A DNA stretch of 64,000 bases from NCBI RefSeq assembly GCF_036967205.1, contig NZ_CP146022.1, forward strand, positions 248,001 through 312,000, written 5' to 3'. Below, piece after piece: positions 1 to 64,000 of the stretch (positions are counted from its first letter, which is position 1; each line of letters opens with the position of its first letter). The notes beneath the pieces were generated by a model that was given only the letters and a program-made list of their open reading frames with translations, was not told where the DNA came from and ran no database searches. A program made the translations under genes and the position numbers. The DNA is from Streptomyces sp. Q6. Lineage in GTDB: Bacteria > Actinomycetota > Actinomycetes > Streptomycetales > Streptomycetaceae.

Positions 1-572
1 CGGACGGGGCCGCCGTGTTCGTGGGTGATCGGCTTGTCCTGCATGTTCAGCGCGACCAGGACGTCGGAGCGACGGGCCTGTTCCAGGGTGAGGCTCTCGC
101 TGTAGGCGCCGTCGAAGCAGGTGAAGCGGATCGCAGCGCCCGGGGAACGCACCCCGGCGTCGTCGAGGATGTCCGCCAGCCTCACACCGTCGAACGGTGT
201 CTTCTCCACGCGCCATCCATCGGTACAGACGACGTCGTGGACGACCCGGGTCTGCGGCATCGCGCGCAGCTGGCCGAGGGTGTAGCTCCTGGGCTTGTCC
301 ACCAATCCCGTGACCCGGAGTCGGTAGTTCGTCTCATCCTTGTGCGGTACCGAGCCGACGATGCTGTAGTACCGGAAGCCGCCGGGATTGGGCAGCAGTC
401 CGGTCGCGCCGGTGGGGTCCACCTGCGAGGCGGCTCCGAGGAACCCCTCCCAACCGCGCTGGAGATAGGGTGCGGCGGCTAGCCCCGCGACCCCGGCGGC
501 GAGCACGCCCAGCATCGCGCGCCGTCCCACCGGTGCGCCTTCGGCGGCCTTCCGCTTCGGTGTTTCCGACAT
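1..572 (-). CDS. Molybdopterin-dependent oxidoreductase (sulfite oxidase/YedY-like), C-terminus cut by window edge
   Basis: Reading from the ATG at 572, about 190 residues are visible before the window ends. Residues 17-28 (GRRAMLGVLAAG) form a twin-arginine export signal. From about residue 84 the molybdopterin-binding oxidoreductase fold (PF00174 type) follows; it contains VVHDVVCTDGW, whose Cys (about residue 116) is the usual molybdenum ligand in sulfite-oxidase-like enzymes. The start is supported by AAAGGAG about 6 nt upstream. The likely role is an exported molybdoenzyme acting on sulfite or oxidised protein or small-molecule substrates. The substrate cannot be told from the sequence, and any C-terminal dimerisation domain lies outside the window. 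Confidence 0.85.
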   Translation of the reverse strand, partial: MSETPKRKAAEGAPVGRRAMLGVLAAGVAGLAAAPYLQRGWEGFLGAASQVDPTGATGLLPNPGGFRYYSIVGSVPHKDETNYRLRVTGLVDKPRSYTLGQLRAMPQTRVVHDVVCTDGWRVEKTPFDGVRLADILDDAGVRSPGAAIRFTCFDGAYSESLTLEQARRSDVLVALNMQDKPITHEHGGPV

Positions 573-694
573 GTCAGTACTCCTTTCCTATGAGGTGGTG
601 ACGGTCTCGTGCGCGGACGAGCACGGTGAAGTGCGCGCCCAAGGTGGTGACTTCACCGTCCGGAACGGTGATGTTCACGGTTCGGCAGGAGGCG

Positions 695-988
695 TCAGGC
701 GCGGACGATCTCGTCGAGGAGAGCGGCCAGTTCCGCGGGGGGACAGGCACGGGGAGTGCCCCGTGGCGATACGACGGAACGTCCGCGGAGAGCTGTGCGC
801 GCGGGTCGGATCCGATCGGGAACATGCCCTTCACAGTCTCGGGTTCCGGAACGCCGAGCAGGGTGTCCATGGACTCGTCGACGTCCGGCAAGCACAAAGG
901 CCGCCGGCTCCCCGCGCATCAGGTCACAGGGGGACGGCAGATGCCAGGCTCCCGGAACGAGAACCAGGGTGGGCCGCTGATCCGTCAT
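695..988 (-). pseudogene. Decayed alpha/beta hydrolase
   Basis: The ATG at 988 opens a typical hydrolase N-terminus (TDQRPTLVLVPGAWHLPS, with the oxyanion-hole strand), but the frame then becomes arginine-rich nonsense before ending in a plausible C-terminal helix (PAELAALLDEIVRA, stop at 695). A second minus-strand frame covering about 800-897 carries a hydrolase-like middle part (DESMDTLLGVPEPE and GSDPRAQLSADVP). The whole stretch is about 98 codons, against about 230-250 for the family. I infer a large internal deletion plus frameshifts. It is divergent from nothing obvious and shares no operon. Confidence 0.55.
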
Positions 989-1366
989 GGTGCGCGTCTC
1001 TCCGTCACCGTACGCAAGCATGTCCGAACGACATGTTCGCCCGCTGAATCCATGTATGTTTCTCCGCGGCCGACGCGATCCGACACATGTCCGTGAGGTC
1101 ATGGACGCCGGGTGCGCCGTGCGTGATGTACACGATGTGCGTGCCGGGTCAGGGCCCGGTGACACGCTCACTCGCCGACGCGCCACGTCGCCGGACCTCG
1201 GAAGGTTGAGGAAGTGTCAACCTTTCCTGCGTGCTCTGGCACATCAGCCCCTATCGTGAGGGGCGAACATGCCAGACGAACTATCCGGCGTCGACACTTA
1301 TCTGCGCGGCATCCTTGACATGGGTACCATGCGCAACGTCAGCCATTTCGAGGGAGTGAACCGGTT
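989..1366. other. Intergenic region with inverted repeat
   Basis: No convincing gene is visible. An inverted repeat, AAGGTTGA (1202-1209) and TCAACCTT (1217-1224), separated by 7 nt, lies about 140 bp upstream of the gene at 1367. A shorter one, CCCCT and AGGGG, lies at 1248-1263. A perfect TTGACA (1315-1320) is present, but no good -10 box follows at 16-18 bp. These could be regulator sites for the downstream gene. Their function is unknown. Confidence 0.4.
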
Positions 1367-1921
1367 GTGACCAGTCAGTCAGCCGCCGCGCTCCGGTCGC
1401 GGTACGTCGAGCAAGCCGCATCGGACCTGGAAGAGAACCGCCGCCTCCAGCAGGAGCTGAAGGAGAGGATCTCGATGTTGAAGCAGGAGGAGGCACTCCT
1501 GCGCGACATCATCAGTCTCGCCGAGCGGTACGAAGGCTTCACCGACGCGTCCCGCCTGCCCGAGCAATCGCAGGACGAGCAGGTCGCGGCGAAGCCGAAG
1601 TCGAGGACGAAGCAGACCCCGGCCGGGGACACTTCGCGACGCACCTCGTCGGCGAAGACCGCGTCGGCGGGTACACCGGCAAAGGCGGCCGCGGAGGGGA
1701 AGCCGCGTCAGGCCCTGCTCGGCGACCTGCTCATGAAGCTGCTCGGGAAGTACGAGGAGCCCCGCCTGGCGAAGGAACTGCGGGACGAACTCCTGAAGAA
1801 GCACCCTGACCGCAATCCCACACCGCAGGTCGTACGGAACACCCTTGAGTCGCTCGTCGCCAAGGGGCGTGTCCAGCGGCACAAGCAGCAGCGCTCCGTG
1901 ATGTACACGCTGGTCAAGTAG
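1367..1921 (+). CDS. Coiled-coil protein with C-terminal winged-helix-like region, function unknown
   Basis: The product is 184 residues from GTG 1367, with GAGGGAG about 10 nt upstream. Residues ~15-55 are a heptad-rich coiled coil (EENRRLQQELKERISMLKQE). Residues ~65-110 are a Lys/Ala/Thr-rich flexible linker. Residues ~112-184 look like a winged helix, with a predicted recognition segment around TPQVVRNTLESLVAKGRV and a wing RHKQQRSVMYTLV. This arrangement suggests a dimeric DNA-binding protein. I do not recognise a named family. It stands alone, with the small gene at 1946-2179 convergent to it. Confidence 0.7.
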   Translation: MTSQSAAALRSRYVEQAASDLEENRRLQQELKERISMLKQEEALLRDIISLAERYEGFTDASRLPEQSQDEQVAAKPKSRTKQTPAGDTSRRTSSAKTASAGTPAKAAAEGKPRQALLGDLLMKLLGKYEEPRLAKELRDELLKKHPDRNPTPQVVRNTLESLVAKGRVQRHKQQRSVMYTLVK

Positions 1922-1945
1922 GACGGCGAAGACCCCCGGGAAATC

Positions 1946-2179
1946 TCAGAGGAACGGTGAGGCCGTCGGGCCGTATCCGAACAGCACCGCGCTCTCCGCC
2001 CAGTTCCACACCTGTACGTCCGTCGGCCGGGCATGCCCTTCGGGCGTCGCCTCACGCTGGGGCAGAGACTCCGCGGTGGCACCCTTCGCCGCGCCTTTCA
2101 CCGTCTGCTTCGCCGCGCCCTTCGCCGTGTGACGACCGTGTCTGACGGTCCGTCCGTATGCGTGCGCCTGAGATGCCAT
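1946..2179 (-). CDS. Small basic-to-acidic protein, unknown
   Basis: The ORF has 77 codons from ATG 2179, with GAGGGCAGG just upstream. The N-terminal half is basic and alanine/lysine repetitive (TAKGAAKQTVKGAAKGATAE) and the C-terminal half ends WNWAESAVLFGYGPTASPFL. The longer in-frame extension upstream is low-quality sequence overlapping the 3' end of ohr, so the short start is preferred. No family is recognised. It is convergent with the gene ending at 1921, and its distance from ohr allows read-through. Confidence 0.4.
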   Translation of the reverse strand: MASQAHAYGRTVRHGRHTAKGAAKQTVKGAAKGATAESLPQREATPEGHARPTDVQVWNWAESAVLFGYGPTASPFL

Positions 2180-2288
2180 GTCCTGCCCTCGCTCATCGGT
2201 CTGCGGAATGGGTGGAAATGAAGAAGGGTGGCGGGCCCCGCGAGGGGGTTGGGGGGTAAGACACGGGACCCGCCGGTCCAGGGGTGGA

Positions 2289-2720
2289 TCAGGAAGCAGC
2301 CGCGTCGGCGTCGATGACGATGGGGATGTTGCCGCGCAAGGCCTTGGAGTACGGGCAGATCTCGTGCGCGGCCAGGGCGAGCTCCTGTGCCGTGGCCCGG
2401 TCGACGCCGCCGAGGACGGGGCGGAGAACCGCGGAGAGGGAGAACTCACCGTCGTCCCCGTGGGTGAGAGTGATCTCGGCGGTGATGGTGGTGCTGGTCA
2501 GTCGTATCTTGCGGGAAGCGGCCGCGCGGCGCAGGGCACCGAGGAAGCAGCCGGCCCAGCCGGCGGCGAGGAGTTGTTCGGGGTTGGTCGCGCCACCCGC
2601 GCCACCGAGCTGCTTGGGGACGGCGAGACTCGTCTCCAGCAGGCTGTCGGAGGAGCGGACATGTCCGCCGTTCCGGCCTTCTCCGTCGACGTCGACAACG
2701 GCGGTGTACGTGACTGCCAT
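2289..2720 (-). CDS. ohr: Organic hydroperoxide resistance protein, Ohr/OsmC family
   Basis: The protein is 143 residues, the usual Ohr length. The two redox cysteines are present in their typical contexts: GWAGCFLGAL (about residue 57) and HEICPYSKALRGNI (about residue 121). In Ohr these form the thiol/disulfide pair that reduces organic and fatty-acid hydroperoxides using lipoylated proteins. GGGAGAG precedes the ATG at 2720. It sits next to katA on the same strand, 248 bp apart, making an oxidative-stress pair. No OhrR repressor gene is adjacent. Confidence 0.93.
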   Translation of the reverse strand: MAVTYTAVVDVDGEGRNGGHVRSSDSLLETSLAVPKQLGGAGGATNPEQLLAAGWAGCFLGALRRAAASRKIRLTSTTITAEITLTHGDDGEFSLSAVLRPVLGGVDRATAQELALAAHEICPYSKALRGNIPIVIDADAAAS

Positions 2721-2760
2721 GGCTACTGCTCTCCCTTAGGTCTGGCGGGTTCCGTGAATC

Positions 2761-2805
2761 TGACGGGCTTGACGGGCCTGATGGGTCTGATGGGTCTGAT
2801 GGGTC
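2761..2805. repeat. Five 9-bp tandem repeats upstream of ohr
   Basis: The plus strand reads tgacgggct, tgacgggcc and then three identical tgatgggtc units, 41-85 bp upstream of the ohr start codon. Just beyond it, CGATGT (2815-2820) and ACATCG (2829-2834) form an inverted repeat. The array lies where the ohr promoter should be. Confidence 0.8.
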
Positions 2806-2968
2806 TGGATCGAACGATGTCCGTGACTACATCGAACGCCTTGCACGTCACCGGTTGAAGTGGTGACTCAATCATGGCAACGCCGTGCATCACCTGTCAA
2901 GGCGGTTACTTTGGGACGGCCACTTCGTGCGCTTCGGGCTGTGCGGCCTCTCGGGGCCAGGCCCGGGA

Positions 2969-4435
2969 TCAGAGGCGGGTGGCTGCCGCCAGGGCCTCGA
3001 TGGCCTTGCGAACGCCTTCTCCGTAGGCCGGGTCGGCCTGCGCGCAGTGGGCGATGTGCCGTTCGACGGTCCGCTGCGACGCGCCGTCGATCGCGCGTGC
3101 CGTGTTGTCGAAGAGGGCCTGCCGCTGCTCAGGACTCATCAGACGGAAGAGGTCGCCGGGCTGCTCGAAGTAGTTGTCGTCGTCCGCTCGGTGGTCGAAG
3201 TGGTCGGCGACGGCGCCCACGGGCCGGCCGGGCTCGCGATACGCGGGCTGTTCCCGCCAGCGCCCGTACGAGTTGGGCTCGACGCCCGGGGTCGATCCCT
3301 GGTTGCGGTCGACGCGCATGGCGCCGTCGCGGTGGTACGAGTTCACCGGGTTCTTCGCGGCGTTGACCGGGATCTGGTGGTGGTTCACGCCGAGGCGGTA
3401 GCGCTGGGCGTCGCCGTAGGCGAAGAGGCGGCCCTGGAGCATACGGTCCGGGGAGAAGCCGATGCCCGGGACGACGTTCGCCGGGGTGAAAGCGACCTGC
3501 TCGACGTCCGCGAAGTAGTTGTCGGGGTTGCGATCGAGCTCCCACTCGCCGACCTCGATCAACGGATAGTCCTTCTTCGACCAGACTTTGGTGAGGTCGA
3601 AGGGGTGGAAGCGGTAGTTCGCCGCGTCGGCTTCCGGCATGACCTGGATGAAGAGTTTCCACTTCGGGAAGTCACCGCGTTCGATCGCGTCGAAGAGGTC
3701 GCGCTGATGGGACTCGCGGTCGTTGCCGATGAGGGTTTCTGCCTCGGCGTCGGTGAGGTTCCTGATGCCCTGCCGGGTGCGGTGGTGGAACTTAACCCAG
3801 AACCGCTCACCGTCGGCGTTGACCAGGCTGTAGGTGTGCGAGCCGAAGCCGTGCATGTGCCGGTACGAGGCGGGGATGCCGCGCTCGGACATCACGATGG
3901 TGACCTGGTGCAGGGCCTCGGGGAGGCTCGTCCAGAAGTCCCAGTTGTTCTCGGCGTCGCGGAGGTTGGTGCGCGGGTCGCGCTTGACCGCGTGGTTCAG
4001 GTCGGGGAACTTCAGCGGGTCGCGGAAGAAGAACACCGGGGTGTTGTTGCCGACCAGATCCCAGTTGCCTTCGTCGGTGTAGAACTTCAGGGCGAAACCG
4101 CGGATGTCCCGCTCCGCGTCGGCCGCTCCCCGCTCACCGGCGACGGTCGAGAACCGGGCGAACAGGTCTGTCCTCTTGCCGACTTCGGAGAAGAGGTCCG
4201 CGCTCGTGTACCGCGTGATGTCCCGCGTCACCGTGAACGTGCCGAACGCGCCCGATCCCTTGGCGTGCATCCGGCGCTCCGGGATGACCTCACGGTCGAA
4301 GTGGGCCAGCTTCTCCAGGAGCCACACGTCCTGGAGGAGGATCGGACCGCGCGGGCCGGCCGTGAGGGAATTCTGGTTGTCGGGGATCGGCGCACCGGCC
4401 GCCGTCGTCAACGGTTCCTGATTGTCGTCGGGCAT
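2969..4435 (-). CDS. katA: Monofunctional haem catalase
   Basis: The product is 488 residues, a small-subunit (clade 3) catalase that disproportionates hydrogen peroxide. The distal-side His is in [14 protein letters not shown], the catalytic Asn in [13 protein letters not shown], and the proximal haem-ligand Tyr in [14 protein letters not shown]. The start ATG 4435 ([14 protein letters not shown]) has GAGGAGCGAG upstream; the 42-residue upstream extension looks non-coding. It is divergent from the SDR gene at 4741. No catalase regulator such as CatR or FurA is next to it. Confidence 0.95.
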
Positions 4436-4740
4436 GGCTCGCTCCTCGATGAGTACCCCAGTGACTGTCACCTTGGCCGGCACGGCAACTGCCGCTGTGT
4501 GCGCCTCGGTTGGAACATGTCTACGCCAGGGTGTGCCGCGAAGGCGAGCCTGGACACACATGTGCAGTCATGCGGCATACCGACATCAGTTCAATGACTT
4601 ACCTGCCTCGGCCTCGCGCCCGGCCGGCGCCGGCCGCTCGCAGCCAATCGACGGAGGACCGATGCCGACGCCGGAAGCAGAGTGGGAGCAGCCGCACCGG
4701 CTCCCCCTCCCCTACGGCAACAGACACGAAAGGCAGTCTC
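4436..4740. promoter_or_regulatory. Divergent intergenic region between katA and SDR genes
   Basis: These 305 bp must contain both promoters. The only symmetric element I see is a short palindrome, GTGACTGTCAC at 4461-4471, in the katA leader. No tandem repeats or convincing -35/-10 pairs were recognised. Confidence 0.35.
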
Positions 4741-5580
4741 ATGGCTACGACATGGTTGATCACCGGCGCTTCCCGAGGTTTCGGGCGCGCCTTGGCGGAA
4801 GCGGTACTGGCGGCCGGTGACCAGCTCGTGGCGACGGCCCGTCGGCCGGAGCAGCTGGCGGATCTGGTCGCTCGCCACGGCGACCGGGTGTGCGTGACGG
4901 CTCTGGACGTCACCGACCCGGCCGCCGCACGCGACGCGGTACAGGCGGGCCTCGCTGCCTTCGGCCGGCTGGATGTGGTCGTGAACAACGCCGGCTACGC
5001 CAACAGCGGCCCCATCGAGGAGATGACGGAGGACGACTTCCGCGCCCAGTTCGAGGCGAACTTCTTCGGGGTCGTGAACGTCACCCGAGCCGCACTCCCC
5101 GTACTGCGCGGGCGGCGCGCCGGGACGTTCGTACAGTTCTCGTCGCTCGGCGGACGGGTCGGCGGCACTCCGGGCATGGGCGCCTACCAGAGCGCCAAGT
5201 TCGCGGTGGAGGGCTTCTCCGAGGTCCTGGCCAGCGAGGTCGCCCCGTTCGGTGTGAACGTCGTCATCGTCGAGCCCGGCGCGTTCCGGACCGACTGGCA
5301 GGGCGCGTCGATGGAGCTCCACACGGTGGGCGCCGACTACGAGGAGACCGTCGGCGCCATGAACAAGTACCGGGCGGAGAACAACGGCACGCAGCCCGGG
5401 GACCCGGTCCGCGCGGCCCGGGTGCTCATCGACGTCGTACGCGACGACGACCCGCCGCGCCGCCTCCTCCTCGGCGCCCAGGCCGTGTCCATGGCGCTGG
5501 AGGCCGGCGAGGCGCGCGCCGCGGAGACGCGGAAGTGGGCCGCGGCCAGCGGCGCCGCGGACTTCCCGGCCGGCGAGTGA
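4741..5580 (+). CDS. Short-chain dehydrogenase/reductase
   Basis: This is a classical SDR of 279 residues. The NAD(P)-binding TGASRGFG is at residues 8-15, NNAG at about 82-85, the catalytic Ser in FSSLGG (about 135) and the Y-x3-K pair in AYQSAKFAVEG (about 149-153). ATG 4741 follows an AAAGG box; longer upstream reading frames are spurious. The next gene is a paralogue in the same direction, 98 bp downstream, so they probably arose by duplication and may be cotranscribed. The substrate cannot be predicted. Confidence 0.9.
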   Translation: MATTWLITGASRGFGRALAEAVLAAGDQLVATARRPEQLADLVARHGDRVCVTALDVTDPAAARDAVQAGLAAFGRLDVVVNNAGYANSGPIEEMTEDDFRAQFEANFFGVVNVTRAALPVLRGRRAGTFVQFSSLGGRVGGTPGMGAYQSAKFAVEGFSEVLASEVAPFGVNVVIVEPGAFRTDWQGASMELHTVGADYEETVGAMNKYRAENNGTQPGDPVRAARVLIDVVRDDDPPRRLLLGAQAVSMALEAGEARAAETRKWAAASGAADFPAGE

Positions 5581-5678
5581 GGGTCACACCCACCACTACC
5601 CCATTCCCTCCCCTCATCCCCTCCGCCCTTCCCTGCTCCCCTACGTCCCACCTCTCATCGTTCGAAGGAGATCACTCC

Positions 5679-6536
5679 ATGTCTCGTAGGACCTGGCTCA
5701 TCACCGGCGCTTCCAGCGGACTCGGCAAGGCCCTCGCCGAGCACGTCCTGGCTCAGGGCGACCAGGTGGTGGCGACCGCCAGCTCGACCCAGGCCACCGC
5801 CGAACTGGCCGCGCGATACCCGCAGACCGCGCTCGCGGTGAAGCTCGACGTCACCGACGCCGGGGACCGGCTGGCGGGCGTGCGCGCCGCCGAGGAACGT
5901 TTCGGCGGCATCGACGTCCTCGTCAACAACGCCGCCATCGACTTCGTGGGCGCCCTTGAGGAACAGGAGGAGAGCGACTACCGCGGGCTGTTCGAGGTCA
6001 ACTTCTTCGGCGCGGTCGCCCTCACCCGGGCCGTGCTGCCCGGGATGCGCGCGCGGCGCACCGGCACCGTCGTCAACGTCTCCTCGATGGACGGCCTGGC
6101 GAGCCTGCCCGCGAACGGCTACTACTCGGCCAGCAAGTTCGCGCTGGAGGGCTTCACCGAGGCCCTGTGGCAGGAGATCGAACCGATCGGCCTGCACGCG
6201 ATGATCATCCAGCCCGGTTCCTTCCGCACCGGCATCGAGAACCGGACGAAGGTCTCCGGCGAGGCCATCGCGGACTACGCGGCCACGGCCGGCGCGTTCC
6301 GCACGATGATGGGCAGCCTGACGCCGGAGATGTTCCCGGGCGACCCGGAGCGGGCAGCCGAGGCGATCCTTCGGGCGGTGACCGCTCCGAAGCCCGCACA
6401 CTGGGTCGTGCTGGGCAGCGACGCCCAGCGGCGTATCGGCGTCAAGCTCGACCAGTTGCGGGCCGAGTTCGAGGCCGGCCGGGAGCTGGCCTTCAGCACC
6501 GACTTCCCGGGCGCCGCCGACAACGCGGTGCTCTGA
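5679..6536 (+). CDS. Short-chain dehydrogenase/reductase (paralogue of upstream gene)
   Basis: The product is 285 residues. It has TGASSGLG near the N-terminus, VNNAA in place of NNAG, VSSMDG with the catalytic Ser, and YYSASKFALEG with the Tyr/Lys pair. GAAGGAG lies 8 nt before ATG 5679. It is similar over its whole length to the SDR at 4741-5580, including the ALxFGxVxxTRAxLP and PGxFRT segments. A short tandem repeat and a hairpin terminator follow the stop. Confidence 0.9.
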   Translation: MSRRTWLITGASSGLGKALAEHVLAQGDQVVATASSTQATAELAARYPQTALAVKLDVTDAGDRLAGVRAAEERFGGIDVLVNNAAIDFVGALEEQEESDYRGLFEVNFFGAVALTRAVLPGMRARRTGTVVNVSSMDGLASLPANGYYSASKFALEGFTEALWQEIEPIGLHAMIIQPGSFRTGIENRTKVSGEAIADYAATAGAFRTMMGSLTPEMFPGDPERAAEAILRAVTAPKPAHWVVLGSDAQRRIGVKLDQLRAEFEAGRELAFSTDFPGAADNAVL

Positions 6537-6560
6537 CCCGCAGCCTGAACAGACCTGACT

Positions 6561-6612
6561 CGTAGCTCCGAGCCGTAGCTCCGAGCCGTAGCTCTGAGCC
6601 GTAGCTCCACTC
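6561..6612. repeat. Four 13-bp tandem repeats
   Basis: The unit cgtagctccgagc occurs at 6561, 6574, 6587 (one change) and 6600 (diverged 3' end), in the gap between the second SDR gene and its terminator. Confidence 0.9.
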
Positions 6613-6620
6613 GTACGACA

Positions 6621-6653
6621 GACGGGCGGCCTCCATGACGGGGGCCGCCCGTC
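6621..6653. terminator. Hairpin between convergent SDR and aldehyde dehydrogenase genes
   Basis: GACGGGCGGCC (6621-6631) pairs perfectly with GGCCGCCCGTC (6643-6653) across an 11-nt loop. It lies between the convergent stops at 6536 and 6715, so it can act in both directions. Confidence 0.8.
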
Positions 6654-6714
6654 CGCTTTCCGGAACGACACCCCTGCCAGCCCCGGTCACCCGCACTCTG
6701 CCGCGCTCACCGGT

Positions 6715-8157
6715 TCAGACGGTGACGGTCTTGTACTCGGTGTAGGTGCCGAGGCCGACCGCGCCGTACTCGCGACCGATGCCGCTGGACTTGAAGCCGC
6801 CGAACGGGCCGTCGAAGGCGACGGAGGCGCCGTTGACCGTGACGGTGCCGGTACGGATGCGGCGGGCGACGGCGAGGGCGTGCTCCTCGTCGCGGGACCA
6901 GACGCCGCCGGACAGGCCGTACTCGGAGTCGTTGGCGATACGGACGGCGTCGTCCTCGTCGTCGTAGGCGATGACGACGAGGACCGGGCCGAAGATCTCC
7001 TCCTGCGCGATCCGCATGGAGTTGTCGACGTCGGCGAAGACGGTGGGGGTCACGTAGTTGCCCCGCTCCAGGCCCTCGGGGATCTGCGGACCGCCGACGA
7101 CGAGGCGGGCGCCTTCCTCGATACCGAGCTGGATGTAGTCGCGGACCCGCTTCTGCTGGTCGGGGCGGATCATCGGGCCGATGAAGGTGTCGGGGTCGTC
7201 GGGGTCGCCGACCTTCAGTGATCCGACCAGGTCCTTGAGGGCGGTCACGACTTCTTCGTACGTCTCGCGCGGGGCCAGGATGCGGGTCTGGGCGATGCAC
7301 GACTCGCCGTTGTTGAGCAGGGAGCCGAACTTCAGGCCCGCGACGGCCTTCTCGATGTCGGCGTCGGGCAGGATGACGGCCGCCGACTTGCCGCCCAGTT
7401 CCAGGCTGACCCGCTTGAGCTGTTCGCCCGCGATCGAGGCGATGCGGCGCCCTGCGCGGGTCGAGCCGGTGAAGGCGATCTTGTCGACGTCCGGGTGCGA
7501 CACCAGGTGCTCGCTGGTCTCCCGGTCCGCGGGCAGCACGCTGACGACTCCCTCGGGCAGGCCCACCCGCTGGAGCAGCTCGGCGAGGAAGCCCATGCTC
7601 AGCGAGTTCTCCGGAGACACCTTGAGGACCACGGAGTTGCCCGCGAGCAACGCGGGGATGATCTTGGAGGTGGCCGAGGAGAAGGGTGAGTTCCACGGGA
7701 TCACGGCGGCCACGACGCCGACGGCTTCGCGGCGCACGACGCTGCGTGCCGGGGACGACGGGTCCGAGGGGGCGAGGGTCTCCTCCCAGGCAAACTCCTC
7801 GGCCGCCTTCAGGTAGGCGTTCGCCTGGCGGGTCAGGCCGGGCTGCCCGGCCCGGGTGAACCAGCCCGCGGAGCCGCTCTCCAGGGAGATCAGGTGGGCG
7901 GCCTTCTCGGCGTTCTCCTCGCGCAGCGCGTTGAACCTGCGCAACAGCGCGATCCGCTCCGCCGGAGGGGTCAGCCGCCACTCACCCCCGTCGAACGACG
8001 CTCGGGCCGCGGCCACAGCCCGGTCGATGTCCGCCGGCCGCGCCTGGGCCACACGTCCGATCAGGGACTGGTCGTGCGGCGAGACGATGTCGAGCAGTTC
8101 GGTGTCGCTCGGCTCGACCCAGGATCCGCCGATGAAAAGCCGGTCGTAGGTGATCAT
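6715..8157 (-). CDS. NAD(P)-dependent aldehyde dehydrogenase
   Basis: The protein is 480 residues, standard for the family. The general-base Glu lies in SLELGGKSA (about residue 252) and the catalytic Cys in NNGESCIAQTR (about 286). The cofactor-site motif IPWNSP and the C-terminal GFKSSGIGREYG are present. It would oxidise an aldehyde to the acid; the substrate is unknown. A TetR-type operator-like sequence lies about 50 bp upstream of the start. It is convergent with the SDR pair. Confidence 0.92.
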   Translation of the reverse strand: MITYDRLFIGGSWVEPSDTELLDIVSPHDQSLIGRVAQARPADIDRAVAAARASFDGGEWRLTPPAERIALLRRFNALREENAEKAAHLISLESGSAGWFTRAGQPGLTRQANAYLKAAEEFAWEETLAPSDPSSPARSVVRREAVGVVAAVIPWNSPFSSATSKIIPALLAGNSVVLKVSPENSLSMGFLAELLQRVGLPEGVVSVLPADRETSEHLVSHPDVDKIAFTGSTRAGRRIASIAGEQLKRVSLELGGKSAAVILPDADIEKAVAGLKFGSLLNNGESCIAQTRILAPRETYEEVVTALKDLVGSLKVGDPDDPDTFIGPMIRPDQQKRVRDYIQLGIEEGARLVVGGPQIPEGLERGNYVTPTVFADVDNSMRIAQEEIFGPVLVVIAYDDEDDAVRIANDSEYGLSGGVWSRDEEHALAVARRIRTGTVTVNGASVAFDGPFGGFKSSGIGREYGAVGLGTYTEYKTVTV

Positions 8158-8202
8158 GTGCGCTCTCTCTTCCCGTGCTGGCCGGTTGGGCGCCCTTCTT
8201 AA

Positions 8203-8222
8203 CTGTCACTTAAATGTAGCAC
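8203..8222. promoter_or_regulatory. TetR-operator-like sequence upstream of aldehyde dehydrogenase
   Basis: CTGTCACTTAAATGTAGCAC matches 16 of 20 positions of the palindrome found between the MFS exporter and TetR genes (15304-15323). It lies 46-65 bp upstream of the ATG at 8157. Its own symmetry is poor, so the assignment is tentative. Confidence 0.4.
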
Positions 8223-8455
8223 TTGTGGCAGCACATTGCACACACCAGGGGCGATGAGTGAGTGATGCTCCCCCTCACAGCATCTCTCGATGGGTGTGCC
8301 GGTCCGTGGAGACACGTTTCTCCCTCAGTCGAATGACTGCCCGGTGTCGCACTCCCGCCCGACCGTCATCTGACGGATGCATGGGCCTTCGCGGCGGGCG
8401 AGAGTGTGTGTCGCCAGCCCGTTCCGGGCGACGTTCACACACGAGAGGCTTCGAC

Positions 8456-9523
8456 ATGATCGACAGGCGCACCTTCACCAAGGCGGTCGGACTGGGTACC
8501 GGCGCGGCCGCCGTATCGCTGGCCGGCCTCCAGGGCAACGCGTCCGCCTCGAGCGCCTCGTACGGCCCCGACGGCTCCACCGCCCCCACGGTGCCCACCA
8601 TCGCACCGGGCACGCACACCGAGTTCACGACGCTCAAGCACGTCAAGGCGGGTGTCCTGGAGGTCAGTTACGCGGAGCTCGGACCGGCCCACGGCCCGGT
8701 CGTCCTCCTGCTGCACGGCTGGCCGTACGACATCCACAGCTACGTCGACGTCGCCCCGCTCCTCGCCGACCAGGGCTATCGCGTCCTCGTCCCCTACCTG
8801 CGCGGTCACGGCAGCACACGTTTCCTGTCCAGCCGGACCCCGCGCACGGCCGAGCAGTCGGCCATCGCCCTGGACATCATCGCGTTCATGGACGCGCTCA
8901 AGATTCCGAAGGCCACCCTCGCCGGCTTCGACTGGGGCTCGCGTACCGCGGACATCATCGCCGCCCTGTGGCCGGAGCGCGTCAAGTCCATGGTCTCCAC
9001 CGGCGGTTACCTGATCACCAACGTCAAGGCGCAGCTCGAACCCGCCCTCCCGGCCGTCGAGCACAACTGGTGGTACCAGTGGTACTTCGCCAGCGAGCGC
9101 GGCAAGAAGGCGATGGAGGACGAGAAGGAGCGCATCGCGCTGTGCCGATACGTATGGACGCTGGTCTCCCCGAACTGGAGCTTCTCGGACGCCGTCTTCG
9201 ACCGTACCGCCGAGGCCTTCAAGAACCCCGACTACGCCGCCATCGTGCTCTACAACTACCGCTGGCGGATCGGCCTCATCGAGGGTGAGCGCCGCTACGA
9301 CCGCTACGAGAAGCTGCTCGCGGCCCAGCCTCCCATCCAGGTGCCGACCGTCACCCTCGACGCGGCCCTCGACCCCTTCACGGCGCCGGGCGACGGTTCC
9401 GCCTACCGCGGCCACTTCACCGGCCCGTACCTGCACCGCACGATCGCGGACATCGGACACAACCTGCCGCAGGAGGCGCCCACCGTCTTCGCCCAGGCCG
9501 TCGTCGACGCCGACCACCTCTGA
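8456..9523 (+). CDS. Tat-exported alpha/beta hydrolase of epoxide-hydrolase/dehalogenase type
   Basis: The product is 355 residues. It begins MIDRRTFTKAVGLGTG, a twin-arginine signal, and a mature start after NASA is likely. The oxyanion loop is LLLHGWPYD. The nucleophile elbow is AGFDWGS, so the nucleophile is Asp rather than Ser, as in epoxide hydrolases and haloalkane dehalogenases. The catalytic His is probably in IGHNLPQEAP near the end. GAGAGG precedes ATG 8456. It resembles the product of 25598-26608 across the whole fold. Together with the next genes it may form an operon. Confidence 0.85.
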   Translation: MIDRRTFTKAVGLGTGAAAVSLAGLQGNASASSASYGPDGSTAPTVPTIAPGTHTEFTTLKHVKAGVLEVSYAELGPAHGPVVLLLHGWPYDIHSYVDVAPLLADQGYRVLVPYLRGHGSTRFLSSRTPRTAEQSAIALDIIAFMDALKIPKATLAGFDWGSRTADIIAALWPERVKSMVSTGGYLITNVKAQLEPALPAVEHNWWYQWYFASERGKKAMEDEKERIALCRYVWTLVSPNWSFSDAVFDRTAEAFKNPDYAAIVLYNYRWRIGLIEGERRYDRYEKLLAAQPPIQVPTVTLDAALDPFTAPGDGSAYRGHFTGPYLHRTIADIGHNLPQEAPTVFAQAVVDADHL

Positions 9524-9589
9524 GATCCCCTCACCCGCCTCCGGCCCGGTGCCGCACACCGTGTCGGCCCCGTCCAGGAGGAGTCCTAG

Positions 9590-10348
9590 ATGAGCGAAGT
9601 CCAGTGGAACCGACTGACCGCCGCCGAGCTGCGTGCCCTCGCGGCGCAGGACGCGGTGGTGCTCGTACCCATCGGGGCCACCGAGCAGCACGGGCCCCAT
9701 CTCCCCACCGGCGTCGACGACTTCCTCGCCACGGAGGTCTGTCATCGAGCGGCGACACTCGCAGCCGAGCACACCGACGTGGTGGTCACTCCGTCGATCC
9801 CCACAGGGCTGTCGGAGCACCACATGCCCTTCGGCGGCACCCTCACGCTCAGCCTGCCGACGCTGCACGCGTTGCTGCGTGACCTCTGCCGGTCCGTGGT
9901 CCGGGTCGGTTTCTCCCGCATCCTGATCGCCAACGGGCACGGCGGGAACATGACCGCCCTCAACGCGCTCACGACCGAGCTGACCGTGGAGTTGTCCACG
10001 CCGATCGCCTTCGCCAGCTACTTCGGCGCCGGACGGGAGGTCGTGCGGGACACCCTGGAGAGCCAGAGCGGTCTCATGCACGCGTGCGAGGGCGAGACGT
10101 CGATGATGATGGCGGCCCACCCCGACCTGATCCGCGACGAGCACCTGGCGGAGGCGCACGGGCCACGGATCACCCTGCCGGCGGAGTCCACCGAACCGTT
10201 GTTCATGGCCGTGCCCTTCGACCGGATCACGCGGACCGGGGTCGCGGGCGACGCTCGGGTGGCGACCGCGGAGAAGGGCGAACGGATACTGGCCGGCTGC
10301 GCCGCGGCGCTGGCGGACATCATCGTGCGCGACCCCTGGGCGAAGTAG
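9590..10348 (+). CDS. Creatininase family amidohydrolase
   Basis: The protein is 252 residues and has the creatininase-family metal-site motifs: PIGATEQHGPHLP (Glu/His), D in GVDDFLA, NGHGGN and HACEGETS. The family includes creatinine amidohydrolase, FAPy deformylase-like enzymes and MftE peptidases, and the sequence does not decide between them. AGGAGGAG lies just before ATG 9590. It starts 66 bp after the exported hydrolase gene on the same strand. No mycofactocin genes are nearby, which argues against an MftE role. Confidence 0.85.
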   Translation: MSEVQWNRLTAAELRALAAQDAVVLVPIGATEQHGPHLPTGVDDFLATEVCHRAATLAAEHTDVVVTPSIPTGLSEHHMPFGGTLTLSLPTLHALLRDLCRSVVRVGFSRILIANGHGGNMTALNALTTELTVELSTPIAFASYFGAGREVVRDTLESQSGLMHACEGETSMMMAAHPDLIRDEHLAEAHGPRITLPAESTEPLFMAVPFDRITRTGVAGDARVATAEKGERILAGCAAALADIIVRDPWAK

Positions 10349-10369
10349 CGCCCCTTCGCGCCGCCACGG

Positions 10370-10394
10370 GCGCCGTCGCGCCGCGCGACGGCGC
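10370..10394. terminator. Hairpin after creatininase-family gene
   Basis: GCGCCGTCGCG (10370-10380) and CGCGACGGCGC (10384-10394) form an 11-bp perfect stem with a 3-nt loop, 21 nt after the stop codon. Confidence 0.75.
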
Positions 10395-10452
10395 TCCCGA
10401 CCGGTAGGGACCGGTTCCTACGTCGCCCGAGCCCCCGCGCCAAGTCACCGTC

Positions 10453-10505
10453 TTGACCAGTGACCATAGGCATGGCACATTGCATCACCATCTAGAGGGG
10501 TGATG
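10453..10505 (+). promoter_or_regulatory. Putative promoter and operator of secreted hydrolase gene
   Basis: TTGACC (10453-10458) is followed after 17 bp by CACATT (10476-10481), a weak -35/-10 pair. CATCACC (10483-10489) and GGTGATG (10499-10505) form an inverted repeat at the expected start site. The start codon at 10565 is 60 bp further on. Confidence 0.4.
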
Positions 10506-10564
10506 GTCGGTCGTCGTCGACCTGGCCCTCCACCCCCATTCCGAAGTGTCTGAAAGGATTTCCC

Positions 10565-11425
10565 ATGATGAGCAACAAGGGCGGCCGCAAGCCGCTGACC
10601 ACCGGCGCGGTCGCGGTGGCCGCGGCGGGGCTCGTGTTCGGCGCGATCGCCCTCAGCGGCACCGCCAACGGCGCGACCGGGGCCGTCAAGGCCACCGACG
10701 CCGACCGGCACGCCAAGCCGACCGTCGTTCTGGAGCACGGCGCCTTCGCCGACGCCTCCAGCTGGAACGGTGTCATCGCCGATCTGCGCGCCGACGGCTA
10801 CCCGGTCGTCGCCGCGGCCAACCCGCTGCGCGGCCCTGCCTCCGACGCGGCCGCCCTGCGCACGGTCCTCGACCACGTCAAGGGCCCGAAGATCCTCGTG
10901 GGCCACTCCTACGGCGGCAACGTGATCAGCGAGGCCGCCACCGGCGACCCCGAGGTCAAGGCCCTGGTGTACGTCGCGGCCTTCCTGCCCGCCCCCGGCG
11001 AGAGCGCCCTGGAACTCACCGGCAAGTACCCGGGCTCCACGCTCCCCGACGCCCTCGACCCGGTCACCTACCAGCAGGCAGACGGGTCCACCACTACCGA
11101 CCTCTACATCCAGCAGGACAAGTTCCGCCACCAGTTCGCCGCCGACGTGTCCACGAAGCAGGCCGCCCTGATGGCCGCGGGGCAGCGGCCCATCGCCCAG
11201 GCCGCTCTGGAGGAGAAGGCCACCACGGCGGCCTGGAAGGCCAAGCCCAGTTGGGCCGTCGTCACCACCGACGATCTCAACATCCCCGTCGCGGTGCAGC
11301 GCTTCATGACCGAGCGCGCCCACGCGCACACCACCGAGGTCGCCGCGTCCCACTCGGTCGCCGTCTCCCACCCCCGCCTGGTGACGGACGTGATCGAGCG
11401 GGCCGCCCGCGCCACCGTCCACTGA
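10565..11425 (+). CDS. Secreted alpha/beta hydrolase
   Basis: The product is 286 residues with a cleavable-looking signal (hydrophobic residues ~14-36, ending ANGATG). The mature part starts with PTVVLEHGAFADASSW, has the nucleophile elbow VGHSYGGNV (Ser) and a late His in AASHSVAVSHP. It resembles the small EstC-like hydrolases often found beside regulators in Streptomyces. GAAAGGA lies upstream of ATG 10565. The substrate is unknown. Confidence 0.85.
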   Translation: MMSNKGGRKPLTTGAVAVAAAGLVFGAIALSGTANGATGAVKATDADRHAKPTVVLEHGAFADASSWNGVIADLRADGYPVVAAANPLRGPASDAAALRTVLDHVKGPKILVGHSYGGNVISEAATGDPEVKALVYVAAFLPAPGESALELTGKYPGSTLPDALDPVTYQQADGSTTTDLYIQQDKFRHQFAADVSTKQAALMAAGQRPIAQAALEEKATTAAWKAKPSWAVVTTDDLNIPVAVQRFMTERAHAHTTEVAASHSVAVSHPRLVTDVIERAARATVH

Positions 11426-11434
11426 CGCCTCCGA

Positions 11435-11463
11435 GGGCGGCGGGACGTACGGTCCCGCCGCCC
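11435..11463. terminator. Hairpin after secreted hydrolase gene
   Basis: GGGCGGCGGGAC (11435-11446) and GTCCCGCCGCCC (11452-11463) form a perfect 12-bp stem with a 5-nt loop, 10 nt after the stop. Confidence 0.85.
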
Positions 11464-11480
11464 CGGGCCGCGTCGAGGAC

Positions 11481-11620
11481 ATCACCCGGACACGGCGCCG
11501 GACGCACGAACGACGATCACCGGACACACACGCGGGACGCGCGAACGACGATCACCCGTCACACACGCCGGGTGCACGCGTCCCGATCACCCGGCGCCGG
11601 CACAGGCGCGCGGATCACGG
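11481..11620. repeat. 35-bp tandem repeat array (four units) before XRE regulator
   Basis: The units begin with ATCACC at 11481, 11516, 11551 and 11586, exactly 35 bp apart. Units 1 and 2 share the end CGAACGACG, and units 2 and 3 share CACACACGC or a close variant. Unit 4 is more diverged. The array fills the gap between the terminator at 11435-11463 and the start codon at 11640. Confidence 0.8.
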
Positions 11621-11639
11621 CAGACGGGAGAACGACCGC

Positions 11640-12518
11640 ATGAACACGCACACCAGCGCCCGCAGGCTCGGGGAGTTCCTCAAGGCCCGCCGGGCCGAGC
11701 TGTGCCCGAGCGAGTGCGGCCTGCCCGAGACGGACTCCCGCCGGGTCGCCGGGCTGCGACGCGAGGAGGTCGCCCGGCTCGCCGCGATCAGCGTGGACTA
11801 CTACACCCGGCTCGAACAGGGCCGCGTCCGCGCTTCCGCGTCCGTCCTCGACACTCTGTCGCGCGCCCTGCGCCTCGACGAGGACCAGGAGCGCTACCTC
11901 TACGAAGTGGCGGGGCGCACGGACGACCGGCCGCGCCGCACACGCCCTCCCGTCCAGGAGGTACGGCCCGCCCTGCGGCGCCTGCTGGCCCAGCTCACGC
12001 AGACGCCCGCTCTCGTCCTCGGCAGGCGCCTGGACGTCCTGGCGTGGAACGTCTCCGCCGTCGCGCTCTACACCGACTTCGCCGCGATCCCGGTGGCCCA
12101 CCGCAACTACCTGCGCCTGATGTTCAGCCACCCCGCGATCAGGGCCCTGCACCGGGAGTGGGAACACGACGCCCGCGACGCGGTCGCCGCGGTACGGATG
12201 GAGGCCGGCACCGATCCCGACGACCCCGAACTCGCACGGCTGGTCGGCGACTTGACCCTGCGGGACAGCGACTTCGGCAGGTGGTGGGCCGAGCACCGCG
12301 TGAACAGCGCGACGTCCGGCACCAAGCACTACCGCCACCCTCTGGTCGGCGACCTCACCCTGGACTGCGACACGTGGTCCGGATCCGACGGCTCCGGTCA
12401 ACGTCTGATGGTGCTGACCGCCGAGGCCGGCAGCCCTTCCCACGATGCCCTGCGCATCCTCACCGCCTGGAACGCGAACCAGGCGAGCGCGGAAACGGCC
12501 GGAACCCGGACCCCCTGA
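11640..12518 (+). CDS. XRE-family regulator with MmyB-like ligand-binding domain
   Basis: The product is 292 residues. Residues ~8-80 are a helix-turn-helix of the type LGEFLKARRAEL ... GLRREEVARLAAISVDYYTRLEQGR. Residues ~105-285 match the MmyB/MLTR ligand-binding domain (DVLAWNVSAVALYTDF, HRNYLRLMF, W..H.V.....GTKHYRHPLVGDL). In Streptomyces such proteins often control an adjacent SDR or hydrolase gene. Here the closest candidates are the secreted hydrolase upstream or the gene itself through the 35-bp repeats. GGGAGA precedes ATG 11640. Confidence 0.9.
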   Translation: MNTHTSARRLGEFLKARRAELCPSECGLPETDSRRVAGLRREEVARLAAISVDYYTRLEQGRVRASASVLDTLSRALRLDEDQERYLYEVAGRTDDRPRRTRPPVQEVRPALRRLLAQLTQTPALVLGRRLDVLAWNVSAVALYTDFAAIPVAHRNYLRLMFSHPAIRALHREWEHDARDAVAAVRMEAGTDPDDPELARLVGDLTLRDSDFGRWWAEHRVNSATSGTKHYRHPLVGDLTLDCDTWSGSDGSGQRLMVLTAEAGSPSHDALRILTAWNANQASAETAGTRTP

Positions 12519-12557
12519 CGCCGCCCGCCCGTCCCCCTGAAGTATCTGCTGGATGTA

Positions 12558-12596
12558 CGAAAGGACCGGCCCCTTCCCCGGGGGCCGGTCCTTTCG
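12558..12596. terminator. Strong bidirectional terminator
   Basis: A 16-bp perfect stem, CGAAAGGACCGGCCCC paired with its complement ending at 12596, encloses a 7-nt loop. It lies between the convergent stops at 12518 and 12612. The AAAG/CTTT ends give short A and U tracts on each strand. Confidence 0.9.
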
Positions 12597-12611
12597 CGTG
12601 GCGGCGGGCCG

Positions 12612-13499
12612 TCAGTAGAGCTCATCCGACGGGTAGAGCGTGAACAGCCTGATCGTCTCCACGTACAACCAGGTCAGGGTCAAAGTGAGCCCGAACGCGG
12701 CTGTCCAGGACAGGTTTCCGGGCGCACCGCACGTGATGCCGTCCACGACCTTCCCGAGGTGCAGGGACAGGAAGGACGCCGCCAGGGCGACGCCCACGAG
12801 GCCCGCGCAGACTCCGAGACCAGGGGTGCTCAGGCCGAGCCCGTCGGCGTACAGGAGGGGAAACAGGACCACGTCGGCGAGGGCGAGGAACCCCAGTCCG
12901 AGGAGCCCGGCTCCGGCGAGCGGCACGAAGCGGCGACCTGCCCGCATCCAGTGGAGGGCCCGAGCGGCGAGGACCCCGGCACAACCGGCCATCGTCCCCA
13001 GCACCAACTGCACGAGGACACCTGGTGCGAGGTGGCGCGAGACGGACGCCGAAAGCGCCGCGAGGAACACACCCTGGACCACGGCGAACGTCAGGGTCAT
13101 GGCCGGCGAGAGAAGATTCCTGCGGCGCTGTATCCAGACGAGTGCGGTGCCTGCCAGCCCGGTACCGGTGGTGATGCCGTAGGCCGCGGCCGTACCGATC
13201 GGAACGTGCTCCAGCAGGGTCCACGACACCACGGCAGCGAGGGTGCTCGACGCGAGCCCCAGTGCGGCACGGGCGACGACGGAGTCCATCGTCATCAGGT
13301 CGGCGACGGGGAGGGGCAGGGGTGCGAGATCGTCATCGCGGATCGGGCCAGGGACTGCCGTGGTCCGGCCCGGCGCGACGGCCATCCCCGACCGGGGGTC
13401 CCTGGCCGCCGTCTTCGGCCCACCGCGCCGAGCGAACTGCGGTCGGGCGAGTACGGGGTTGCTGCTGGTCATCGAAGGCTGCCGTTCGACCGGTGTCAC
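12612..13499 (-). CDS. Bax inhibitor-1/YccA-like integral membrane protein
   Basis: The product is 295 residues with about seven hydrophobic segments, starting around residue 75. The N-terminal SSNPVLARPQFARRG and the C-terminal TLTLTWLYVETIRLF match the actinobacterial Bax-inhibitor-like family (PF12811). The GTG at 13499 has GAGGA 6 nt upstream; an internal ATG at 13472 is an alternative. Several family-conserved polar residues appear substituted, so it may be a diverged paralogue. The function of bacterial members is unclear, with ion leak and stress tolerance proposed. Confidence 0.75.
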   Translation of the reverse strand: MTPVERQPSMTSSNPVLARPQFARRGGPKTAARDPRSGMAVAPGRTTAVPGPIRDDDLAPLPLPVADLMTMDSVVARAALGLASSTLAAVVSWTLLEHVPIGTAAAYGITTGTGLAGTALVWIQRRRNLLSPAMTLTFAVVQGVFLAALSASVSRHLAPGVLVQLVLGTMAGCAGVLAARALHWMRAGRRFVPLAGAGLLGLGFLALADVVLFPLLYADGLGLSTPGLGVCAGLVGVALAASFLSLHLGKVVDGITCGAPGNLSWTAAFGLTLTLTWLYVETIRLFTLYPSDELY

Positions 13500-13615
13500 G
13501 CCAGGTCCTCTTCTCCCGCTCGAAACCGTCGACTGGACGGTGCGGACTCGAAGGTGTCGGCTCGAAGATCTCGGCCGTGCTCAGCCTGACGGGCCGGACG
13601 AACGCGGCGCATCAG

Positions 13616-15211
13616 TCACTTGACGGTGCGAGTCACAGCGCGTCGGCCGAGGTGTCGGTCGTCTCGTGCGACGAGCTGAGGTTCCTCAGGTGCGGTCCCG
13701 CCGTCGGTCTTTCGGGCCGGCTTGAGGAAGAGGGCGAGCACGATGCCGACGGCGAGGGCGGGGGCGATCCAGAGGTAACCCGTGGCTGTCGCGTGAGCGA
13801 AGGCGTCCCGTGCGGTGTCGCGCGCGGCGGCGGGCAGGTGGCCGATGGTGTCGGGGCGGGCGGCGTCGAAGCCTCCGTCGGTCGGCAGACTCCGGGTGCG
13901 GTCGGCGAAGCCAGTGTTGAGCAGGGTGCCGAAGACGGCGACTCCGAAGGCCGCGCCGATGGAGCGGGAGAAGGTGACGACGGCGCTGGCGGCGCCCAGA
14001 TCGGTGGCGGGCACGCTGTTCTGGACCGTGGTCAGTACAACCATGGGGACCATGCCGATACCGACGCCGGTGACGAGGAAGTAGACGCTCAGCACCAGGG
14101 TGCCGGTGGTGGCGCCGATGGTGCTCAGCAGGAGCAGCCCGGTGAGGTTGGCGGTGAGCCCGGCGAGCAGGATCACCCGCAGCCGCTCCACGTGCGCGGC
14201 CCAGCGTCCGGCCAGAAACTGGCTGACGACGAGACCGGCGACCAACGGGAGCAGGTAGACGCCGGAGAGTGTCGCCGAGACACCGTGGACTATCTGGAGA
14301 CAGGTCGGCAGATAGACGAGAACGGCGAACATGGCGGCGTTGGCGAAGAAGCCGATCAGCGAGGAGAAGACCACGATCCTGGAACCGAGCATGGCCGGCG
14401 GCAGCACCGGGGCGGCGGCGCGGCGCTCGACCGGCACCAGGAGCGCGCCGAGGACGACTGTGGCGGCGATCAGGCCGACGATGCCCGGTGAGCCCCAGCC
14501 CCAGCGCTCGCCGAAGGACGTGATCAGGACCAGCCCGGTGGCGATGGCGGCCAGAACGGTGGCGCCGAGGTAGTCGATGCGGGCCTTGGCGCCACGGGTC
14601 GTGGTGGGCAGCGCACGGGCGGCGATGGCCACGGCGACGACGCCGACGGGCAGATTGATCAGGAAGGCCCAGCGCCAGGACAACCGATCGGTGAAGATGC
14701 CGCCCAGCAGCGGGCCGACGATGCTGGCCACGCCGTAGACCGAGCCGAACATGCCCTGGTAGCGGCCGCGTTCGCTCGGGGCGACGATGTCGCCGACGAG
14801 GGCGAACGTCAGCACGATCATGCCGCCGCCGCCCACGCCCTGGAGTACGCGGGCGCCGATCAGCTCAGGCAGGTTCTGCGCCAGACCGCATGCCACGGAT
14901 GCGATCAGGAAGACCGAGGTGGACGCCAGGTAGAGCCGCTTACGGCCGAACATGTCGCCGAGCTTGCCCCACAGCGGCGTCACCGCCGTGGAGGCGAGGA
15001 GGTATGCGGCGCTGACCCAGGCGATGTCGTCGAACCCGTTCAGGTCCTGCGCCATCCGGGGCAGTGCGGTGGAGACGATCGTCTGGTCCAGTGCGGCCAG
15101 GAGGACCGCGAGGATCAGCGCGCTCATGGCCGCGGCCGCGCCGCCTGCCGCGGGAGTCGCGGACTGCTGTGCCGCGGACTGCTGCGCCGCGGTCTGCTGC
15201 GCCTTCGACAT
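13616..15211 (-). CDS. MFS drug exporter, DHA2 (14-TM) family
   Basis: The product is 531 residues, with a Gln/Ala-rich N-terminus (SKAQQTAAQQSAAQQ) followed by 14 predicted helices. Motif A is WGKLGDMFGRKRLYL, motif D1 is ALDQTIVSTALPRMAQDL, and motif C is GPLLGGIFTDRLSWRWAF, all typical of proton-coupled EmrB/QacA exporters. The start ATG 15211 has GGAAAGG upstream; a longer reading frame overlaps the operator and is unlikely. It is divergent from the TetR gene at 15398, its probable repressor. Confidence 0.92.
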   Translation of the reverse strand: MSKAQQTAAQQSAAQQSATPAAGGAAAAMSALILAVLLAALDQTIVSTALPRMAQDLNGFDDIAWVSAAYLLASTAVTPLWGKLGDMFGRKRLYLASTSVFLIASVACGLAQNLPELIGARVLQGVGGGGMIVLTFALVGDIVAPSERGRYQGMFGSVYGVASIVGPLLGGIFTDRLSWRWAFLINLPVGVVAVAIAARALPTTTRGAKARIDYLGATVLAAIATGLVLITSFGERWGWGSPGIVGLIAATVVLGALLVPVERRAAAPVLPPAMLGSRIVVFSSLIGFFANAAMFAVLVYLPTCLQIVHGVSATLSGVYLLPLVAGLVVSQFLAGRWAAHVERLRVILLAGLTANLTGLLLLSTIGATTGTLVLSVYFLVTGVGIGMVPMVVLTTVQNSVPATDLGAASAVVTFSRSIGAAFGVAVFGTLLNTGFADRTRSLPTDGGFDAARPDTIGHLPAAARDTARDAFAHATATGYLWIAPALAVGIVLALFLKPARKTDGGTAPEEPQLVARDDRHLGRRAVTRTVK

Positions 15212-15303
15212 CGGGAATTGCCTTTCCGGAAGTGGTGCACCTGGGCGGCGTGCCGACCGCACCCCCACGATGAGGCCCATTGAGCTGGCACTAGACCTCA
15301 CAT

Positions 15304-15323
15304 CTGCCACATTAATGTAGCAG
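15304..15323. promoter_or_regulatory. Palindromic operator between MFS exporter and TetR genes
   Basis: CTGCCACATTAATGTAGCAG is a 20-bp palindrome with one mismatched pair, 93 bp upstream of the exporter start and 75 bp upstream of the TetR start. Its position and size fit a TetR-dimer operator controlling both genes. Confidence 0.7.
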
Positions 15324-15397
15324 TTACTGTGGATGGGTCTACTCCGGAGAGGCGCTAGAGGTCTCAGGTTTCACATATCGCCACTAGACTCGGTGCG

Positions 15398-15940
15398 GTG
15401 AGAGCCGACGCAGCACGCAATCTGGAAGCAGTACTGACCACCGGCGCGCGCATGCTCGCCACCGACCCGGGCGCCAGCATCGCGAGCATCGCCACCGAGG
15501 CGGGTGTGGACCGGCGCACCGTCTACCGGCGCTTCGCCTCCCGCGACGAACTCCTCGCCGCCATCTACACATCCCGACTCGAAGCCATCGAACGCTCCAT
15601 CGAGGACGCGCGGCTGCGCGAAGCACCCGTCGCCGTAGCCCTGCACCGCTACGTCGAGAACATCATCACCGTCAACCGCACCTGGCCCGTCGACCTCACG
15701 CACATGCTGACCGACGACGGCTTCCGCGCCCGCCGCGACGCCTGCATCGCCGAGGTCGACACCTTCCTGGCCCGTGCCACGGACGAGGGACTGCTCCGGC
15801 CCGGCCTGCCGGACGGCTGGGCGAGCGCCCTGCTCCCTCAGCTGATGCACCTCGTGTCCCGGGAGCGGCCCGAGCTGAGCCCGGCGCAGGCGGCGGACAT
15901 CGTCGTCGACACCCTGCTGCACGGCCTCGGAGCACCCTGA
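15398..15940 (+). CDS. TetR-family repressor
   Basis: The product is 180 residues. The N-terminal helix-turn-helix is ASIASIATEAGVDRRTVYRR (about residues 27-46) followed by FASRDELLAAIY, the classic TetR pattern; the remainder is the ligand-binding helical domain. GTG 15398 has no ribosome-binding site, and TAGACT ends 7 nt before it, so translation is probably leaderless. It is divergent from the MFS exporter and likely represses it and itself through the palindrome at 15304-15323. Confidence 0.88.
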   Translation: MRADAARNLEAVLTTGARMLATDPGASIASIATEAGVDRRTVYRRFASRDELLAAIYTSRLEAIERSIEDARLREAPVAVALHRYVENIITVNRTWPVDLTHMLTDDGFRARRDACIAEVDTFLARATDEGLLRPGLPDGWASALLPQLMHLVSRERPELSPAQAADIVVDTLLHGLGAP

Positions 15941-16296
15941 CACACCTCGAACACGGACGGCCTACGACTCACATGCAGCCACCTGCCGGGGCGGTCAGCA
16001 CATGTGAGTGAGCAACCCGGCAACAAACCTTTCAGCCATCCGACGTGACGAAGTGTCCGGCGGCCCTTACTCTGCTGCCTGACCCTGGTCAGGGCTGCTT
16101 GAGCCTGCTCGAGGTGGGACGGGCCGGGCATGTTTCGGCGCGGCGGCACACTTGCTCGCAGCGGTGGGGGCCATTCCGGCGAGAAGGACGAGGGACGACG
16201 ACGTATCCTCGCTTCGATGCCTGGGTGCGACCCGTCCGTAAGGATGCGATGGCGCCTGCGCGGGGGCTGGTTCAGCGGTGAAGGGAGTGGGGGATC
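15941..16296. promoter_or_regulatory. Intergenic region with two inverted repeats before LAL regulator
   Basis: ACTCACATG (15967-15975) and CATGTGAGT (16001-16009) are perfect 9-bp arms 25 nt apart, shortly after the tetR stop; they could be a weak terminator or a binding site. CCTGACC (16078-16084) and GGTCAGG (16087-16093) form a tight palindrome about 205 bp upstream of the LAL start. No gene is seen. Confidence 0.45.
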
Positions 16297-19044
16297 GTGG
16301 AGTCGGTCGTAGCGACAATGGTCGGCCGCGAGAGCGAGCAGGAGGTGTTGTCGGCGTTCGTGGCCGACCCCGGGGGCCGGTCCCTCGTGCTGCGCGGCGA
16401 CACAGGTGTGGGTAAGAGCGCACTACTGGAACATGTGGCCGACGTCGCGTCGCGACACGGGTACCGGACCATCCGGGCGGCCGGCGTCGAGGCGGAGTCG
16501 GAGCTGCCGTTCGCCGGTCTGCATCAGTTCCTGTATCCGCTACTGTCCTCCATCGACCAGCTGGACGACACCCACCGCAAGGTGTTCGACGTCGTGTTCG
16601 GCCGGAGCCAGGAGACACCTCCCTCGGTCATGACACTCGGCATCGCCGTGCTCGACCTGCTCTCCCTGGCGGCGTCGCAGGAGCCCTTGCTGCTCGTGCT
16701 CGACGACGGCCAGTGGATGGACGCCTCCAGCATCGGGGTGTGCGGGTTCGTGGGGCGCCGCCTGACCGGCAGCTCCGTCAAGCTCGTCGTCGTACTCCGC
16801 TCCGACCTGCCCTCGGGCTTCGACACCGCCGCACTGCCGGAGCTTCCCGTCACCACACTGTCGGAGAAGGCCTCCGAGCAGCTCCTGGACACCCGGCACC
16901 CGGGACTCGATCCGCGAACCCGGCGCCTGGTGCTGGACGAGGCGCAGGGCAACGCCCTGGCGCTGCTCGAACTGCCGCCCTACGTCCGGCGAGCGGGACG
17001 CGCCTCCGGGGAGCGGCTCGGGTACACCGGCATCCCGCTCCCGGTCCGCCTGCAACAGGTGTACGGCGCCCGGATCGAGGCCCTCGGCGACGGCGTGCGC
17101 GCGGAGTTGCTGCGCGGCGCGCTGGACGGTGCCGGTGCGACGGCCGGCAGCCCGCGGGGCACGCGCTACCGGATGACCGGGGCCGACGAGGCGGCGGACT
17201 GCGGTCTGCTGGACATCGATCCGCTCACCGGGGACTTCATCTTCCGGCACCCCCTGGTGCGTTCGACCGTCGTCCAGACGGCGACGCCCAACGAACGCCG
17301 CGCCGCGCACGCCATGCTCGCGCAGGTGCACCGTGACGATCTGGAACGCCGTGCGACACACCTGGCGGCCTCGACGATCGACCCCGACGAGGAGGTCGCG
17401 GCCGTCCTGGAGGCGGCCGCGGAATCCGCCACGGTGCAGGGCGGCGCACTGTCCGCCGTGGCGTGGCTGACACGGGCCGCGGAGCTGAGCGAGAGCCACG
17501 AGGAACGATCCAGGCGGCTGGGCAGCGCGGCGTACATCGCCGGCCACTCCGGCCAGTTGGACCAGGCCCGGCAGCTGATCCGCTCCGGGTCCGGCATCGG
17601 CGATTCGCCGAGTTCGGTGGTCACTTCGGGCTATGTCGCGCTCTTCGAGGACGGCGATGTTCGGTCCTCGCACCGGCAGGTCTTCGCCGCGATCGAGAGC
17701 ATGCGCGACGCGGGGGTGAACGAACGGGACGAGATCCTCACGCGCCTCGTCGACCTGTTGCTGGCGATCAGTCAGTACGCGAGTGACGAGACCGCGTGGG
17801 AACGTACCCATGAACTCCTCGGCGGGCTCGGCGACTTGGTGCCCTCGCACTCGCGGATCTTCGAGGACGCCTGGGGCGATGTCGTACGCCGGGGAGCCGG
17901 GGTGGACGAGCGGGTGGAGCGTGCCTTCGTCGGCCTCGCGGACCTGGAACCGTGGGGTGTCACCAGGCTGGGAGTCGCCGCGTACCACGTGGACACCCTC
18001 AGCCAGTACCGGCCTCACCTTCAGCGCACGGTGGACCGCGAGGTGGAGACGGGGGCCCTGGCCGACGTCATGACCATGCTGCACCTGATCATGCTCGACC
18101 AGATCGCGGTCGGTGAGTGGGACGAGGCAGGGCGCACCGGGCAGCGCTGCCTGGAGCTGACGACGGCCCACCAGCACGATCTGTTCACGTATCACACCCA
18201 CGCCTACCTCGGGCAGGTCGCGGCGCTGCAAGGCGATATCGAGCGGGCCCGGGAACTCCAGTCCCTGGTCGACACCTGGGCCCGGCCCCGCGGCGTCGGC
18301 TTCCTCACCCAGATCACCGACGCGATCGGCACCACCACCGCCCTCGCCGAGGGCGACTACGAAGCCGCGTATCTCCACGCCATCGGCATCACACCGCCCG
18401 GAGTCTTCCGCCCCTACGCGCACCAGGCCTCCCGCACCCTCCTCGATCTCGTCGAAGCCGCCCTGCACACCGGTCGCGCCGAGCAGGCCCGCACCCACGC
18501 CCTCGCCGCCCAGCGGGCCGACCTCCCCGGAATCTCCCCTCGGCTCGCCCTCGTCACGTACGGGGCTCTCGCCATGACCGCCACCGACCCCGGCGAGGCC
18601 GAGACCTTGTACCGCAAGGCCGAGACCCACCCGCACAGCGCGAACCACCCCTTCGAACTCGCCCGCATCCACCTCTCTCACGGCATCCGGCTCCGCCACA
18701 CCCAGGGGCGGAAAGCCGCACGGCTCCCCCTCACCCTCGCCGCGGAGACCTTCGAGCGACTCGGCGCACCCTCGTGGACCGAGCGAGCTCGCGCCGAACT
18801 CCGGGCGACCGGTGCGTCCGCCCTCGCGCCCTCGGCTCATCTCGCGGCCCTGACCTGGCAGGAGCGCCGGATCGCGGAGCTCGCGGCGAGCGGGCTGACC
18901 AACAAGGAGATCGGCCAGCGAATGCATCTCTCGCCTCGCACGGTCAGCTCACACCTGTACCGGGTCTTCCCGAAACTCGGCATCACCGCGCGCGCCGCGC
19001 TGCGCGACGCCCTGGCGAAGGTTCCCGGTGACCAGCACGTGTGA
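16297..19044 (+). CDS. Large ATP-binding LuxR-family (LAL) transcriptional regulator
   Basis: The product is 915 residues, the normal LAL size. The AAA-type N-terminus has Walker A RGDTGVGKS (about 33-41) and Walker B LLLVLDDGQWMD (about 143). A long TPR-like helical middle follows. Residues ~850-905 are a LuxR helix-turn-helix (LTWQERRIAELAASGLTNKE, then SPRTVSSHLYRVFPKLGI). Such proteins are pathway-specific activators in many Streptomyces clusters, but no biosynthetic cluster adjoins it. The start GTG 16297 has GGGAG and GGGGGA boxes upstream. Confidence 0.92.
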   Translation: MESVVATMVGRESEQEVLSAFVADPGGRSLVLRGDTGVGKSALLEHVADVASRHGYRTIRAAGVEAESELPFAGLHQFLYPLLSSIDQLDDTHRKVFDVVFGRSQETPPSVMTLGIAVLDLLSLAASQEPLLLVLDDGQWMDASSIGVCGFVGRRLTGSSVKLVVVLRSDLPSGFDTAALPELPVTTLSEKASEQLLDTRHPGLDPRTRRLVLDEAQGNALALLELPPYVRRAGRASGERLGYTGIPLPVRLQQVYGARIEALGDGVRAELLRGALDGAGATAGSPRGTRYRMTGADEAADCGLLDIDPLTGDFIFRHPLVRSTVVQTATPNERRAAHAMLAQVHRDDLERRATHLAASTIDPDEEVAAVLEAAAESATVQGGALSAVAWLTRAAELSESHEERSRRLGSAAYIAGHSGQLDQARQLIRSGSGIGDSPSSVVTSGYVALFEDGDVRSSHRQVFAAIESMRDAGVNERDEILTRLVDLLLAISQYASDETAWERTHELLGGLGDLVPSHSRIFEDAWGDVVRRGAGVDERVERAFVGLADLEPWGVTRLGVAAYHVDTLSQYRPHLQRTVDREVETGALADVMTMLHLIMLDQIAVGEWDEAGRTGQRCLELTTAHQHDLFTYHTHAYLGQVAALQGDIERARELQSLVDTWARPRGVGFLTQITDAIGTTTALAEGDYEAAYLHAIGITPPGVFRPYAHQASRTLLDLVEAALHTGRAEQARTHALAAQRADLPGISPRLALVTYGALAMTATDPGEAETLYRKAETHPHSANHPFELARIHLSHGIRLRHTQGRKAARLPLTLAAETFERLGAPSWTERARAELRATGASALAPSAHLAALTWQERRIAELAASGLTNKEIGQRMHLSPRTVSSHLYRVFPKLGITARAALRDALAKVPGDQHV

Positions 19045-19055
19045 CCGCGCCGCGT

Positions 19056-19859
19056 TCACCCCTCCCCCGGATACGGATGGATGCCCATGTCGTCGAGCCA
19101 GCGGAGCACATGGTCGGCGACGTAGCGCCAGCCGTTGTCCATGACGAGGGAGTGGGCGCGGTCGGCGAACTGCTTGAGGTCGGTCGCCGCCGTGGAGTCG
19201 CCGTAGGCCTTGTACGCGGCCCGGGTGACGGAGTCGGGCACGAGCAGGTCCTCCTGACCGGAGATCAGCAGCAGCGGCCCCCTGTCGGTGTTGCCGATGT
19301 CCGCGACGGCGTACGGGCTGCGCGCCGCCCCCGCGCAGCCGAGGTCGGCGAGGAGCCGGCGCGGGGCGGGCACCACGTAGCGTTCGTGGAGCCGCTCGGC
19401 CTCCGCCGTGTCGAGGGTGTTCGCGAAGACCTTCCGGAACTGTTCCGGGGACAGCGGCACCAGTGGTCCGTCGCCGTCCCGGTCCGGGGTCCACAGTCCG
19501 GGCCGGGCGGCGGGCAGCGGGATGTCGTTGATGGGGGCGGCCGCGATGGCCACCGCGGCCCGCCCGATGTTGACACCGATGAGGTGCTGGGCGATGAGCC
19601 CGCCGACCGAGTGTCCGACGATGACCGGAGCCCGGTCGAGGGAGCGCACGATCGCCGCGTAGTGGTCCGTCAACACGTCGAGGCCGATGCCGTGGAAGGG
19701 CTCGGGCGACCTGCGCGTCTCCCGGGCGGTGGCCGCCTCCCCCGGCCACCCGGGGGTGAGGGGGAGGAATCCCCGGCCGGCGAAGCGCTCGGCCCATGAC
19801 TCCCAGGAGAGGGCGTGCAGCCACTCGCCATGGATGAAGACGACGGGCGTACGGTTCAC
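19056..19859 (-). CDS. Alpha/beta hydrolase
   Basis: The product is 267 residues. The oxyanion strand is PVVFIHGEWLHALSW, the Ser nucleophile is in VGHSVGGL (about residue 85), an acidic residue lies in SGQEDLLVP, and the His is in FADRAHSLVMD. There is no signal peptide, so it is cytosolic. GGAGGAG lies just before GTG 19859. It is convergent with the LAL gene, with 11 bp between stops. The family includes lysophospholipase- and non-haem-peroxidase-like members, and the substrate is unknown. Confidence 0.85.
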   Translation of the reverse strand: MNRTPVVFIHGEWLHALSWESWAERFAGRGFLPLTPGWPGEAATARETRRSPEPFHGIGLDVLTDHYAAIVRSLDRAPVIVGHSVGGLIAQHLIGVNIGRAAVAIAAAPINDIPLPAARPGLWTPDRDGDGPLVPLSPEQFRKVFANTLDTAEAERLHERYVVPAPRRLLADLGCAGAARSPYAVADIGNTDRGPLLLISGQEDLLVPDSVTRAAYKAYGDSTAATDLKQFADRAHSLVMDNGWRYVADHVLRWLDDMGIHPYPGEG

Positions 19860-20182
19860 GGTTGGCTCCTCCGAGCATGACGACCTTCATGAGGCTCCGG
19901 CGGCGCGGGCGATGGTTTCAGGATCGTTCAGGCGCGGATCAGGGGCGACAGTCGAATGACTTAATGTCGGCGCCCCGAGGCCGTGGCGTGCGACGACGTG
20001 TCGACGATCGGGCTCTCGCGCCGGGTGGACGAAGAGGGACAGGGTCTCTCTTCTCGGGCGTCGACGCCCGCGGTCCGCGTCGCAGCCCGTGGAGTTCGAC
20101 GGTCAAGTTACTGATGTACGTCGGTCCCGCGGGGACGAGAGTGACTCGGGTCAGCTTCCGCCCCAGAGAAGGGTCCTCCGTC
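19860..20182. other. Divergent intergenic region, no gene recognised
   Basis: The region separates the hydrolase start at 19859 from the SsgA-like start at 20183. An open frame runs through it, but its codons look non-coding (Arg-rich, no Shine-Dalgarno). I see no clear palindrome or promoter pair. Confidence 0.4.
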
Positions 20183-20665
20183 ATGAGCGGCAACCATCCC
20201 GGTGTCCAGACTTCCCGGACGGCGTCGTACGGCAGCGGTCCCGAGCTGGTCCTGGACCTGGACATCGAGCGCCTGCTCGGCGTCTCGGCCCGGCAGGCCA
20301 TCAGGGCGGAGTTCCGGTTCGATCCCGGGTCGCCGCTGGTAGTCCGCGTGGAGTTCGTCATCGCGGGCGGCGCCCGCGTGCTGTGGCGGATCGGCCGCGA
20401 TCTGCTCCAGCAGGGGTTGTACTCGGTGAGCGGTCTCGGTGACGTGCAGATGTGGCCGGCGTATCCGGCGCGGGCCGTGGCCACGGCCCGGCTGCGATTG
20501 ACCTCCGGGGACATGGCGGCGCTGTTCGAGCTGCCCGTGCCGCCGCTGGCGGCGTGGCTGCGACACACCTACGACCTCGTTCCCGCCGGTCGGGAACTCG
20601 CCGAGATCGACTGGGACGTCGCGACGGCGGACCTGCTCCAGGACCCCGCGGCCCAGTCGGACTGA
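20183..20665 (+). CDS. SsgA-like sporulation/cell-division protein (SALP)
   Basis: The product is 160 residues. The SALP pattern is visible in order: AEFRFDPGSPLVVRVEFV, then VLWRIGRDLLQQGLYS, GDVQMWPAY, a serine/glycine-led strand, and AAWLRHTYDLVPAGRE. SALPs are specific to sporulating actinomycetes; SsgB and SsgA position FtsZ, and other members act in septum and spore-wall maturation. This protein carries a 25-30 residue N-terminal extension relative to SsgB, so I do not assign a specific paralogue. ATG 20183 has GAGAAGGG about 12 nt upstream. The GTG of pheA is 145 bp downstream. Confidence 0.85.
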   Translation: MSGNHPGVQTSRTASYGSGPELVLDLDIERLLGVSARQAIRAEFRFDPGSPLVVRVEFVIAGGARVLWRIGRDLLQQGLYSVSGLGDVQMWPAYPARAVATARLRLTSGDMAALFELPVPPLAAWLRHTYDLVPAGRELAEIDWDVATADLLQDPAAQSD

Positions 20666-20810
20666 CACCCCGCAGCCGCCACCGACCCGGCGCACTCCGC
20701 GCCCCGGAGTCTCTCCACGTGGACAGCTCCGCGGTGTTCCGGCGTCCTCGGTCTACGGTTGATCCGCTGCCGGCCGAAGGCGCCGGCTCTCCGACCGAAA
20801 GTTATCTGCC

Positions 20811-21656
20811 GTGACGAGCGTGGCTTACCAGGGTGAATACGCCTCCAATTCCGCGACGGCCGCCCAGACGCTGTTCCCCGGATGCGCCGAGCTGCCCTTC
20901 ACGAGCTTCGAGCAGGCCCTGGACGCGGTGACGCTCGGCAGCGCCGATGTGGCGGTGATCCCGGTCGACAACTCCGCCGCCGGGCGCGTGGCGGACGTAC
21001 ACCATCTGCTGCCGGAATCGGGCCTGTTCGTCGTCGGCGAGTACTTCCTCGCGATCCACTTCGACCTCGTCGGTGTCCCCGGGGCGTCGCTCGACCAGGT
21101 GGAACAGGTCCGCTCCCATGTGCACGCGCTCGGGCAGTGTCGCAAGGTGCTGCGCGAGGGCGGCTGGCGCACGCTGATCAGCGATGACACGGCGGGGGCC
21201 GCCCGCGAGGTGGCGGAGCTGGGCAGCCCGCGGCACGCGGCCCTGGCCCCGCCCGCCGCGGCCCGGCACTACGGCCTGGAGGTGCTGCGGGCAGGTGTCG
21301 AGGACGACCCGGACAACACGACACGCTTCGTCGTCCTGTCCCGCGACGCCGACTTCGCCCCGCTCACGGACGAGCCGACGATGACGAGCCTGTTCTTCGC
21401 CGTACGCAACATTCCCAGCGCCCTCTACAAGGCGCTGGGCGGCTTCGCCAGCAACACCGTGAACCTGACGAAGATCGAGAGCTATCAGATGGGTGCGGGC
21501 TTCAACCCCAGCTGCTTCTACATCGAGATCGAGGGGCATCCCGACGACACCCGGGTCGCGCTGGCCCTTCAGGAGCTGCGCTTCTTCTCCTCGGAGGTCC
21601 GCGTCCTCGGCGTCTACCCGGCGCACCCGCACCGGCTGCGCGAGCGGGTCCTGTAG
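20811..21656 (+). CDS. pheA: Prephenate dehydratase with C-terminal ACT domain
   Basis: The product is 281 residues. The N-terminal catalytic domain contains the substrate-site TRF motif (NTTRFVVLS, about residues 170-178), and residues ~192-270 form an ACT domain. It converts prephenate to phenylpyruvate for phenylalanine synthesis. The ACT segment reads ALYKALGGFASNTVNLTKIE followed by SYQ, so the usual GALV and ESRP phenylalanine-binding motifs are replaced; that form is the one common in alphaproteobacterial PheA. It is therefore probably a second or transferred copy with altered feedback. The start GTG 20811 has only a weak GAAAG upstream. Confidence 0.9.
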   Translation: MTSVAYQGEYASNSATAAQTLFPGCAELPFTSFEQALDAVTLGSADVAVIPVDNSAAGRVADVHHLLPESGLFVVGEYFLAIHFDLVGVPGASLDQVEQVRSHVHALGQCRKVLREGGWRTLISDDTAGAAREVAELGSPRHAALAPPAAARHYGLEVLRAGVEDDPDNTTRFVVLSRDADFAPLTDEPTMTSLFFAVRNIPSALYKALGGFASNTVNLTKIESYQMGAGFNPSCFYIEIEGHPDDTRVALALQELRFFSSEVRVLGVYPAHPHRLRERVL

Positions 21657-21703
21657 CGGGTGGCGGGGCCCATGCGGTCGGTGGCCCGTCCGAACGCTCG
21701 CCG

Positions 21704-22252
21704 TCAGACCGCGGTGGTGCTCTTACGTGCCCGGTAGGCGGCGGCCTTGACGCGGTTTCCGCAGGTCCGCATGGCGCACCACTCACGCCGGTGGCCGCGC
21801 GAGCGGTCGAGGTAGACCTGGGTGCACTCCGGGCGTGCGCACTCACGGAGCAGGGCGCCCTCGTCACCGCCGAGGATCTCGACCGTCGCGCGAGCGAGGG
21901 TCGCGAGCCCCTGGGCGACGGATCCGGTGTGGCGCACGCCGTCGGGGGTGAGCTGCACCTTCACCGGCAGACCGGCGGCGCACCGGTTGACCTCGGCGAC
22001 GTCGGCCGCGGGGAGCGGCTCACCGGCGAGCCGGGCCGCCACCAACGAGTAGATCGCCTCGCGCAGGTCGATCGCGGTCTCTACATCGACCTCGTCGGCC
22101 TCGGGTGGTGTGTCGAGCATCTTGGACTCGACGAACCAGTCGTCGAGCAGTGCGGGCGTGGCCAGCTTCTCGGTCGGCTCCTCGTTGCGTCGCGCGCGCA
22201 GGGTGCCGACGAAGTCGAGCGGGAGCGTCCCACAGGGAAAGGCATGATTCAC
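21704..22252 (-). CDS. CGNR zinc-finger / ABATE-domain putative regulator
   Basis: The product is 182 residues. An N-terminal ABATE-like domain (TLPLDFVGTLRARR ... EKLATPALLDDWFVE) is followed by a C-terminal CGNR zinc finger (CARPECTQVYLDRSR ... REWCAMRTCGNRVKAAAYR) with the four Cys and the CGNR signature. Such proteins are stress-responsive, probably DNA-binding regulators. The GTG at 22252 is chosen because the conserved PLDFVG segment starts within 10 residues of it. A motif shared with the ECF sigma and small-protein genes abuts the start. It is divergent from the hydrolase at 22461. Confidence 0.85.
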   Translation of the reverse strand: MNHAFPCGTLPLDFVGTLRARRNEEPTEKLATPALLDDWFVESKMLDTPPEADEVDVETAIDLREAIYSLVAARLAGEPLPAADVAEVNRCAAGLPVKVQLTPDGVRHTGSVAQGLATLARATVEILGGDEGALLRECARPECTQVYLDRSRGHRREWCAMRTCGNRVKAAAYRARKSTTAV

Positions 22253-22253
22253 G

Positions 22254-22273
22254 TAACCATACTGACGGGTGAC
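22254..22273. promoter_or_regulatory. Shared motif TAACC-N9-GGTGAC (site A)
   Basis: TAACC (22254-22258), nine bases, then GGTGAC (22268-22273). The same arrangement occurs at 24268-24287 and 25416-25435. Here it touches the GTG of the CGNR gene. Confidence 0.5.
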
Positions 22274-22460
22274 TAACGAAAGTGCAACGTTCGGGTCGAC
22301 TCGACGACCGCCCGACCGGCGGCCGCCGCCCACCGGACGGGGCATCGGCGGTGGCTCACCCCCGGACGTGGCGTGGATCACAGCGCGGGGGTCGAACTTC
22401 GGTGCCGCCGCAGCATCGTGTCGGTGTCATCCACTGCCTTCCGCCGCGAACGGAGCCACC

Positions 22461-23399
22461 ATGAGCGTCACCGCGAACACCCCCGAGGCATCGCCGAGTT
22501 CCCGCGCGCTGCCGGGCCCCTTGTCCCCCGGCACGCATTCCCTCACCATCGGCGGCGTCACCCAGCGCTACCACGTCCACGGCACCGGCCCGGTGTGCGT
22601 GGCCCACCCCGGTGGGCCCGGCATTCTCTGGGACTACCTGCGTATGCCGCTCCTCGAAGAGCACCTGACCATGGTCTACGTGGAACCGATCGGGACCGGC
22701 GCCGCGAGCCGGTTGCCCTCCCACCCGCACGGCTACACGCGGGACCGGTACAGCCGCTTCCTGGAGCATCTGATCAATCGGCTGGGCGTGCCCAAGGTGT
22801 ATCTGCTTGGCCACTCGCACGGCGCTTTCGTGGCCGCGCACCACGCCGTGCACCGGGCCGAACGGCTCGCCGGTGTCGTGCTGTACGAAGGCGCCCCGGT
22901 CACCGGCCTCGAGCACGGCGCGGAGGCCGGGCGCCTGGTGGAGAAGTTCGCCGCCGAGCACGCGAACCACCCCGGTCTCGCCGAGGTGCTCGCCGCGTTC
23001 GGCGCCATGTCGGACCTGTCCAGCGACGAGGAGACGACGGCGGTGGCGCGTGGCGTCCTGCCTTCCTACTTCGCCGACTACTGGGGCGACGAGGAGCGCT
23101 GGGCGCCTTTCCGTGACGCGGTGCGGGCGGTGTTCATCTCCGGCCTGGACGAGAACCTCTCCCCCGACACGGTCGACGACCGTACGGCGCTCAAGGCGCT
23201 CGGCATACCGGCGCTGGTCGTCGTGGGTCGGCATGACGTGATCTGCGGGGTGCGCTGGAGCGAGGAGTTGCACGACCTGATCCCGGACGCGCGACTGGTG
23301 GTCCTGGAGCACAGTGGCCACTTCGGGCACCTGGAGGAACCGGAGCGGTTCGACCGGGCCGTGTTCGACTTCGTTTCCGAGACGGGGGCCGGCGCGTAG
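22461..23399 (+). CDS. Alpha/beta hydrolase, proline-iminopeptidase-like
   Basis: The product is 312 residues. The oxyanion region is AHPGGPGILWDYL, in the HGGPG style of prolyl iminopeptidases. The Ser nucleophile lies in LGHSHGAFVAAH (about residue 118), an acidic residue in VVGRHDVICG and the His in LEHSGHFGHLEEP. It probably hydrolyses small esters, lactones or peptides in the cytosol. CGGAG lies 4 nt before ATG 22461. It is divergent from the CGNR regulator, which may control it. A hairpin follows its stop. Confidence 0.85.
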   Translation: MSVTANTPEASPSSRALPGPLSPGTHSLTIGGVTQRYHVHGTGPVCVAHPGGPGILWDYLRMPLLEEHLTMVYVEPIGTGAASRLPSHPHGYTRDRYSRFLEHLINRLGVPKVYLLGHSHGAFVAAHHAVHRAERLAGVVLYEGAPVTGLEHGAEAGRLVEKFAAEHANHPGLAEVLAAFGAMSDLSSDEETTAVARGVLPSYFADYWGDEERWAPFRDAVRAVFISGLDENLSPDTVDDRTALKALGIPALVVVGRHDVICGVRWSEELHDLIPDARLVVLEHSGHFGHLEEPERFDRAVFDFVSETGAGA

Positions 23400-23420
23400 G
23401 CATCGGCGCCCGGCATCGAT

Positions 23421-23452
23421 GTGGCCCGCACCCTGTACGGGGTGCGGGCCAC
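23421..23452. terminator. Bidirectional hairpin terminator
   Basis: GTGGCCCGCACCC (23421-23433) and GGGTGCGGGCCAC (23440-23452) form a perfect 13-bp stem with a 6-nt loop, between convergent stops at 23399 and 23472. Confidence 0.9.
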
Positions 23453-23471
23453 GCGACGGAGCGGAGCCGCC

Positions 23472-23909
23472 TCAGGTACGCAGGTGGCGGCTCACGTCGC
23501 CCACCAGATGGATGGAGACCCGGCGCTCCGTGAATCGCCATGCTCCGTCCCGGCACGCGAAACGGTCCCGGTAGCGTCCAGCGGCCACGGGCTGCAACGG
23601 GAACCCGGGCACCGCCTGGAACACCGTGACGTAGGAACGGGCGGTGGCCGTTGCCGCCCGCTCGTCGACGTCGACCGCGAGGTTGGTCGTGACGTGGTGG
23701 GTACGGGGTGTGCCGTCCTCGTAGAGGATCACGCTGTCCCGGAGCATCCTCTCCACACCCCCGCCCCTGCCCTGGATCGGTCCGGAACTGCCGATGAACA
23801 CGGCGTCGGAGAACAGTGCGCCGGCCCCGGCCAGATCCCCGGAGTCGACCAGTTCGGCGTACGTGGCGATCAGGTTCGCGATGGCGGTGGTATCCGCGAC
23901 GGCACTCAC
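23472..23909 (-). CDS. SnoaL/NTF2-like protein
   Basis: The product is 145 residues with the NTF2-like cone fold pattern: ANLIATYAELVDSGDLAGAG, FSDAVF, RTHHVTTNLAVDVDE, and the strand RDRFACRDGAWRFTERRV. The family includes polyketide cyclases, dehydratases and limonene-epoxide-type enzymes, and many members have no known role. GTG 23909 has no ribosome-binding site; TATTCT ends 7 nt before it, which fits a leaderless transcript. It is convergent with the hydrolase at 22461 and lies downstream of the ECF and small-protein genes. Confidence 0.8.
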   Translation of the reverse strand: MSAVADTTAIANLIATYAELVDSGDLAGAGALFSDAVFIGSSGPIQGRGGGVERMLRDSVILYEDGTPRTHHVTTNLAVDVDERAATATARSYVTVFQAVPGFPLQPVAAGRYRDRFACRDGAWRFTERRVSIHLVGDVSRHLRT

Positions 23910-24003
23910 GAATCCGAGAATACATGTGAGCGGCGGCCGGGTTCCGTAGCCGTCAACTCACCTCACCTGGAGGAGAATTGACGGGGCTCTGCCGGGGCCC
24001 GCT

Positions 24004-24198
24004 CTACAGGCCGAGGTCGAGGGCCAGGCAGGAGTAGTACTGCCACTGCCCCTCGGGGTTGTAGGTGCTGTTGCCCCTGGCGGCCGACCCGGTGTCCACG
24101 CTCTGGGTCGTGTCCTCGATGCGGATGCGCTCGGGGAGCGCTCCGAAGCGTGCGTGCCGCGCCGCCGCGGCGGTGTCGATGGCGGCTTCCTTGTCCAT
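24004..24198 (-). CDS. 64-residue conserved-looking small protein, unknown
   Basis: The ATG at 24198 has a near-ideal GGAGG about 7 nt upstream, the best evidence that this short frame is real. The protein runs from an Ala-rich helical N-terminus through RFGALPERIRIEDTTQSVD, a turn-rich middle, to QWQYYSCLALDLGL. It has one Cys and no signal or membrane segment. It lies 76 bp downstream of the ECF sigma gene, and the shared motif (site C) overlaps the sigma stop codon and could be its promoter. I infer it belongs to the sigma factor's regulon; a regulator or stress role is a guess. Confidence 0.65.
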   Translation of the reverse strand: MDKEAAIDTAAAARHARFGALPERIRIEDTTQSVDTGSAARGNSTYNPEGQWQYYSCLALDLGL

Positions 24199-24267
24199 GA
24201 CCGTCCTCCACTTCGTGGATTGCGTCCGCTTGACCCCCGGACTCCCTCAAGTCTCCTCCCGCAGACG

Positions 24268-24287
24268 TAACCCGTCAAGACGGTGAC
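24268..24287 (-). promoter_or_regulatory. Shared motif (site C), possible ECF promoter of small gene
   Basis: On the minus strand this reads GTCACC, nine bases, GGTTA, then CGTC at 24267-24264. Its position, 66-90 bp before the ATG at 24198, suits a promoter. It overlaps the stop codon of the ECF gene. Confidence 0.5.
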
Positions 24288-25264
24288 GAACCAATGTGTG
24301 GCGCGGTGGCACTCTGGACACCGGCGCGCGGGCGCGGGGTGTGCCACAGCGTCAGGCGGTCGATCCGGCCCTGGTCGAATGCCATGATCCAGGCGACGCC
24401 GGGCGGGCAGTGGTCCGGCGCGTCGGGCGGATTGACGAGGTCCATCTCCCACACCACGAGAGAGCGCCCCGCGACCACATGGACGGGGCGTTGGCGGACC
24501 CCGGCCGACAGGTCACTTTCCATGCCCGCGAGCAGCAGCTCCGTCCCGCCGAGCATCTCGGCCCCCGCATAGAGCGACACGTCCCGCGCGTAACGGTCGG
24601 CGACCACCTTCGCGAACTCCCCCCGCTCCGCGGCGGCCAACGTCGCCCGCGCCTCCGCCCAGGCCGCTCGGGTCCGCGTGCGGGTTTCCGCGTGGCCGTC
24701 CTCAGCCGTGGCTTCCAGCGTCCGGGCGAGTCTCGCCCGCGCCTGGCTGAGCCGGCTGCGGACCGTACCGACAGGAATCCCGCAGGCGCGGGCGATCTGC
24801 TGGTAGGAGGTGAGACGCAGGGAGAAGTAGCGCAGGACGAACGGTAGTCGCAGCGTCGGGGACAGCCCCTCCACGGCTTCCCAGATCCAGTCCCGCATGA
24901 CATGCCGGTCGAGTATCTGCTCGGGTGTGACCGAGGAGGACGGTATCGGCACATCCGGGACCGGCTCGATCCGCCGTGCGTCGCGCAGTACGGCCCGGCC
25001 GGTGTTGCGCACGACCATCCGCAGCCACGGCCCCACAGCCGCCGGATTCCGCACGTCTCCAATGCGGCGCAGCGCTACCAGCGCGGCTTCCTGCATCACG
25101 TCGTCCGCGTCGGGTCCGGGCCCCAGCACGCTGACTGCGACGGCCCGCATTCCGGGGCGGTGGCGCTCCAACAACTGCGCGAGGGCGCTTACATCACCTC
25201 CCTGGGCCGCCAGTGTCAGCACTTCGTCCTCGGCGCGTTCGATGCCCGTCACCGTGATGCTCAT
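24275..25264 (-). CDS. ECF RNA polymerase sigma factor with C-terminal SnoaL-like domain
   Basis: The product is 329 residues. Region 2 spans about residues 25-95 (ADDVMQEAALVALRRIGDVR, RMVVRNTGRAVLRDARR). Region 4 spans about 125-175 with the helix-turn-helix LTSYQQIARACGIPVGTVRS. From about residue 200 an NTF2/SnoaL-like domain follows (YARDVSLYAGAEM ... VAWIMAFDQGRIDRL). ECF factors with this tail usually lack an anti-sigma factor and use the tail to control activity; no anti-sigma gene is adjacent. I do not see the linker motifs of group ECF41. ATG 25264 has GGAAGGG upstream. Confidence 0.9.
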   Translation of the reverse strand: MSITVTGIERAEDEVLTLAAQGGDVSALAQLLERHRPGMRAVAVSVLGPGPDADDVMQEAALVALRRIGDVRNPAAVGPWLRMVVRNTGRAVLRDARRIEPVPDVPIPSSSVTPEQILDRHVMRDWIWEAVEGLSPTLRLPFVLRYFSLRLTSYQQIARACGIPVGTVRSRLSQARARLARTLEATAEDGHAETRTRTRAAWAEARATLAAAERGEFAKVVADRYARDVSLYAGAEMLGGTELLLAGMESDLSAGVRQRPVHVVAGRSLVVWEMDLVNPPDAPDHCPPGVAWIMAFDQGRIDRLTLWHTPRPRAGVQSATAPHIGSSPS

Positions 25265-25597
25265 GGACTGCCCTTCCGTGCGATCCCGCACAACACACGT
25301 GGGCGCATGGCGCGGATCGTCGATCGTGTTCGGTCGGCCGTGTTCGGTCGGCCGAGGACCGTCGGCCGAGGAACGTCGCATGGGCGAACCGGTCCGGTAC
25401 CCCACACCGCCCACATAACCACTCTGACAGGTGACACACCCGAGGGGCAAGTCCCATCACTTCGCGCCAGGTGGGGGGCGTGGCAGCGCCGACCGGATGC
25501 GACAGGGCCGTCGCGAGGTGACACCGCGACGGCCCGAGGCTCTTACCGGCCAGCGGATGACGGCCGACGACCGACGACCGACGGCTGATCGAGAAGA
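25265..25597. other. Upstream region of ECF gene with low-complexity repeats
   Basis: No gene is seen. A 14-bp unit gtgttcggtcggcc is tandemly duplicated at 25326-25339 and 25340-25353, followed by diverged copies. Another simple stretch, with GACC and CGAC repeats, lies at 25550-25585 just before the neighbouring hydrolase stop. The shared motif (site B) is at 25416-25435. Confidence 0.6.
25416..25435 (-). promoter_or_regulatory. Shared motif (site B), possible autoregulated ECF promoter
   Basis: On the minus strand it reads GTCACC, nine bases, GGTTA, then TGTG. It is about 150 bp upstream of the ECF start codon. Sites A and B also share GTCAG inside the spacer. Confidence 0.5.
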
Positions 25598-26608
25598 TCA
25601 ACGCATCGCATGCACCTCTTGGACCGCGGAAATGAACGCCTCGGGGTTCTCCTGCGGAAGGTTGTGACCGGCGCCCGGGACCACGTAATGCGCCCAGGGA
25701 CCGGAGAAGTGCGGCGCGTAGCCACTGCCGTCGGTCCAGGGCGTGACGCCATCGGCCTTGCCGTCCAGCGTGACGGTGGGAGCGGCGATCTTCGGCTGGT
25801 CCAGCAGTCGCCGCTCCAGTTCCGCGTAGCGCGGATCCCCGGCGGCGGCGCCCAGTCGATGGCGGTAGCCATGGATCACGACGTCGACGTAGTCAGGATT
25901 GGTCCACAGCTGCGCGGCCTGCGCGAACTCCGCCTCGGTGAAGCGCCATTCGGGCGAGTTGCGCTGCCAGACGACACGGGCGAGGGCCTCCCTGTTCCGC
26001 GCCAGCCCTTTCCTCCCCCGCTCCGTGAGGAAGTAGAAGAAGTACCAGTAGCCGGACTCCACGGACGGCGCCAGTGGCTCGTCGGCGATCGCGAGGTTCT
26101 GGATGAGGTAGCCGTTCACGGACACCAGGCCCGTGCAGCGCTCGGGCCAGAGCGCGGCCGCCACGTCGGCTGCCCGGCCGCCCCAGTCGTATCCGGCGTA
26201 CAGCGCTCGGCGGACGTGCAGGGCGTCCATGAAGTCGATGAGGTCCGCCCCCAGTGCGGCCTGTTCGCCGGATCGGAAGGTGTCGTCGCGAAGGAAGCCG
26301 GTCTCCCCATGGCCGCGCAGGTAGGGGATGTAGCAGCGGTAGCCCCGCGCGGCGAGTGCCGGTGCCACTTCCCCGTAGGAGCCCGCGGGGCTGAAGGGCC
26401 AACCGTGCGGGAGGATCACCGGCACACCTCCCGCGGGGCCCACGTCGTGGTAGGCGATGTCCAGGAGTTCGGTACGCACGTGACGCACGGGACCGAGCCC
26501 TCGCCGCGGCCGCGAAGCCGACCCGTCCTGCGCCGATCCCGACAGCGCGCCCTGGGCCAGGGCGCCCTGGTCCAGGGCGGACGCACGCCCCGCCCCGGCA
26601 AGGCCCAC
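25598..26608 (-). CDS. Alpha/beta hydrolase of epoxide-hydrolase/dehalogenase type
   Basis: The fold begins at about residue 41 (VRHVRTELLDIAYHDVG). Oxyanion loop PHGWPFSPAGSY; nucleophile elbow AGYDWGGRA with Asp; catalytic His probably in GAGHNLPQENP. It closely follows the exported hydrolase at 8456-9523 (for example PYLRGHG, DFMDAL and AALWPER appear in both), but no Tat signal is evident. The first 40 residues from GTG 26608 are low-complexity (QGALAQGAL) with no ribosome-binding site. GTG 26488, with GAGGG upstream, is a likely alternative start. Confidence 0.8.
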   Translation of the reverse strand: MGLAGAGRASALDQGALAQGALSGSAQDGSASRPRRGLGPVRHVRTELLDIAYHDVGPAGGVPVILPHGWPFSPAGSYGEVAPALAARGYRCYIPYLRGHGETGFLRDDTFRSGEQAALGADLIDFMDALHVRRALYAGYDWGGRAADVAAALWPERCTGLVSVNGYLIQNLAIADEPLAPSVESGYWYFFYFLTERGRKGLARNREALARVVWQRNSPEWRFTEAEFAQAAQLWTNPDYVDVVIHGYRHRLGAAAGDPRYAELERRLLDQPKIAAPTVTLDGKADGVTPWTDGSGYAPHFSGPWAHYVVPGAGHNLPQENPEAFISAVQEVHAMR

Positions 26609-26919
26609 CGCGCCCGGGTTCGGGTGCTGAGCACACGGTTCACCATCGCCTCAGCGCGGTCGTACGCATACCTCGGCGAGGACGGTCATCCCGAAGCCCA
26701 AGACGACTCCAGGTTCCAGGGGCGGCGATCGATCCTCGCCCGAGCACCGGCCCTACCTTCCGAAGGCCGGCACCAGGGCTCGGCCCCCGTTCCTGCTGGG
26801 CCATATTGACGTGCTTCGACGTCCGGCACCTTGCCGTGGACCGGCAGTCTTCGCCGTCCTCTCGATGCCGGACGACGACACAGGCGGACAGTGTCGCGGA
26901 GCGGGTGACGCAGTGCTCT

Positions 26920-27346
26920 CCCTGCGGAATGCCGGCCTGGAGGACGAGAAGTCCGGAGACGACCGAGACGAGGCCCATCGGTCCGATCGCGATGCCGGAC
27001 TCGGCATACCCGGCGGTGGGGGCGGCCCCCGCGATGCGGATGAGGGCGACGGGCAGGGCGAGGCCGTCGTTGATCCCGCGCTCCACGTTCATCAACTGGC
27101 CCAGTTTCGGTGGGACCTCCTCATGCGTCACCAGCGCCCTGCCGACGAAGGCCAGCGGCATGCCCAGGGGCAGGCCGGATTCTTCCAGTGGGCGCGCAGT
27201 CCCGGGAACGCCACCTGCATGCCGTCGGTGAACAGCACGGCGAACAGGGCCAGATCCACCGTCACGGACACGATCTCGCTGTCCGGCGTGCCGACAAGAC
27301 CGCCGACCAGGCCTCCCGGCACACCGCTGGGAACCGTACAGATCAC
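26920..27346 (-). pseudogene. Remnant of CPA1-type cation/proton antiporter
   Basis: Two minus-strand frames together spell parts of a sodium/proton antiporter. From 27346 one reads DLALFAVLFTDGMQVAFPGL; from about 27170 a second continues LPLGMPLAFVGRALVTHEEV and then LMNVERGINDGLALPVAL, a signature of CPA1 exchangers. The frame switch near 27180 and the lack of most membrane helices (about 140 of some 400 residues remain) show a non-functional remnant. The intergenic stretch up to 27446 adds nothing recognisable. Confidence 0.65.
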
Positions 27347-27446
27347 TGACGTAGCAGTGACAGGTTCCTGATAGGCGCTCTTGCCGGCGCGCGTGCACTG
27401 CCGCAGCCTGGCCCTGAGATGTGGGGGGAGCGGGTCCTCGAAAGCA

Positions 27447-30113
27447 TCACCCGTTCTCGATCCGCAGGGTCAGCGTCGCGAACGGGGCGAGACGCCACGT
27501 GTGGCCCGCGTCGCCGACCACTTCCGTCGGGGAGCCGGTCGGGCTCTCGTCCATGCGGGACAGTACGAGGCGACTGCCCCGCGGGGCAGTGACCACGGCC
27601 TGTGCGGGAGTCGACGTCGGGTTCGACAGGCGCAGGACCAGGCACGAACCGTCGTCCGCGAGCTTGAGTGCGCTCAGCAGGGCACCTTCGACTCGGACCG
27701 CGCCCTCCGCGGCAGCGGTCCGCGTGTCCGGCCGGAGCTGCCAGGCACGCATCGGCGTACGGTAGGCGGCCGCGCGGCGCGACAGGTCGGCGTCGTCGGC
27801 CACGGCGGGCCCGAACGCGGCGGCCAGCCGGAAGTGTTGGGCGCCGGGCAGCTGGGCGTCGTGGGTGGCGAGCATCGGCCCCGCGCCGGTGGTGCGACTG
27901 CGCAGGTCGAAGCGGGAGAGCCAGCCCACCGCGCGCAGCAGCGTGACGACGATCTCCTGCTCGCCGCCACCGGCGGTCTCCGAGCCCGCGAGGGCCCGCA
28001 TCTCCGGCAGCCCCGGCGCGAACAGCGCCGTGCGGTGCGCGCCGTGGCCCACCGCGCCGAGGCTCTGGACGGGGGCCGACCCGCAGACCGCCTCGTGGCC
28101 GCGGTCCTGCGGCAGGGGGCCCAGATCGGGGGCGACCGGACGCTCGATCAAGGACCAGTGGCCGTCTCCCGTCCAGGTGTCCGCGCCCCGGTCGGTCGGC
28201 AGATGCAGCCGGAGCCGGTGGTCCCGGGCGCGGTTGTCGATCGCGATGTCCCAGCGCAGCAGCGGGTCGCCGTGCCAGCGGGACACGGTGGCGCGCACCG
28301 GCACGGCCACGAGGTCCTGCGCGCGTCGCGTGCGGTCCGGGGCGAGCGCCGCGGGAACGTCGAGGACGGCCTCGATCTCCAGGACCTCGCGCACCGCCGA
28401 CGCCTTGGCGCGGACGCCGGTCAGACGGGGCCGGACGGTCGTGTCATGCACGGGCGGGTCGTAGTTGTACGTGTCTCCGGCGTCGCCGCCGTCGGTGAGC
28501 AGGCCGACGCCGGTCAGGGAACTTCCGTCGGCGCGGAGCCAGTTCAGCGAGGCGTCGTCGGCCACGGTCAGCAGACCCCCGTCGGGCGCGGCGATGCCCT
28601 CGTCCCCCGTATCGGCCAATCGGGCGGACACGGCAGGGGCGTCACCGAGCCGCACGGTGAGAACACAGCGGCCGAAGCCGGGGATCAGCGGTGTGCGCAG
28701 GCGCAGTGCGTGGCGCAGCGACACCCGGGAGTCGGGCAGCAGGTCCAGGTCGGCCTCGAACGCCGTTTCCTCGCCGAGCGGTTCCGTCTCGAACGGGACC
28801 GGTTCCCCGTCGGCGGTGCACACCTGCACGGGGTGCCGTCCCGGAGCCGTGAGCAGTTCCGTCTCGACGACGTCGTGGGCAGCATCGGGGTGCGGGTTGA
28901 GGACGACCAGATCCGTCCGGTCCTCGGCCGGGTCTCCATGGACGCGTACGTCGATGCCCGCGCGCCCTAGTGCGCGCAGCACGATGTGCTCGCCGAGCTG
29001 CGTGACACGTTCGAAGCGGACGGCGTTCTCGCGGTGCACCTCGTCGACGCTGCATCCGCAGATGCTGTCGTGCGGCGCGTTGCGCAGGAGGAGTTCCCAG
29101 GCGTGGTCGAGGTCGGCGCGGAGTGTGGCGTCGTCCGGGGCGTGCAGGGCGAGCAGTGGTTCGGCCCATCGTTCCAGCAGGTTCTGCGCGGCCGCGTTGG
29201 CCCGCTTGAGGTCCGTCCGGGCAGACAGCGTGCCGGGCAGGATGAAGGTCAAGTACCCCGCGGGGCGGCGCAGTTCGCCCTCGATGAGCGGCAGGAGCGC
29301 CGTGTCGGCGGCGATCCGTGCCTCCGTGAAGAATTCCTCCAGACCGCTGTGCCGGAGTGCGGTCCCGCGCATGGAGCCGGTGGCGGCGATGGCGTCGAGG
29401 CGGTGCGTGGGATCGGTGGGGGCGAGGTGGTCACCGCCGTTCATGAGGAGCCATGGGCCTGCGGGCGACCGCTTGCGTTCCGTGTCGAGGAAGTCGGCGA
29501 GCCGCGAGGCAGCGGCGTCGGTGTCGTCGCCCCACAGCACTTCGGCGCCGTGGTAGCCCTGGTTGACGGCGAAGACCTCGCTGCCGTCGGGTGAACGCCA
29601 CCGGAAGCGGGCCATGCCGTCGGGGGCGCCGCGCCACACCAGGGCGGTGTCCATGCCGAACTCGTTCAGGAGGCGGGGCAGGTCCGCGGGGTGGCCGAAG
29701 GCGTCGGGCGAGTAGCCGACACGCGCCAGGGCGCCGGGGGCGGTGCGCCGGGCGGTGAGCAGGTTGCGGATCAGGTTCTCGCCCGAGACCAGTTGGTTGT
29801 CGGCGAGGACGTGCCAGGGACCGACGGTGAGCCGTCCGGCGGCGGCGTGGGCCCGCAGGCGCGCCGCGAGGTCGGGGCGCAGGGCGGCCACGTCGCTGAG
29901 CACGATGGTCTGCCCGTCGAGGTGGAACGTCGTCATGCGGCCGTCGTCGAGTTCGTCGCAGACGCGTGCGGCGAGTTCGACGAGGCGGGCACGGAAAGCC
30001 TCGAAGGGGCGATACCACTCACGGTCCCAGTGGACGTGGGTGACCACGTGGCAGACACCGGCGTCGGCGGGTGTCTCGGCGACATCCGCGGGGGTGGGGA
30101 CGGGGACGGTCAT
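27447..30113 (-). CDS. Glycoside hydrolase family 38 alpha-mannosidase
   Basis: The product is 888 residues, the length of bacterial GH38 enzymes such as MngB. The zinc site begins HVHWDREWYRPF (about residues 26-37), the catalytic Asp lies in GYSPDAFGHPADLP, and HDSICGCSVDEVHREN is the conserved helical-domain motif. C-terminal beta domains follow. There is no signal peptide, so it acts inside the cell on imported mannosides. ATG 30113 has GAGGAGG upstream. It is the last gene of the nine-gene operon beginning at 39269. Confidence 0.93.
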   Translation of the reverse strand: MTVPVPTPADVAETPADAGVCHVVTHVHWDREWYRPFEAFRARLVELAARVCDELDDGRMTTFHLDGQTIVLSDVAALRPDLAARLRAHAAAGRLTVGPWHVLADNQLVSGENLIRNLLTARRTAPGALARVGYSPDAFGHPADLPRLLNEFGMDTALVWRGAPDGMARFRWRSPDGSEVFAVNQGYHGAEVLWGDDTDAAASRLADFLDTERKRSPAGPWLLMNGGDHLAPTDPTHRLDAIAATGSMRGTALRHSGLEEFFTEARIAADTALLPLIEGELRRPAGYLTFILPGTLSARTDLKRANAAAQNLLERWAEPLLALHAPDDATLRADLDHAWELLLRNAPHDSICGCSVDEVHRENAVRFERVTQLGEHIVLRALGRAGIDVRVHGDPAEDRTDLVVLNPHPDAAHDVVETELLTAPGRHPVQVCTADGEPVPFETEPLGEETAFEADLDLLPDSRVSLRHALRLRTPLIPGFGRCVLTVRLGDAPAVSARLADTGDEGIAAPDGGLLTVADDASLNWLRADGSSLTGVGLLTDGGDAGDTYNYDPPVHDTTVRPRLTGVRAKASAVREVLEIEAVLDVPAALAPDRTRRAQDLVAVPVRATVSRWHGDPLLRWDIAIDNRARDHRLRLHLPTDRGADTWTGDGHWSLIERPVAPDLGPLPQDRGHEAVCGSAPVQSLGAVGHGAHRTALFAPGLPEMRALAGSETAGGGEQEIVVTLLRAVGWLSRFDLRSRTTGAGPMLATHDAQLPGAQHFRLAAAFGPAVADDADLSRRAAAYRTPMRAWQLRPDTRTAAAEGAVRVEGALLSALKLADDGSCLVLRLSNPTSTPAQAVVTAPRGSRLVLSRMDESPTGSPTEVVGDAGHTWRLAPFATLTLRIENG

Positions 30114-30864
30114 GCCGGGTCCTCCTCAAGGGGCGGGAGCGCCGGGTCGGCGACAGGGCGGCTACGAAGCGGGAGGTGATGCTGGCGGGGCGGGTGATGG
30201 CTCCGCCGACGACGACGGTGTGCGCCCCGAGGGCGAGCGCGTGGGCGGCCTGCTTGGGGGTGCTGATCCGGCCTTCGGCGACCACGGGCACGGTCAGGGC
30301 GGCGACGAGTGCGGACAGCAGGCCGAAGTCGGGGCCGGGACCGGCGGGCGCGTCGCCGGTGTAGCCGGACAGGGTGGTGGCGACGGCGTCGGCGCCCGCC
30401 TGCTGGGCGGCCAGGCCCTGGTCGAGGGTGGCGACGTCGGCGAGGACCATGACGCCTTCGGCGCGCAGCGTACGGATCGTCCCGGCCAGGGTGCGCCCGT
30501 CGGAGCGTGGCCGGTCGGTCGCGTCCAGGGCGACGATGTCGGCGCCGCTCGCGGCGACGCGGCGGGCGTGTTCGAGGGTCGGTGTGATGTAGACGCCGCT
30601 GTCGCCGTCCTTCCACAGGCCGATGACAGGCACGTCCACGGCGGCCCGCACCGCGGCCACGTCGGCGGGTGTGTTCACCCGTACGCCGACCGCGCCGCCC
30701 TCCACGGCGGCCCGGGCCAGCCTCGCCATGATGTCGGGGCCGTGGAGGGCCTCCCCCGGAAGCGCCTGGCAGGAGACGATGAGTCCGCCTTTGAGCAGGG
30801 CGAGGCGGGAGGGGGTCACGGTCGGTGCCGGTACGGAGCGCACGGAATGCCTTTCGTCGGTCAT
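30019..30864 (-). CDS. nanE: N-acylmannosamine-6-phosphate 2-epimerase
   Basis: The product is a TIM-barrel epimerase (LLKGGLIVSCQALPGEALHG, VIGLWKDGDSGVYITPTL, DIVALDATDRPR, VVVGGAITRP) converting ManNAc-6-phosphate to GlcNAc-6-phosphate. The fold is complete by about 30150. The frame then runs on as an Arg-rich tail and stops at 30019, 95 bp inside the mannosidase gene. Another frame would end at 30110 in an ATGA overlap with the mannosidase start, like the other junctions here. A one-base indel near 30150, in the organism or the assembly, is likely. ATG 30864 overlaps the upstream stop. Confidence 0.88.
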   Translation of the reverse strand: MTDERHSVRSVPAPTVTPSRLALLKGGLIVSCQALPGEALHGPDIMARLARAAVEGGAVGVRVNTPADVAAVRAAVDVPVIGLWKDGDSGVYITPTLEHARRVAASGADIVALDATDRPRSDGRTLAGTIRTLRAEGVMVLADVATLDQGLAAQQAGADAVATTLSGYTGDAPAGPGPDFGLLSALVAALTVPVVAEGRISTPKQAAHALALGAHTVVVGGAITRPASITSRFVAALSPTRRSRPLRRTRHDRPRPHPRGCRRDTRRRRCLPRGHPRPLGP

Positions 30865-32627
30865 GCGGGCACCCCCGGCGTGCCCGGCAGGGTGGGGACG
30901 ACGCCCGCCCACAGAGCTGCCGCGGCCTGCGCCCAGGTCGCTCCGGAGGGCGGGTCGGGAAGCCGGACGCCGGCCAGGTGTTCGGCCGCGGCGCGCAGGG
31001 GGCGTACCGACTCGGGGGTGGCGGGCAGGTCGGGGTGCACGTCGAGGTCGCCGGACCGGTCTCCGTCGAGGGCGCCCGCGGCCGCGAGCAGTTGGACCGG
31101 CACGAAGTGGACGTGGTCGTCGGGCACGTCGAGGGTCCAGGCGATGGGTACCCCGAAGCGCGTCAACTGCATTTGCATCAGGGTGAGTTCGGTGCGGTCG
31201 CCGGTGATCGTGGCGGGGTCGGTGGCGCGGGCGCAAACCTGGGCCGCGAGGGCTCCCGCCGCTTCGCCCACCGCCCATTCGCCGTGGTGGACGCGGTAGG
31301 CGGAGGCCGCGACCTGGGTGGCCGCGAGGTTCTTGGCGGCGGCCAGGAGGTTGCCCGGTCGGGGGGCGACGAGGCTGGACAGCGGCACCTGGAAGGGGGC
31401 GGTGGGTGCGTAGGCGCTGCGCGGATGCCCCACGCGACTGTGCAGGTCCATGTGGTAGAGGGCCAGACCGCCGGAGTCGTGGAAGGTCCGGGCGCGGGCA
31501 CGGCCGGGCACGGCTTCGAGGTCCTGCTGACGTATCGGCCGCGCCGTGCGGAGCCTGCGCGACTCCCGTAGATAAGGCTCTTCTGCGTACCCGTCGTCGG
31601 TGCCGGTCACATGCGGGGCGAGGACGAACTCCGGGTGTCCGGTGCCGCCGTCGTCGCGCGGGCACTCGGTGCGCAGCCAGTGCAGGAACGCCGCGGAGAG
31701 CCGCTTGGCCTCGGCGTACACGTGTGCCGGAGCTGCGAGAGAGGAGACGCCGGCGTAGTCGTTGCCCGCCCAGTTGATGAGCGCGGCGTCCCGGCCGCCC
31801 AGCGTGTCGGCGTCCCGGAGCCGGCGGTACGTCCAGAACGGGAGGTGCCCGTCGGGGCCCTCGCGGAACACGCGGTAGCGGTGGGCGCGGTCGTCCCAGC
31901 CCGCGATGTCGAGGGTGAACGGCTGGGTGTCGCGCCAGTGTTCGTACCCCTCGGGTGCCGGGCCGACGGGCGGCGGTTCCTCGCCGTCCGCCAGGCGTTC
32001 CACGACGAAGCCGACGGTGCACGACTGGACGGCTTGGGGCTGTTCGGCGCCGGGCAGGGCGAGGGACTCGCCGAACGCGTCACGCCCTTCGGAGCCGCAG
32101 ACCCAGGGGGTGCCGGTCAACGGCAACAGGTCACCGGCCTCGGTGGCGTCGCAGAACACGCGTCCGGCGACGGTGATGGCGCGGCCGTCCGCTGCCCGCA
32201 GGTCGAGCGCGGTGATCCTGTCGCCGTCCTGGTGCACCGCGACGGGGGTGACGGCACGCAGCACCGTCAGGCGGTTTCCCGCGATGTGGGGCGCGAGCAT
32301 CTCCTCCAGCGCCTCCTCGGCGGCCGCGGGTTCGAAGCACAGGCGGCTCACCCAGCCACCGCCCGGGTTGGCGACGCCGCCGTAGCGTGCTCGGATCAGG
32401 GTGCGGAAGGTCCGGTAGGAGCGGGAGACGCCCCCGGTCTCGACGTGGGGGTGCTCGTCCAGGGCGGGAACCAGTTGCGTGGTGGCCTGGCCACCGAGGC
32501 GCCGCTTGGGGGACGCCAGCACGACCGTGCGGCCCGTCCGGGCGGCGGCCAACGCCGCGGCGACGGCGCCGAGCCCGGATCCGGCGACGACGACGTCGGC
32601 TTCGAGACGGGCGGGGGGCGGGGTCAT
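30861..32627 (-). CDS. FAD-dependent oxidoreductase
   Basis: The product is 588 residues. An N-terminal dinucleotide-binding motif (DVVVAGSGLGAVAAALAAA, about 10-28) and RRLGGQATT are typical of FAD_oxidored/FAD-dependent proteins (PF12831 group). DATEAGDLLPLTGTPW gives the second FAD contact, and the C-terminal LAATQVAASAYRVHHGEWAV completes the cofactor site. There is no signal peptide. It overlaps the genes on both sides by 4 bp (ATGA), so translation is coupled within the sugar operon. It may oxidise a sugar or a modified amino sugar; the reaction is unknown. Confidence 0.85.
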   Translation of the reverse strand: MTPPPARLEADVVVAGSGLGAVAAALAAARTGRTVVLASPKRRLGGQATTQLVPALDEHPHVETGGVSRSYRTFRTLIRARYGGVANPGGGWVSRLCFEPAAAEEALEEMLAPHIAGNRLTVLRAVTPVAVHQDGDRITALDLRAADGRAITVAGRVFCDATEAGDLLPLTGTPWVCGSEGRDAFGESLALPGAEQPQAVQSCTVGFVVERLADGEEPPPVGPAPEGYEHWRDTQPFTLDIAGWDDRAHRYRVFREGPDGHLPFWTYRRLRDADTLGGRDAALINWAGNDYAGVSSLAAPAHVYAEAKRLSAAFLHWLRTECPRDDGGTGHPEFVLAPHVTGTDDGYAEEPYLRESRRLRTARPIRQQDLEAVPGRARARTFHDSGGLALYHMDLHSRVGHPRSAYAPTAPFQVPLSSLVAPRPGNLLAAAKNLAATQVAASAYRVHHGEWAVGEAAGALAAQVCARATDPATITGDRTELTLMQMQLTRFGVPIAWTLDVPDDHVHFVPVQLLAAAGALDGDRSGDLDVHPDLPATPESVRPLRAAAEHLAGVRLPDPPSGATWAQAAAALWAGVVPTLPGTPGVPA

Positions 32628-34216
32628 CGCTGCTCCTTGGATTCACCGGTGCGGTGCGTGTCGCGAACGTCCCGGTGCGCCGCGGAGACCGCGGCGGGGG
32701 TGAGACGGAAGTCGACCTCGAACGTGCGCCGCCACGGAAGCCGGACGCTCGCGGGGTCGACGGCCAGGCCGAACTCGGGCAGGGACGCGAGGTGTTCGCC
32801 GAGCTGCTCGGCGATCGCGTCGAGGACCGGATGTCCGTCGGGCACGTGGTCGTGACGGCCCAGGACGCTGTTCAGGCAGGCGCGGGCCGATGCGCGCACC
32901 CGCGTCATGTATCCCCAGTCCTCGGTGAACCGGTGCGCGAGGAGCGCCCGGTGCGCGGCTTCGTCGAACGTGCCGGCCCGGCGGGCCATGACCGCCGTCG
33001 TCCCATGGGCGAGCGCCGTCCCGACGGTGTTGCCCGCGGTGTTCCAGCCCGCGTAGGCGGTCAGCCGGTGGGCGGCACCCACGTCGACGAGTGCCTCGGC
33101 CAGAAGCGGGTCGGCGCCGTTGGGCTGCGCGCAGTCGGCGACGGCGACGGCGTGCCCGGTGTCGAGGAGCTCCACGGCCCGCTCGGCGACCGTGCGGGCG
33201 CGGGCGACGGCGTCCGGGGCGCGGTGCGCGGGTGGCGCCACGGCCCAGTCGCCCGCACCGTCCGGAGTGTGCACCAGCAGCCGTAGGTCGGCACCGGTGC
33301 TGTCCGTGACGCGGGCGCCGCAGGCGGCGATCTGCCCGTCGACGGTGACGCCCAGGGGCAGGTTCTCGTACGGTGCGACGCGGGCGAGGCCCTCGGGGTC
33401 GACGGCTTCCACGCGCACGGAGACCGGGCCGCCGCCGAGCAGCCGGCCCAGCGTGCGGGCGACGAGCGTGGTGGTGGCCTCGTCTGCGCCGGGGCGCACC
33501 GAGACCCGGCCGGCCATCTCCAACCGCTCGCTCCAGCGGCGCAGTTCGGTCAGTTCGGCGGTGGCCAGTCCCCACGGGGCGGTGTCGTCGGCGCCGATCA
33601 CGAGGGTGTCGAGGACGCCTTCCGCGGCGAGGCCGAGAGCGGCGAGGTTGAGCGTGTGGTTGCGCAGCCGGCGTCCGAGGAAGTCCGCGCGGACCGCGTC
33701 GGGCACGCCGGCGCGGGCGTCGGCCCGCTCGACCGGACACGTCTGGGCGCTTTCCTGTGCGCGGTGCAGGGCGGCGGAGAGCCGGTGCAGACCAGGGCCG
33801 TGCGGATCCCAGTAGTCCGGCTCCTCCATGGCGTCGGCGGAGTCCGGGGTGCGGGTGACCAGCGTGACGGCGTGCACGGGCACCCCGTGCGCGGCGATGC
33901 GGCGCACCGGGCTCCAGCGGTGCAGCGCGCGGGCGGCGTCGATCCCGTCGGTACGGGAGGCGATCAGCCCGCCGTGTCCGAGCGTCTCCAGACTGACCAC
34001 GGCGGCGTCGGCGTCGGACGAGGCCCGTTCCAGCCAGTCGCCGAGGCCGTCGGCGTCCCCGGCTGTGCGCAGCGCGGGCATCGAGGCCGGGGGCGGGGTC
34101 CGTACGTCGACCCCGGCGACGGCCGCGACCTGGACCGGCAGCGCGGCGCAGGCGGGCCGTTCGTCGAGGGGCAGCAGCGCGATCACCGGCGTGGAGCGCG
34201 TGGGTTTCCTGCTCAT
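32624..34216 (-). CDS. DUF4127 family protein
   Basis: The product is 530 residues. It has the DUF4127 pattern: an early IALLPLDERPACA, VVSLETLGHGGLIASR, NHTLNLAALGLAAEG, LVIGADDTAPWG, YENLPLG, GADPLLAEAL and a late AYAGWNTAGNTVGTALAHG. The function of this family is not established. Its repeated occurrence beside sugar genes and a fold recalling radical-free deacetylase- or racemase-like domains are not enough for a call. ATG 34216 has GAGGAACC upstream; 121 bp separate it from the kinase gene. Confidence 0.88.
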   Translation of the reverse strand: MSRKPTRSTPVIALLPLDERPACAALPVQVAAVAGVDVRTPPPASMPALRTAGDADGLGDWLERASSDADAAVVSLETLGHGGLIASRTDGIDAARALHRWSPVRRIAAHGVPVHAVTLVTRTPDSADAMEEPDYWDPHGPGLHRLSAALHRAQESAQTCPVERADARAGVPDAVRADFLGRRLRNHTLNLAALGLAAEGVLDTLVIGADDTAPWGLATAELTELRRWSERLEMAGRVSVRPGADEATTTLVARTLGRLLGGGPVSVRVEAVDPEGLARVAPYENLPLGVTVDGQIAACGARVTDSTGADLRLLVHTPDGAGDWAVAPPAHRAPDAVARARTVAERAVELLDTGHAVAVADCAQPNGADPLLAEALVDVGAAHRLTAYAGWNTAGNTVGTALAHGTTAVMARRAGTFDEAAHRALLAHRFTEDWGYMTRVRASARACLNSVLGRHDHVPDGHPVLDAIAEQLGEHLASLPEFGLAVDPASVRLPWRRTFEVDFRLTPAAVSAAHRDVRDTHRTGESKEQR

Positions 34217-34337
34217 GTACGAGGTTCCTCTGAGGGGGTTCGGGCGATGCCGGCGGCTCGGGCCGGTGGCGTCGGACAAGGGGGTGCCACGGAGTACGCG
34301 ACCGAGGGCCTCACGCAGGGCGGTTGTCCGGCCCCGG

Positions 34338-35310
34338 CTACGCGTGAGCAGGCGTGACGTCTCCGGGAACGGGGGGCGGAACAGGCCGCCGCAGGGCGTG
34401 GACCGCGACGCCGAGTGCGACCGCGTCGGCGCCGAGCACCGCGGGGCGAACCGGGACCTCACGCAGCAGCGGCAGGGTGTGCGCTGACAGTTCCGCGCGC
34501 AGCGCATCCAGATACCAGGGTCCGGAGTCCAGGACACCGCCGGCGACGACCACGACGTCGGGGTCGAGGGCGGAGACGACTCCGGCCAGTGCCTCGCCGA
34601 GGGCGGCGCCTCCTCGGCGAGCAGGGCGCGCGCCCGCCCGTCGCCGGTGTGCGCGGCGGCGGCGACGGCCCGCAGATCGCGGGCCGGGAACCGTGCGGCC
34701 AGCGCGGGTCCCGACGCCGCGGCCTCGACGTGTCCCTGTGCCCCGCAGGGCAGGTCAGTCCCCTGGCTGCGGCCACGGGGATGTGCCCGATGCTTCCGGC
34801 GGCGCCGCGACGTCCGACGAGGACGTGCCCGCCCACGGCGACGGCGCCGCCGATGCCGGTGCCGGCCATGACCCCGACCGCGTGGCGCGCGTCCCGTGCC
34901 GCTCCGGCGGCCGACTCGCCGACCAGGAAGGCCTGGACGTCGCCCAGGACGCGGACGGGTCGCCGCAGGCGCTGCTCCGCGAGGTCGGCGACGGGGGTGC
35001 CGCTCCAGCCGGGCAGCGCGTCGGTGGCGGACGCGATGTGCCGGCCGTCGGGGGCGACCACTCCGGCGGTGCCGATCCCCACGTGCTCGACCGTCAGGGC
35101 GCGTTCGCGGGCCGCCTCCATCATCCGCTCGGCCAGGGCGAGGGCGTTGTCGAGGACGGCGTCGGCGCCGTCGCCGGCCGGTGTGGGGGCGGTGGCCCGG
35201 GCGAGCGGCCGGTACGACGCGTCGAAGAGCACGGCCGCCGACTTCGTGCCGCCTATGTCCACCCCGAGAAGCGCCGGGCCCTCCTGTTGCGTGGAAGGGA
35301 CGGTGGTCAC
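34338..35310 (-). pseudogene. ROK-family sugar kinase with two frameshifts (possible NanK)
   Basis: From GTG 35310 the ROK N-terminus is intact: GVDIGGTKSAAVLFD (phosphate loop), IGTAGVV, AGTGIGGAVAVGG (catalytic Asp region nearby) and GSIGHIPVAAARGLTCP. Restoring one base near 34747 recovers the zinc motif region (CGAQGHVEAAASG). A second base near 34610 recovers LGEALAGVVSALDPDVVVVA and the C-terminus ending TPAHA at 34338. Both are single-base deletions in an otherwise unworn gene, so assembly error is as likely as inactivation. With NanE beside it, an N-acetylmannosamine kinase role is likely. Confidence 0.8.
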
Positions 35311-36083
35311 GGTCGTGGCTCCCTGGTGATGGTCAGTCGGTAGTCGTAGCGGTCGGCGCGGTAGAGGCTGACGGCGCGCTCGACGGCGCGGCCGCGTACG
35401 TCGCGGGTCACGCGCTCCACCTGGAGCGCCGGGAACTGCGGTGGAACGCCGAGCAGTTCGGCCTGCCGGGGGTCGACGACGGTCGCCCGGATGGTCTGGT
35501 CGGCCTGCTCGGGCGCGGCCCCCGACCGGTCGAGCCAGTCGTACAGCGAATGGAGTTCGCCGCTGTCGGCGAGGCCGGGGACGACCTCCTCGGGCAGCCA
35601 GGCGTTCTCCAGGCACATGGGCTCGTCGTCGGCCAGGCGGAGCCGTTCCACGTGGACGACGGGGGTGCCGGGCGCGACGAACAGGTCACGTGCGCAGGCG
35701 AGGTCGGCCGGGGTCCGCTCCAGCAGCAGGAGCCGGCTGCCGGGGACCATGCGGCGCCCGCGGATGTCCTCGGAGAAGGAGGTCAGGCGCAGGGATTTGC
35801 TGATGGTGGAGGGGTCGGCGACGAACGTGCCGGCTCCCTGGACGCGGTAGACGCGCCCTTCCTGGACCAGGCGTTCCATGGCCCGGCGCACGGTCATGCG
35901 GCTGACGCTGTGCCGTTGCATCAGTTCGCGCTCGCTGGGCAGCGGGCTGTGGGGGTCGAGCCCCTCGTCGATCAGCGCGAGCAGGTCGGCGTAGAGCGTC
36001 TCGTGCTTGCGCTCCTGCGCCCCTGGCGTGTCGTCCTTGGCGTCCGGACGCGCGCCCGCGCCGTCTTCCTGAGTCGTCGTCAT
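35307..36083 (-). CDS. GntR/HutC-family regulator with UTRA domain
   Basis: The product is 258 residues. The N-terminal winged helix (LPSERELMQRHSVSRMTVRR, about residues 48-67, then YRVQGAGTFVAD) is followed by a UTRA effector domain (SEDIRGRRMVPGSRLLLLER ... VERVTRDVRGRAVERA). HutC/DasR-type proteins respond to phosphorylated sugars or amino sugars. It overlaps both neighbouring genes by 4 bp and so is an in-operon regulator. The palindrome at 39342-39359 upstream of the operon is its probable site. Confidence 0.93.
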   Translation of the reverse strand: MTTTQEDGAGARPDAKDDTPGAQERKHETLYADLLALIDEGLDPHSPLPSERELMQRHSVSRMTVRRAMERLVQEGRVYRVQGAGTFVADPSTISKSLRLTSFSEDIRGRRMVPGSRLLLLERTPADLACARDLFVAPGTPVVHVERLRLADDEPMCLENAWLPEEVVPGLADSGELHSLYDWLDRSGAAPEQADQTIRATVVDPRQAELLGVPPQFPALQVERVTRDVRGRAVERAVSLYRADRYDYRLTITREPRP

Positions 36084-36994
36084 CCCTTGACCGCCCCTTC
36101 GCCTACGCCCCGGAAGAAGAACCGTTGCAGGCAGAAGAAGAGAACCAGCAACGGCACCACGGCAATCATGGTGCCAGCCGCGATGACGCGCTGATCATTG
36201 GTGAACGTGCCCGACAGGTACTGGATCCCGACGGTCAGTGTGCAGTGGGCGGGATCGGAGAGCACGATCAGTGGCCACAGGAAGTCGTCCCAGGAGAAGA
36301 CGAAACTGAAGATGGCGACGACGGACACCGTGCCGCGCACGGAGGGCAGGGCGATCCGGACGAAGCGCTGCCACTCGCCCGCGCCGTCGAGGACAGCGGC
36401 CTCCTCCACCTCGCGCGGCAGGCTGCGGAACGCGTTGCGGAAGAGCAGGACGGACAGACCGGTCACGGCGGTGGGCAGCGCGACACCGAGCAGGGTGTTG
36501 TTGAGGTGCAGGGAGCGCATCATCAGGAATTCCGAGACCATGATGGACTCGAAGGGGATGATCATGGTGGCGAGGAAGATGCCGACGGCGAGGGCGCGCC
36601 CGCGGAACTTCATGCGCGCCAGCGCGTAGCCCGCGAGTGAGCCGAGCAGGCAGTTGGACAGGGCGCTGCCGGTGGCGACGAGCAGGGAGTTGAGCCCGTA
36701 CCTGAAGACGGGGATCGTGTCGACGACGTCGGCGTAGTGGCTCAACGTGGGGTGGCGGGGCAGCAGTTGCGGCGGGTAGCCGAAGACCCTCTCGCCCGTT
36801 CCCTTGAGGGAGGTGGACAGCTGCCACAGGAAGGGGCCGACCGTGACGAGCAGGACGGCGACGAGCAGGACGTAGCGCACGACGAGAGCGGCAAGGGCGC
36901 GCCGCGAACGGCGGGGGCGGGCCGGAACCGGCCGCGGTGCGGTCGGCGCGCCGGTTTCGGCGGGGCGCGCGGGTGCGGCGGTGGTGGCGTTCAT
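36080..36994 (-). CDS. Sugar ABC transporter permease (MalG type)
   Basis: The product is 304 residues with six predicted membrane helices after an Ala/Pro/Arg-rich cytoplasmic N-terminus. The EAA loop is EVEEAAVLDGAGEWQRFVRI, followed by ALP. The N-terminal helix and the GYALARMKFRGR segment are typical of MalG/CUT1 permeases. It is coupled by ATGA overlaps to the permease and regulator genes on either side. No ATPase gene is present, so a shared ATPase such as MsiK probably drives transport. Confidence 0.93.
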   Translation of the reverse strand: MNATTAAPARPAETGAPTAPRPVPARPRRSRRALAALVVRYVLLVAVLLVTVGPFLWQLSTSLKGTGERVFGYPPQLLPRHPTLSHYADVVDTIPVFRYGLNSLLVATGSALSNCLLGSLAGYALARMKFRGRALAVGIFLATMIIPFESIMVSEFLMMRSLHLNNTLLGVALPTAVTGLSVLLFRNAFRSLPREVEEAAVLDGAGEWQRFVRIALPSVRGTVSVVAIFSFVFSWDDFLWPLIVLSDPAHCTLTVGIQYLSGTFTNDQRVIAAGTMIAVVPLLVLFFCLQRFFFRGVGEGAVKG

Positions 36995-37869
36995 GCCTGC
37001 TCCTCCCGGGAGTTGAGCCGTGTGACCAGGACCGACAGGCCGAGCGTGGCGACGAACAGGGCGAGGCTCATCGCCGACGCGTAGCCCGCCTCGCCGCCGA
37101 GGCCCAGGCCGGTCTCGCGGATCGTGTAGACGAGGGTGCGGGCCTCTCCGCCGGGCCCGGCGCTGCCGCCGCTGAGGGTGTAGACCTCGGCGAACACCTT
37201 GGCGCAGGCGATGGCGGCGAGTGTGGCGACGAGAATCATGGTGGGCCGCAGCAGAGGAACGGTGACGTGCCAGAACCTGCGAACGGCGCCGGCGCCGTCG
37301 ACCTCGGCCGCTTCCAGCAAGGACCTCGGCACATTGGCCAGGGCGGCGAGGTAGATGACCATGTAGTAGCCCAGTCCCTTCCACACGGTCATGGCCATCG
37401 CGCCGGCCAGCAGCCAATGCGCGTCGGTGAGGAAGGGGATCGGCTCCGTGACGACGTGCAGTCCCCGGAGCAGGGAGTTGACCATGCCGTCGCTGGACAG
37501 CAGCCAGGACCAGATGAGTCCGGCGACGACCATGGAGGCGACCACGGGCGAGTAGTAGACGGCGCGGAAGAAGCCGATGCCGGCGATGCGCCGCTGCACG
37601 AGCAGCGCGACGAGCAGCGGCAGGGTGACCACGAGCGGGACGACGATGACGAGATAGAGCGCGGTGTTGCGCAGCGACAGCCAGAACTGGTCGTCGTGCG
37701 CCAGCCTTCGGAAGTTGTCGAGGCCGGTGAAGTGGCCGCCACCGAGTGTGCTCGCGTCGGTGAGGGAGAGCACGGCGGTGTTGCCGAACGGGACGATGAA
37801 GAAGGTGATCGCGACGGCGAGCGCCGGGGCCAGGAACAGCCAGGGGACGTACCAGCGTCGGCCGGTCAC
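36991..37869 (-). CDS. Sugar ABC transporter permease (MalF type)
   Basis: The product is 292 residues with six predicted helices, beginning RRWYVPWLFLAPALAVAITF. The EAA loop is LLEAAEVDGAGAVRRFWHVT followed by VPLLRP, as in CUT1 carbohydrate importers. GTG 37869 has GAGGAACCT upstream. It lies 86 bp downstream of the binding-protein gene and overlaps the next permease by 4 bp. Confidence 0.93.
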   Translation of the reverse strand: MTGRRWYVPWLFLAPALAVAITFFIVPFGNTAVLSLTDASTLGGGHFTGLDNFRRLAHDDQFWLSLRNTALYLVIVVPLVVTLPLLVALLVQRRIAGIGFFRAVYYSPVVASMVVAGLIWSWLLSSDGMVNSLLRGLHVVTEPIPFLTDAHWLLAGAMAMTVWKGLGYYMVIYLAALANVPRSLLEAAEVDGAGAVRRFWHVTVPLLRPTMILVATLAAIACAKVFAEVYTLSGGSAGPGGEARTLVYTIRETGLGLGGEAGYASAMSLALFVATLGLSVLVTRLNSREEQA

Positions 37870-37955
37870 AGGTTCCTCCTCGGGTGTGGTGCGAAGGGGT
37901 GGCCGGCGCGCGGGGGTGTCGCGCCGGCCACCGGGAGGCGACGGTGCGTCGCCGG

Positions 37956-39269
37956 TCAGTGGGCGGTGACGGCGTCGGCGGCCGCGACCGCCTCGTCGAG
38001 TGCCTTCTTGGGGCCGAGCTTGCCCTGGAGGGCGAGTTGAATCTTGGCGAGGACGGCCTGCTTGACGCGGTCGTCGTACTGGACCGGGACCAGGCTCTGC
38101 GCCTTGGCGATCTGTTCCGCGGAGATCCTGCGGGCCTGGGCGTCGACGGATCCGTCACCCTCGGCGGTGAAGTAGGGGTTCTCGAGGGCCTTGCTGACGC
38201 TGGGCAGAACGGTGACGATCTTGCTGAAGGCGAGCTGGTTCTTGCTGTTGGCCATGTAGCTCGCGAAGGCGAGGGCGGCGCGCTGGTTCTTGCTCGCCTT
38301 GGGGACCAGCAGGCCCATCACCGACATGTTGGTGATGCCCTCGGGGCCGGTGATCTGCGGGCCGACCCCGGTCGCCTCGGCGATCTTGGGCGCGTTCTGC
38401 TTGATGATCGTCAGGAAGTTGGGGCCGGAGGGGAACAGGCCGATGTTGCCCGCCTGGTAGGCCTCTGTCTCCTTGCTGTGGTCCTGTGTCAGCGAGTCCT
38501 TGGGGTAGACACCGCCCTTGTATGCCTTGACGAGCTTCGCCAAGTAGGCGGCCGCTTCCGGCGTGTTGAAGGTCCACTTCTTGCCGTCGGCGTCAAGGAG
38601 CGGCACGCCCTGCTTCGCCAGGTCGGTGATGAAGCGGTTCTCCAGGGCGGGGTGGATGCCGTAGAAGGAGCCCTTGCCCGCCTCGGAGAGCGCCTTCCCG
38701 TCGGCGAGCAGGTCGTCGAAGGTGGTCGGCGGCTTGGCCGTGTCCAGCCCGGCCTTCTTGAACAGGCCCTTGTTGTACATGGTGACCTCGGAGGTGAGGT
38801 ACCAGGGAATGCCGTACGAGCCGGGGCGGCCCGGGACGGTGAACGCCTTCCAGGCTCCGGGGACGTAGTCGCCCTTGATCTTCGCGGCCGCGCTGTCCAT
38901 GTCGACGAACAGGCCCTTGTTCTCCAGGGGTTGGGCGAACTGCGGGTTGAGGTTGACGACGTCCGGCAGGGTGCCCGCGCCCGCGTCCGCGGTCAGCTTC
39001 TCCTGCGCTCCCTGGAAGGGGATGTCGATCCATTTGACCTTGACGCCCGGGTTCTTCTTCTCGAAGTCGCCGATGACGCCCTCGACGTACTTCGTGAAGG
39101 TCGGCTTCAACTGAAGGGTCTCGAAGGTCACGGTGCCCTTGAGGGGCCCCTTGCCGGAGGCGGACGAGCCGCCGGTCTCATCGGACGAGCCACCGAGGCC
39201 GCAGGCGGTGGTGAGCGAACCGACGACAGCGACGGCCGCGACGAGGCGAAGACCTCTGAAGGAGGGCAT
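37956..39269 (-). CDS. Sugar ABC transporter substrate-binding lipoprotein
   Basis: The product is 437 residues. The signal peptide ends in a lipobox with Cys at about residue 23 (GSLTTAC), so the mature protein is membrane-anchored outside. The rest is a CUT1-type binding protein (GVIGDFEKKNPGVKVKWIDI, TLPDVVNLNPQFAQPL, WYLTSEVTMYNKGLFKKAGL). It is the first gene of the operon. AGGAG precedes ATG 39269, and a HutC/DasR-like palindrome lies 73-90 bp upstream. Confidence 0.93.
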   Translation of the reverse strand: MPSFRGLRLVAAVAVVGSLTTACGLGGSSDETGGSSASGKGPLKGTVTFETLQLKPTFTKYVEGVIGDFEKKNPGVKVKWIDIPFQGAQEKLTADAGAGTLPDVVNLNPQFAQPLENKGLFVDMDSAAAKIKGDYVPGAWKAFTVPGRPGSYGIPWYLTSEVTMYNKGLFKKAGLDTAKPPTTFDDLLADGKALSEAGKGSFYGIHPALENRFITDLAKQGVPLLDADGKKWTFNTPEAAAYLAKLVKAYKGGVYPKDSLTQDHSKETEAYQAGNIGLFPSGPNFLTIIKQNAPKIAEATGVGPQITGPEGITNMSVMGLLVPKASKNQRAALAFASYMANSKNQLAFSKIVTVLPSVSKALENPYFTAEGDGSVDAQARRISAEQIAKAQSLVPVQYDDRVKQAVLAKIQLALQGKLGPKKALDEAVAAADAVTAH

Positions 39270-39341
39270 GGGGCTCCTAGGGAGAGTCTGGGCGGGTTCA
39301 ACGCCCAGGGAGATCCAGGGTTGTGCAGCACTAGAGAGAGA

Positions 39342-39359
39342 AAGTGGTCCGTACCACTT
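39342..39359. promoter_or_regulatory. HutC/DasR-like operator upstream of the glycan operon
   Basis: AAGTGGTCCGTACCACTT has 7-bp perfect arms (AAGTGGT and ACCACTT) around a 4-bp centre. The established DasR consensus is close to AGTGGTCTAGACCACT and differs only in the central four bases. It lies between the operon start (39269) and the divergent gene at 39538. Confidence 0.7.
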
Positions 39360-39537
39360 GCCGAGTTGAGTGTGCTGACGGACTGTCCGTTCGTCAACCC
39401 CTCAACCTCCTGTTCTCCTCTGCCGCCGCCGGCCATCCCATGTCGCCGACAGCGGGAATCCGCGCCGTACCTCTTGTGGCAAGCGCCTCCGCATGCGTTG
39501 ATACCGCCTGTCACCTCTACGGAAGGACCCCTCCCCC

Positions 39538-40848
39538 ATGGCGACTTCGCCCGCCCGCCGCACGCTCCTCAAGGCGCTTCCCCTCGCAGCGGCCGGAGTG
39601 GCGGTCGGCACGTCAACCGCTTCCGCAGCCACCCACCTGCCTGAAATACGTACGGACCAGTCACTTCAGAGAGTTCCGGTGGCTCGGACCACTGCCCGAT
39701 TCGCGGAGGACGCCTGGACGCTCGGCACCCCGACGGCTCCGGGCCCGATCGTCGTGCGCGAGCTGCTGCACCCGCTGCCGGGCGCGTACACGGGTCCGGA
39801 GATCGTGGTCTCCAACAACCCGGAGACCATCACGGGCCCCGGCTGGCTCACCCAGCACGCCCGCACCACGACCACCCGGGGCGGCAGCGACCACGCCCTG
39901 TCCGGCACTTTTCCGCTGTACCTGTACCACCAGAACAGCACGGGCCAGAACGCGTACCTGCACGTGCTGATCGCCAATTCCGGGACAGCCGTCGCCCGGG
40001 TCGGCGCACGCGGAGCGATCTGGACCAACAAGGACAAGCCGCTGGTCCAGGACCCGGCGAGCCGAGCCGGCACCGGCCCCTGCTACGCCACCTCGCACGA
40101 CTGGCTCAGCGGCGACACACGCCAGTGGCTCGCCCCCGGGGACCTTGCTCCGGGCGCCTTCGTCGAGGCGGCATGCGTGCCCATGAACGGCAGCATCATG
40201 GACGGGCTGTTCGAGGTCACCGCGAGCTCGGGGGTGCACACGTACACCGTGGTCACCCTGGACGGCAGCACCGACACGGCGATCCGTTACGCCCTGGACG
40301 ACGCGGCCGGCGCGCCCGGCAACACCAAGCCGCAGACGCCGACCACCTACGGCCGCATGTCCGGCGTCTACGCGTCCTCCTACTGGAACGCCGGCACCTC
40401 GCTGGTCGACGTCCCCGCCCCGGGCGCCCACCTGGGGCTCGCCGTGAACGTGACGGGACGACAGGTCGCATCCCTCGACCAGACGGCTCCGGCCACCGCG
40501 GCCCTGGCCGACTCCTCCCAGCGCAGCTGGGGCAACTACGGCTCGTGGTACGACATCGGGCTGAAGCTGCGCAACCGGAGCACCCTGCCGCGCACCGTGC
40601 GGCTCACCTTCGGGTCCAACATCACCGGCCCCGTGGACGTACCCGGAAACACCTGGAACGGCGCCCTGGGCCTGTCCGTCGACGACGCGCCGGAGACCAT
40701 CAGGACCGTCTACGTCCGGCCCACGGTGCCGCGCGACACCCTCGCCACGCTGACGGTCGAGCCGCAGACCCTGCGCCGGGTCCGGCTGCGCTTCCTCGTG
40801 CCGGGGCTGATCAGCGCCGGTTCCCAACTCCTGCTGGAGAGCATCTAG
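39538..40848 (+). CDS. Secreted protein of unknown function (Tat-type signal)
   Basis: The product is 436 residues. The N-terminus SPARRTLLKALPLAAAGVAV followed by a small-residue cleavage region (ASAATH) looks like a Tat or Sec signal. The mature part is rich in beta-strand patterns, Thr, Gly and Pro (TWTL, GPEIVVSNNPETITGPGWL, YDIGLKLRNRSTLPRTVRL) and has few charged catalytic motifs, suggesting beta-sandwich domains. I do not recognise a family. It is convergent with the cyanophycinase-like gene at 40908-41972, whose terminator it shares, so a link to that extracellular peptidase is possible but unproven. Confidence 0.65.
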   Translation: MATSPARRTLLKALPLAAAGVAVGTSTASAATHLPEIRTDQSLQRVPVARTTARFAEDAWTLGTPTAPGPIVVRELLHPLPGAYTGPEIVVSNNPETITGPGWLTQHARTTTTRGGSDHALSGTFPLYLYHQNSTGQNAYLHVLIANSGTAVARVGARGAIWTNKDKPLVQDPASRAGTGPCYATSHDWLSGDTRQWLAPGDLAPGAFVEAACVPMNGSIMDGLFEVTASSGVHTYTVVTLDGSTDTAIRYALDDAAGAPGNTKPQTPTTYGRMSGVYASSYWNAGTSLVDVPAPGAHLGLAVNVTGRQVASLDQTAPATAALADSSQRSWGNYGSWYDIGLKLRNRSTLPRTVRLTFGSNITGPVDVPGNTWNGALGLSVDDAPETIRTVYVRPTVPRDTLATLTVEPQTLRRVRLRFLVPGLISAGSQLLLESI

Positions 40849-40857
40849 AACGGGCCT

Positions 40858-40903
40858 GCGCCCGGGGTGACGCGGCGGCGGGCCGGCGTGCCACCCCGGG
40901 CGC
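40858..40903. terminator. Bidirectional hairpin
   Basis: GCGCCCGGGGTG (40858-40869) and CACCCCGGGCGC (40892-40903) are perfect 12-bp arms with a 22-nt loop, between convergent stops at 40848 and 40908. Confidence 0.8.
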
Positions 40904-40907
40904 GGGT

Positions 40908-41972
40908 TCACGCGCAGGGCGCGGCCGGGGTTCCGTCGTAGAGCCCCGTGTCCGCCCGCCCGGCGACGACGCTGCGCAGGTAGTAGCCGCAGTCCGGCCG
41001 CTGCGCGAAGTCGAACGTCGCCCCCGGCCTCAGATGCCAGATCTTGAACCTCTGATAGGTCAACGGCTGCCCGGCGACCGCCTTCTCGGGCCGGTGGTCG
41101 GCCAGAACGACATAGGCGTCGGCCCCGAAGAGGGTGCCCCTTCCCTGCGCGTCGACGTACAGGGAACCGCCTCCTTCGTCGATCCCGACGCCCCAGGCCC
41201 GACCCTGCGTGGTCAGGCCGTCCTGCACCGCGCGGGCGGTGAACGCCATCAGGCGTCCCATCCGGTCGCGGGCCACGAAGTGGGAGTCGTTGACCGTGTC
41301 GCCGTAGTGGGGCCAGGAGAACATTCCGGTGGTGAGGGTGACGTACGAGTCGTAGGGATCGGCCAGCGCCTCCCCGCTGGTGACGCTGCCCACGCAGGCG
41401 TCGTACACGACGGAGCTGTTGATGTGCGTGCCGGCGCTGCCACCGCCGACACCTCCTCCTTTGGCGACGACGGACTGGACGGACGCCTGGAGCCCGGTGC
41501 CCTTCCACGCGGTGTAGCGGCACTGGTCGCCACCCGCGAAGTACACGAACTCGGCATTGCGGATGTCCTGGTTCACCTGCGGGTCATTGCCGTCCGACGC
41601 TCTGGTGAGGGTCCAGGTCGTACAGGAGTTGACGCCTCCCACCCCCATGACCACATCGCATTCGGGAGTGGCGCTGCCCGAGCTGGGGGCCGATCCGGCG
41701 AGGACGACGACATCGATGCTGCCGCTGCCGCCGCGGATGGCGTCGACCGCCCGCCGCATCGACGCGGGGACGACCGCGCCGTCGCCGTTCATGGTGTAGG
41801 CCGGACCGCCCCACGAGGCACGGCCGACGTCGGCCGAACTGCCCAGGCGTACACGCGAGGCCCGCGCGTCGGCGGGCGTCGCGAGGAGTCCGGCGCAGGT
41901 CAGAGCAAGAGTGACGGTGATCAGGGCCCGACGCGCCAGACGGCCGCGGGGGGTGACGGACAGAGGTCGCAC
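40908..41972 (-). CDS. Secreted cyanophycinase-like peptidase (S51 family)
   Basis: The product is 354 residues with a signal peptide (RGRLARRALITVTLALTCAG, cleavage after ADARA). The S51 fold is marked by VYFAGGDQCRYTAWKGT and by the nucleophile elbow GGGSAGTHIN (Ser). Cyanophycinases cut the Asp-backbone polymer with Arg side chains into beta-Asp-Arg. Mature length is about 315 residues. The start GTG 41972 has AAGGAG upstream; the longer frame is not credible. It is divergent from the amino-acid transporter operon, with a perfect palindrome between them. Confidence 0.82.
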   Translation of the reverse strand: MRPLSVTPRGRLARRALITVTLALTCAGLLATPADARASRVRLGSSADVGRASWGGPAYTMNGDGAVVPASMRRAVDAIRGGSGSIDVVVLAGSAPSSGSATPECDVVMGVGGVNSCTTWTLTRASDGNDPQVNQDIRNAEFVYFAGGDQCRYTAWKGTGLQASVQSVVAKGGGVGGGSAGTHINSSVVYDACVGSVTSGEALADPYDSYVTLTTGMFSWPHYGDTVNDSHFVARDRMGRLMAFTARAVQDGLTTQGRAWGVGIDEGGGSLYVDAQGRGTLFGADAYVVLADHRPEKAVAGQPLTYQRFKIWHLRPGATFDFAQRPDCGYYLRSVVAGRADTGLYDGTPAAPCA

Positions 41973-42284
41973 GAGGTCTCCTTCCGTTGCGGTCTCGCGG
42001 CTCGACGCCGGTACGTCGGTCACGCCGCGAGGCGATTCCGGAACATACAGCCAGCCTTGATGCAGCGCCATATGTAACGCGAGAGATCGCATGACCTGTC
42101 GGTCGCCAGCTACGGGCGTGAGGGCGTCTTCGCCTAGACATTGCGGAAATTGGGTCCTCATTCGGCCACCTCGGAGTCTCGTTACGTGAACGTAACGAGC
42201 GATACATCTATCCACAGCACAGGTACAGATGTAATTTCGCAGCTCGAACACCTCACCACTGCTGCCCTGCCGAAGGACTGCCCT
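41973..42284. promoter_or_regulatory. Divergent control region of cyanophycinase-like gene and transporter operon
   Basis: These 312 bp separate GTG 41972 and GTG 42285. A perfect inverted repeat is at 42178-42199. A related half-site, GTAACGCGAG, is at 42074-42083, in a position to act on the minus-strand gene. Confidence 0.55.
42178..42199. promoter_or_regulatory. Perfect 9-bp inverted repeat, probable operator
   Basis: CTCGTTACG (42178-42186) and CGTAACGAG (42191-42199) flank TGAA, 86 bp before the binding-protein start. The RpiR gene at the cluster end is the nearest candidate regulator. Confidence 0.65.
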
Positions 42285-43241
42285 GTGAACCCACCCTCCG
42301 CGTCTCGCCGTCTCGCTCTCGCCGCCGTGTCAGCGGCACTGCTCGTGGGCACCGTCTCCGCGTGTGACAGCGACTCAGATTCCGTCGCCGCCGAGGCGCC
42401 GGCCTCCGCCAAGATCGCCGGTGTCACCGTGAAGCGGGACGCCCGTCTGCACGACTCGCTTCCGGAGGCCATCAAGAAGGCCGGCACCGTGCGCGTGGCG
42501 ACGGACGTGCCCTACGCGCCGTTCGAGATGTTCGTCAAGGAAGGCGAGTCGCAACTGACCGGGCTCGACTACGACCTGGGGCAGGCGCTCGGCGCCCGGC
42601 TCGGGGTGAAGTTCGCCTTCACCCCGCAGAAGTTCGACGGCATCGTGCCCGCGATCCAGGCGGGCAAGTTCGATGCGGCCATGTCGGCGATCACCGACAA
42701 CAAGGAGCGCCAGCAGGTCGTCGACTTCGTCGACTACTCGCAGTCCGGGTCCGGCGTCCTCGTCGCCGAGGGCAACCCCCAGAAGATCACCGACCTCGAC
42801 GACCTGTGCGGCCGCCCGGTCGCCGTGCAGGCGGCGACGAACCAGCTCAAGCTGCTCACCGCACACCAGAAGGAGTGCGCGAAGAGCGGGGGCGGCAAGA
42901 TCCGCATCCAGACCTTCCCCAAGGACTCCGACGCCCAACTGGCCCTGCGCTCGGGGAAGGTGGTCGCCGACGTCCTGACCAAGCCGGCCGCCGGCTGGAC
43001 CGCGAAGACGGCCGACGGCGGCAAGGCGTTCGATCTGGTCGAGGACCCGAAGGCGCCCGGCGGCTACAACGCCTCCCCGAACGGCATCGCCGTGACGAAG
43101 AAGCTGCCCGCCCTCACCGATGCCGTCCAGAAGGCGTTGCAGTCCCTCATCGACGACGGGACGGTGGCGAAGATCTACGGCAAGTACGGCGTCGCGTCCA
43201 TCGCGCTGAAGGCCGCCACGAAGAACGCGGCGGTGGACTGA
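42285..43241 (+). CDS. Polar amino-acid ABC transporter substrate-binding lipoprotein
   Basis: The product is 318 residues. The lipoprotein signal ends LLVGTVSAC, with Cys at about residue 27. The mature part is a family-3 solute-binding protein ([54 protein letters not shown]). This family binds basic or acidic amino acids or opine-like molecules. GTG 42285 with GAAGGA upstream is the start; the longer frame crosses the operator. It is the first gene of the operon through 46247 or beyond. Confidence 0.93.
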
Positions 43242-43243
43242 GC

Positions 43244-44218
43244 ATGACCACCGCCTCCGTTCCCGCCGGAACCACCCGTTCCGACACTCCTCCGCCCGAC
43301 GAGCTGCGGATCGTCCCCGTGCGACGCTGGGGCCGCTGGGTCGCCGCCGTCGCCGCGCTCGCGGCGGTCGCCGGACTCATCGGCTCGCTGGCCGGCAACG
43401 CCAACCTGCACTGGGACGTCATCGGCCGGTACCTGTTCGCCGGCCTCATCTTCGACGGACTGTTCACCACGCTGTGGCTGACCGCGGCGGCCATGGCGCT
43501 CGGCCTCGTGCTCGGCACCCTGCTGGCCGTGATGAGGCTGTCGACGAACCCCGTCCTGTACGGGCTGTCGTCCCTGTTCGTCTGGGTGTTCCGGGGCACG
43601 CCCCTGCTCGTACAGATCATCTTCTGGGGCTACGCGGCAGCCCTGTACAAGAAGGTGCTCATCGGTATCCCGTTCACCGAGGTCACCTTCTTCAGCGCGG
43701 ACACCAACTCCCTGCTCACCCCGGCCGTCGCCGCGCTGCTGGCCCTCGGCCTCAACGAGGCGGCGTACACGAGCGAGATCGTGCGCGCCGGCATCCAGTC
43801 CGTCGACCCGGGCCAGACGGAGGCCGCCCATTCCCTGGGCATGCGGCCCGTGCTGACGATGCGCCGGATCGTGCTGCCGCAGGCCATGCGCGTCATCATT
43901 CCGCCGATGGGCAACGAGACCATCAACATGCTCAAGATGACCGCGCTCGTCTCGGTCATCGCCGCGCACGACCTGATGTCCAACATCCAGGACGTGTACG
44001 CCCAGAACTACCAGGTCATCCCGATGCTCGTCGTGGCCAGCATCTGGTACCTCGCGCTGGTCAGTCTGCTGAGCCTGCCGCAGGCCTGGCTGGAACGACG
44101 CTTCGGGCGCGGGCACTCCACCGGCCGCGTCTCGCCGTTCGCCCGTCTCCTCAGCGGCCGCGCACCCCGTCCCACCGGCGCCGAGGACCCGGCCCCCCTC
44201 ACGAAGGACCCCGCATGA
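43244..44218 (+). CDS. Polar amino-acid ABC transporter permease
   Basis: The product is 324 residues, with five to six membrane helices after a 30-residue cytoplasmic N-terminus. The HisM/GlnP-type loop is [20 protein letters not shown] followed by [11 protein letters not shown]. It has [17 protein letters not shown], typical of amino-acid permeases. It starts 2 bp after the binding-protein stop, and its stop overlaps the ATPase ATG (ATGA). A single permease gene implies a homodimer. Confidence 0.93.
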
Positions 44219-45021
44219 CGACCGCCCCCCACTCCCCGCCGGTGCCCGCGCCGCCCCGCAGTGACGTGATGGTGCGCGCGGAGGGCGTACGCAAGAGCTT
44301 CGGCCGCCTCGACGTGCTCAAAGGGATCGATCTGACGGTCCGTACCGGTCAGGTCTGTTGTCTGCTGGGCCCGTCCGGTTCGGGCAAGTCGACGTTCCTG
44401 CGCTGCATCAACCACCTGGAGAAGATCGACGGCGGCAGGCTCACCGTCGACGGTGTCCCCGTCGGCTACCGCGAGCACGGCGGCCGCCTGTACGAGCTGC
44501 GGGAGCGGGAGGTCGCCGAGCACCGCCGCTCCATCGGCATGGTCTTCCAGCGCTTCAACCTCTTCCCGCACCTCACCGCGCTGGAGAACGTCATCGAGGC
44601 GCCGCTGCGCGTGGCCCGGCGCCGCCGGGCGGAGGTGAGCGAGGAGGCGAGGGAACTGCTCGACCGGGTGGGGCTCGCCGACCGGGCCGGGCACCATCCC
44701 GCGCAGTTGTCCGGCGGGCAGCAGCAGCGCGTCGCGATCGCGCGGGCGCTCGCCATGAAGCCGCGTCTGATGCTGTTCGACGAGCCGACGTCCGCGCTCG
44801 ACCCGGAGCTGGTCGGGGACGTGCTCGACGTGATGCGCTCGCTCGCCGACGACGGCATGACGATGGTCGTGGTCACCCACGAGATCGGCTTCGCCCGCGA
44901 GGTCGCGGACACCGCCGTCTTCATGGACGAGGGAGTCGTGGTCGAGGCGGGTGCCCCGCAGGACGTCCTCACCGACCCGCGGCAGGACCGCACGCGCGCG
45001 TTCCTGTCGAAGGTCCTGTGA
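44215..45021 (+). CDS. Polar amino-acid ABC transporter ATP-binding protein
   Basis: The product is 268 residues. Walker [10 protein letters not shown] (about residues 58-66), Q-loop [11 protein letters not shown], signature LSGGQQQR, Walker [15 protein letters not shown] and the switch His in VVVTHEIGF are all intact. It energises the permease encoded immediately upstream. Starts and stops overlap on both sides (ATGA and GTGA), so expression is tightly coupled. Confidence 0.95.
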
Positions 45022-46247
45022 GCGCCCCCGTCACGGGCCGCGCCACGACGGACCGTCTTCTCGCTCTCACCCGAGCCGCACTCCCCCGCTATCTCGCGGA
45101 GCTGGAACGGCTCGTGTCCATCGACTCCGGTTCCTACAGCGCGGCCGGCGTCAACCGCGTGGCGGACGAGGTGGCGGCACGGCTGCACGGTCTCGGCTTC
45201 ACCGTGGAACGCCGGTCGGGTCTGCGGCTGCCCACCGGGCAGCCGGCGGGTGACGTCGTCCTGGCGCGCCGTCGCGGCGCCCTGGCGCGGGCCGACGGCG
45301 GGCGGTGCGTCCTGCTGGCCGCCCACATGGACACGGTGTTCGACGACGGCACGGCCCTGGCCCGCCCGTTCACCACCGCCGACGGCCTGGCCCACGGTCC
45401 CGGTGTCAGCGACGACAAGGGCGGTCTCCTCGCCGGTCTGCACGCCGTCGCCGCGCTCGACGAACTCGGCTTCGACCGGTACGCCGAACTGGTCTTCCTC
45501 GCCACCCCCGACGAGGAGATCGGCTCCCCGGTCAGCCGGGCCGTGACCGAGGCGGCGGCCCGCGAGGCGGACCACGCCCTCGCCCTGGAGTGCGCACGGG
45601 AGAACGGAGATCTGGTGGTGGCCCGCAAGGGCGTCGCCGACCTGCGGATCTCGGTGACCGGCAAGGCGGCCCACGCCGGCATCGAACCCGAGCGCGGCGC
45701 CCATGCCGCCCTGGCCGCCGCCCACCTCGTCGTGGCGCTCCAGGAACTGAACGGGACGCTGCCCGGGGCGAGCGTCAACGTCGGTGTGGTGCACGCCGGT
45801 TCACGCCCGAACATCGTGCCCGCAGACGCCGAGCTGCACGTCGAGATCCGTGCGACGACCGCCCGTCATCTCCGGTCGTGCTGCGCGGCGGTCGAAGCCG
45901 CGGCCCGCCGCACGACGGTTCCCGGTACGCACGCGCGGGTCGAGGTCACCGATCTGTGCCCCCCGATGGAGGAGACGCCCGCGAACCGCCGGCTGGCGGA
46001 GACGGCCCTGCGCATCGGTGCCGCGCTCGGCGTCCGCGGCGGCGCGGCGGCCACCGGCGGCGTCGGCGACGCCAACCTCATCGCCGGAACCGGCACCCCG
46101 GTGCTCGACGGGCTCGGCCCGATCGGCGGCGGTGACCACGGCCCCGACGAATGGCTGGACCTCTCCTCGGTCCCGGGGCGCATCGCCCTGCTGGCCGCGC
46201 TCATCGCCGAACTCGGGGATGCCCGCGGCGACCACCTCGCGTTCTGA
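45018..46247 (+). CDS. M20-family metallopeptidase
   Basis: The product is 409 residues with the di-zinc ligands in order: AAHMDTVF (His, Asp), GVSDDKGG (Asp), TPDEEIGS (catalytic Glu pair), and a late GGDHGPDEW (His). A dimerisation lid ([18 protein letters not shown]) lies between. The closest described group is the ArgE/carboxypeptidase-G2 type, which cleaves dipeptides and acyl amino acids. No signal peptide is present, so it acts on imported substrate. The GTGA overlap with the ATPase gene ties it to the transporter. It could split an imported dipeptide. Confidence 0.92.
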
Positions 46248-46267
46248 CACACCGTCACCTGCGGTGC

Positions 46268-46325
46268 GGGGCGCGACCCGAGGGCCGCCGCACACGACGA
46301 CCCGGCACACCTCGGGTCGCGCCCC
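46268..46325. terminator. Long-armed hairpin between M20 and second cyanophycinase-like genes
   Basis: GGGGCGCGACCCGAGG (46268-46283) and its complement at 46310-46325 form a perfect 16-bp stem with a 26-nt loop. It begins 20 nt after the M20 stop and ends 39 nt before ATG 46365. It may be a terminator, attenuator or RNA-stability element. Confidence 0.7.
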
Positions 46326-46364
46326 GACCTCATACCTGACTCCCGACCCGAAAGGCCGAACCCG

Positions 46365-47726
46365 ATGACGCGTACGTCTCCGACGCACCGAGGCGCGATC
46401 GGCGCGCATGCCTCTCCGACGCATCGACGCACGTTCCGCACGTCTGCGTTCCCGACGCATCGCCGCGCGCTCGGCGCGGCCTGTCTCGCGGCCGCTCTCG
46501 CCGTCCTCGCGGCGTCCCCGGCCCCGGCCGACACCCCGTCCGCACACCGCGACCGCGGCTCGCTCGTCCTGGTCGGCGGCGGGCTCAAGGACGACAACGC
46601 CCAGGTGTACGGGGAGATCGTGCGCCGGGCCGGTGGTCCGGGCCGGGCCCGCATCGGCATCCTCACCGCCGCGTCGATCCCGGCCGCCCAGGACCCGGAC
46701 GCCGACGACCCCGAGCGTTGCAGCAACTCCGAGTGCAACGGCGCCTATTACGCCGACCTGTTCCGCCGGTACGGCGCCGACGACGCCGAGTGGATCCCCG
46801 TCGACCTGGACCATCTCGCCAACGCCGACTCCGACGAGGTCGTCGCGCGGATCAACTCCATGTCCGGCTTCTTCTTCGGCGGCGGGGACCAGTACCGGTA
46901 CGTGACCAGCCTTCTGCACGGCGAACGGCACACCGACTCCAAGGTGCTCGCCGCGATCCGCGCCAAGCTGGCCGCCGGTGCCGTGGTCGCCGGTTCCAGC
47001 GCGGGCGCGCAGATCGCGTCCGGCCCCGACATGCTGACCGGCGGCGACTCCTACCCCGCGCTGCGCGACGGCAGCAGGCCCGGCTACTTCGAGGATCCGT
47101 CCGTCCTCGGCTATCTGCCAGGGGGCGGCTTCGGCTTTCTGCGCTCCGGTCTGCTCGACACCCACACGGGCACCAACGGACGCGAGGGACGCTCGCTGCG
47201 GCTGGCGGCCGACACGGGCCACCACACCGTGTACGCGCTGGACGAGAACACCGCGCTGATCGTCGACGCCCCCGGCAGCCGCCGGGAACACCTCACGGTC
47301 CTCGGCACCCAGGGCGTCGGCCTGCTGCGCCTGTCCGGCGCGCACGCGGGGGTGGGCCCGGCCGGCTGGCACCTGCACGGCGCCCGCTACGACTACCTGA
47401 CCACCGGCGACACCTACACCCCGCGCACGGGAGAGGTGACGACACCGGGCAAGGAACCACTGGCTCCCTCGCCGACGGTGCCGGTGCCCGCCAACACCGA
47501 CGTCTTCTACTCCCCCCACAACTCTCGGGGGACGCCCTACAGCCTGCGCGGCACCGCGCGCGCCCTGGCGGCGTCGACCCAGCGCACGGCGACCGCGACG
47601 ACGTACGAGAGCGGTCCGCGCTTCACCGTGACGCTCTCCGAGCCGCGCCGCTTCCGCGCCCTGTCCGCCGACGGGACGACGGCGGAGACCCTCCTGGGCC
47701 TGCGCCTCGACATCGACGCCGGCTGA
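46365..47726 (+). CDS. Secreted cyanophycinase-like peptidase (S51 family), second copy
   Basis: The product is 453 residues. The N-terminus repeats PTHR three times before a hydrophobic signal (AACLAAALAVLAASPAPA). The catalytic domain has LVGGGLKDDNAQVYGEIVRR, FFFGGGDQYRYVTSLLHGE and the nucleophile elbow VAGSSAGAQIASGPDML (Ser). Its C-terminus extends beyond standard cyanophycinase, ending in a short beta-rich region (ATATTYESGPRFTVTLSE). It differs greatly from the first copy, so this is not a recent duplication. AAAGG precedes ATG 46365. It follows the M20 gene across a hairpin. Confidence 0.85.
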   Translation: MTRTSPTHRGAIGAHASPTHRRTFRTSAFPTHRRALGAACLAAALAVLAASPAPADTPSAHRDRGSLVLVGGGLKDDNAQVYGEIVRRAGGPGRARIGILTAASIPAAQDPDADDPERCSNSECNGAYYADLFRRYGADDAEWIPVDLDHLANADSDEVVARINSMSGFFFGGGDQYRYVTSLLHGERHTDSKVLAAIRAKLAAGAVVAGSSAGAQIASGPDMLTGGDSYPALRDGSRPGYFEDPSVLGYLPGGGFGFLRSGLLDTHTGTNGREGRSLRLAADTGHHTVYALDENTALIVDAPGSRREHLTVLGTQGVGLLRLSGAHAGVGPAGWHLHGARYDYLTTGDTYTPRTGEVTTPGKEPLAPSPTVPVPANTDVFYSPHNSRGTPYSLRGTARALAASTQRTATATTYESGPRFTVTLSEPRRFRALSADGTTAETLLGLRLDIDAG

Positions 47727-47754
47727 CGGTACCGACCGCCGGCACCGACTGACG

Positions 47755-47771
47755 GCGCCGGCCGCCGGCGC
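47755..47771. terminator. Short GC hairpin after second cyanophycinase-like gene
   Basis: GCGCCGG (47755-47761) and CCGGCGC (47765-47771) with a 3-nt loop, 29 nt after the stop. Confidence 0.5.
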
Positions 47772-47827
47772 TAAGGTCGGCATGCCGTCGTCCCGCTCCA
47801 CCTCTCTCCTCGTAAAGGACCAGCTCC

Positions 47828-48694
47828 ATGGCCCAGGGCACCCTCGCCGACCGCATCCGCCAGCAGTTGGGTGATCTCAGCCCGGCGGAGCGCCGGGTCG
47901 GCAGGGTGCTCCTGGCCGACTATCCCGCCGCCGGTTTCGAGACGGTCGCCGCGCTGGCCGAGCGCGCCAACGTGAGCGCGCCCACGGTCCTGCGGTTCGT
48001 GGGCCGCTTCGGCTACCGCGGCTTCCCGGACTTCCAGGCCGGGCTGCGCGCCGAACTGGAGGCGCGCAGCGCCTCTCCGCTGTCCCTGTACGAGTCGACG
48101 GACCGGGCGGGCGGCCGGGCGACCGCCGACGAGAGCCTCCTCAGCCAGGGGCGTCGGGTCTTCACCACGGCACTCACCCAGACCTTCGACGAGCTTCCCC
48201 CGCACGACCTCGACCGGGCCGTCGAACTCCTCGGCGACCCGAAGCGCAGGGTCACCCTCACCGGCGGCCGGTTCACCCACCATCTCGCCCAGTATCTGGC
48301 GCTCCATCTCATGCAGTTGAGGGACGGAGTCACCGTCCTGCCCGAGCGTCCGGTGGAGCGGACCGCCGCGCTGACCGGCTGGGGGCGGCGCGACGTCCTC
48401 GTCGTCTTCGACTACCGCCGCTACGAGCCCGACAAGAAGGGGCTCGCGGAGCTCCTCCACGAACGCGGCGGCCGTACCGTGCTGTTCACGGACACGTGGC
48501 TCTCCCCCGCCTCCGCCCACGCCGAGGTCGTCTTCGCCACCCAGGTGGCGGCCCCCTCGCCCTACGACAGTCTCGTCCCGACGATGGCCGTCATCGAGAC
48601 CGTCGTCGCAGGTCTCGTGGAAGCGCTCGGCGAGGCCGCGCACGCGCGCCTGCGCGAGGGCGAACGCCTGGCGCGGGCCACCGGTCTGGTGTGA
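47828..48694 (+). CDS. MurR/RpiR-family transcriptional regulator
   Basis: The product is 288 residues. The N-terminal HTH_6 domain (LSPAERRVGRVLLADYPAAG, NVSAPTVLRFVGRFGYRGFP) is followed by a SIS domain (RRVTLTGGRFTHHLAQYLAL, RRDVLVVFDYRRYEPDKKGL). SIS regulators of this family usually sense phosphosugars, but relatives in actinomycetes and proteobacteria sit beside amino-acid or dipeptide uptake operons. Its location at the end of the cyanophycinase/transporter cluster makes it the best candidate to bind 42178-42199. ATG 47828 is preceded by GTAAAGGA. Confidence 0.9.
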   Translation: MAQGTLADRIRQQLGDLSPAERRVGRVLLADYPAAGFETVAALAERANVSAPTVLRFVGRFGYRGFPDFQAGLRAELEARSASPLSLYESTDRAGGRATADESLLSQGRRVFTTALTQTFDELPPHDLDRAVELLGDPKRRVTLTGGRFTHHLAQYLALHLMQLRDGVTVLPERPVERTAALTGWGRRDVLVVFDYRRYEPDKKGLAELLHERGGRTVLFTDTWLSPASAHAEVVFATQVAAPSPYDSLVPTMAVIETVVAGLVEALGEAAHARLREGERLARATGLV

Positions 48695-48871
48695 GGGACC
48701 GTCACGTCAGCCGTACCGCGGCTGGTGTACGCCCTCATCAGCTTCTCGGATGACCCGGAGCCTGTGGATCATCCGTCACGCTCGCCGCCTTCTCCCTCTG
48801 TGGTGGCACCGCCGGGCCGGTCGTGCCTGACAGCATGGAAGGCGTTCATAGAACTGTTGTCTGGAGTGCCC

Positions 48872-49555
48872 ATGCCCTTGTCGCCCCCGTCCTCTTCCGC
48901 CCGTCTCGCCCGTGGATCCTCGCCCTGGCTCGCGCCGACCGTCGCCGCGGCGGCCGTCAGCCTGGCCGGCTCCCGCCGTTCGAAGGCGGCCAGGGTCGCG
49001 GCCGTGCCGGTCACCGCTCTCGCGGCCGGCATGCTGTGGTTCTTCCGCGACCCCGAGCGCGAGATCGTTCGGGGCGGTGTCATCTCCCCCGCCGACGGCG
49101 TCGTCCAGAGCGTCATGCCCTGGAAGGACGGTCGCACCCGCGTCGCCATCTTCATGAGCGCGCTGAACGTCCATGTCAATCGTGAGCCGCTGGACGGCAC
49201 GGTGACCTCGGTCGAGCATGTCCCGGGCGGCTTCGTCCCCGCGTTCAACAAGGAGAGCGAGGACAACGAGCGCGTGGTGTGGCACTTCGACACCGAGCTC
49301 GGCGACATCGAGATGATCCAGATCGCGGGTACGGTCGCCCGCCGCATCGTGCCCTACCTCTCCCAGGGCGCGAAGGTCGAGCAGGGTGAGCGCATCGGTC
49401 TGATCCGGTTCGGCTCGCGCGTCGACCTCTACCTCCCCGAGGGTGTCGAGGCCGACGTCGAGGTGGGACAGAAGACCGTCGCGGGCGTGACACGCCTCGA
49501 CCGCTCGCAGGGCGCGACCGGCTCCACCAGGCCCTCGTCGACCGAGACCCCTTGA
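48872..49555 (+). CDS. psd: Phosphatidylserine decarboxylase, short archaeal-type
   Basis: The product is 227 residues. Motifs are FFRDPERE, SPADGVVQSVMPW, IFMSALNVHVNREP and the self-cleavage site IRFGSRVDLYLPEG, where the Gly-Ser bond gives the pyruvoyl group. It makes phosphatidylethanolamine from phosphatidylserine. A short hydrophobic region (about 20-60) anchors it to the membrane. ATG 48872 has TGGAG upstream. In many Streptomyces genomes pssA directly follows psd. Here no phosphatidylserine synthase gene is next to it. Confidence 0.93.
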   Translation: MPLSPPSSSARLARGSSPWLAPTVAAAAVSLAGSRRSKAARVAAVPVTALAAGMLWFFRDPEREIVRGGVISPADGVVQSVMPWKDGRTRVAIFMSALNVHVNREPLDGTVTSVEHVPGGFVPAFNKESEDNERVVWHFDTELGDIEMIQIAGTVARRIVPYLSQGAKVEQGERIGLIRFGSRVDLYLPEGVEADVEVGQKTVAGVTRLDRSQGATGSTRPSSTETP

Positions 49556-49820
49556 GCGGAGTTCCCCTGTTTCCGTCAGGTGAACTTTCGACTACTGGCA
49601 TCCTCGGCCCGACCGCGTGACGTCGCGGTTCCGTCCGGCGAGGGCGCGGAGGTTTCCTGGACGGCTGTCCTGACATCGCACACCCTTAGGCATAATCCCT
49701 TCCGAGTGATCTTCGTCGGTCTCCAGCGAGCCGTCCTGTCTCCCGCCGATCGCGGGGTGCGGGCCCTGGGCCAAGGCCGACGGCGACGCGCGCGAACACG
49801 CCTGACAAGGGGAGGGATCT

Positions 49821-51368
49821 GTGGCCGAACGAACTCTGCTCCGGGCGTTACTGGAGGATCAGGGGCACGAGTCGTTCGCGGCGTTCGACGTGGCGTACGG
49901 GATGGCCGCGGAGCGGGCCGCTCAGGAACTGGGGCGCCCGAGCCTCGCCACGGTGACGTCCTCGAAGGCGTCGTTGAAGCGCTGGCTCGCCGGTGAGGTG
50001 GTGCCGCGCGGGGACAACGCGGTGGTCCTGGAGTACTGGCTGGGCGAGCCCGTCGCCACCCTGATGCAGCCCGCTCCGCACCGGGTGGTGCTCCCCCGTT
50101 TCTCGGCGGACGCGGGACGCGAGAGCGCCCGTGCGGTGAACGAGGCGTTCACCGGTGCCACCCTGTGGCCCGCCGGTCCGATCGCGGGCCGCGGCGGCGT
50201 ATGGCACTTCGGCGGACGGCACCTGTTCGACAGCGCCGCGGTGAGCGTGCAGTTCTACGACGCGGTGTGCCAGCGCGACGCGTTGCTCGTCGGCCGCGAC
50301 GATCTGCCGCACCTGCGCGCCTTCATCCACCCCCGGCGGCGCGCGCTCGTACTCGCCGTGCCCGGTCCCCCCGAGGACGGCGTGTACGCCCTGGACGCGG
50401 CGGAGGCGCGGAGGCAGTTGGACGTGACCGTGGACCGGCTGCCGGTCCCGTCCGCGTACCGGCTGGACCCGTTGACGTTCGCCCTGTTGTGGGCCCTGTG
50501 CAATCTCGACGGAAGTCTCCAGGACGACGACCATCTGATAGCGAACGAGCAGGAGACCTTCGGCGCGTTCCCGCTGCTGCCGCGGTCCGCGCTCGGCCGC
50601 AGCGCCGCGCCCGCGCTGAGCCGGGTCGGCGCCGCGTGGCTCGGCATGCACCACTGCGGCCGCCACATCCTCGGGCAATTGCGTCCGGCGGCACGGGCGC
50701 CGCTGTTCTGGACGCCGGTGGGCGGGGCCGAACACGCGGCGGGCTGGCTGTTCTTCGCGTGCTGGCCCGAGTACTTCGCCGCGCTGAGCGAGCGCTTCCA
50801 GGCAGGGCCGACGGGACCTCAGCGGGTGGTGGGGCTCTCCGAGACGGCCGTGAAGGAGGCGGAGCCGCACGAGCGCATCCTCATGCTCCTCATGGTCGCC
50901 CTCACCGAGGCCCACTCCGTGCCGACCTGGGTGTGCGCCGATCCCGGCTATGCCGGTACGAGCGCGTTCGCCCTCCAGCCCGGGGAGCGGGTCGTCGTCG
51001 CCGACTGGCAGGGCGAGGACGACCTGTGGCACACCGACACCCTGGAGACGCGCGGCGACCTCCACGCCTACGCCGACGTTCTGCAACGGGCCCGCGACGC
51101 CGCCCTCAGTTCGGCCGGCTCCGCGCGGGAGCGGCTGACGGCGCTGGCGGACTATCTCGAACTGGACTGGGCCTGGCTCACCGGCCGGTGCCGTGATCTG
51201 GCGGCCTACGGTCTGTCCGGGCTGCTGCGTCCGCGCAGTCACCGTCTCTCGGTGGCGGCCGTTCATCAGGCACTGGAATTCGTCGGCTCCCTCGCTCCCG
51301 ATCCGTCGGACGCCACGGACGCCGAGGAGCCCATGGTGCGGGACAGGCGGGAGCGCAGCCGGGCGTAG
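49821..51368 (+). CDS. Streptomyces-type regulator-like protein, unknown function
   Basis: The product is 515 residues. The N-terminal ~65 residues resemble a helix-turn-helix of the XRE type (ATVTSSKASLKRWLAGEVVP), with surrounding helices. The long remainder has no enzyme motif that I recognise. It contains alternating hydrophobic segments (LDPLTFALLWALCNLDGSL, WLGMHHCGRHILGQL, WLFFACWPEYFAAL) and a repeated helical C-terminus. GGGAGGG precedes GTG 49821. Its last 103 bp overlap the convergent aldo-keto-reductase-like gene. Confidence 0.65.
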   Translation: MAERTLLRALLEDQGHESFAAFDVAYGMAAERAAQELGRPSLATVTSSKASLKRWLAGEVVPRGDNAVVLEYWLGEPVATLMQPAPHRVVLPRFSADAGRESARAVNEAFTGATLWPAGPIAGRGGVWHFGGRHLFDSAAVSVQFYDAVCQRDALLVGRDDLPHLRAFIHPRRRALVLAVPGPPEDGVYALDAAEARRQLDVTVDRLPVPSAYRLDPLTFALLWALCNLDGSLQDDDHLIANEQETFGAFPLLPRSALGRSAAPALSRVGAAWLGMHHCGRHILGQLRPAARAPLFWTPVGGAEHAAGWLFFACWPEYFAALSERFQAGPTGPQRVVGLSETAVKEAEPHERILMLLMVALTEAHSVPTWVCADPGYAGTSAFALQPGERVVVADWQGEDDLWHTDTLETRGDLHAYADVLQRARDAALSSAGSARERLTALADYLELDWAWLTGRCRDLAAYGLSGLLRPRSHRLSVAAVHQALEFVGSLAPDPSDATDAEEPMVRDRRERSRA

Positions 51369-52399
51369 GTGTCGTCGACGAGCTCCTGGTCGTGTGCGCC
51401 GAACGGCACGTCGAGGCCGGTGTGGTGGAGCGCGATCTGGTCGGGGTGGCTGAAGCCGGGCAGTACGACGGCGTGCGGGGCGCGGTCGAGGCAGTGCCGC
51501 AGGGCGAGGCCGGGCAGCGCCTCGTCACCGAAGCGCTCGCGCAGCGGCCGCAATCCGTCGCGCACGATGCGCCGGACGCCGGGGTGGAACCAGGGGTGCC
51601 CGGCGCAAGCGGGGGAGGGCGGGGCGGAGGGCGGCGCCGCGAGCAGGCCGTGGGCCAGCGGCGAGGTGATCAGCACCCTCAGGCCCCGTTCGGCGGCGTA
51701 GTCGAAGACGTCGGCGCCGTCGATGCGGACCGGCCCGGTCAGGGCGTTGTACGTGACCACGAGGACATCGGGGGCCAGGGCCCGCACGGCCCGGCCGAAA
51801 GCGCGCCGGGTGTCGGCGGAGGCGGTCGCGCCCGGGACCCGCAGGCCCACGGAGCGGACGACACCGCTGTCGCGCCAGGCACTCAACGGGCGTACGGCGT
51901 CGGCCAGATGACGCCCGTCGGGGCCGAAGTCCGGGCGGTCGAGGACGTAGAGATCCAGATAGTCCGTGGCGAGGTTGTCCAGGGTCTGCTTGAACTGGTG
52001 GTGCAGGTGCGGAGCGGCGTACGGGTGCGGGGCCGTGCCGCGGAAGTGGCCGGCCGCGCACGCGATCCGGACGGTCTCCCGCGGCACCTCGCTCCACAGG
52101 CTGCTCAGGAGCCGCTCGGTGCGGCCGAGCCCGCAGATGTCGGCGACCGCGATGAGGTTCGTGCCGTGCTTGAGGGCGCTGCGCACGGCGTCCAGCCACC
52201 GCCCCGCGTCGTCGCCCCCATGCCCATGCGCCCCGCCCGCATGTCCATGGGCCCCGGCCGCTTGGACGCCTTCCGCCGAGGCTCCCTCCTCGCCTGCTGC
52301 GGCCGCGTGCGGCGCGAACGACGGCGGCCAGCAGGACAGTCCGACGGGGTGCACGCCACGGCCCTCGTAGAGGAGGCGTGCGGACAGCATGGAGGTCAC
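51266..52399 (-). CDS. Aldo/keto-reductase-like protein lacking catalytic residues
   Basis: The product is 377 residues with the AKR barrel order (SALKHGTNLIAVADICG, TLDNLATDYLDLYVLDRPDF, PDVLVVTYNALTG, GLALRHCLDRAPHAVVLPGF). The tetrad appears lost: the Tyr position is Cys (ADICGLG), the Lys position lies in ACAAGH without Lys, and the His position is Asp (VLDRPD). Residues ~31-63 are an unusual insert with HGH repeats (AGAHGHAGGAHGHGG). A binding or regulatory role is more likely than catalysis. GTG 52399 has AGAGAG upstream. Confidence 0.75.
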   Translation of the reverse strand: MTSMLSARLLYEGRGVHPVGLSCWPPSFAPHAAAAGEEGASAEGVQAAGAHGHAGGAHGHGGDDAGRWLDAVRSALKHGTNLIAVADICGLGRTERLLSSLWSEVPRETVRIACAAGHFRGTAPHPYAAPHLHHQFKQTLDNLATDYLDLYVLDRPDFGPDGRHLADAVRPLSAWRDSGVVRSVGLRVPGATASADTRRAFGRAVRALAPDVLVVTYNALTGPVRIDGADVFDYAAERGLRVLITSPLAHGLLAAPPSAPPSPACAGHPWFHPGVRRIVRDGLRPLRERFGDEALPGLALRHCLDRAPHAVVLPGFSHPDQIALHHTGLDVPFGAHDQELVDDTYARLRSRLSRTMGSSASVASDGSGAREPTNSSA

Positions 52400-52818
52400 C
52401 CGGGTCTCTCTTTCGGTCGGACTGGTGCGGCACCGTCCTTGCGGTGTCGGCCCGTCGGCCCGTTGATCAGGGGGCGGGCGGCAGGAGCGGGGGTCCTCCA
52501 CAGTGACCCGCCGTCCGGCGTGCCGCATCCCGCGACGCGGCTCAGATCCGGCTCATCTCCCCCGCGCCGCGCGAAACATCCCAGGTCCCGCTCAACACGG
52601 GCCTGCCGGGGCTCAGTTGGAGCCAGTTCCGGCGCTCGGCGAATGAGCCCGAAACGGGCCCCGCTCAGGTTGGATCATCGACCCGGCACCCAGCAAGGTT
52701 GCTGCTGTTCCCGGTGCACGGCAGGCACATGTGGGAGCCGTGCGGCCGTACGGACCGCGCGCCTCACCGCCGATGCCGCCCCGCCTTCTCGTGTCCGACG
52801 TCTGCGAGGACCCCCACC
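52400..52818. promoter_or_regulatory. Divergent region before conservon
   Basis: These 419 bp separate the AKR-like start from cvnA. CAGCAA (52691-52696) and TTGCTG (52699-52704) form a short palindrome 115 bp upstream of cvnA. No gene or clear promoter pair is seen. Confidence 0.4.
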
Positions 52819-54577
52819 ATGCGTGATCACGACCCCGGCCCGCCCGCCGCTCCGCCGCCGGGCACCCACCGGCCCGAGCCGACCGGCCCCGGGGCGCGCG
52901 TCGGTCTGGTTCCGGCGGCCACGGCCACGGTGGTCGCGGCCTCCGGCTACGGTGTCGCCCTGGCCGGCTGGTCGCCCGCGGGCGTGCTCGGCGCGGGCAT
53001 CTGCGCGGCCGTCGGCTGCACCGCGGCCCTGACCGGCGGCTGGGTCGGCGCCCGGCGCGCCGCGGCCGAGGCCCTCGCGCGGCAGAGCCGGGAGAAGGGC
53101 CAACAGGACGCCGTCATACGGCAGTTGGCCGCACGCCTGGAGGAGGGCATAGGCGAGATAGCCGCCCTGGCCGAGCGGGTCCGCCGCGACGAGCAGGTCA
53201 CGCAGGCCGCTCCCCCGGCCGTCGTTCCGACCGGCCCCGAACCCCTTGAGCAGCTGGGCCGCGCCGTGCAGCAGACCCTGTACGCCGGGCACGCGGCCGT
53301 GATCGCCGCGGGCACCCGGCAGCAGGTCGACGCGTTCGTCAGCATCGCCCGCAAACTCCAGGCCCTGGTCACCCGCAGCCTGGAGCGCCTCGACGGCGTG
53401 GAGCGCGAGGTGGAGGACCCCGAACTCCTCGACGCGCTCTTCCAGATCGACCACCTCATCACCCGCGTGCACCGGGCGGTGGAGAACATCGCCATCCTCG
53501 GCGGCGCCGTCCCGCGTCACATCAACTCCCCCGTGCCGCTGGCCACGTTGCTGCGCCAGGCCGTCGCCGAGACCGAGCATTTCGCCCGCGTGCGCGTCAT
53601 CCGCCCGCCCGCCGGCTACCTGGTGGTCGGTCATGCCGCGGCCGAGGCGATCCACCTCGTCGCCGAGCTCGCCGAGAACGCCACCCGCTTCTCCCCGCCG
53701 AGCACCCAGGTCTCCATCCGGCCGCAGGCCGTGGCGGCCGGGATCGTCGTCGAGATCGACGACCGCGGCCTCGGGCTCACCGGCGACCAGGCCGCGCAGC
53801 TCAACCGGCTGCTGGCCGAACCCGAACACGTCGACGTCAACCAGCAGTTGCGCGACGGACGGACGGGACTGCTGGTCGCCGCCCGCATCGCCCGTCGCCG
53901 TGGGCTGAGCGTGCGGTTGCAGTCGAACGTGTACGGCGGCACGCAGGCCGTCGTGCTCTTCCCGCACGCGATCCTCCACCGGGAGCAGACCGCGCCGGAA
54001 CCGACACAAGCACAAGCACCGGCACCGGCACCGGCACCGGCCGTCGCGTCCCGGCCGGCGCCCGCGGTGGCCGCCGTGGCCCCGGCGGCGTCGGATCCGG
54101 TGCGCTCCTCCGCCGTGACGACCGGCTGGGGCCCGGCCCCGGCCGCCGCCCCGTCGCACGCGCAGGCCCCGGCCGCCGTGCGCGCACCGGTCCCGCGCCC
54201 CCGCCAGGAGCTCCCGCAGCGCACCGGCCGCCCCCAACCGGCGCCCGCCCACGCCGTCCAGCAGCCCGCTCCGGCCGCACCCTTCCCCACGCCCGCCGCG
54301 ACGCCCCCGCCGCCGCCTCGGACGAGCGCCCCCGCTCGCCCAACGCGCCGCCCACGGCAGCTACTTGGCCCCCGAGCTGCGCGCCCCGGCCCCGGAGCAG
54401 CCGCAGTCCGCACCGACCGATGGCGAGGCGCCTGCCGCCGGTCCCGTCACCGATCTGTGGCAGCGCTACAGCCAGGGCTACCAGCAGGCCACCGAGCCCG
54501 CCCCGGTCACCGGCGGACACGCACTGCCGCCGGCCGCCCCTGACGCCCCCGCGTCCCCCACCTCCCAGGAGTCCTGA
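52819..54577 (+). pseudogene. cvnA: Conservon sensor histidine-kinase-like protein CvnA with one frameshift
   Basis: From ATG 52819: two hydrophobic segments (~25-75), a coiled coil, a dimerisation-like region (FVSIARKLQALVTRSLERLD) and a histidine-kinase-type ATPase domain (HLVAELAENATRFSPPSTQV, EIDDRGLGL). A Pro/Ala-rich tail follows. The original frame ends out of phase at 54543. Adding one base in the C-run near 54330 gives the usual tail (AAHGSYLAPELRAPAPE ... TDLWQRYSQGYQQA) and a stop at 54577 in a TGATG overlap with cvnB. The kinase domain is unaffected. An assembly error is plausible. Confidence 0.88.
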
Positions 54578-54990
54578 TGTCCCACCCCGCCCCCGCCCAG
54601 ACCCAGGACCTCGACTGGCTCCTCGCCGACTTCGCCGCCCGGGTGCCCGGCACCACCGGCGCGATCCTGGCCACCAGCGACGGCGTCCTGCGCCATCGGC
54701 ACGCCCTGGACGGCGTCCCCGCCGAGCGGCTCAGCGCCATCGTCACCGGTCTGTGCTCGATGGGCGGCGGCCTCGCCGCGAGCGTCCAGGCCGGCGTGGG
54801 TGACGTCGAGCAGATCGTCGTGCAGTGCGCGGGCGGTCTCCTGTTCGTCGCCAAGGCCGGGGAGAACGGCGTACTCGGCGTGCTGACCACGAAGAACGCC
54901 GACCCCGGGATCATCGGCTACGAGATCGGTCTCCTGGTGCGCAGCGTCCACGGCCACCTCGGGACCCCGGCCCGGACGCCCGCCCTGTGA
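54577..54990 (+). CDS. cvnB: Conservon roadblock/LC7 protein CvnB
   Basis: The product is 137 residues of the roadblock/LC7 fold (LDWLLADFAARVPGTTGAIL, LSAIVTGLCSMGGGLAASVQ). In conservons, CvnB binds CvnA and CvnD as a scaffold or GTPase-activating partner. It is coupled by TGATG to cvnA and by GTGA to cvnC. Confidence 0.95.
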   Translation: MSHPAPAQTQDLDWLLADFAARVPGTTGAILATSDGVLRHRHALDGVPAERLSAIVTGLCSMGGGLAASVQAGVGDVEQIVVQCAGGLLFVAKAGENGVLGVLTTKNADPGIIGYEIGLLVRSVHGHLGTPARTPAL

Positions 54991-55391
54991 CGTCCATGCA
55001 CCCTCACGATCCTCGTCCCTCCGACGCGCAGCCCTGGGTCTCCCAGGAGGCCGCCACCTTGCGCATGTACGCGGTCACCGGCGGCCGCACCCGGGCCGCC
55101 CGCCCCCTGGACCTGGCCGTGCTGCTGCGCACCGCCGCCCGCGCCCGGCTGGCCGGGACACCGGCGGAGCCGGGACCTGAGGGCGCCGAAGTCCTGCGGC
55201 TGTGCCGTCCGCAGGCGCTGTCGGTGGCCGAACTCGCCGCCCGGCTGCGTCTTCCGGTGCCGGTCCTGCAAGTGATCCTTTCCGACCTCATCGACTCCCG
55301 TGCCCTGGTCCCCGTACCACCGGCGAAGGCCGGGCAGGCGAGCAACCCGCACACCCTGGAGGCCGTCCTTGAAGGACTCCGTGCCCTGTGA
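54987..55391 (+). CDS. cvnC: Conservon DUF742 protein CvnC
   Basis: The product is 134 residues with the DUF742 pattern: LRMYAVTGGRTRAARPLDLA, CRPQALSVAELAARLRLPVP, then VLQVILSDLIDSRALV. The last part looks like a winged helix. It starts at GTG 54987 inside the cvnB stop. The cvnD start lies inside its 3' end. Confidence 0.93.
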   Translation: MTSMHPHDPRPSDAQPWVSQEAATLRMYAVTGGRTRAARPLDLAVLLRTAARARLAGTPAEPGPEGAEVLRLCRPQALSVAELAARLRLPVPVLQVILSDLIDSRALVPVPPAKAGQASNPHTLEAVLEGLRAL

Positions 55392-56004
55392 CCCCGCCCC
55401 CGGGGCGGACCACGAGCCCGAGCCGCTGAAGATCCTCATCGCGGGCGGTTTCGGTGTCGGCAAGACGACCATGGTCGCGGCCGCCAGTGAGATCGAGCCG
55501 CTCACCACGGAGGCGGCGCTCACCGAAGCGAGCCGTCCCGTGGACGTGCTCACCGGCACCGAGGACAAGACGACGACCACGGTCGCCATGGACTTCGGCC
55601 GGATCACCCTGCCCGGCCGGCATCTGCAACTGCTGCTGTTCGGCACACCCGGCCAGGACCGGTTCTGGTTCATGTGGGACAACCTGGCGCTCGGCGCGAT
55701 CGGCGCCGTCGTCCTCGCCGACACACGTCGCCTCGACGCCTGCTTCCCGGCCGTCGAGTACTGCGACGACCGCGGGCTGCCGTACATCGTCGCGGTCAAC
55801 CGGTTCGACCGCACCCACCGCTACACCGACGACGAGATCCGGGGCGCGGCCCGGCTGCACCCGCACATCCCCGTCGTGCAGTTCGACGCCCGCGACACGG
55901 CGTCCGCCCGGCGCACCCTGATCACGCTGACCGAGCACGCCCTGCACCTGGCGCTGACCCGGACCACCGACTCCGAACGGACCGCTCACACTCATGCCCT
56001 TTGA
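55369..56004 (+). CDS. cvnD: Conservon Ras-like GTPase CvnD
   Basis: The product is about 211 residues. G1 is AGGFGVGKTTMV, G3-like is LFGTPGQDRFWFMWD, G4-like is VAVNRFDR, all matching conservon GTPases. TTG 55369 has GGAGG 7 nt upstream; GTG 55381 with GAAGGA upstream is an equally possible start. It overlaps both neighbouring genes. CvnD is the GTP switch of the conservon complex, which behaves like a membrane-associated G-protein system in Streptomyces. Confidence 0.93.
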   Translation: MKDSVPCDPAPGADHEPEPLKILIAGGFGVGKTTMVAAASEIEPLTTEAALTEASRPVDVLTGTEDKTTTTVAMDFGRITLPGRHLQLLLFGTPGQDRFWFMWDNLALGAIGAVVLADTRRLDACFPAVEYCDDRGLPYIVAVNRFDRTHRYTDDEIRGAARLHPHIPVVQFDARDTASARRTLITLTEHALHLALTRTTDSERTAHTHAL

Positions 56005-56563
56005 CTCCGCCTCCGGGTTCCACCTGCCCGCCCAGGACACCGAACTCGCGCGCCGCGAGCAGCGGTTGGCCGAGCTGGGTCTCGATCTGCACGGCACCGA
56101 CGCGCAGTTCGACGAGGCGGCCCGCCGTCTCGCCCAGGCCGCGGGAACCCCGTACGCCATGGTGAACCTGATCACCGACCAGCAGTACTTCGTCGGTCTG
56201 CACACCCCCGACGCGCCGAACGACCCGCAGGCCGAGGCCGCCGCCCCCGTCGGGCGCACCATGTCGCGCGAGCACGGCTACTGCCCCGCCGTCCTGGAGC
56301 GGCGCAAGCCCCTCGTGCTGCACGACGTGTACTCCGCGCCCCGGTTCTCCTCGAACCCGGTGGTCGACGAGCTCGGCATCCGTGTCTACTACGGCGCCCC
56401 GCTCATCGACCACCACACGGGTACGGTGCTCGGCACCGTCTGCGCGGTCGGGCCCGACCCGCGGACCCTCGACACCTCCCGCGACGCCCTGGAGATGATC
56501 AAGCAGTTCCGCGATCAGGTCATGAACCAGATCTACCAGCGAGCGGGCGAGCCCCTCCCGTAG
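55994..56563 (+). CDS. GAF-domain protein, conservon-linked
   Basis: The product is 189 residues, nearly all one GAF domain (AQAAGTPYAMVNLITDQQYF, MSREHGYCPAVLERRKPLVL, GIRVYYGAPLIDHHTGTVLG). It begins 11 bp inside cvnD, so it is part of the conservon operon. Conservons often end with cytochrome P450 or effector genes; here the fifth gene is a GAF sensor, perhaps giving ligand or redox input. Cys and His residues occur around GYCPAV. The end overlaps the convergent acyl-CoA dehydrogenase gene by 44 bp. Confidence 0.88.
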   Translation: MPFDSASGFHLPAQDTELARREQRLAELGLDLHGTDAQFDEAARRLAQAAGTPYAMVNLITDQQYFVGLHTPDAPNDPQAEAAAPVGRTMSREHGYCPAVLERRKPLVLHDVYSAPRFSSNPVVDELGIRVYYGAPLIDHHTGTVLGTVCAVGPDPRTLDTSRDALEMIKQFRDQVMNQIYQRAGEPLP

Positions 56564-57800
56564 CCGCCCGGGACCTCGTGGCTCCCGACATGACCGTGAC
56601 GGCCGCCGTCTGACGCAGTGCGGCGGCCAGCCGGACGGACCACTGCTCGCCGCGCGCCGAGCCCACGGCGATCTGCGCGAGCCGGTGCCACTGCACGTCC
56701 GAGGTGCCGGCCGGTGCGTAGATGTGGGCGGCGTCGCGGTACATCCGCTCCAGGCCGCGCTCGGCCGACAGACCGGTGGCCGCGTGCACCTCCATCGCGG
56801 TGCGCGCCGAGTCCATCGCCGACTCGACGTTGACGACCTTGGCGTTCATCAGTTCGGCGTCGCAGGGCAGGCCGAGGTCGAGCAGGTGCACGGCGTGGTA
56901 GGCGAGGGTGCGGGCGGTCATGAGGCGGGACTGCATCTGCCCCAACTTCTGCGCCACGACAGGCTGTTCGGCGAGCGGTTTGCCGTACCGGGTCTGGGCG
57001 GCGGCGTACGCACAGGTCTCCTCGACGACCGCCTGGTGGATGCCGAGCGACACCGCCGTCAGGTTGGCCCGTCCGTACAACACACTGGAGGAGTAAGCGA
57101 CTTCGAGCCCCTGCCCCTCCTTGCCGAGCCGGTTCGCGACCGGTATCCGGCACTCGTCGAACCTCAGCTCCCCGAAGGAGAAGCCGTGCAGTCCCATCGC
57201 CGGGGTGTGCGGGGCGAGCGAGAAGCCGGGCCGGTCCGCCTCCACCAGGAACGCCGACAGACCTCGCGAACCCTCCCCCGTCCGGACGACCACACCGTGG
57301 ACGTCGCCGACGTGGCTGTTGCCGACGAAGACCTTGCTGCCGTTGAGGACGTAGCTGTCGCCCTCGCGCCGGGCCGTCGACTCCATGCCGAGGACATGGC
57401 CGCCGGACTGGGGCTCGGTCACCGCGATCGTGGGCAGGCAGTCCCCGGCCGCGACGGCCGGAAGCCAGTGCCGCTTCTGCTCGTCGTCGCCGAAGTGCAG
57501 GATCTTCGCCACGCCGAGCTGGGACGCCTGTGCCATCGCGCCCATCGCTCCGCTGACCCGTGCCAGTTCCTCCACGATGATCGTCTTCGCCCGGTGGCCC
57601 AGACCCATCCCGCCGAACTCACGCCCGATGGTGACGCCGATCCAGCCGCGCCGGGCGATCTCCCTGGCGAGCTTCTCCTCGACCGCCCGCGAGGCCTCCA
57701 TCCCCGCGACCTGAGGAGCCACCTCCGCCTCGGCGAACGCGCGCACCTCCCGGCGCAGCTCTTCGAGCCGGGCGTCGGTGAAATAGCCGTACCCCTCCAT
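56520..57800 (-). CDS. Acyl-CoA dehydrogenase family protein
   Basis: The product is 426 residues with the acyl-CoA dehydrogenase layout: an N-terminal helical domain, FAD/substrate strand LPTIAVTEPQSGGHVLGMES, MGLHGFSFGELRFDECRIPV, SLGIHQAVVEETCAYAAAQT and C-terminal YRDAAHIYAPAGTSDVQWHR. The catalytic Glu of classical members is not obvious in that last segment. GGAGGA lies upstream of ATG 57800. It stands alone, so its acyl substrate or hydroxylase-like role is unknown. Confidence 0.88.
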   Translation of the reverse strand: MEGYGYFTDARLEELRREVRAFAEAEVAPQVAGMEASRAVEEKLAREIARRGWIGVTIGREFGGMGLGHRAKTIIVEELARVSGAMGAMAQASQLGVAKILHFGDDEQKRHWLPAVAAGDCLPTIAVTEPQSGGHVLGMESTARREGDSYVLNGSKVFVGNSHVGDVHGVVVRTGEGSRGLSAFLVEADRPGFSLAPHTPAMGLHGFSFGELRFDECRIPVANRLGKEGQGLEVAYSSSVLYGRANLTAVSLGIHQAVVEETCAYAAAQTRYGKPLAEQPVVAQKLGQMQSRLMTARTLAYHAVHLLDLGLPCDAELMNAKVVNVESAMDSARTAMEVHAATGLSAERGLERMYRDAAHIYAPAGTSDVQWHRLAQIAVGSARGEQWSVRLAAALRQTAAVTVMSGATRSRAATGGARPLAGRSGS

Positions 57801-58146
57801 CAACAATCCTCCGCATGACGGCACCCCGGCCCGCGGCCGGCGGGGCGGGGTGCATCCGGATCCAGGCGGCACTGCCCGGAACAAGAGCACAGGCCACCCG
57901 GCCACCACCAGTTCACGCGGCACCCGGGACCTGACCACAGTGGATGATCATCAGCGCGGCCCGCACCCTCACATCGGGCTCATTCGAGGGTCACTCGCCC
58001 GCGGGGACCGCCCCGGACCGGTGGTCCGGACTCGAGAGGCGGAGGGCCGGCCGTCCCGGCGCGAGGACCCGTTCGGCGACCGCGAGAGCCGTCGCGTATC
58101 CGGGGAGCGGGCCGCGGGTGCGCTACCGCATTCGCGCGCGGAGGCC
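57801..58146. other. Intergenic region with hairpin
   Basis: No gene is seen. CCGGACC (58013-58019) and GGTCCGG (58023-58029) form a 7-bp stem with a 3-nt loop about 120 nt beyond the STAS stop, which may terminate the phosphatase/B12/STAS operon. Confidence 0.45.
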
Positions 58147-58575
58147 CTACCTGGGCTGCGAAGACCCGTCCGTCACGGCGTGGGCGTTGCCGTCATGAGA
58201 GGCCTCGGCGTCACCGGCGGAAGCCTCCTCGGGCACGCTCGACTCCGCGTCGCCGACCAGGTGCTCGAACGTCCCGGTGACGGTGAGCATGCGGTCCAGA
58301 CGCAGCGGGCGCCCGACCAGGCGCAGGCCGCCCCCGGCCAGGTCCAGCCGACGGCGCAGTCCGAGGAGGACGGACAGCCCCATGGAGTCGATGCACTCCA
58401 GGCCGGCGCAGTCCAGGCGGAGCACACGCACCTCGTGATGCTCGTCCAGGGCTCGCCCGACGTAGTCGGTCAGGTGGGTGCTGGTGTCGTAGTCGAGGGC
58501 CCCGGCGATGCGGACGGTCAGCACACCGTCGCTCGCTCCGGCGGTGGTGATGTTCAGGGCGGCGTAGACACTCAT
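58147..58575 (-). CDS. STAS-domain anti-sigma-factor antagonist
   Basis: The product is 142 residues. The STAS fold is clear: LTVRIAGALDYDTSTHLTDY, VRVLRLDCAGLECIDSMGLS, VLLGLRRRLD. The Ser in CIDSMGLS is the position phosphorylated by anti-sigma kinases and dephosphorylated by SpoIIE-type phosphatases. A charged tail of about 30 residues follows the domain. ATG 58575 overlaps the B12-protein stop (ATGA). It is the last gene of the operon and its probable output. The kinase partner is not in the window. Confidence 0.92.
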   Translation of the reverse strand: MSVYAALNITTAGASDGVLTVRIAGALDYDTSTHLTDYVGRALDEHHEVRVLRLDCAGLECIDSMGLSVLLGLRRRLDLAGGGLRLVGRPLRLDRMLTVTGTFEHLVGDAESSVPEEASAGDAEASHDGNAHAVTDGSSQPR

Positions 58576-59678
58576 GCGGGCTGTCCGGGTCGGGGAACGG
58601 TGAGGGCTTTGCGGGCCTCGGCGAGGATACCGGTGGCGCGCGGGAAGTCCTTCAGCTGCTGCCGCAGGGAGTCCAGCACGGGCAGCAGGCTCGCCACGGG
58701 GACACCGCGGCTGCTGAGAATGCCGGCGGCCCACACGAGGAACGTGGTGAACAGGTCGGCGTCGTCGACGTACAACGCGGTGGCGAGGTACGTGACGATG
58801 TGGTCGATGTCCTCGATCGTGCGCTCCAGCTGGAACTCGCTGTAGCTGCGCAGCGGTGGGAACGCGATCTCGACGTCCACGAGGGTCTGCTTGATCAGTT
58901 GCCGCTTCGTCTGCCGGACGACGGTGTACTCCTGGTCGCTGAGGTGCGGCAGGTCGAGGTCGGGCAGCCGGGCCGCCTCGACGGAGGGGCGTCGCAGCCC
59001 CTCGACGAGCAGCTCGTGCGCGGCGCGGGCGTCGGGTGCCCAGGTGGCCTGCATCCTGCGGGCGTAGCGGCCCTGCGGGCCGAAGGCGGCGCCACCGGCC
59101 ATGACCGGGATCCCGGCGGCCTGGCAGGCGCTGATCGCGGTGTGCGCCGTGGGCAGATGCGCCGGGACGGAGGAGGAGAGCAGGACGGCGTCGGCGGCAC
59201 GCTGGTGCAGGTGCGCGACGAGGTGCTCGGTGGGGACCTGCGCTCCGAGGTAGGCGACGCTCCAGCCGCGCAGCCGCAGGGTCTCGGCGAGCAGCCGAGC
59301 CGGCAGGGCGTGCCACTCCCCGTCCACGCAGGCCACCGTCAGCCGGCCGCGGGACGGGCCGGACCGGGCGCGGGCGGCGATGTCGGCGACGGCGGAGACG
59401 CAGCGCTCGTTGATCGCGGTCGCCGCGTGCTCCTGCGCCACGGAGATCGCGTTCGCCGCCCACTGGTCCCCGACGCGTGCCTGGACCGGAGCGATCAGTT
59501 CGAGCAGCACCCGCTCGGCCCGCTCCTGCACCTGCCCGGGTTCGCCCTCTTCCACGGCGAACCGCACCAGTGCCGTGGCGTGCGTGTCGTCGCAGTCGAG
59601 CGCCGCTCTCCACAACTGCTCGCGCAGGACGCCGAAGTTCAGCGTCTCGTCCTGGGTGCGCGTCCCGTCTGTCGTCAT
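58572..59678 (-). CDS. Cobalamin-binding protein with CarH-like cap, putative light or B12 sensor
   Basis: The product is 368 residues. Residues ~15-105 are a B12-binding helical cap with W73-x9-E83-H84 (WAANAISVAQEH), the motif of adenosylcobalamin photoreceptors such as CarH. Residues ~110-225 are a B12-binding Rossmann domain with GEWHALPARL, whose His123 is the probable lower cobalt ligand, though the usual Gly after it is Pro. Residues ~230-368 are an all-helical domain with no DNA-binding signature. Coupled to a phosphatase and a STAS protein, it probably feeds light or B12 status to partner switching. Confidence 0.85.
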   Translation of the reverse strand: MTTDGTRTQDETLNFGVLREQLWRAALDCDDTHATALVRFAVEEGEPGQVQERAERVLLELIAPVQARVGDQWAANAISVAQEHAATAINERCVSAVADIAARARSGPSRGRLTVACVDGEWHALPARLLAETLRLRGWSVAYLGAQVPTEHLVAHLHQRAADAVLLSSSVPAHLPTAHTAISACQAAGIPVMAGGAAFGPQGRYARRMQATWAPDARAAHELLVEGLRRPSVEAARLPDLDLPHLSDQEYTVVRQTKRQLIKQTLVDVEIAFPPLRSYSEFQLERTIEDIDHIVTYLATALYVDDADLFTTFLVWAAGILSSRGVPVASLLPVLDSLRQQLKDFPRATGILAEARKALTVPRPGQPA

Positions 59679-61315
59679 GCCGTGAACCTGCCCCGAGTAT
59701 GTCCGTCCACCGCGGTGAGATGCGTGGAACGTGGTGCGCTGATGGCGAGCAGCGCCATGTCGTCGTGCGGGCCGTCCCCCACCCACTGGGACGCCACCAT
59801 GTGCACGCGCTCCGTGACCGCCTCGGCGGGCAGTCCGGCGCACTCGGACAGGGCGGCACGCAACCGGGACTCGTCGAACATGCGGTCACCCAGCGGGCCG
59901 CCGTGCGCCTCGGTGATGCCGTCGGAGTACATCAGGCAGGTCTCACCGGGTTCCAGGAGGACCGTCGCCGTGGTCGCGTTCACCTCGGGCAGCGCGCCGA
60001 TGAGCGTGCCGCGGGTCTTGGCCTCCTCGACGCGGCCGTCGGTACGGACGATGAGCGGCGGCGGGTGGCCGGCGCTGGTGACCCGCAGGCGCACCCGGCC
60101 CTGTTCGCGTACCGCGGAGGCGAGCACCATCGTCGCGAAGCGGGTGTGGTGCGAGGTCAGCAGCGCGCTGTTGAGCAGGGTCACGACGCGCGCGTGGTCG
60201 GAGGCGAACGGCAGCAGCGCCTGCACGGTGTTGCGGATCTTTCCCGTCAGGACCGCGGCCTCCAGGCCCTTTCCGCACACGTCGCCGAGGACGGCGAAGG
60301 TCTCGCCGTCCTCGCCGTCGGCGGGGTAGACGTCGTAGAAGTCGCCGCCCACCCGTTCATGGGCGGCCGAGGGCCGGTAGCGGCCGGAGAAGTCGATTCC
60401 CTGGATCCGCTTCAGTGTCGGCGGCAGCAGTTCCTTCATCAGGACGCCCGTGATGTGCGTCTGCTCGGCGAATATCCGGGCGGCCGACAGTGCCGCGCCC
60501 GCTCGGGCGGCGAACAGCCGGGCGAAGGCCTCTTCGGCTTCCGTGAACGCGGCTTCCCGGCTGCGCCGCATCATCACGATGGCGCCCGCGGGCAGGCCGT
60601 GGCCGGGAAGCGGGACCACCACGACGGAGCCGATCTCGGAGGCGTCGCGGGCGAAGTCCTCCGGAATGGCCCACGCCGGTGTCAGCGCCGGGTCGATCCA
60701 ACGCGAGGGGACGGGAGGGAATCCGAGCAACGCCTCGGGCAGTCCGGGCAGTTCCTCGGTGTTCACGGCGATGCGGGCCTGCCGCACGGGACCGCCGGTG
60801 CAGGCCCAGGTCACCGGATGGGTCCGGCCGCTGCCGACGCCGACGATGACGGCGGCGTCGGCCAGATGCTCGGCCGCCATCGAAGCGGTCACCTCCATGC
60901 ACCGGTCCACGTTGAGTGACGCGAGGAGTTCGCCGGACACCTCCTGGAGGACACGCGAGCGATCCCGCTCGCTCTGCAACTGGGCGCGGGTGGCCTGGAG
61001 ATCACTGTCGTCGACCAGCCACCAGGACACCGTGCCGTCCAGGGCCCGGCTGGGGAAGGCGGCCACGGTGCGCTCACCGACGTGGCCGCGCGCCGCCATC
61101 GGTGGCGCCGCGGCGTTCTTGTCGCGGACCACGTCCGCGTGCGCGTCGGCCAGCCAGGCGGGCACGGTGTCGGCGAGCAGTGCACCGGTCCGCGCGCCGG
61201 CGAGGAGCGTCGACGCCTGTTCGTTGCAGGAAAGGACGCGCCCCTGCGGGTCCACCCGGACCATCGGGTAGGACGCGTCCGGCGCGACGGCCGTTGCCGC
61301 GTCTTGGGTACTCAT
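59675..61315 (-). CDS. SpoIIE/RsbU-type phosphatase with PAS- and GAF-like sensor regions
   Basis: The product is 546 residues. Residues ~18-100 are PAS-like (SYPMVRVDPQGRVLSCNEQA), ~130-300 GAF-like, and ~310-530 the PP2C/SpoIIE domain (HERVGGDFYDVYPADGEDGE, LGDVCGKGLEAAVLTGKI, MYSDGITEAHGG, DDMALLAI) with the metal-binding Asp residues intact. It would dephosphorylate a STAS antagonist, probably that at 58147. ATG 61315 has CGGAG upstream; GTG 61339 or ATG 61336 are alternatives. Its stop overlaps the B12-protein start. Confidence 0.92.
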   Translation of the reverse strand: MSTQDAATAVAPDASYPMVRVDPQGRVLSCNEQASTLLAGARTGALLADTVPAWLADAHADVVRDKNAAAPPMAARGHVGERTVAAFPSRALDGTVSWWLVDDSDLQATRAQLQSERDRSRVLQEVSGELLASLNVDRCMEVTASMAAEHLADAAVIVGVGSGRTHPVTWACTGGPVRQARIAVNTEELPGLPEALLGFPPVPSRWIDPALTPAWAIPEDFARDASEIGSVVVVPLPGHGLPAGAIVMMRRSREAAFTEAEEAFARLFAARAGAALSAARIFAEQTHITGVLMKELLPPTLKRIQGIDFSGRYRPSAAHERVGGDFYDVYPADGEDGETFAVLGDVCGKGLEAAVLTGKIRNTVQALLPFASDHARVVTLLNSALLTSHHTRFATMVLASAVREQGRVRLRVTSAGHPPPLIVRTDGRVEEAKTRGTLIGALPEVNATTATVLLEPGETCLMYSDGITEAHGGPLGDRMFDESRLRAALSECAGLPAEAVTERVHMVASQWVGDGPHDDMALLAISAPRSTHLTAVDGHTRGRFTA

Positions 61316-61638
61316 CGGCTCCGTGGAGGAGACCATCACGCGGGACCCGCGATATGCGGGCCCCCACCACCCTTCGCTGGGAGACTCGGGACCACAACCC
61401 GCGCCGGGCTCAACGGATTTGTCCTGCTCCGAGGACGACGCGGATCAAAATAGTTTCCATAGGGCAACAGTTGCACGCCGGGAACCGTCCCGGCAACCAC
61501 CCAGCTCACCGGCGATCACGCCGGGCATGGCTGCACCGGGTGACGAGTCCCCCCTGTCGGTACATCGACACCCGAAAGGGCCCCTGAATCACCCGCAGGG
61601 GGATGGGATCACTCACAAGGGGGACGGCCCGTCCGAGC
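61316..61638. promoter_or_regulatory. Promoter region of phosphatase/B12/STAS operon
   Basis: On the minus strand TGCAAC, 17 bp, TATTTT could be the promoter. The operator-like element at 61453-61468 lies in its spacer. CCCGC and GCGGG around 61346-61360 form a small hairpin near the start codons. No gene is seen. Confidence 0.5.
61446..61468 (-). promoter_or_regulatory. Promoter/operator element, copy 2
   Basis: On the minus strand: GTTGCC, two bases, ATGGAAAC, two bases, then TTTTG. It matches the element at 62988-63010 except at a few positions. The plus-strand core is GTTTCC, ATAG, GGCAAC, an imperfect version of the perfect palindrome in copy 1. Confidence 0.65.
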
Positions 61639-62811
61639 TCAGGAGGCGTCCTGCCGGCCGAACCAGTCCAGGCACACCACGAGGGCGTCGTCGGCCGCGT
61701 CGGCCTTCAGGTAGCTCGCCAGCTCCTGAAGGATCGCACGCGGCACCGCGGAGGCGGGCAGCAGGCGCGCGGCCTGCACCGCGCGCGCGAGTGCGCGCTC
61801 GCCGTACGCCTCCCCCGACTCGGAGAGCGCGTCGTACACGCCGTCACTGACGAACAACAACCGGTCACCCGGCTCCACATCGAACTCCTGCGCGACGTAG
61901 TCCGTCTCCTCGAACATTCCGAGGGGCAGCTGGGCCTCGAAGGGAATCTGCTCCACCACCTTGCCCCGCTGACGCCACAGCTGGGGCGAACCCGCGTCCA
62001 CCACCCGCACGCGCCCCGTCGCCAGCTCGAAGGAGAGCAGCAGGGTGGAGACGTACGCGTCTCCCCGGTGCTGCGCGTACAGCGCCTGGTCGGCCAGGGC
62101 CGCCTGGTCGGCGATGTCGATGCCGGCCCGCCGGGCGTTCCGCAGGGCGTTGACGGCCAGGTTGGTCAGCAGCGACGCCGCGATCCCCTCGCCCATGCCG
62201 TTCGTGACGGTGAGCGTGAGCGTCTCGCTGGTCGCGGCCCAGTCGAAGTTGTCGCCGTGGATCGCGTACGCGGGCTCCAGCTGCGCCCCGATCGCGTATT
62301 CGGTACGGGTGTAGGCCCGCCCGGGAAGCAGCTGCCACTGCATCTCGGCGGCCAGGGTGAGACGGCCGGCCCGTCGGGCCTGGAGGTACACGTCCGTGTC
62401 GCGGTCCGCCACGACGATCTCGTGACCGAGGATCTCCGCGAGCGCGGCGAGCTCCTCCACCTGCCGCGGCGTGGATCTCTCCTCCGGGATGCGCACGCGA
62501 AGGATGCCGAGCCGGTCGCCGCGCACGGTCACCGGCAGGAACAGATCGACGGCCCCCTCGTCCGCCACCGCACGGCTGTGCGGATCCTGGCTGGCCAGAG
62601 CGCGGCCCGCGGGACTGGCGTGGACGGACACGGGCTCGGCGGTGTACGGCAGCTCCGTCACCGGCTGCAGGACCGTGAGGCCGTAGTCGACCATCAGCAG
62701 TTCGACGTCCAGCGCCCCGTAGTGCTCGGTCAGCGCCGCCCGCACGGCCTCCAGGAGATCGAAGGGAGCGGCGGTGCGGACAGCGCGTTCCGCAGCCAGG
62801 AAATTCGACAC
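61639..62811 (-). CDS. RsbU/SpoIIE-type serine phosphatase
   Basis: The product is 390 residues. An N-terminal GAF-like region (DLLEAVRAALTEHYGALDVE, DLFLPVTVRGDRLGILRVRI) is followed by a coiled linker and the phosphatase domain (LAAEMQWQLLPGRAYTRTEY, AYAIHGDNFDWAATS, TNGMGEGIAASLLTNLAVNA, FVSDGVYDA, DDALVVCLDW). The metal site reads GDNFDW rather than GGDFYD, a variant common in one Streptomyces subgroup. GTG 62811 has AAGG upstream. It may act on the same or another STAS antagonist as the operon downstream of it. Confidence 0.9.
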   Translation of the reverse strand: MSNFLAAERAVRTAAPFDLLEAVRAALTEHYGALDVELLMVDYGLTVLQPVTELPYTAEPVSVHASPAGRALASQDPHSRAVADEGAVDLFLPVTVRGDRLGILRVRIPEERSTPRQVEELAALAEILGHEIVVADRDTDVYLQARRAGRLTLAAEMQWQLLPGRAYTRTEYAIGAQLEPAYAIHGDNFDWAATSETLTLTVTNGMGEGIAASLLTNLAVNALRNARRAGIDIADQAALADQALYAQHRGDAYVSTLLLSFELATGRVRVVDAGSPQLWRQRGKVVEQIPFEAQLPLGMFEETDYVAQEFDVEPGDRLLFVSDGVYDALSESGEAYGERALARAVQAARLLPASAVPRAILQELASYLKADAADDALVVCLDWFGRQDAS

Positions 62812-63202
62812 AGCAGCCTTCTTCGATGAACGGCCGGCTGCCGGGCGGGACAGAGAACGGGCTCTGGCGCCGCCGCATCACACACCTGCCCGGGAGAACG
62901 CTCCTGGCGGTGCGGGTTCCTCGCGGGACTGACCTCGACCACGATCCCTGTCTCGCGCCTACGAGCCGAGCGGGAACGTCACAGCACCAAAACTGTTGCC
63001 ATGAGGCAACCTAAAGCACGATTCTATCCCGTGGTCACCCATGCCAGGGCTCGGCCCGCGAGCAAGCCCGGACCGATCTGCGGCGCGACCGCACTCCCCG
63101 TCGGACCCGGGGTTACCTTCGACACAACGGGCACACGGCACAGGGGTGCCGCAGTCCCGGCCCGCGAGAGACGCAGCACTGTTCATGGAAGGTGACGGCC
63201 GC
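62812..63202. promoter_or_regulatory. Divergent region between phosphatase and MarR genes
   Basis: No gene is seen in these 391 bp. The perfect palindrome at 62995-63010 is the main element and could serve both directions: TTTTG-containing promoter on the minus strand, and TATCCC at 63025-63030 as a possible weak plus-strand -10. Confidence 0.5.
62988..63010 (-). promoter_or_regulatory. MarR-type operator/promoter element, copy 1
   Basis: On the plus strand GTTGCC (62995-63000), ATGA, GGCAAC (63005-63010) is a perfect 6-4-6 inverted repeat of MarR-operator size. On the minus strand it is followed at the same distance as in copy 2 by TTTTG. It lies about 184 bp before the phosphatase start and 193 bp before the MarR start. 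Confidence 0.7.
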
Positions 63203-63682
63203 ATGAACTGCGCAGCTCCGTCGGACGACCCCGGCACCGGATGGACGGCGGAGGCCGCCGAAGCGGTCGAGACCATGGCAGCGCTGTGGGCCCGCGCCGC
63301 CCGGTCCACGTCGCCGAAGGTGTCCGAACTTCAGCTCCAGGCCCTGCTCGCCGCACGGGCCGAGCCGCACATCAACCTGCGTGCCCTGGCCGAGGCGGTC
63401 GGCGCCGCACCGCCCGCCGCCAGCCGGCTCTGCGACCGCCTCGAAGCGGCGGGCCTGCTGCGCCGCGGTCCGGCTCCCGCCGGCCGGCGCGAGATAGGGC
63501 TGACCCTGACCACGCAGGGGCACGACGTGCTCGACACCGTCGGTGTCCGGCGCGACGAACTCTTCGGCGCGGTCCTGAGCCGCATGCCGGACGCCGCGCG
63601 CCAGGATCTGCTGACGGGGTTGCGGGCCTTCGGCGAGGCGAGCGGGCCCTGCCGGCACCACGACGACGACGGGTGTCCCTGA
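63203..63682 (+). CDS. MarR-family regulator
   Basis: The product is 159 residues from ATG 63203, with GGAAGG about 10 nt upstream; ATG 63185 in the same frame lacks a ribosome-binding site. The winged helix is INLRALAEAVGAAPPAASRL followed by CDRLEAAGLLRRGPAPAGRR. The protein ends in a Cys/His/Asp-rich tail (GPCRHHDDDGCP) that could bind metal. It is divergent from the phosphatase gene and convergent with a second MarR gene. It is the best candidate to bind the two shared operators. Confidence 0.85.
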   Translation: MNCAAPSDDPGTGWTAEAAEAVETMAALWARAARSTSPKVSELQLQALLAARAEPHINLRALAEAVGAAPPAASRLCDRLEAAGLLRRGPAPAGRREIGLTLTTQGHDVLDTVGVRRDELFGAVLSRMPDAARQDLLTGLRAFGEASGPCRHHDDDGCP

Positions 63683-63699
63683 ACGTCGTCACACCCCGG

Positions 63700-64000
63700 T
63701 CAGGCGGTGGCCTCCGCGGGACCCACCGACTCGATCTGCTCCTCGCTCAGCCCGATGTGCGCCGCGGCCGCGTGCTCGAACTGCTCCAACCCCTCGGCCA
63801 GCGTGCGCAGTTGATCCGGGGACATGGTCCGCAGCACCGTCACGATCTCGCGTGCGCGGGACGCTCGGAAGTCGTCGAGGACGGCCTCACCGCGTCGGCT
63901 CAGCCGCAGGTCGACCTCGCGCCGGCTCGTGGGGCTGGCCAGGCGCTCCACCAGGCCCGCGGCTTCGAGACGGTCGCACAGGCGACTCACCGAGGACGGC
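63700..64000 (-). CDS. MarR-family regulator, N-terminus outside window
   Basis: About 100 C-terminal residues are visible: SVSRLCDRLEAAGLVERLAS (recognition helix and wing), RREVDLRLSRRGEAVLDDFR and a dimerisation helix ending VGPAEATA. The start lies beyond 64000. The recognition segment resembles that of the neighbouring MarR at 63203 (SRLCDRLEAAGL identical), so they are paralogues arranged tail to tail, 17 bp apart. Confidence 0.85.
   Translation of the reverse strand, partial: PSSVSRLCDRLEAAGLVERLASPTSRREVDLRLSRRGEAVLDDFRASRAREIVTVLRTMSPDQLRTLAEGLEQFEHAAAAHIGLSEEQIESVGPAEATA

Follow-up and report, generated by a model that had tools for sequence, protein, structure and literature searches.

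A photocobilin-type B12 photoreceptor encoded within a SpoIIE/STAS operon of Streptomyces sp. Q6

Results

Sequence analysis of the window, the whole stretch of 64,000 nucleotides of Streptomyces sp. Q6 DNA that was analysed, gives good support for the coupling of a sensor of the adenosylcobalamin (AdoCbl) photoreceptor type to a SpoIIE/STAS module. We consider it likely that the operon is a light-gated partner switch, in which a photocobilin would act through a SpoIIE phosphatase and a STAS protein on a sigma factor. Three overlapping genes occupy the minus strand from 61315 to 58147, in the order GAF/SpoIIE phosphatase, B12-binding protein and STAS protein (Table 1). Both junctions are ATGA overlaps and, together with the gene ends, they bear out the translationally coupled triad that had been proposed from the DNA letters (the original prediction).

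Table 1. Positions, within the window, of the three operon genes and of the elements found upstream of them.
Feature	Positions	Strand	Length	Profile or structure match
Operon gene 1, SpoIIE/PP2C-type phosphatase with N-terminal GAF region	59675..61315	-	546 aa	Pfam SpoIIE 4.7e-43, GAF 9.9e-5
Operon gene 2, photocobilin	58572..59678	-	368 aa	Pfam B12-binding 3.9e-16, B12-binding_2 5.6e-13; SasPcob match
Operon gene 3, STAS-domain anti-sigma-antagonist-like protein	58147..58575	-	142 aa	Pfam STAS 9e-16
Candidate MarR-type operator at the operon head, an imperfect palindrome (GTTGCC-N4-GGAAAC)	61453..61468	-		
Second SpoIIE-domain protein	61639..62811	-	390 aa	Pfam SpoIIE 2.4e-38
Perfect palindrome (GTTGCC-N4-GGCAAC), flanked by the degenerate SpoIIE-like gene and the divergent MarR gene	62995..63010	.		
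MarR-family regulator	63203..63679	+		Pfam MarR_2 3.3e-8

The middle protein aligns over residues 20–361 with the photocobilin SasPcob (chains 8j2w_A and 8j2x_A of PDB 8J2W/8J2X; E about 7e-78), whereas CarH and related transcriptional-regulator chains match its B12 part alone (E 1.1e-11 to 2e-10). Its domains follow one another as a B12-binding four-helix cap (W73, E83, H84), a Rossmann domain (E121-x-H123) and a bilin-binding globin (about residues 240–361), and the match to SasPcob identifies this as the photocobilin arrangement of a B12-binding domain joined to a bilin-binding globin. The light-type B12 motifs, Trp, Glu-His and E/D-x-H, are all present, with W73, E83, H84, E121 and H123 exactly at the positions originally claimed, and the claimed absence of a DNA-binding domain agrees with the absence of any MerR-type Pfam match at E<=1. 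The C-terminus is helical and free of a DNA-binding domain as had been described, but the globin for a bilin, revealed by the SasPcob match, had been missed. The term CarH-like is thus apt for the AdoCbl-photoreceptor-type signatures but too narrow for the protein, which by its sequence is a photocobilin whose second domain is of the biliverdin-binding type, so that the stimulus to be expected is red light in addition to green. All three biliverdin residues that were checked are retained, H152, D290 and W316 corresponding to His137, Asp270 and Trp296 of SasPcob. Photoglobins carry a CXQD motif according to passages of PMC10151467; at this position the window protein reads TIED (alignment by eye) and hence has no Cys, which agrees with biliverdin being non-covalent in SasPcob. 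Binding of AdoCbl and biliverdin and a response to green and red light are predicted for the window photocobilin. A heme oxygenase gene is present in the genome; as a test of biliverdin use, co-occurrence with heme oxygenase carried no signal (70/75 genomes with a photocobilin vs 110/124 without, counted by hand).

Among relatives, W73, E83, H84 and H123 are invariant in 80/80 named and 29/29 class-sample loci, so that the motif is not due to chance, and E121 is kept in 80/80 and 28/29, respectively, the exception being a single Asp. The biliverdin residues D290 and W316 are likewise kept in all loci of both sets. In distant Streptomyces homologues all B12 residues are kept (11/11) and Phe replaces the bilin Trp in 10/11; D290 is retained in just 4 of the 10 further class loci having SpoIIE. 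This pattern bears on an improbable alternative, namely that the module senses the supply of AdoCbl and not light, the apo or holo state of the sensor setting phosphatase activity and photolysis being incidental. The invariance of the B12 residues even where bilin residues are lost would suit such a sensor, as would the lowering of AbDPcob cyclase activity by AdoCbl binding alone, reported in passages of PMC10979010. Nevertheless, it is the photolabile adenosyl group that the conserved Trp and Glu-His hold, and the D290 and W316 retained throughout the closer relatives would be superfluous in a pure B12 sensor.

The two flanking proteins have residues expected of a SpoIIE phosphatase and a STAS antagonist. 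The PP2C metal-binding aspartates D325, D345, D465, D518 and D519 are invariant in 37/37 aligned SpoIIEs, the window's included, which places the product of gene 1 among SpoIIE/RsbU-type phosphatases. The product of gene 3 is matched by SpoIIAA chains (E about 6e-7 to 1.5e-6) and has the phosphorylatable Ser kept in 58/61 STAS proteins, the window's included, as befits a SpoIIAA/RsbV-type antagonist; in the window this is Ser64, which we take to be the SpoIIAA-type phospho-site. SpoIIE matches number only 34 in the whole genome of 8.95 Mb, to be set against the linkage counts that follow.

The neighbourhood was scanned at 149 loci (80 named, 29 best class-sample, 20 picked genus and 20 further picked class loci), counting SpoIIE as linked when on the same strand and <=600 bp upstream of the photocobilin, and STAS when <=1.5 kb downstream. 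SpoIIE lies upstream in 79/80 named, 29/29 class-sample, 20/20 genus and 10/20 further class loci, and STAS downstream in 61/80, 24/29, 4/20 and 2/20, respectively, these loci being non-independent as they come from related and partly overlapping genomes. SpoIIE is accordingly missing beside the photocobilin in 10/20 further class loci, and STAS within 1.5 kb downstream in 19/80, 5/29, 16/20 and 18/20 loci of the four sets, so that the substrate of the phosphatase may differ among them. Distances between photocobilins correlate with those between SpoIIEs over 73 loci (Mantel test, r=0.86), a correlation that still contains the species tree; in 12/14 same-genome paralogue comparisons, SpoIIE is more distant from its own paralogue than from the SpoIIE adjoining the nearest foreign photocobilin. 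At none of the 149 loci does a single open frame join photocobilin to SpoIIE or STAS.

Junctions with ATGA-type overlaps make up 54/75 between SpoIIE and photocobilin and 54/60 between photocobilin and STAS. The latter is at least as tight, which could suggest that the photocobilin targets the STAS protein or a remote partner, SpoIIE being merely co-transcribed; moreover, the trans regulation described in passages of PMC10979010 has a cyclase and not a phosphatase as its target. We regard this possibility as just as improbable as that of an AdoCbl supply sensor: SpoIIE is a steadier neighbour than STAS in the named loci, and it is found directly upstream of the photocobilin at 11/11 distant Streptomyces loci, where the STAS profile has no match in the fetched stretch. 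That a methyltransferase system uses the middle protein as its corrinoid carrier is hardly credible: chains of methionine synthase and of corrinoid proteins share its B12-binding fold (E about 2e-5 to 0.3), but photocobilins match it far better and over both domains, and the ten scanned neighbours in the window include no methyltransferase. We retain SpoIIE as the probable target of the photocobilin.

By Pfam, neither the operon nor ten further window genes include a sigma factor or an RsbW-like kinase, and the upstream SpoIIE-like gene likewise gave no sigma factor. The sole HATPase gene among the scanned window genes encodes a longer protein of a roadblock cluster (52699-54540); genome-wide, HATPase_c_2 has 71 matches (E<=0.001). 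Sensor, SpoIIE and STAS coupling, as originally proposed, is upheld by the sequence, the solved homologue and the conserved neighbourhood, and so is an output other than CarH/LitR repression; that the operon would control a specific sigma factor is the part of the proposal that we infer.

Upstream of the operon, the second SpoIIE-domain protein reads NGMG in the alignment against DGMG in the SpoIIE phosphatase 5MQH, with Asn in place of Asp, and its homologues occur near 7/80 named photocobilin loci. Homologues of the MarR regulator are linked to photocobilin operons bearing the palindrome, and in some Streptomyces this MarR-linked palindrome stands at the operon head, which suggests that the regulator may act on the operon. 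The genome has two exact copies of GTTGCC-N4-GGCAAC, including the one in Table 1. As a genome-wide regulon marker the palindrome was rejected, with 32 one-mismatch sites in its own genome vs 38 for the reversed control and 69 exact sites over 121 genomes vs 83 for the control (summed by hand); it informs by where it is placed and not by its genome-wide number. A sigma-70 promoter scan of 57800-63800 returned 0 sites.

Discussion

In the likely scheme of a light-gated partner switch, the dark photocobilin would bind adenosylcobalamin, with His123 below the cobalt and the adenosyl group surrounded by Trp73 and Glu83-His84, and would hold biliverdin in its globin. Green light on the cobalamin, or red light via biliverdin as a red antenna, would break the Co-C bond and thereby alter the dimerisation and surface of the photocobilin, whose target in trans would be the GAF-SpoIIE phosphatase encoded upstream. 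The latter would remove the phosphate from Ser64 of the STAS protein, and dephosphorylated STAS would bind an anti-sigma kinase encoded elsewhere, so that the sigma factor would be freed; in part of Streptomyces, transcription of the operon would also be under the MarR-type operator. The action on SpoIIE and its sign, as well as the parts played by the kinase, the sigma factor and the MarR regulator, are those that we infer. Trans action of this kind has analogues in RsbQ on RsbP and RsbT on RsbU, and the Bacillus RsbP/RsbQ and RsbU/RsbT modules likewise comprise a sensor-PP2C phosphatase, a separate activator and a STAS antagonist; they differ in that the activator would here be a light sensor, and in that the window operon has neither anti-sigma kinase nor sigma factor.

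The window protein is a photocobilin of a type already in print, and its SpoIIE/STAS partnership has likewise been proposed before. Passages of Zhang et al. 2024 (PMC10979010) describe photocobilins and name STAS, SpoIIE and PP2C proteins as putative partners of SasPcob; they call the function of standalone photocobilins less clear and list STAS/SpoIIE merely as a putative network. The standalone SasPcob, crystallised as PDB 8J2W and 8J2X, comes from a different species, Saccharothrix syringae; it is homologous to the window protein over both domains, and the B12 and biliverdin residues named for it recur there. The fusion of photocobilin and diguanylate cyclase AbDPcob (PDB 8J2Y) shares the sensory unit (E 4.4e-35), but its output is a fused GGDEF domain, and the key biliverdin Asp, present in the window protein, is His in AbDPcob (passages of PMC10979010). 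In the same passages, light chemistry is shown for relatives, AbDPcob output activity rises in light, and SasPcob and AbPcob regulate a diguanylate cyclase in trans in vitro; without biliverdin, the cyclase is activated by dark SasPcob and inhibited by light SasPcob, so that the sign of regulation is not simple. CarH/LitR proteins (PDB 5C8A, 5C8D; 8C31 and 8C35, titled probable transcriptional regulator) share Trp, Glu-His and E-x-H and the B12 domain (E 1.1e-11 to 1.8e-10) with the window protein, which differs from them in that it lacks a DNA-binding domain, has a bilin globin in addition, and is flanked by neighbours that suggest a phosphatase and not an operator as output. The operon overlaps, the depth of conservation and the MarR-linked palindrome do not appear in the passages of PMC10979010, though the photoglobin neighbourhoods of Schneider et al. 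2022 may already show this one; the passages of PMC11796333 and PMC10151467 contain no mention of STAS or SpoIIE.

More tentatively, at somewhat less than an even chance in our view, the B12-plus-bilin photoreceptor may be a dedicated SpoIIE activator in many actinobacteria and constitute a general light-driven partner switch, one Streptomyces branch having lost the bilin antenna while retaining both B12 switch and phosphatase, and the dosage of the module being set, in part of Streptomyces, by a MarR repressor with its GTTGCC-N4-GGCAAC box. With SpoIIE so strongly linked in the closer family, the putative STAS/SpoIIE network becomes directly testable. If the proposal holds, light would feed into the sigma-factor partner switches by which many actinobacteria control their stress response and development.

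Identification of the middle protein as a photocobilin

The three genes of the operon (Table) adjoin each other through ATGA overlaps at both junctions, as read from the gene ends in the window sequence; the host genome is made up of two contigs that total 8.95 Mb. A search against PDB sequences matches residues 20–361 of the middle protein to SasPcob, the photocobilin of Saccharothrix syringae (8j2w, dark; 8j2x, light; E about 7e-78), and gives an E value of 4.4e-35 for the photocobilin domain of AbDPcob (8j2y), a diguanylate cyclase fusion. Chains of CarH and related regulators come next (E 1.1e-11 to 2e-10), covering the B12 part only. The C-terminal half looks anonymous because Pfam finds no match there; the equivalent region of SasPcob is described in PMC10979010 as a biliverdin-binding globin of five helices.

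Seven SasPcob residues named in that text were compared: Trp61, Glu71, His72, His108, His137, Asp270 and Trp296 (PMC10979010). Under a constant offset of six, derived by hand from the PDB alignment, all seven residue types land correctly on chain 8j2w, and their window partners are, in order, W73, E83, H84, H123, H152, D290 and W316. AbDPcob differs in carrying a His at the Asp position and is a weak biliverdin binder (PMC10979010). The B12-motif coordinates of the original prediction proved exact when the middle protein was re-checked. The middle protein is almost certainly a photocobilin, a protein type that is already known. Elsewhere in the genome, a weak photocobilin match lies in a B12-binding frame (Table); a separate upstream frame, in a different reading frame, resembles by eye a MerR-type N-terminus.

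Features of the operon, its surroundings and selected related loci
Feature	Location	Strand	Basis or remark
SpoIIE phosphatase with GAF region, 546 aa	window 61315-59675, first gene of 61315-58147	-	Pfam
B12-binding protein, 368 aa	window 59678-58572, second gene	-	Pfam
STAS protein, 142 aa	window 58575-58147, third gene	-	Pfam
Second SpoIIE-domain protein	window 61639-62811	-	
MarR gene	window 63203-63679	+	
Palindrome	window 62995-63010		tied to MarR and SpoIIE genes
Palindrome	window 61453-61468		tied to MarR and SpoIIE genes
Palindrome	L198:8867-8882		tied to MarR and SpoIIE genes
Consecutive HATPase_c, roadblock, DUF742, GTP/ATP-binding and GAF genes	window 52699-56560	+	
Weak photocobilin match	L002:1348-2891 (host genome)	-	
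Two tandem photocobilin genes	L182:5521-7657 (class locus)		flanked by one SpoIIE and one STAS gene

Linkage and possible co-inheritance of the three genes

Photocobilin homologues occur in 75/199 genomes of the genus (E<=1e-30) and in 64/394 of the class (profile, E<=1e-40). Linkage was scored with neighbour-built HMMs, requiring a same-strand SpoIIE gene no more than 600 bp upstream and a STAS gene no more than 1.5 kb downstream. In the named set, the best 80 of 561 confirmed loci (Streptomyces, Mycobacterium, Mycolicibacterium, Nocardia and Actinacidiphila, with five genomes each giving more than one locus), SpoIIE lies upstream in 79/80 and STAS downstream in 61/80. The best-scoring other loci of the 394-genome class sample (L134-L162) give 29/29 and 24/29, hand-picked genus loci (L033-L052) 20/20 and 4/20, and hand-picked further class loci (L163-L182), mostly low-scoring, 10/20 and 2/20; these sets overlap to some extent (the contigs of L046 and L057 are equally long). 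Plain BLAST on called genes finds SpoIIE and STAS as immediate neighbours at 75/80 and 60/80 named loci, and ATGA-type overlaps join 54 of the 75 SpoIIE–photocobilin and 54 of the 60 photocobilin–STAS junctions, with starts taken from a simple gene caller of our own. Only 34 SpoIIE matches exist in the host genome, and chance adjacency would therefore be well under one percent.

The SpoIIE aspartates are intact in 37/37 proteins and the STAS serine is retained in 58/61, the window proteins included in both counts. Photocobilin distances correlate with those of SpoIIE (r=0.86, 73 loci, a value that no permutation out of 2000 reached) and of STAS (r=0.83, 58 loci), both coefficients still containing shared descent. 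Comparisons of same-genome paralogues fit modules inherited as units in 12/14 cases, to which shared descent may also contribute.

At two loci (L126 and L044) the upstream SpoIIE gene is spread over several frames, and at L044 the photocobilin match is also partial. The ten further class loci with no SpoIIE neighbour fall within L163-L175; three of them (L171, L173, L175) are surrounded, by eye, by chaperonin-like and dehydrogenase-like genes. The photocobilins at such loci likely have other outputs.

Conservation of the B12 switch and of the bilin pocket

W73, E83, H84 and H123 are invariant in five locus groups: the 80 named loci, the 29 of the class sample, the 11 distant ones of Streptomyces, 9 others of the genus and the 10 SpoIIE-bearing loci of the further class set; across the same groups E121 shows a single replacement, by Asp. 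The bilin residues D290 and W316 are retained in all 80 named and 29 class-sample loci, and in 9/9 and 7/9 of the other genus loci, respectively (W316 once Arg, once unaligned). The distant Streptomyces set (L033-L043; 11 of the 12 complete matches with <=45% identity, G150 being omitted) has Phe at the W316 position in 10/11, the last being unaligned, and D290 in 5/11, with SpoIIE upstream and all B12 residues retained in 11/11. The further class loci with SpoIIE keep W316 in 10/10 and D290 in 4/10; at the ten without SpoIIE the B12 residues start to vary (H84 8/10, H123 9/10). Because of these counts at SpoIIE-linked loci, the B12 switch is, as judged from sequence, under stricter conservation than the bilin pocket.

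A palindrome at the operon head and a linked MarR gene

Aligned upstream DNA of close relatives contains a conserved block with GTTGCC-N4-GGCAAC. Over 149 loci (1.6 Mb), a search that allowed up to one mismatch gave 25 sites: 15 at the start of a photocobilin-operon SpoIIE gene (one probably counted twice, L046 and L057), 2 ahead of the second SpoIIE-like gene and 8 elsewhere. The best upstream match has at most two mismatches in 29 of the 79 named loci with a settable upstream window, against 17/1475 random windows from the same loci. A MarR gene of the window type is present at 14/80 named loci (E<=1e-5). The palindrome accompanies it at 13/14 against 16/65 other loci with up to two mismatches (Fisher p 2.8e-6), and at 9/14 against 5/65 with up to one (p 1.4e-5), kinship being ignored in both tests.

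The host genome holds exactly two perfect copies against none of the reversed pattern, one at window 62995-63010, with the MarR gene on one side and the second SpoIIE-like gene on the other, and one at position 8466866 of contig 1, flanked by a MarR paralogue and a further gene with a SpoIIE domain. The four sites with up to two mismatches in the window alone are at chance level; no excess was seen at one mismatch in the host genome (32 sites, 38 for the control) or for exact sites in 121 genomes (69 against 83, summed by hand). Control of SpoIIE operons, this one included, by MarR proteins of the window-gene family is put forward as a lead. The second SpoIIE-domain protein has Asn for the SpoIIE Asp (NGMG), and its close homologues lie near 7/80 named photocobilin loci.

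Proposed output of the module

STAS, SpoIIE and PP2C-like phosphatases are named as putative SasPcob partners in PMC10979010. No mention of the linkage depth, of the gene overlaps, of the branch lacking the bilin Trp or of the MarR-linked palindrome turned up in the passages of that paper that were consulted or in the literature searched, whose scope did not extend to the 2022 photoglobin paper.

The gene row at 52699-56560 resembles a Streptomyces conservon. The host genome has 71 HATPase_c_2 matches, which do not single out an anti-sigma kinase.

SasPcob passes from dimer to monomer upon AdoCbl photolysis, driven by green light or by red light via biliverdin, and photocobilins act in trans on a separate cyclase, changing its activity in a direction that depended on biliverdin (PMC10979010). 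As SpoIIE is the constant neighbour, the phosphatase would be the likeliest target in the window operon, and we consider it probable that the photocobilin acts on it. The phosphatase would then have the STAS serine as its substrate, and the outcome would be a sigma factor set free; that a sigma factor is the output of the module is the reading towards which we lean, with less assurance.
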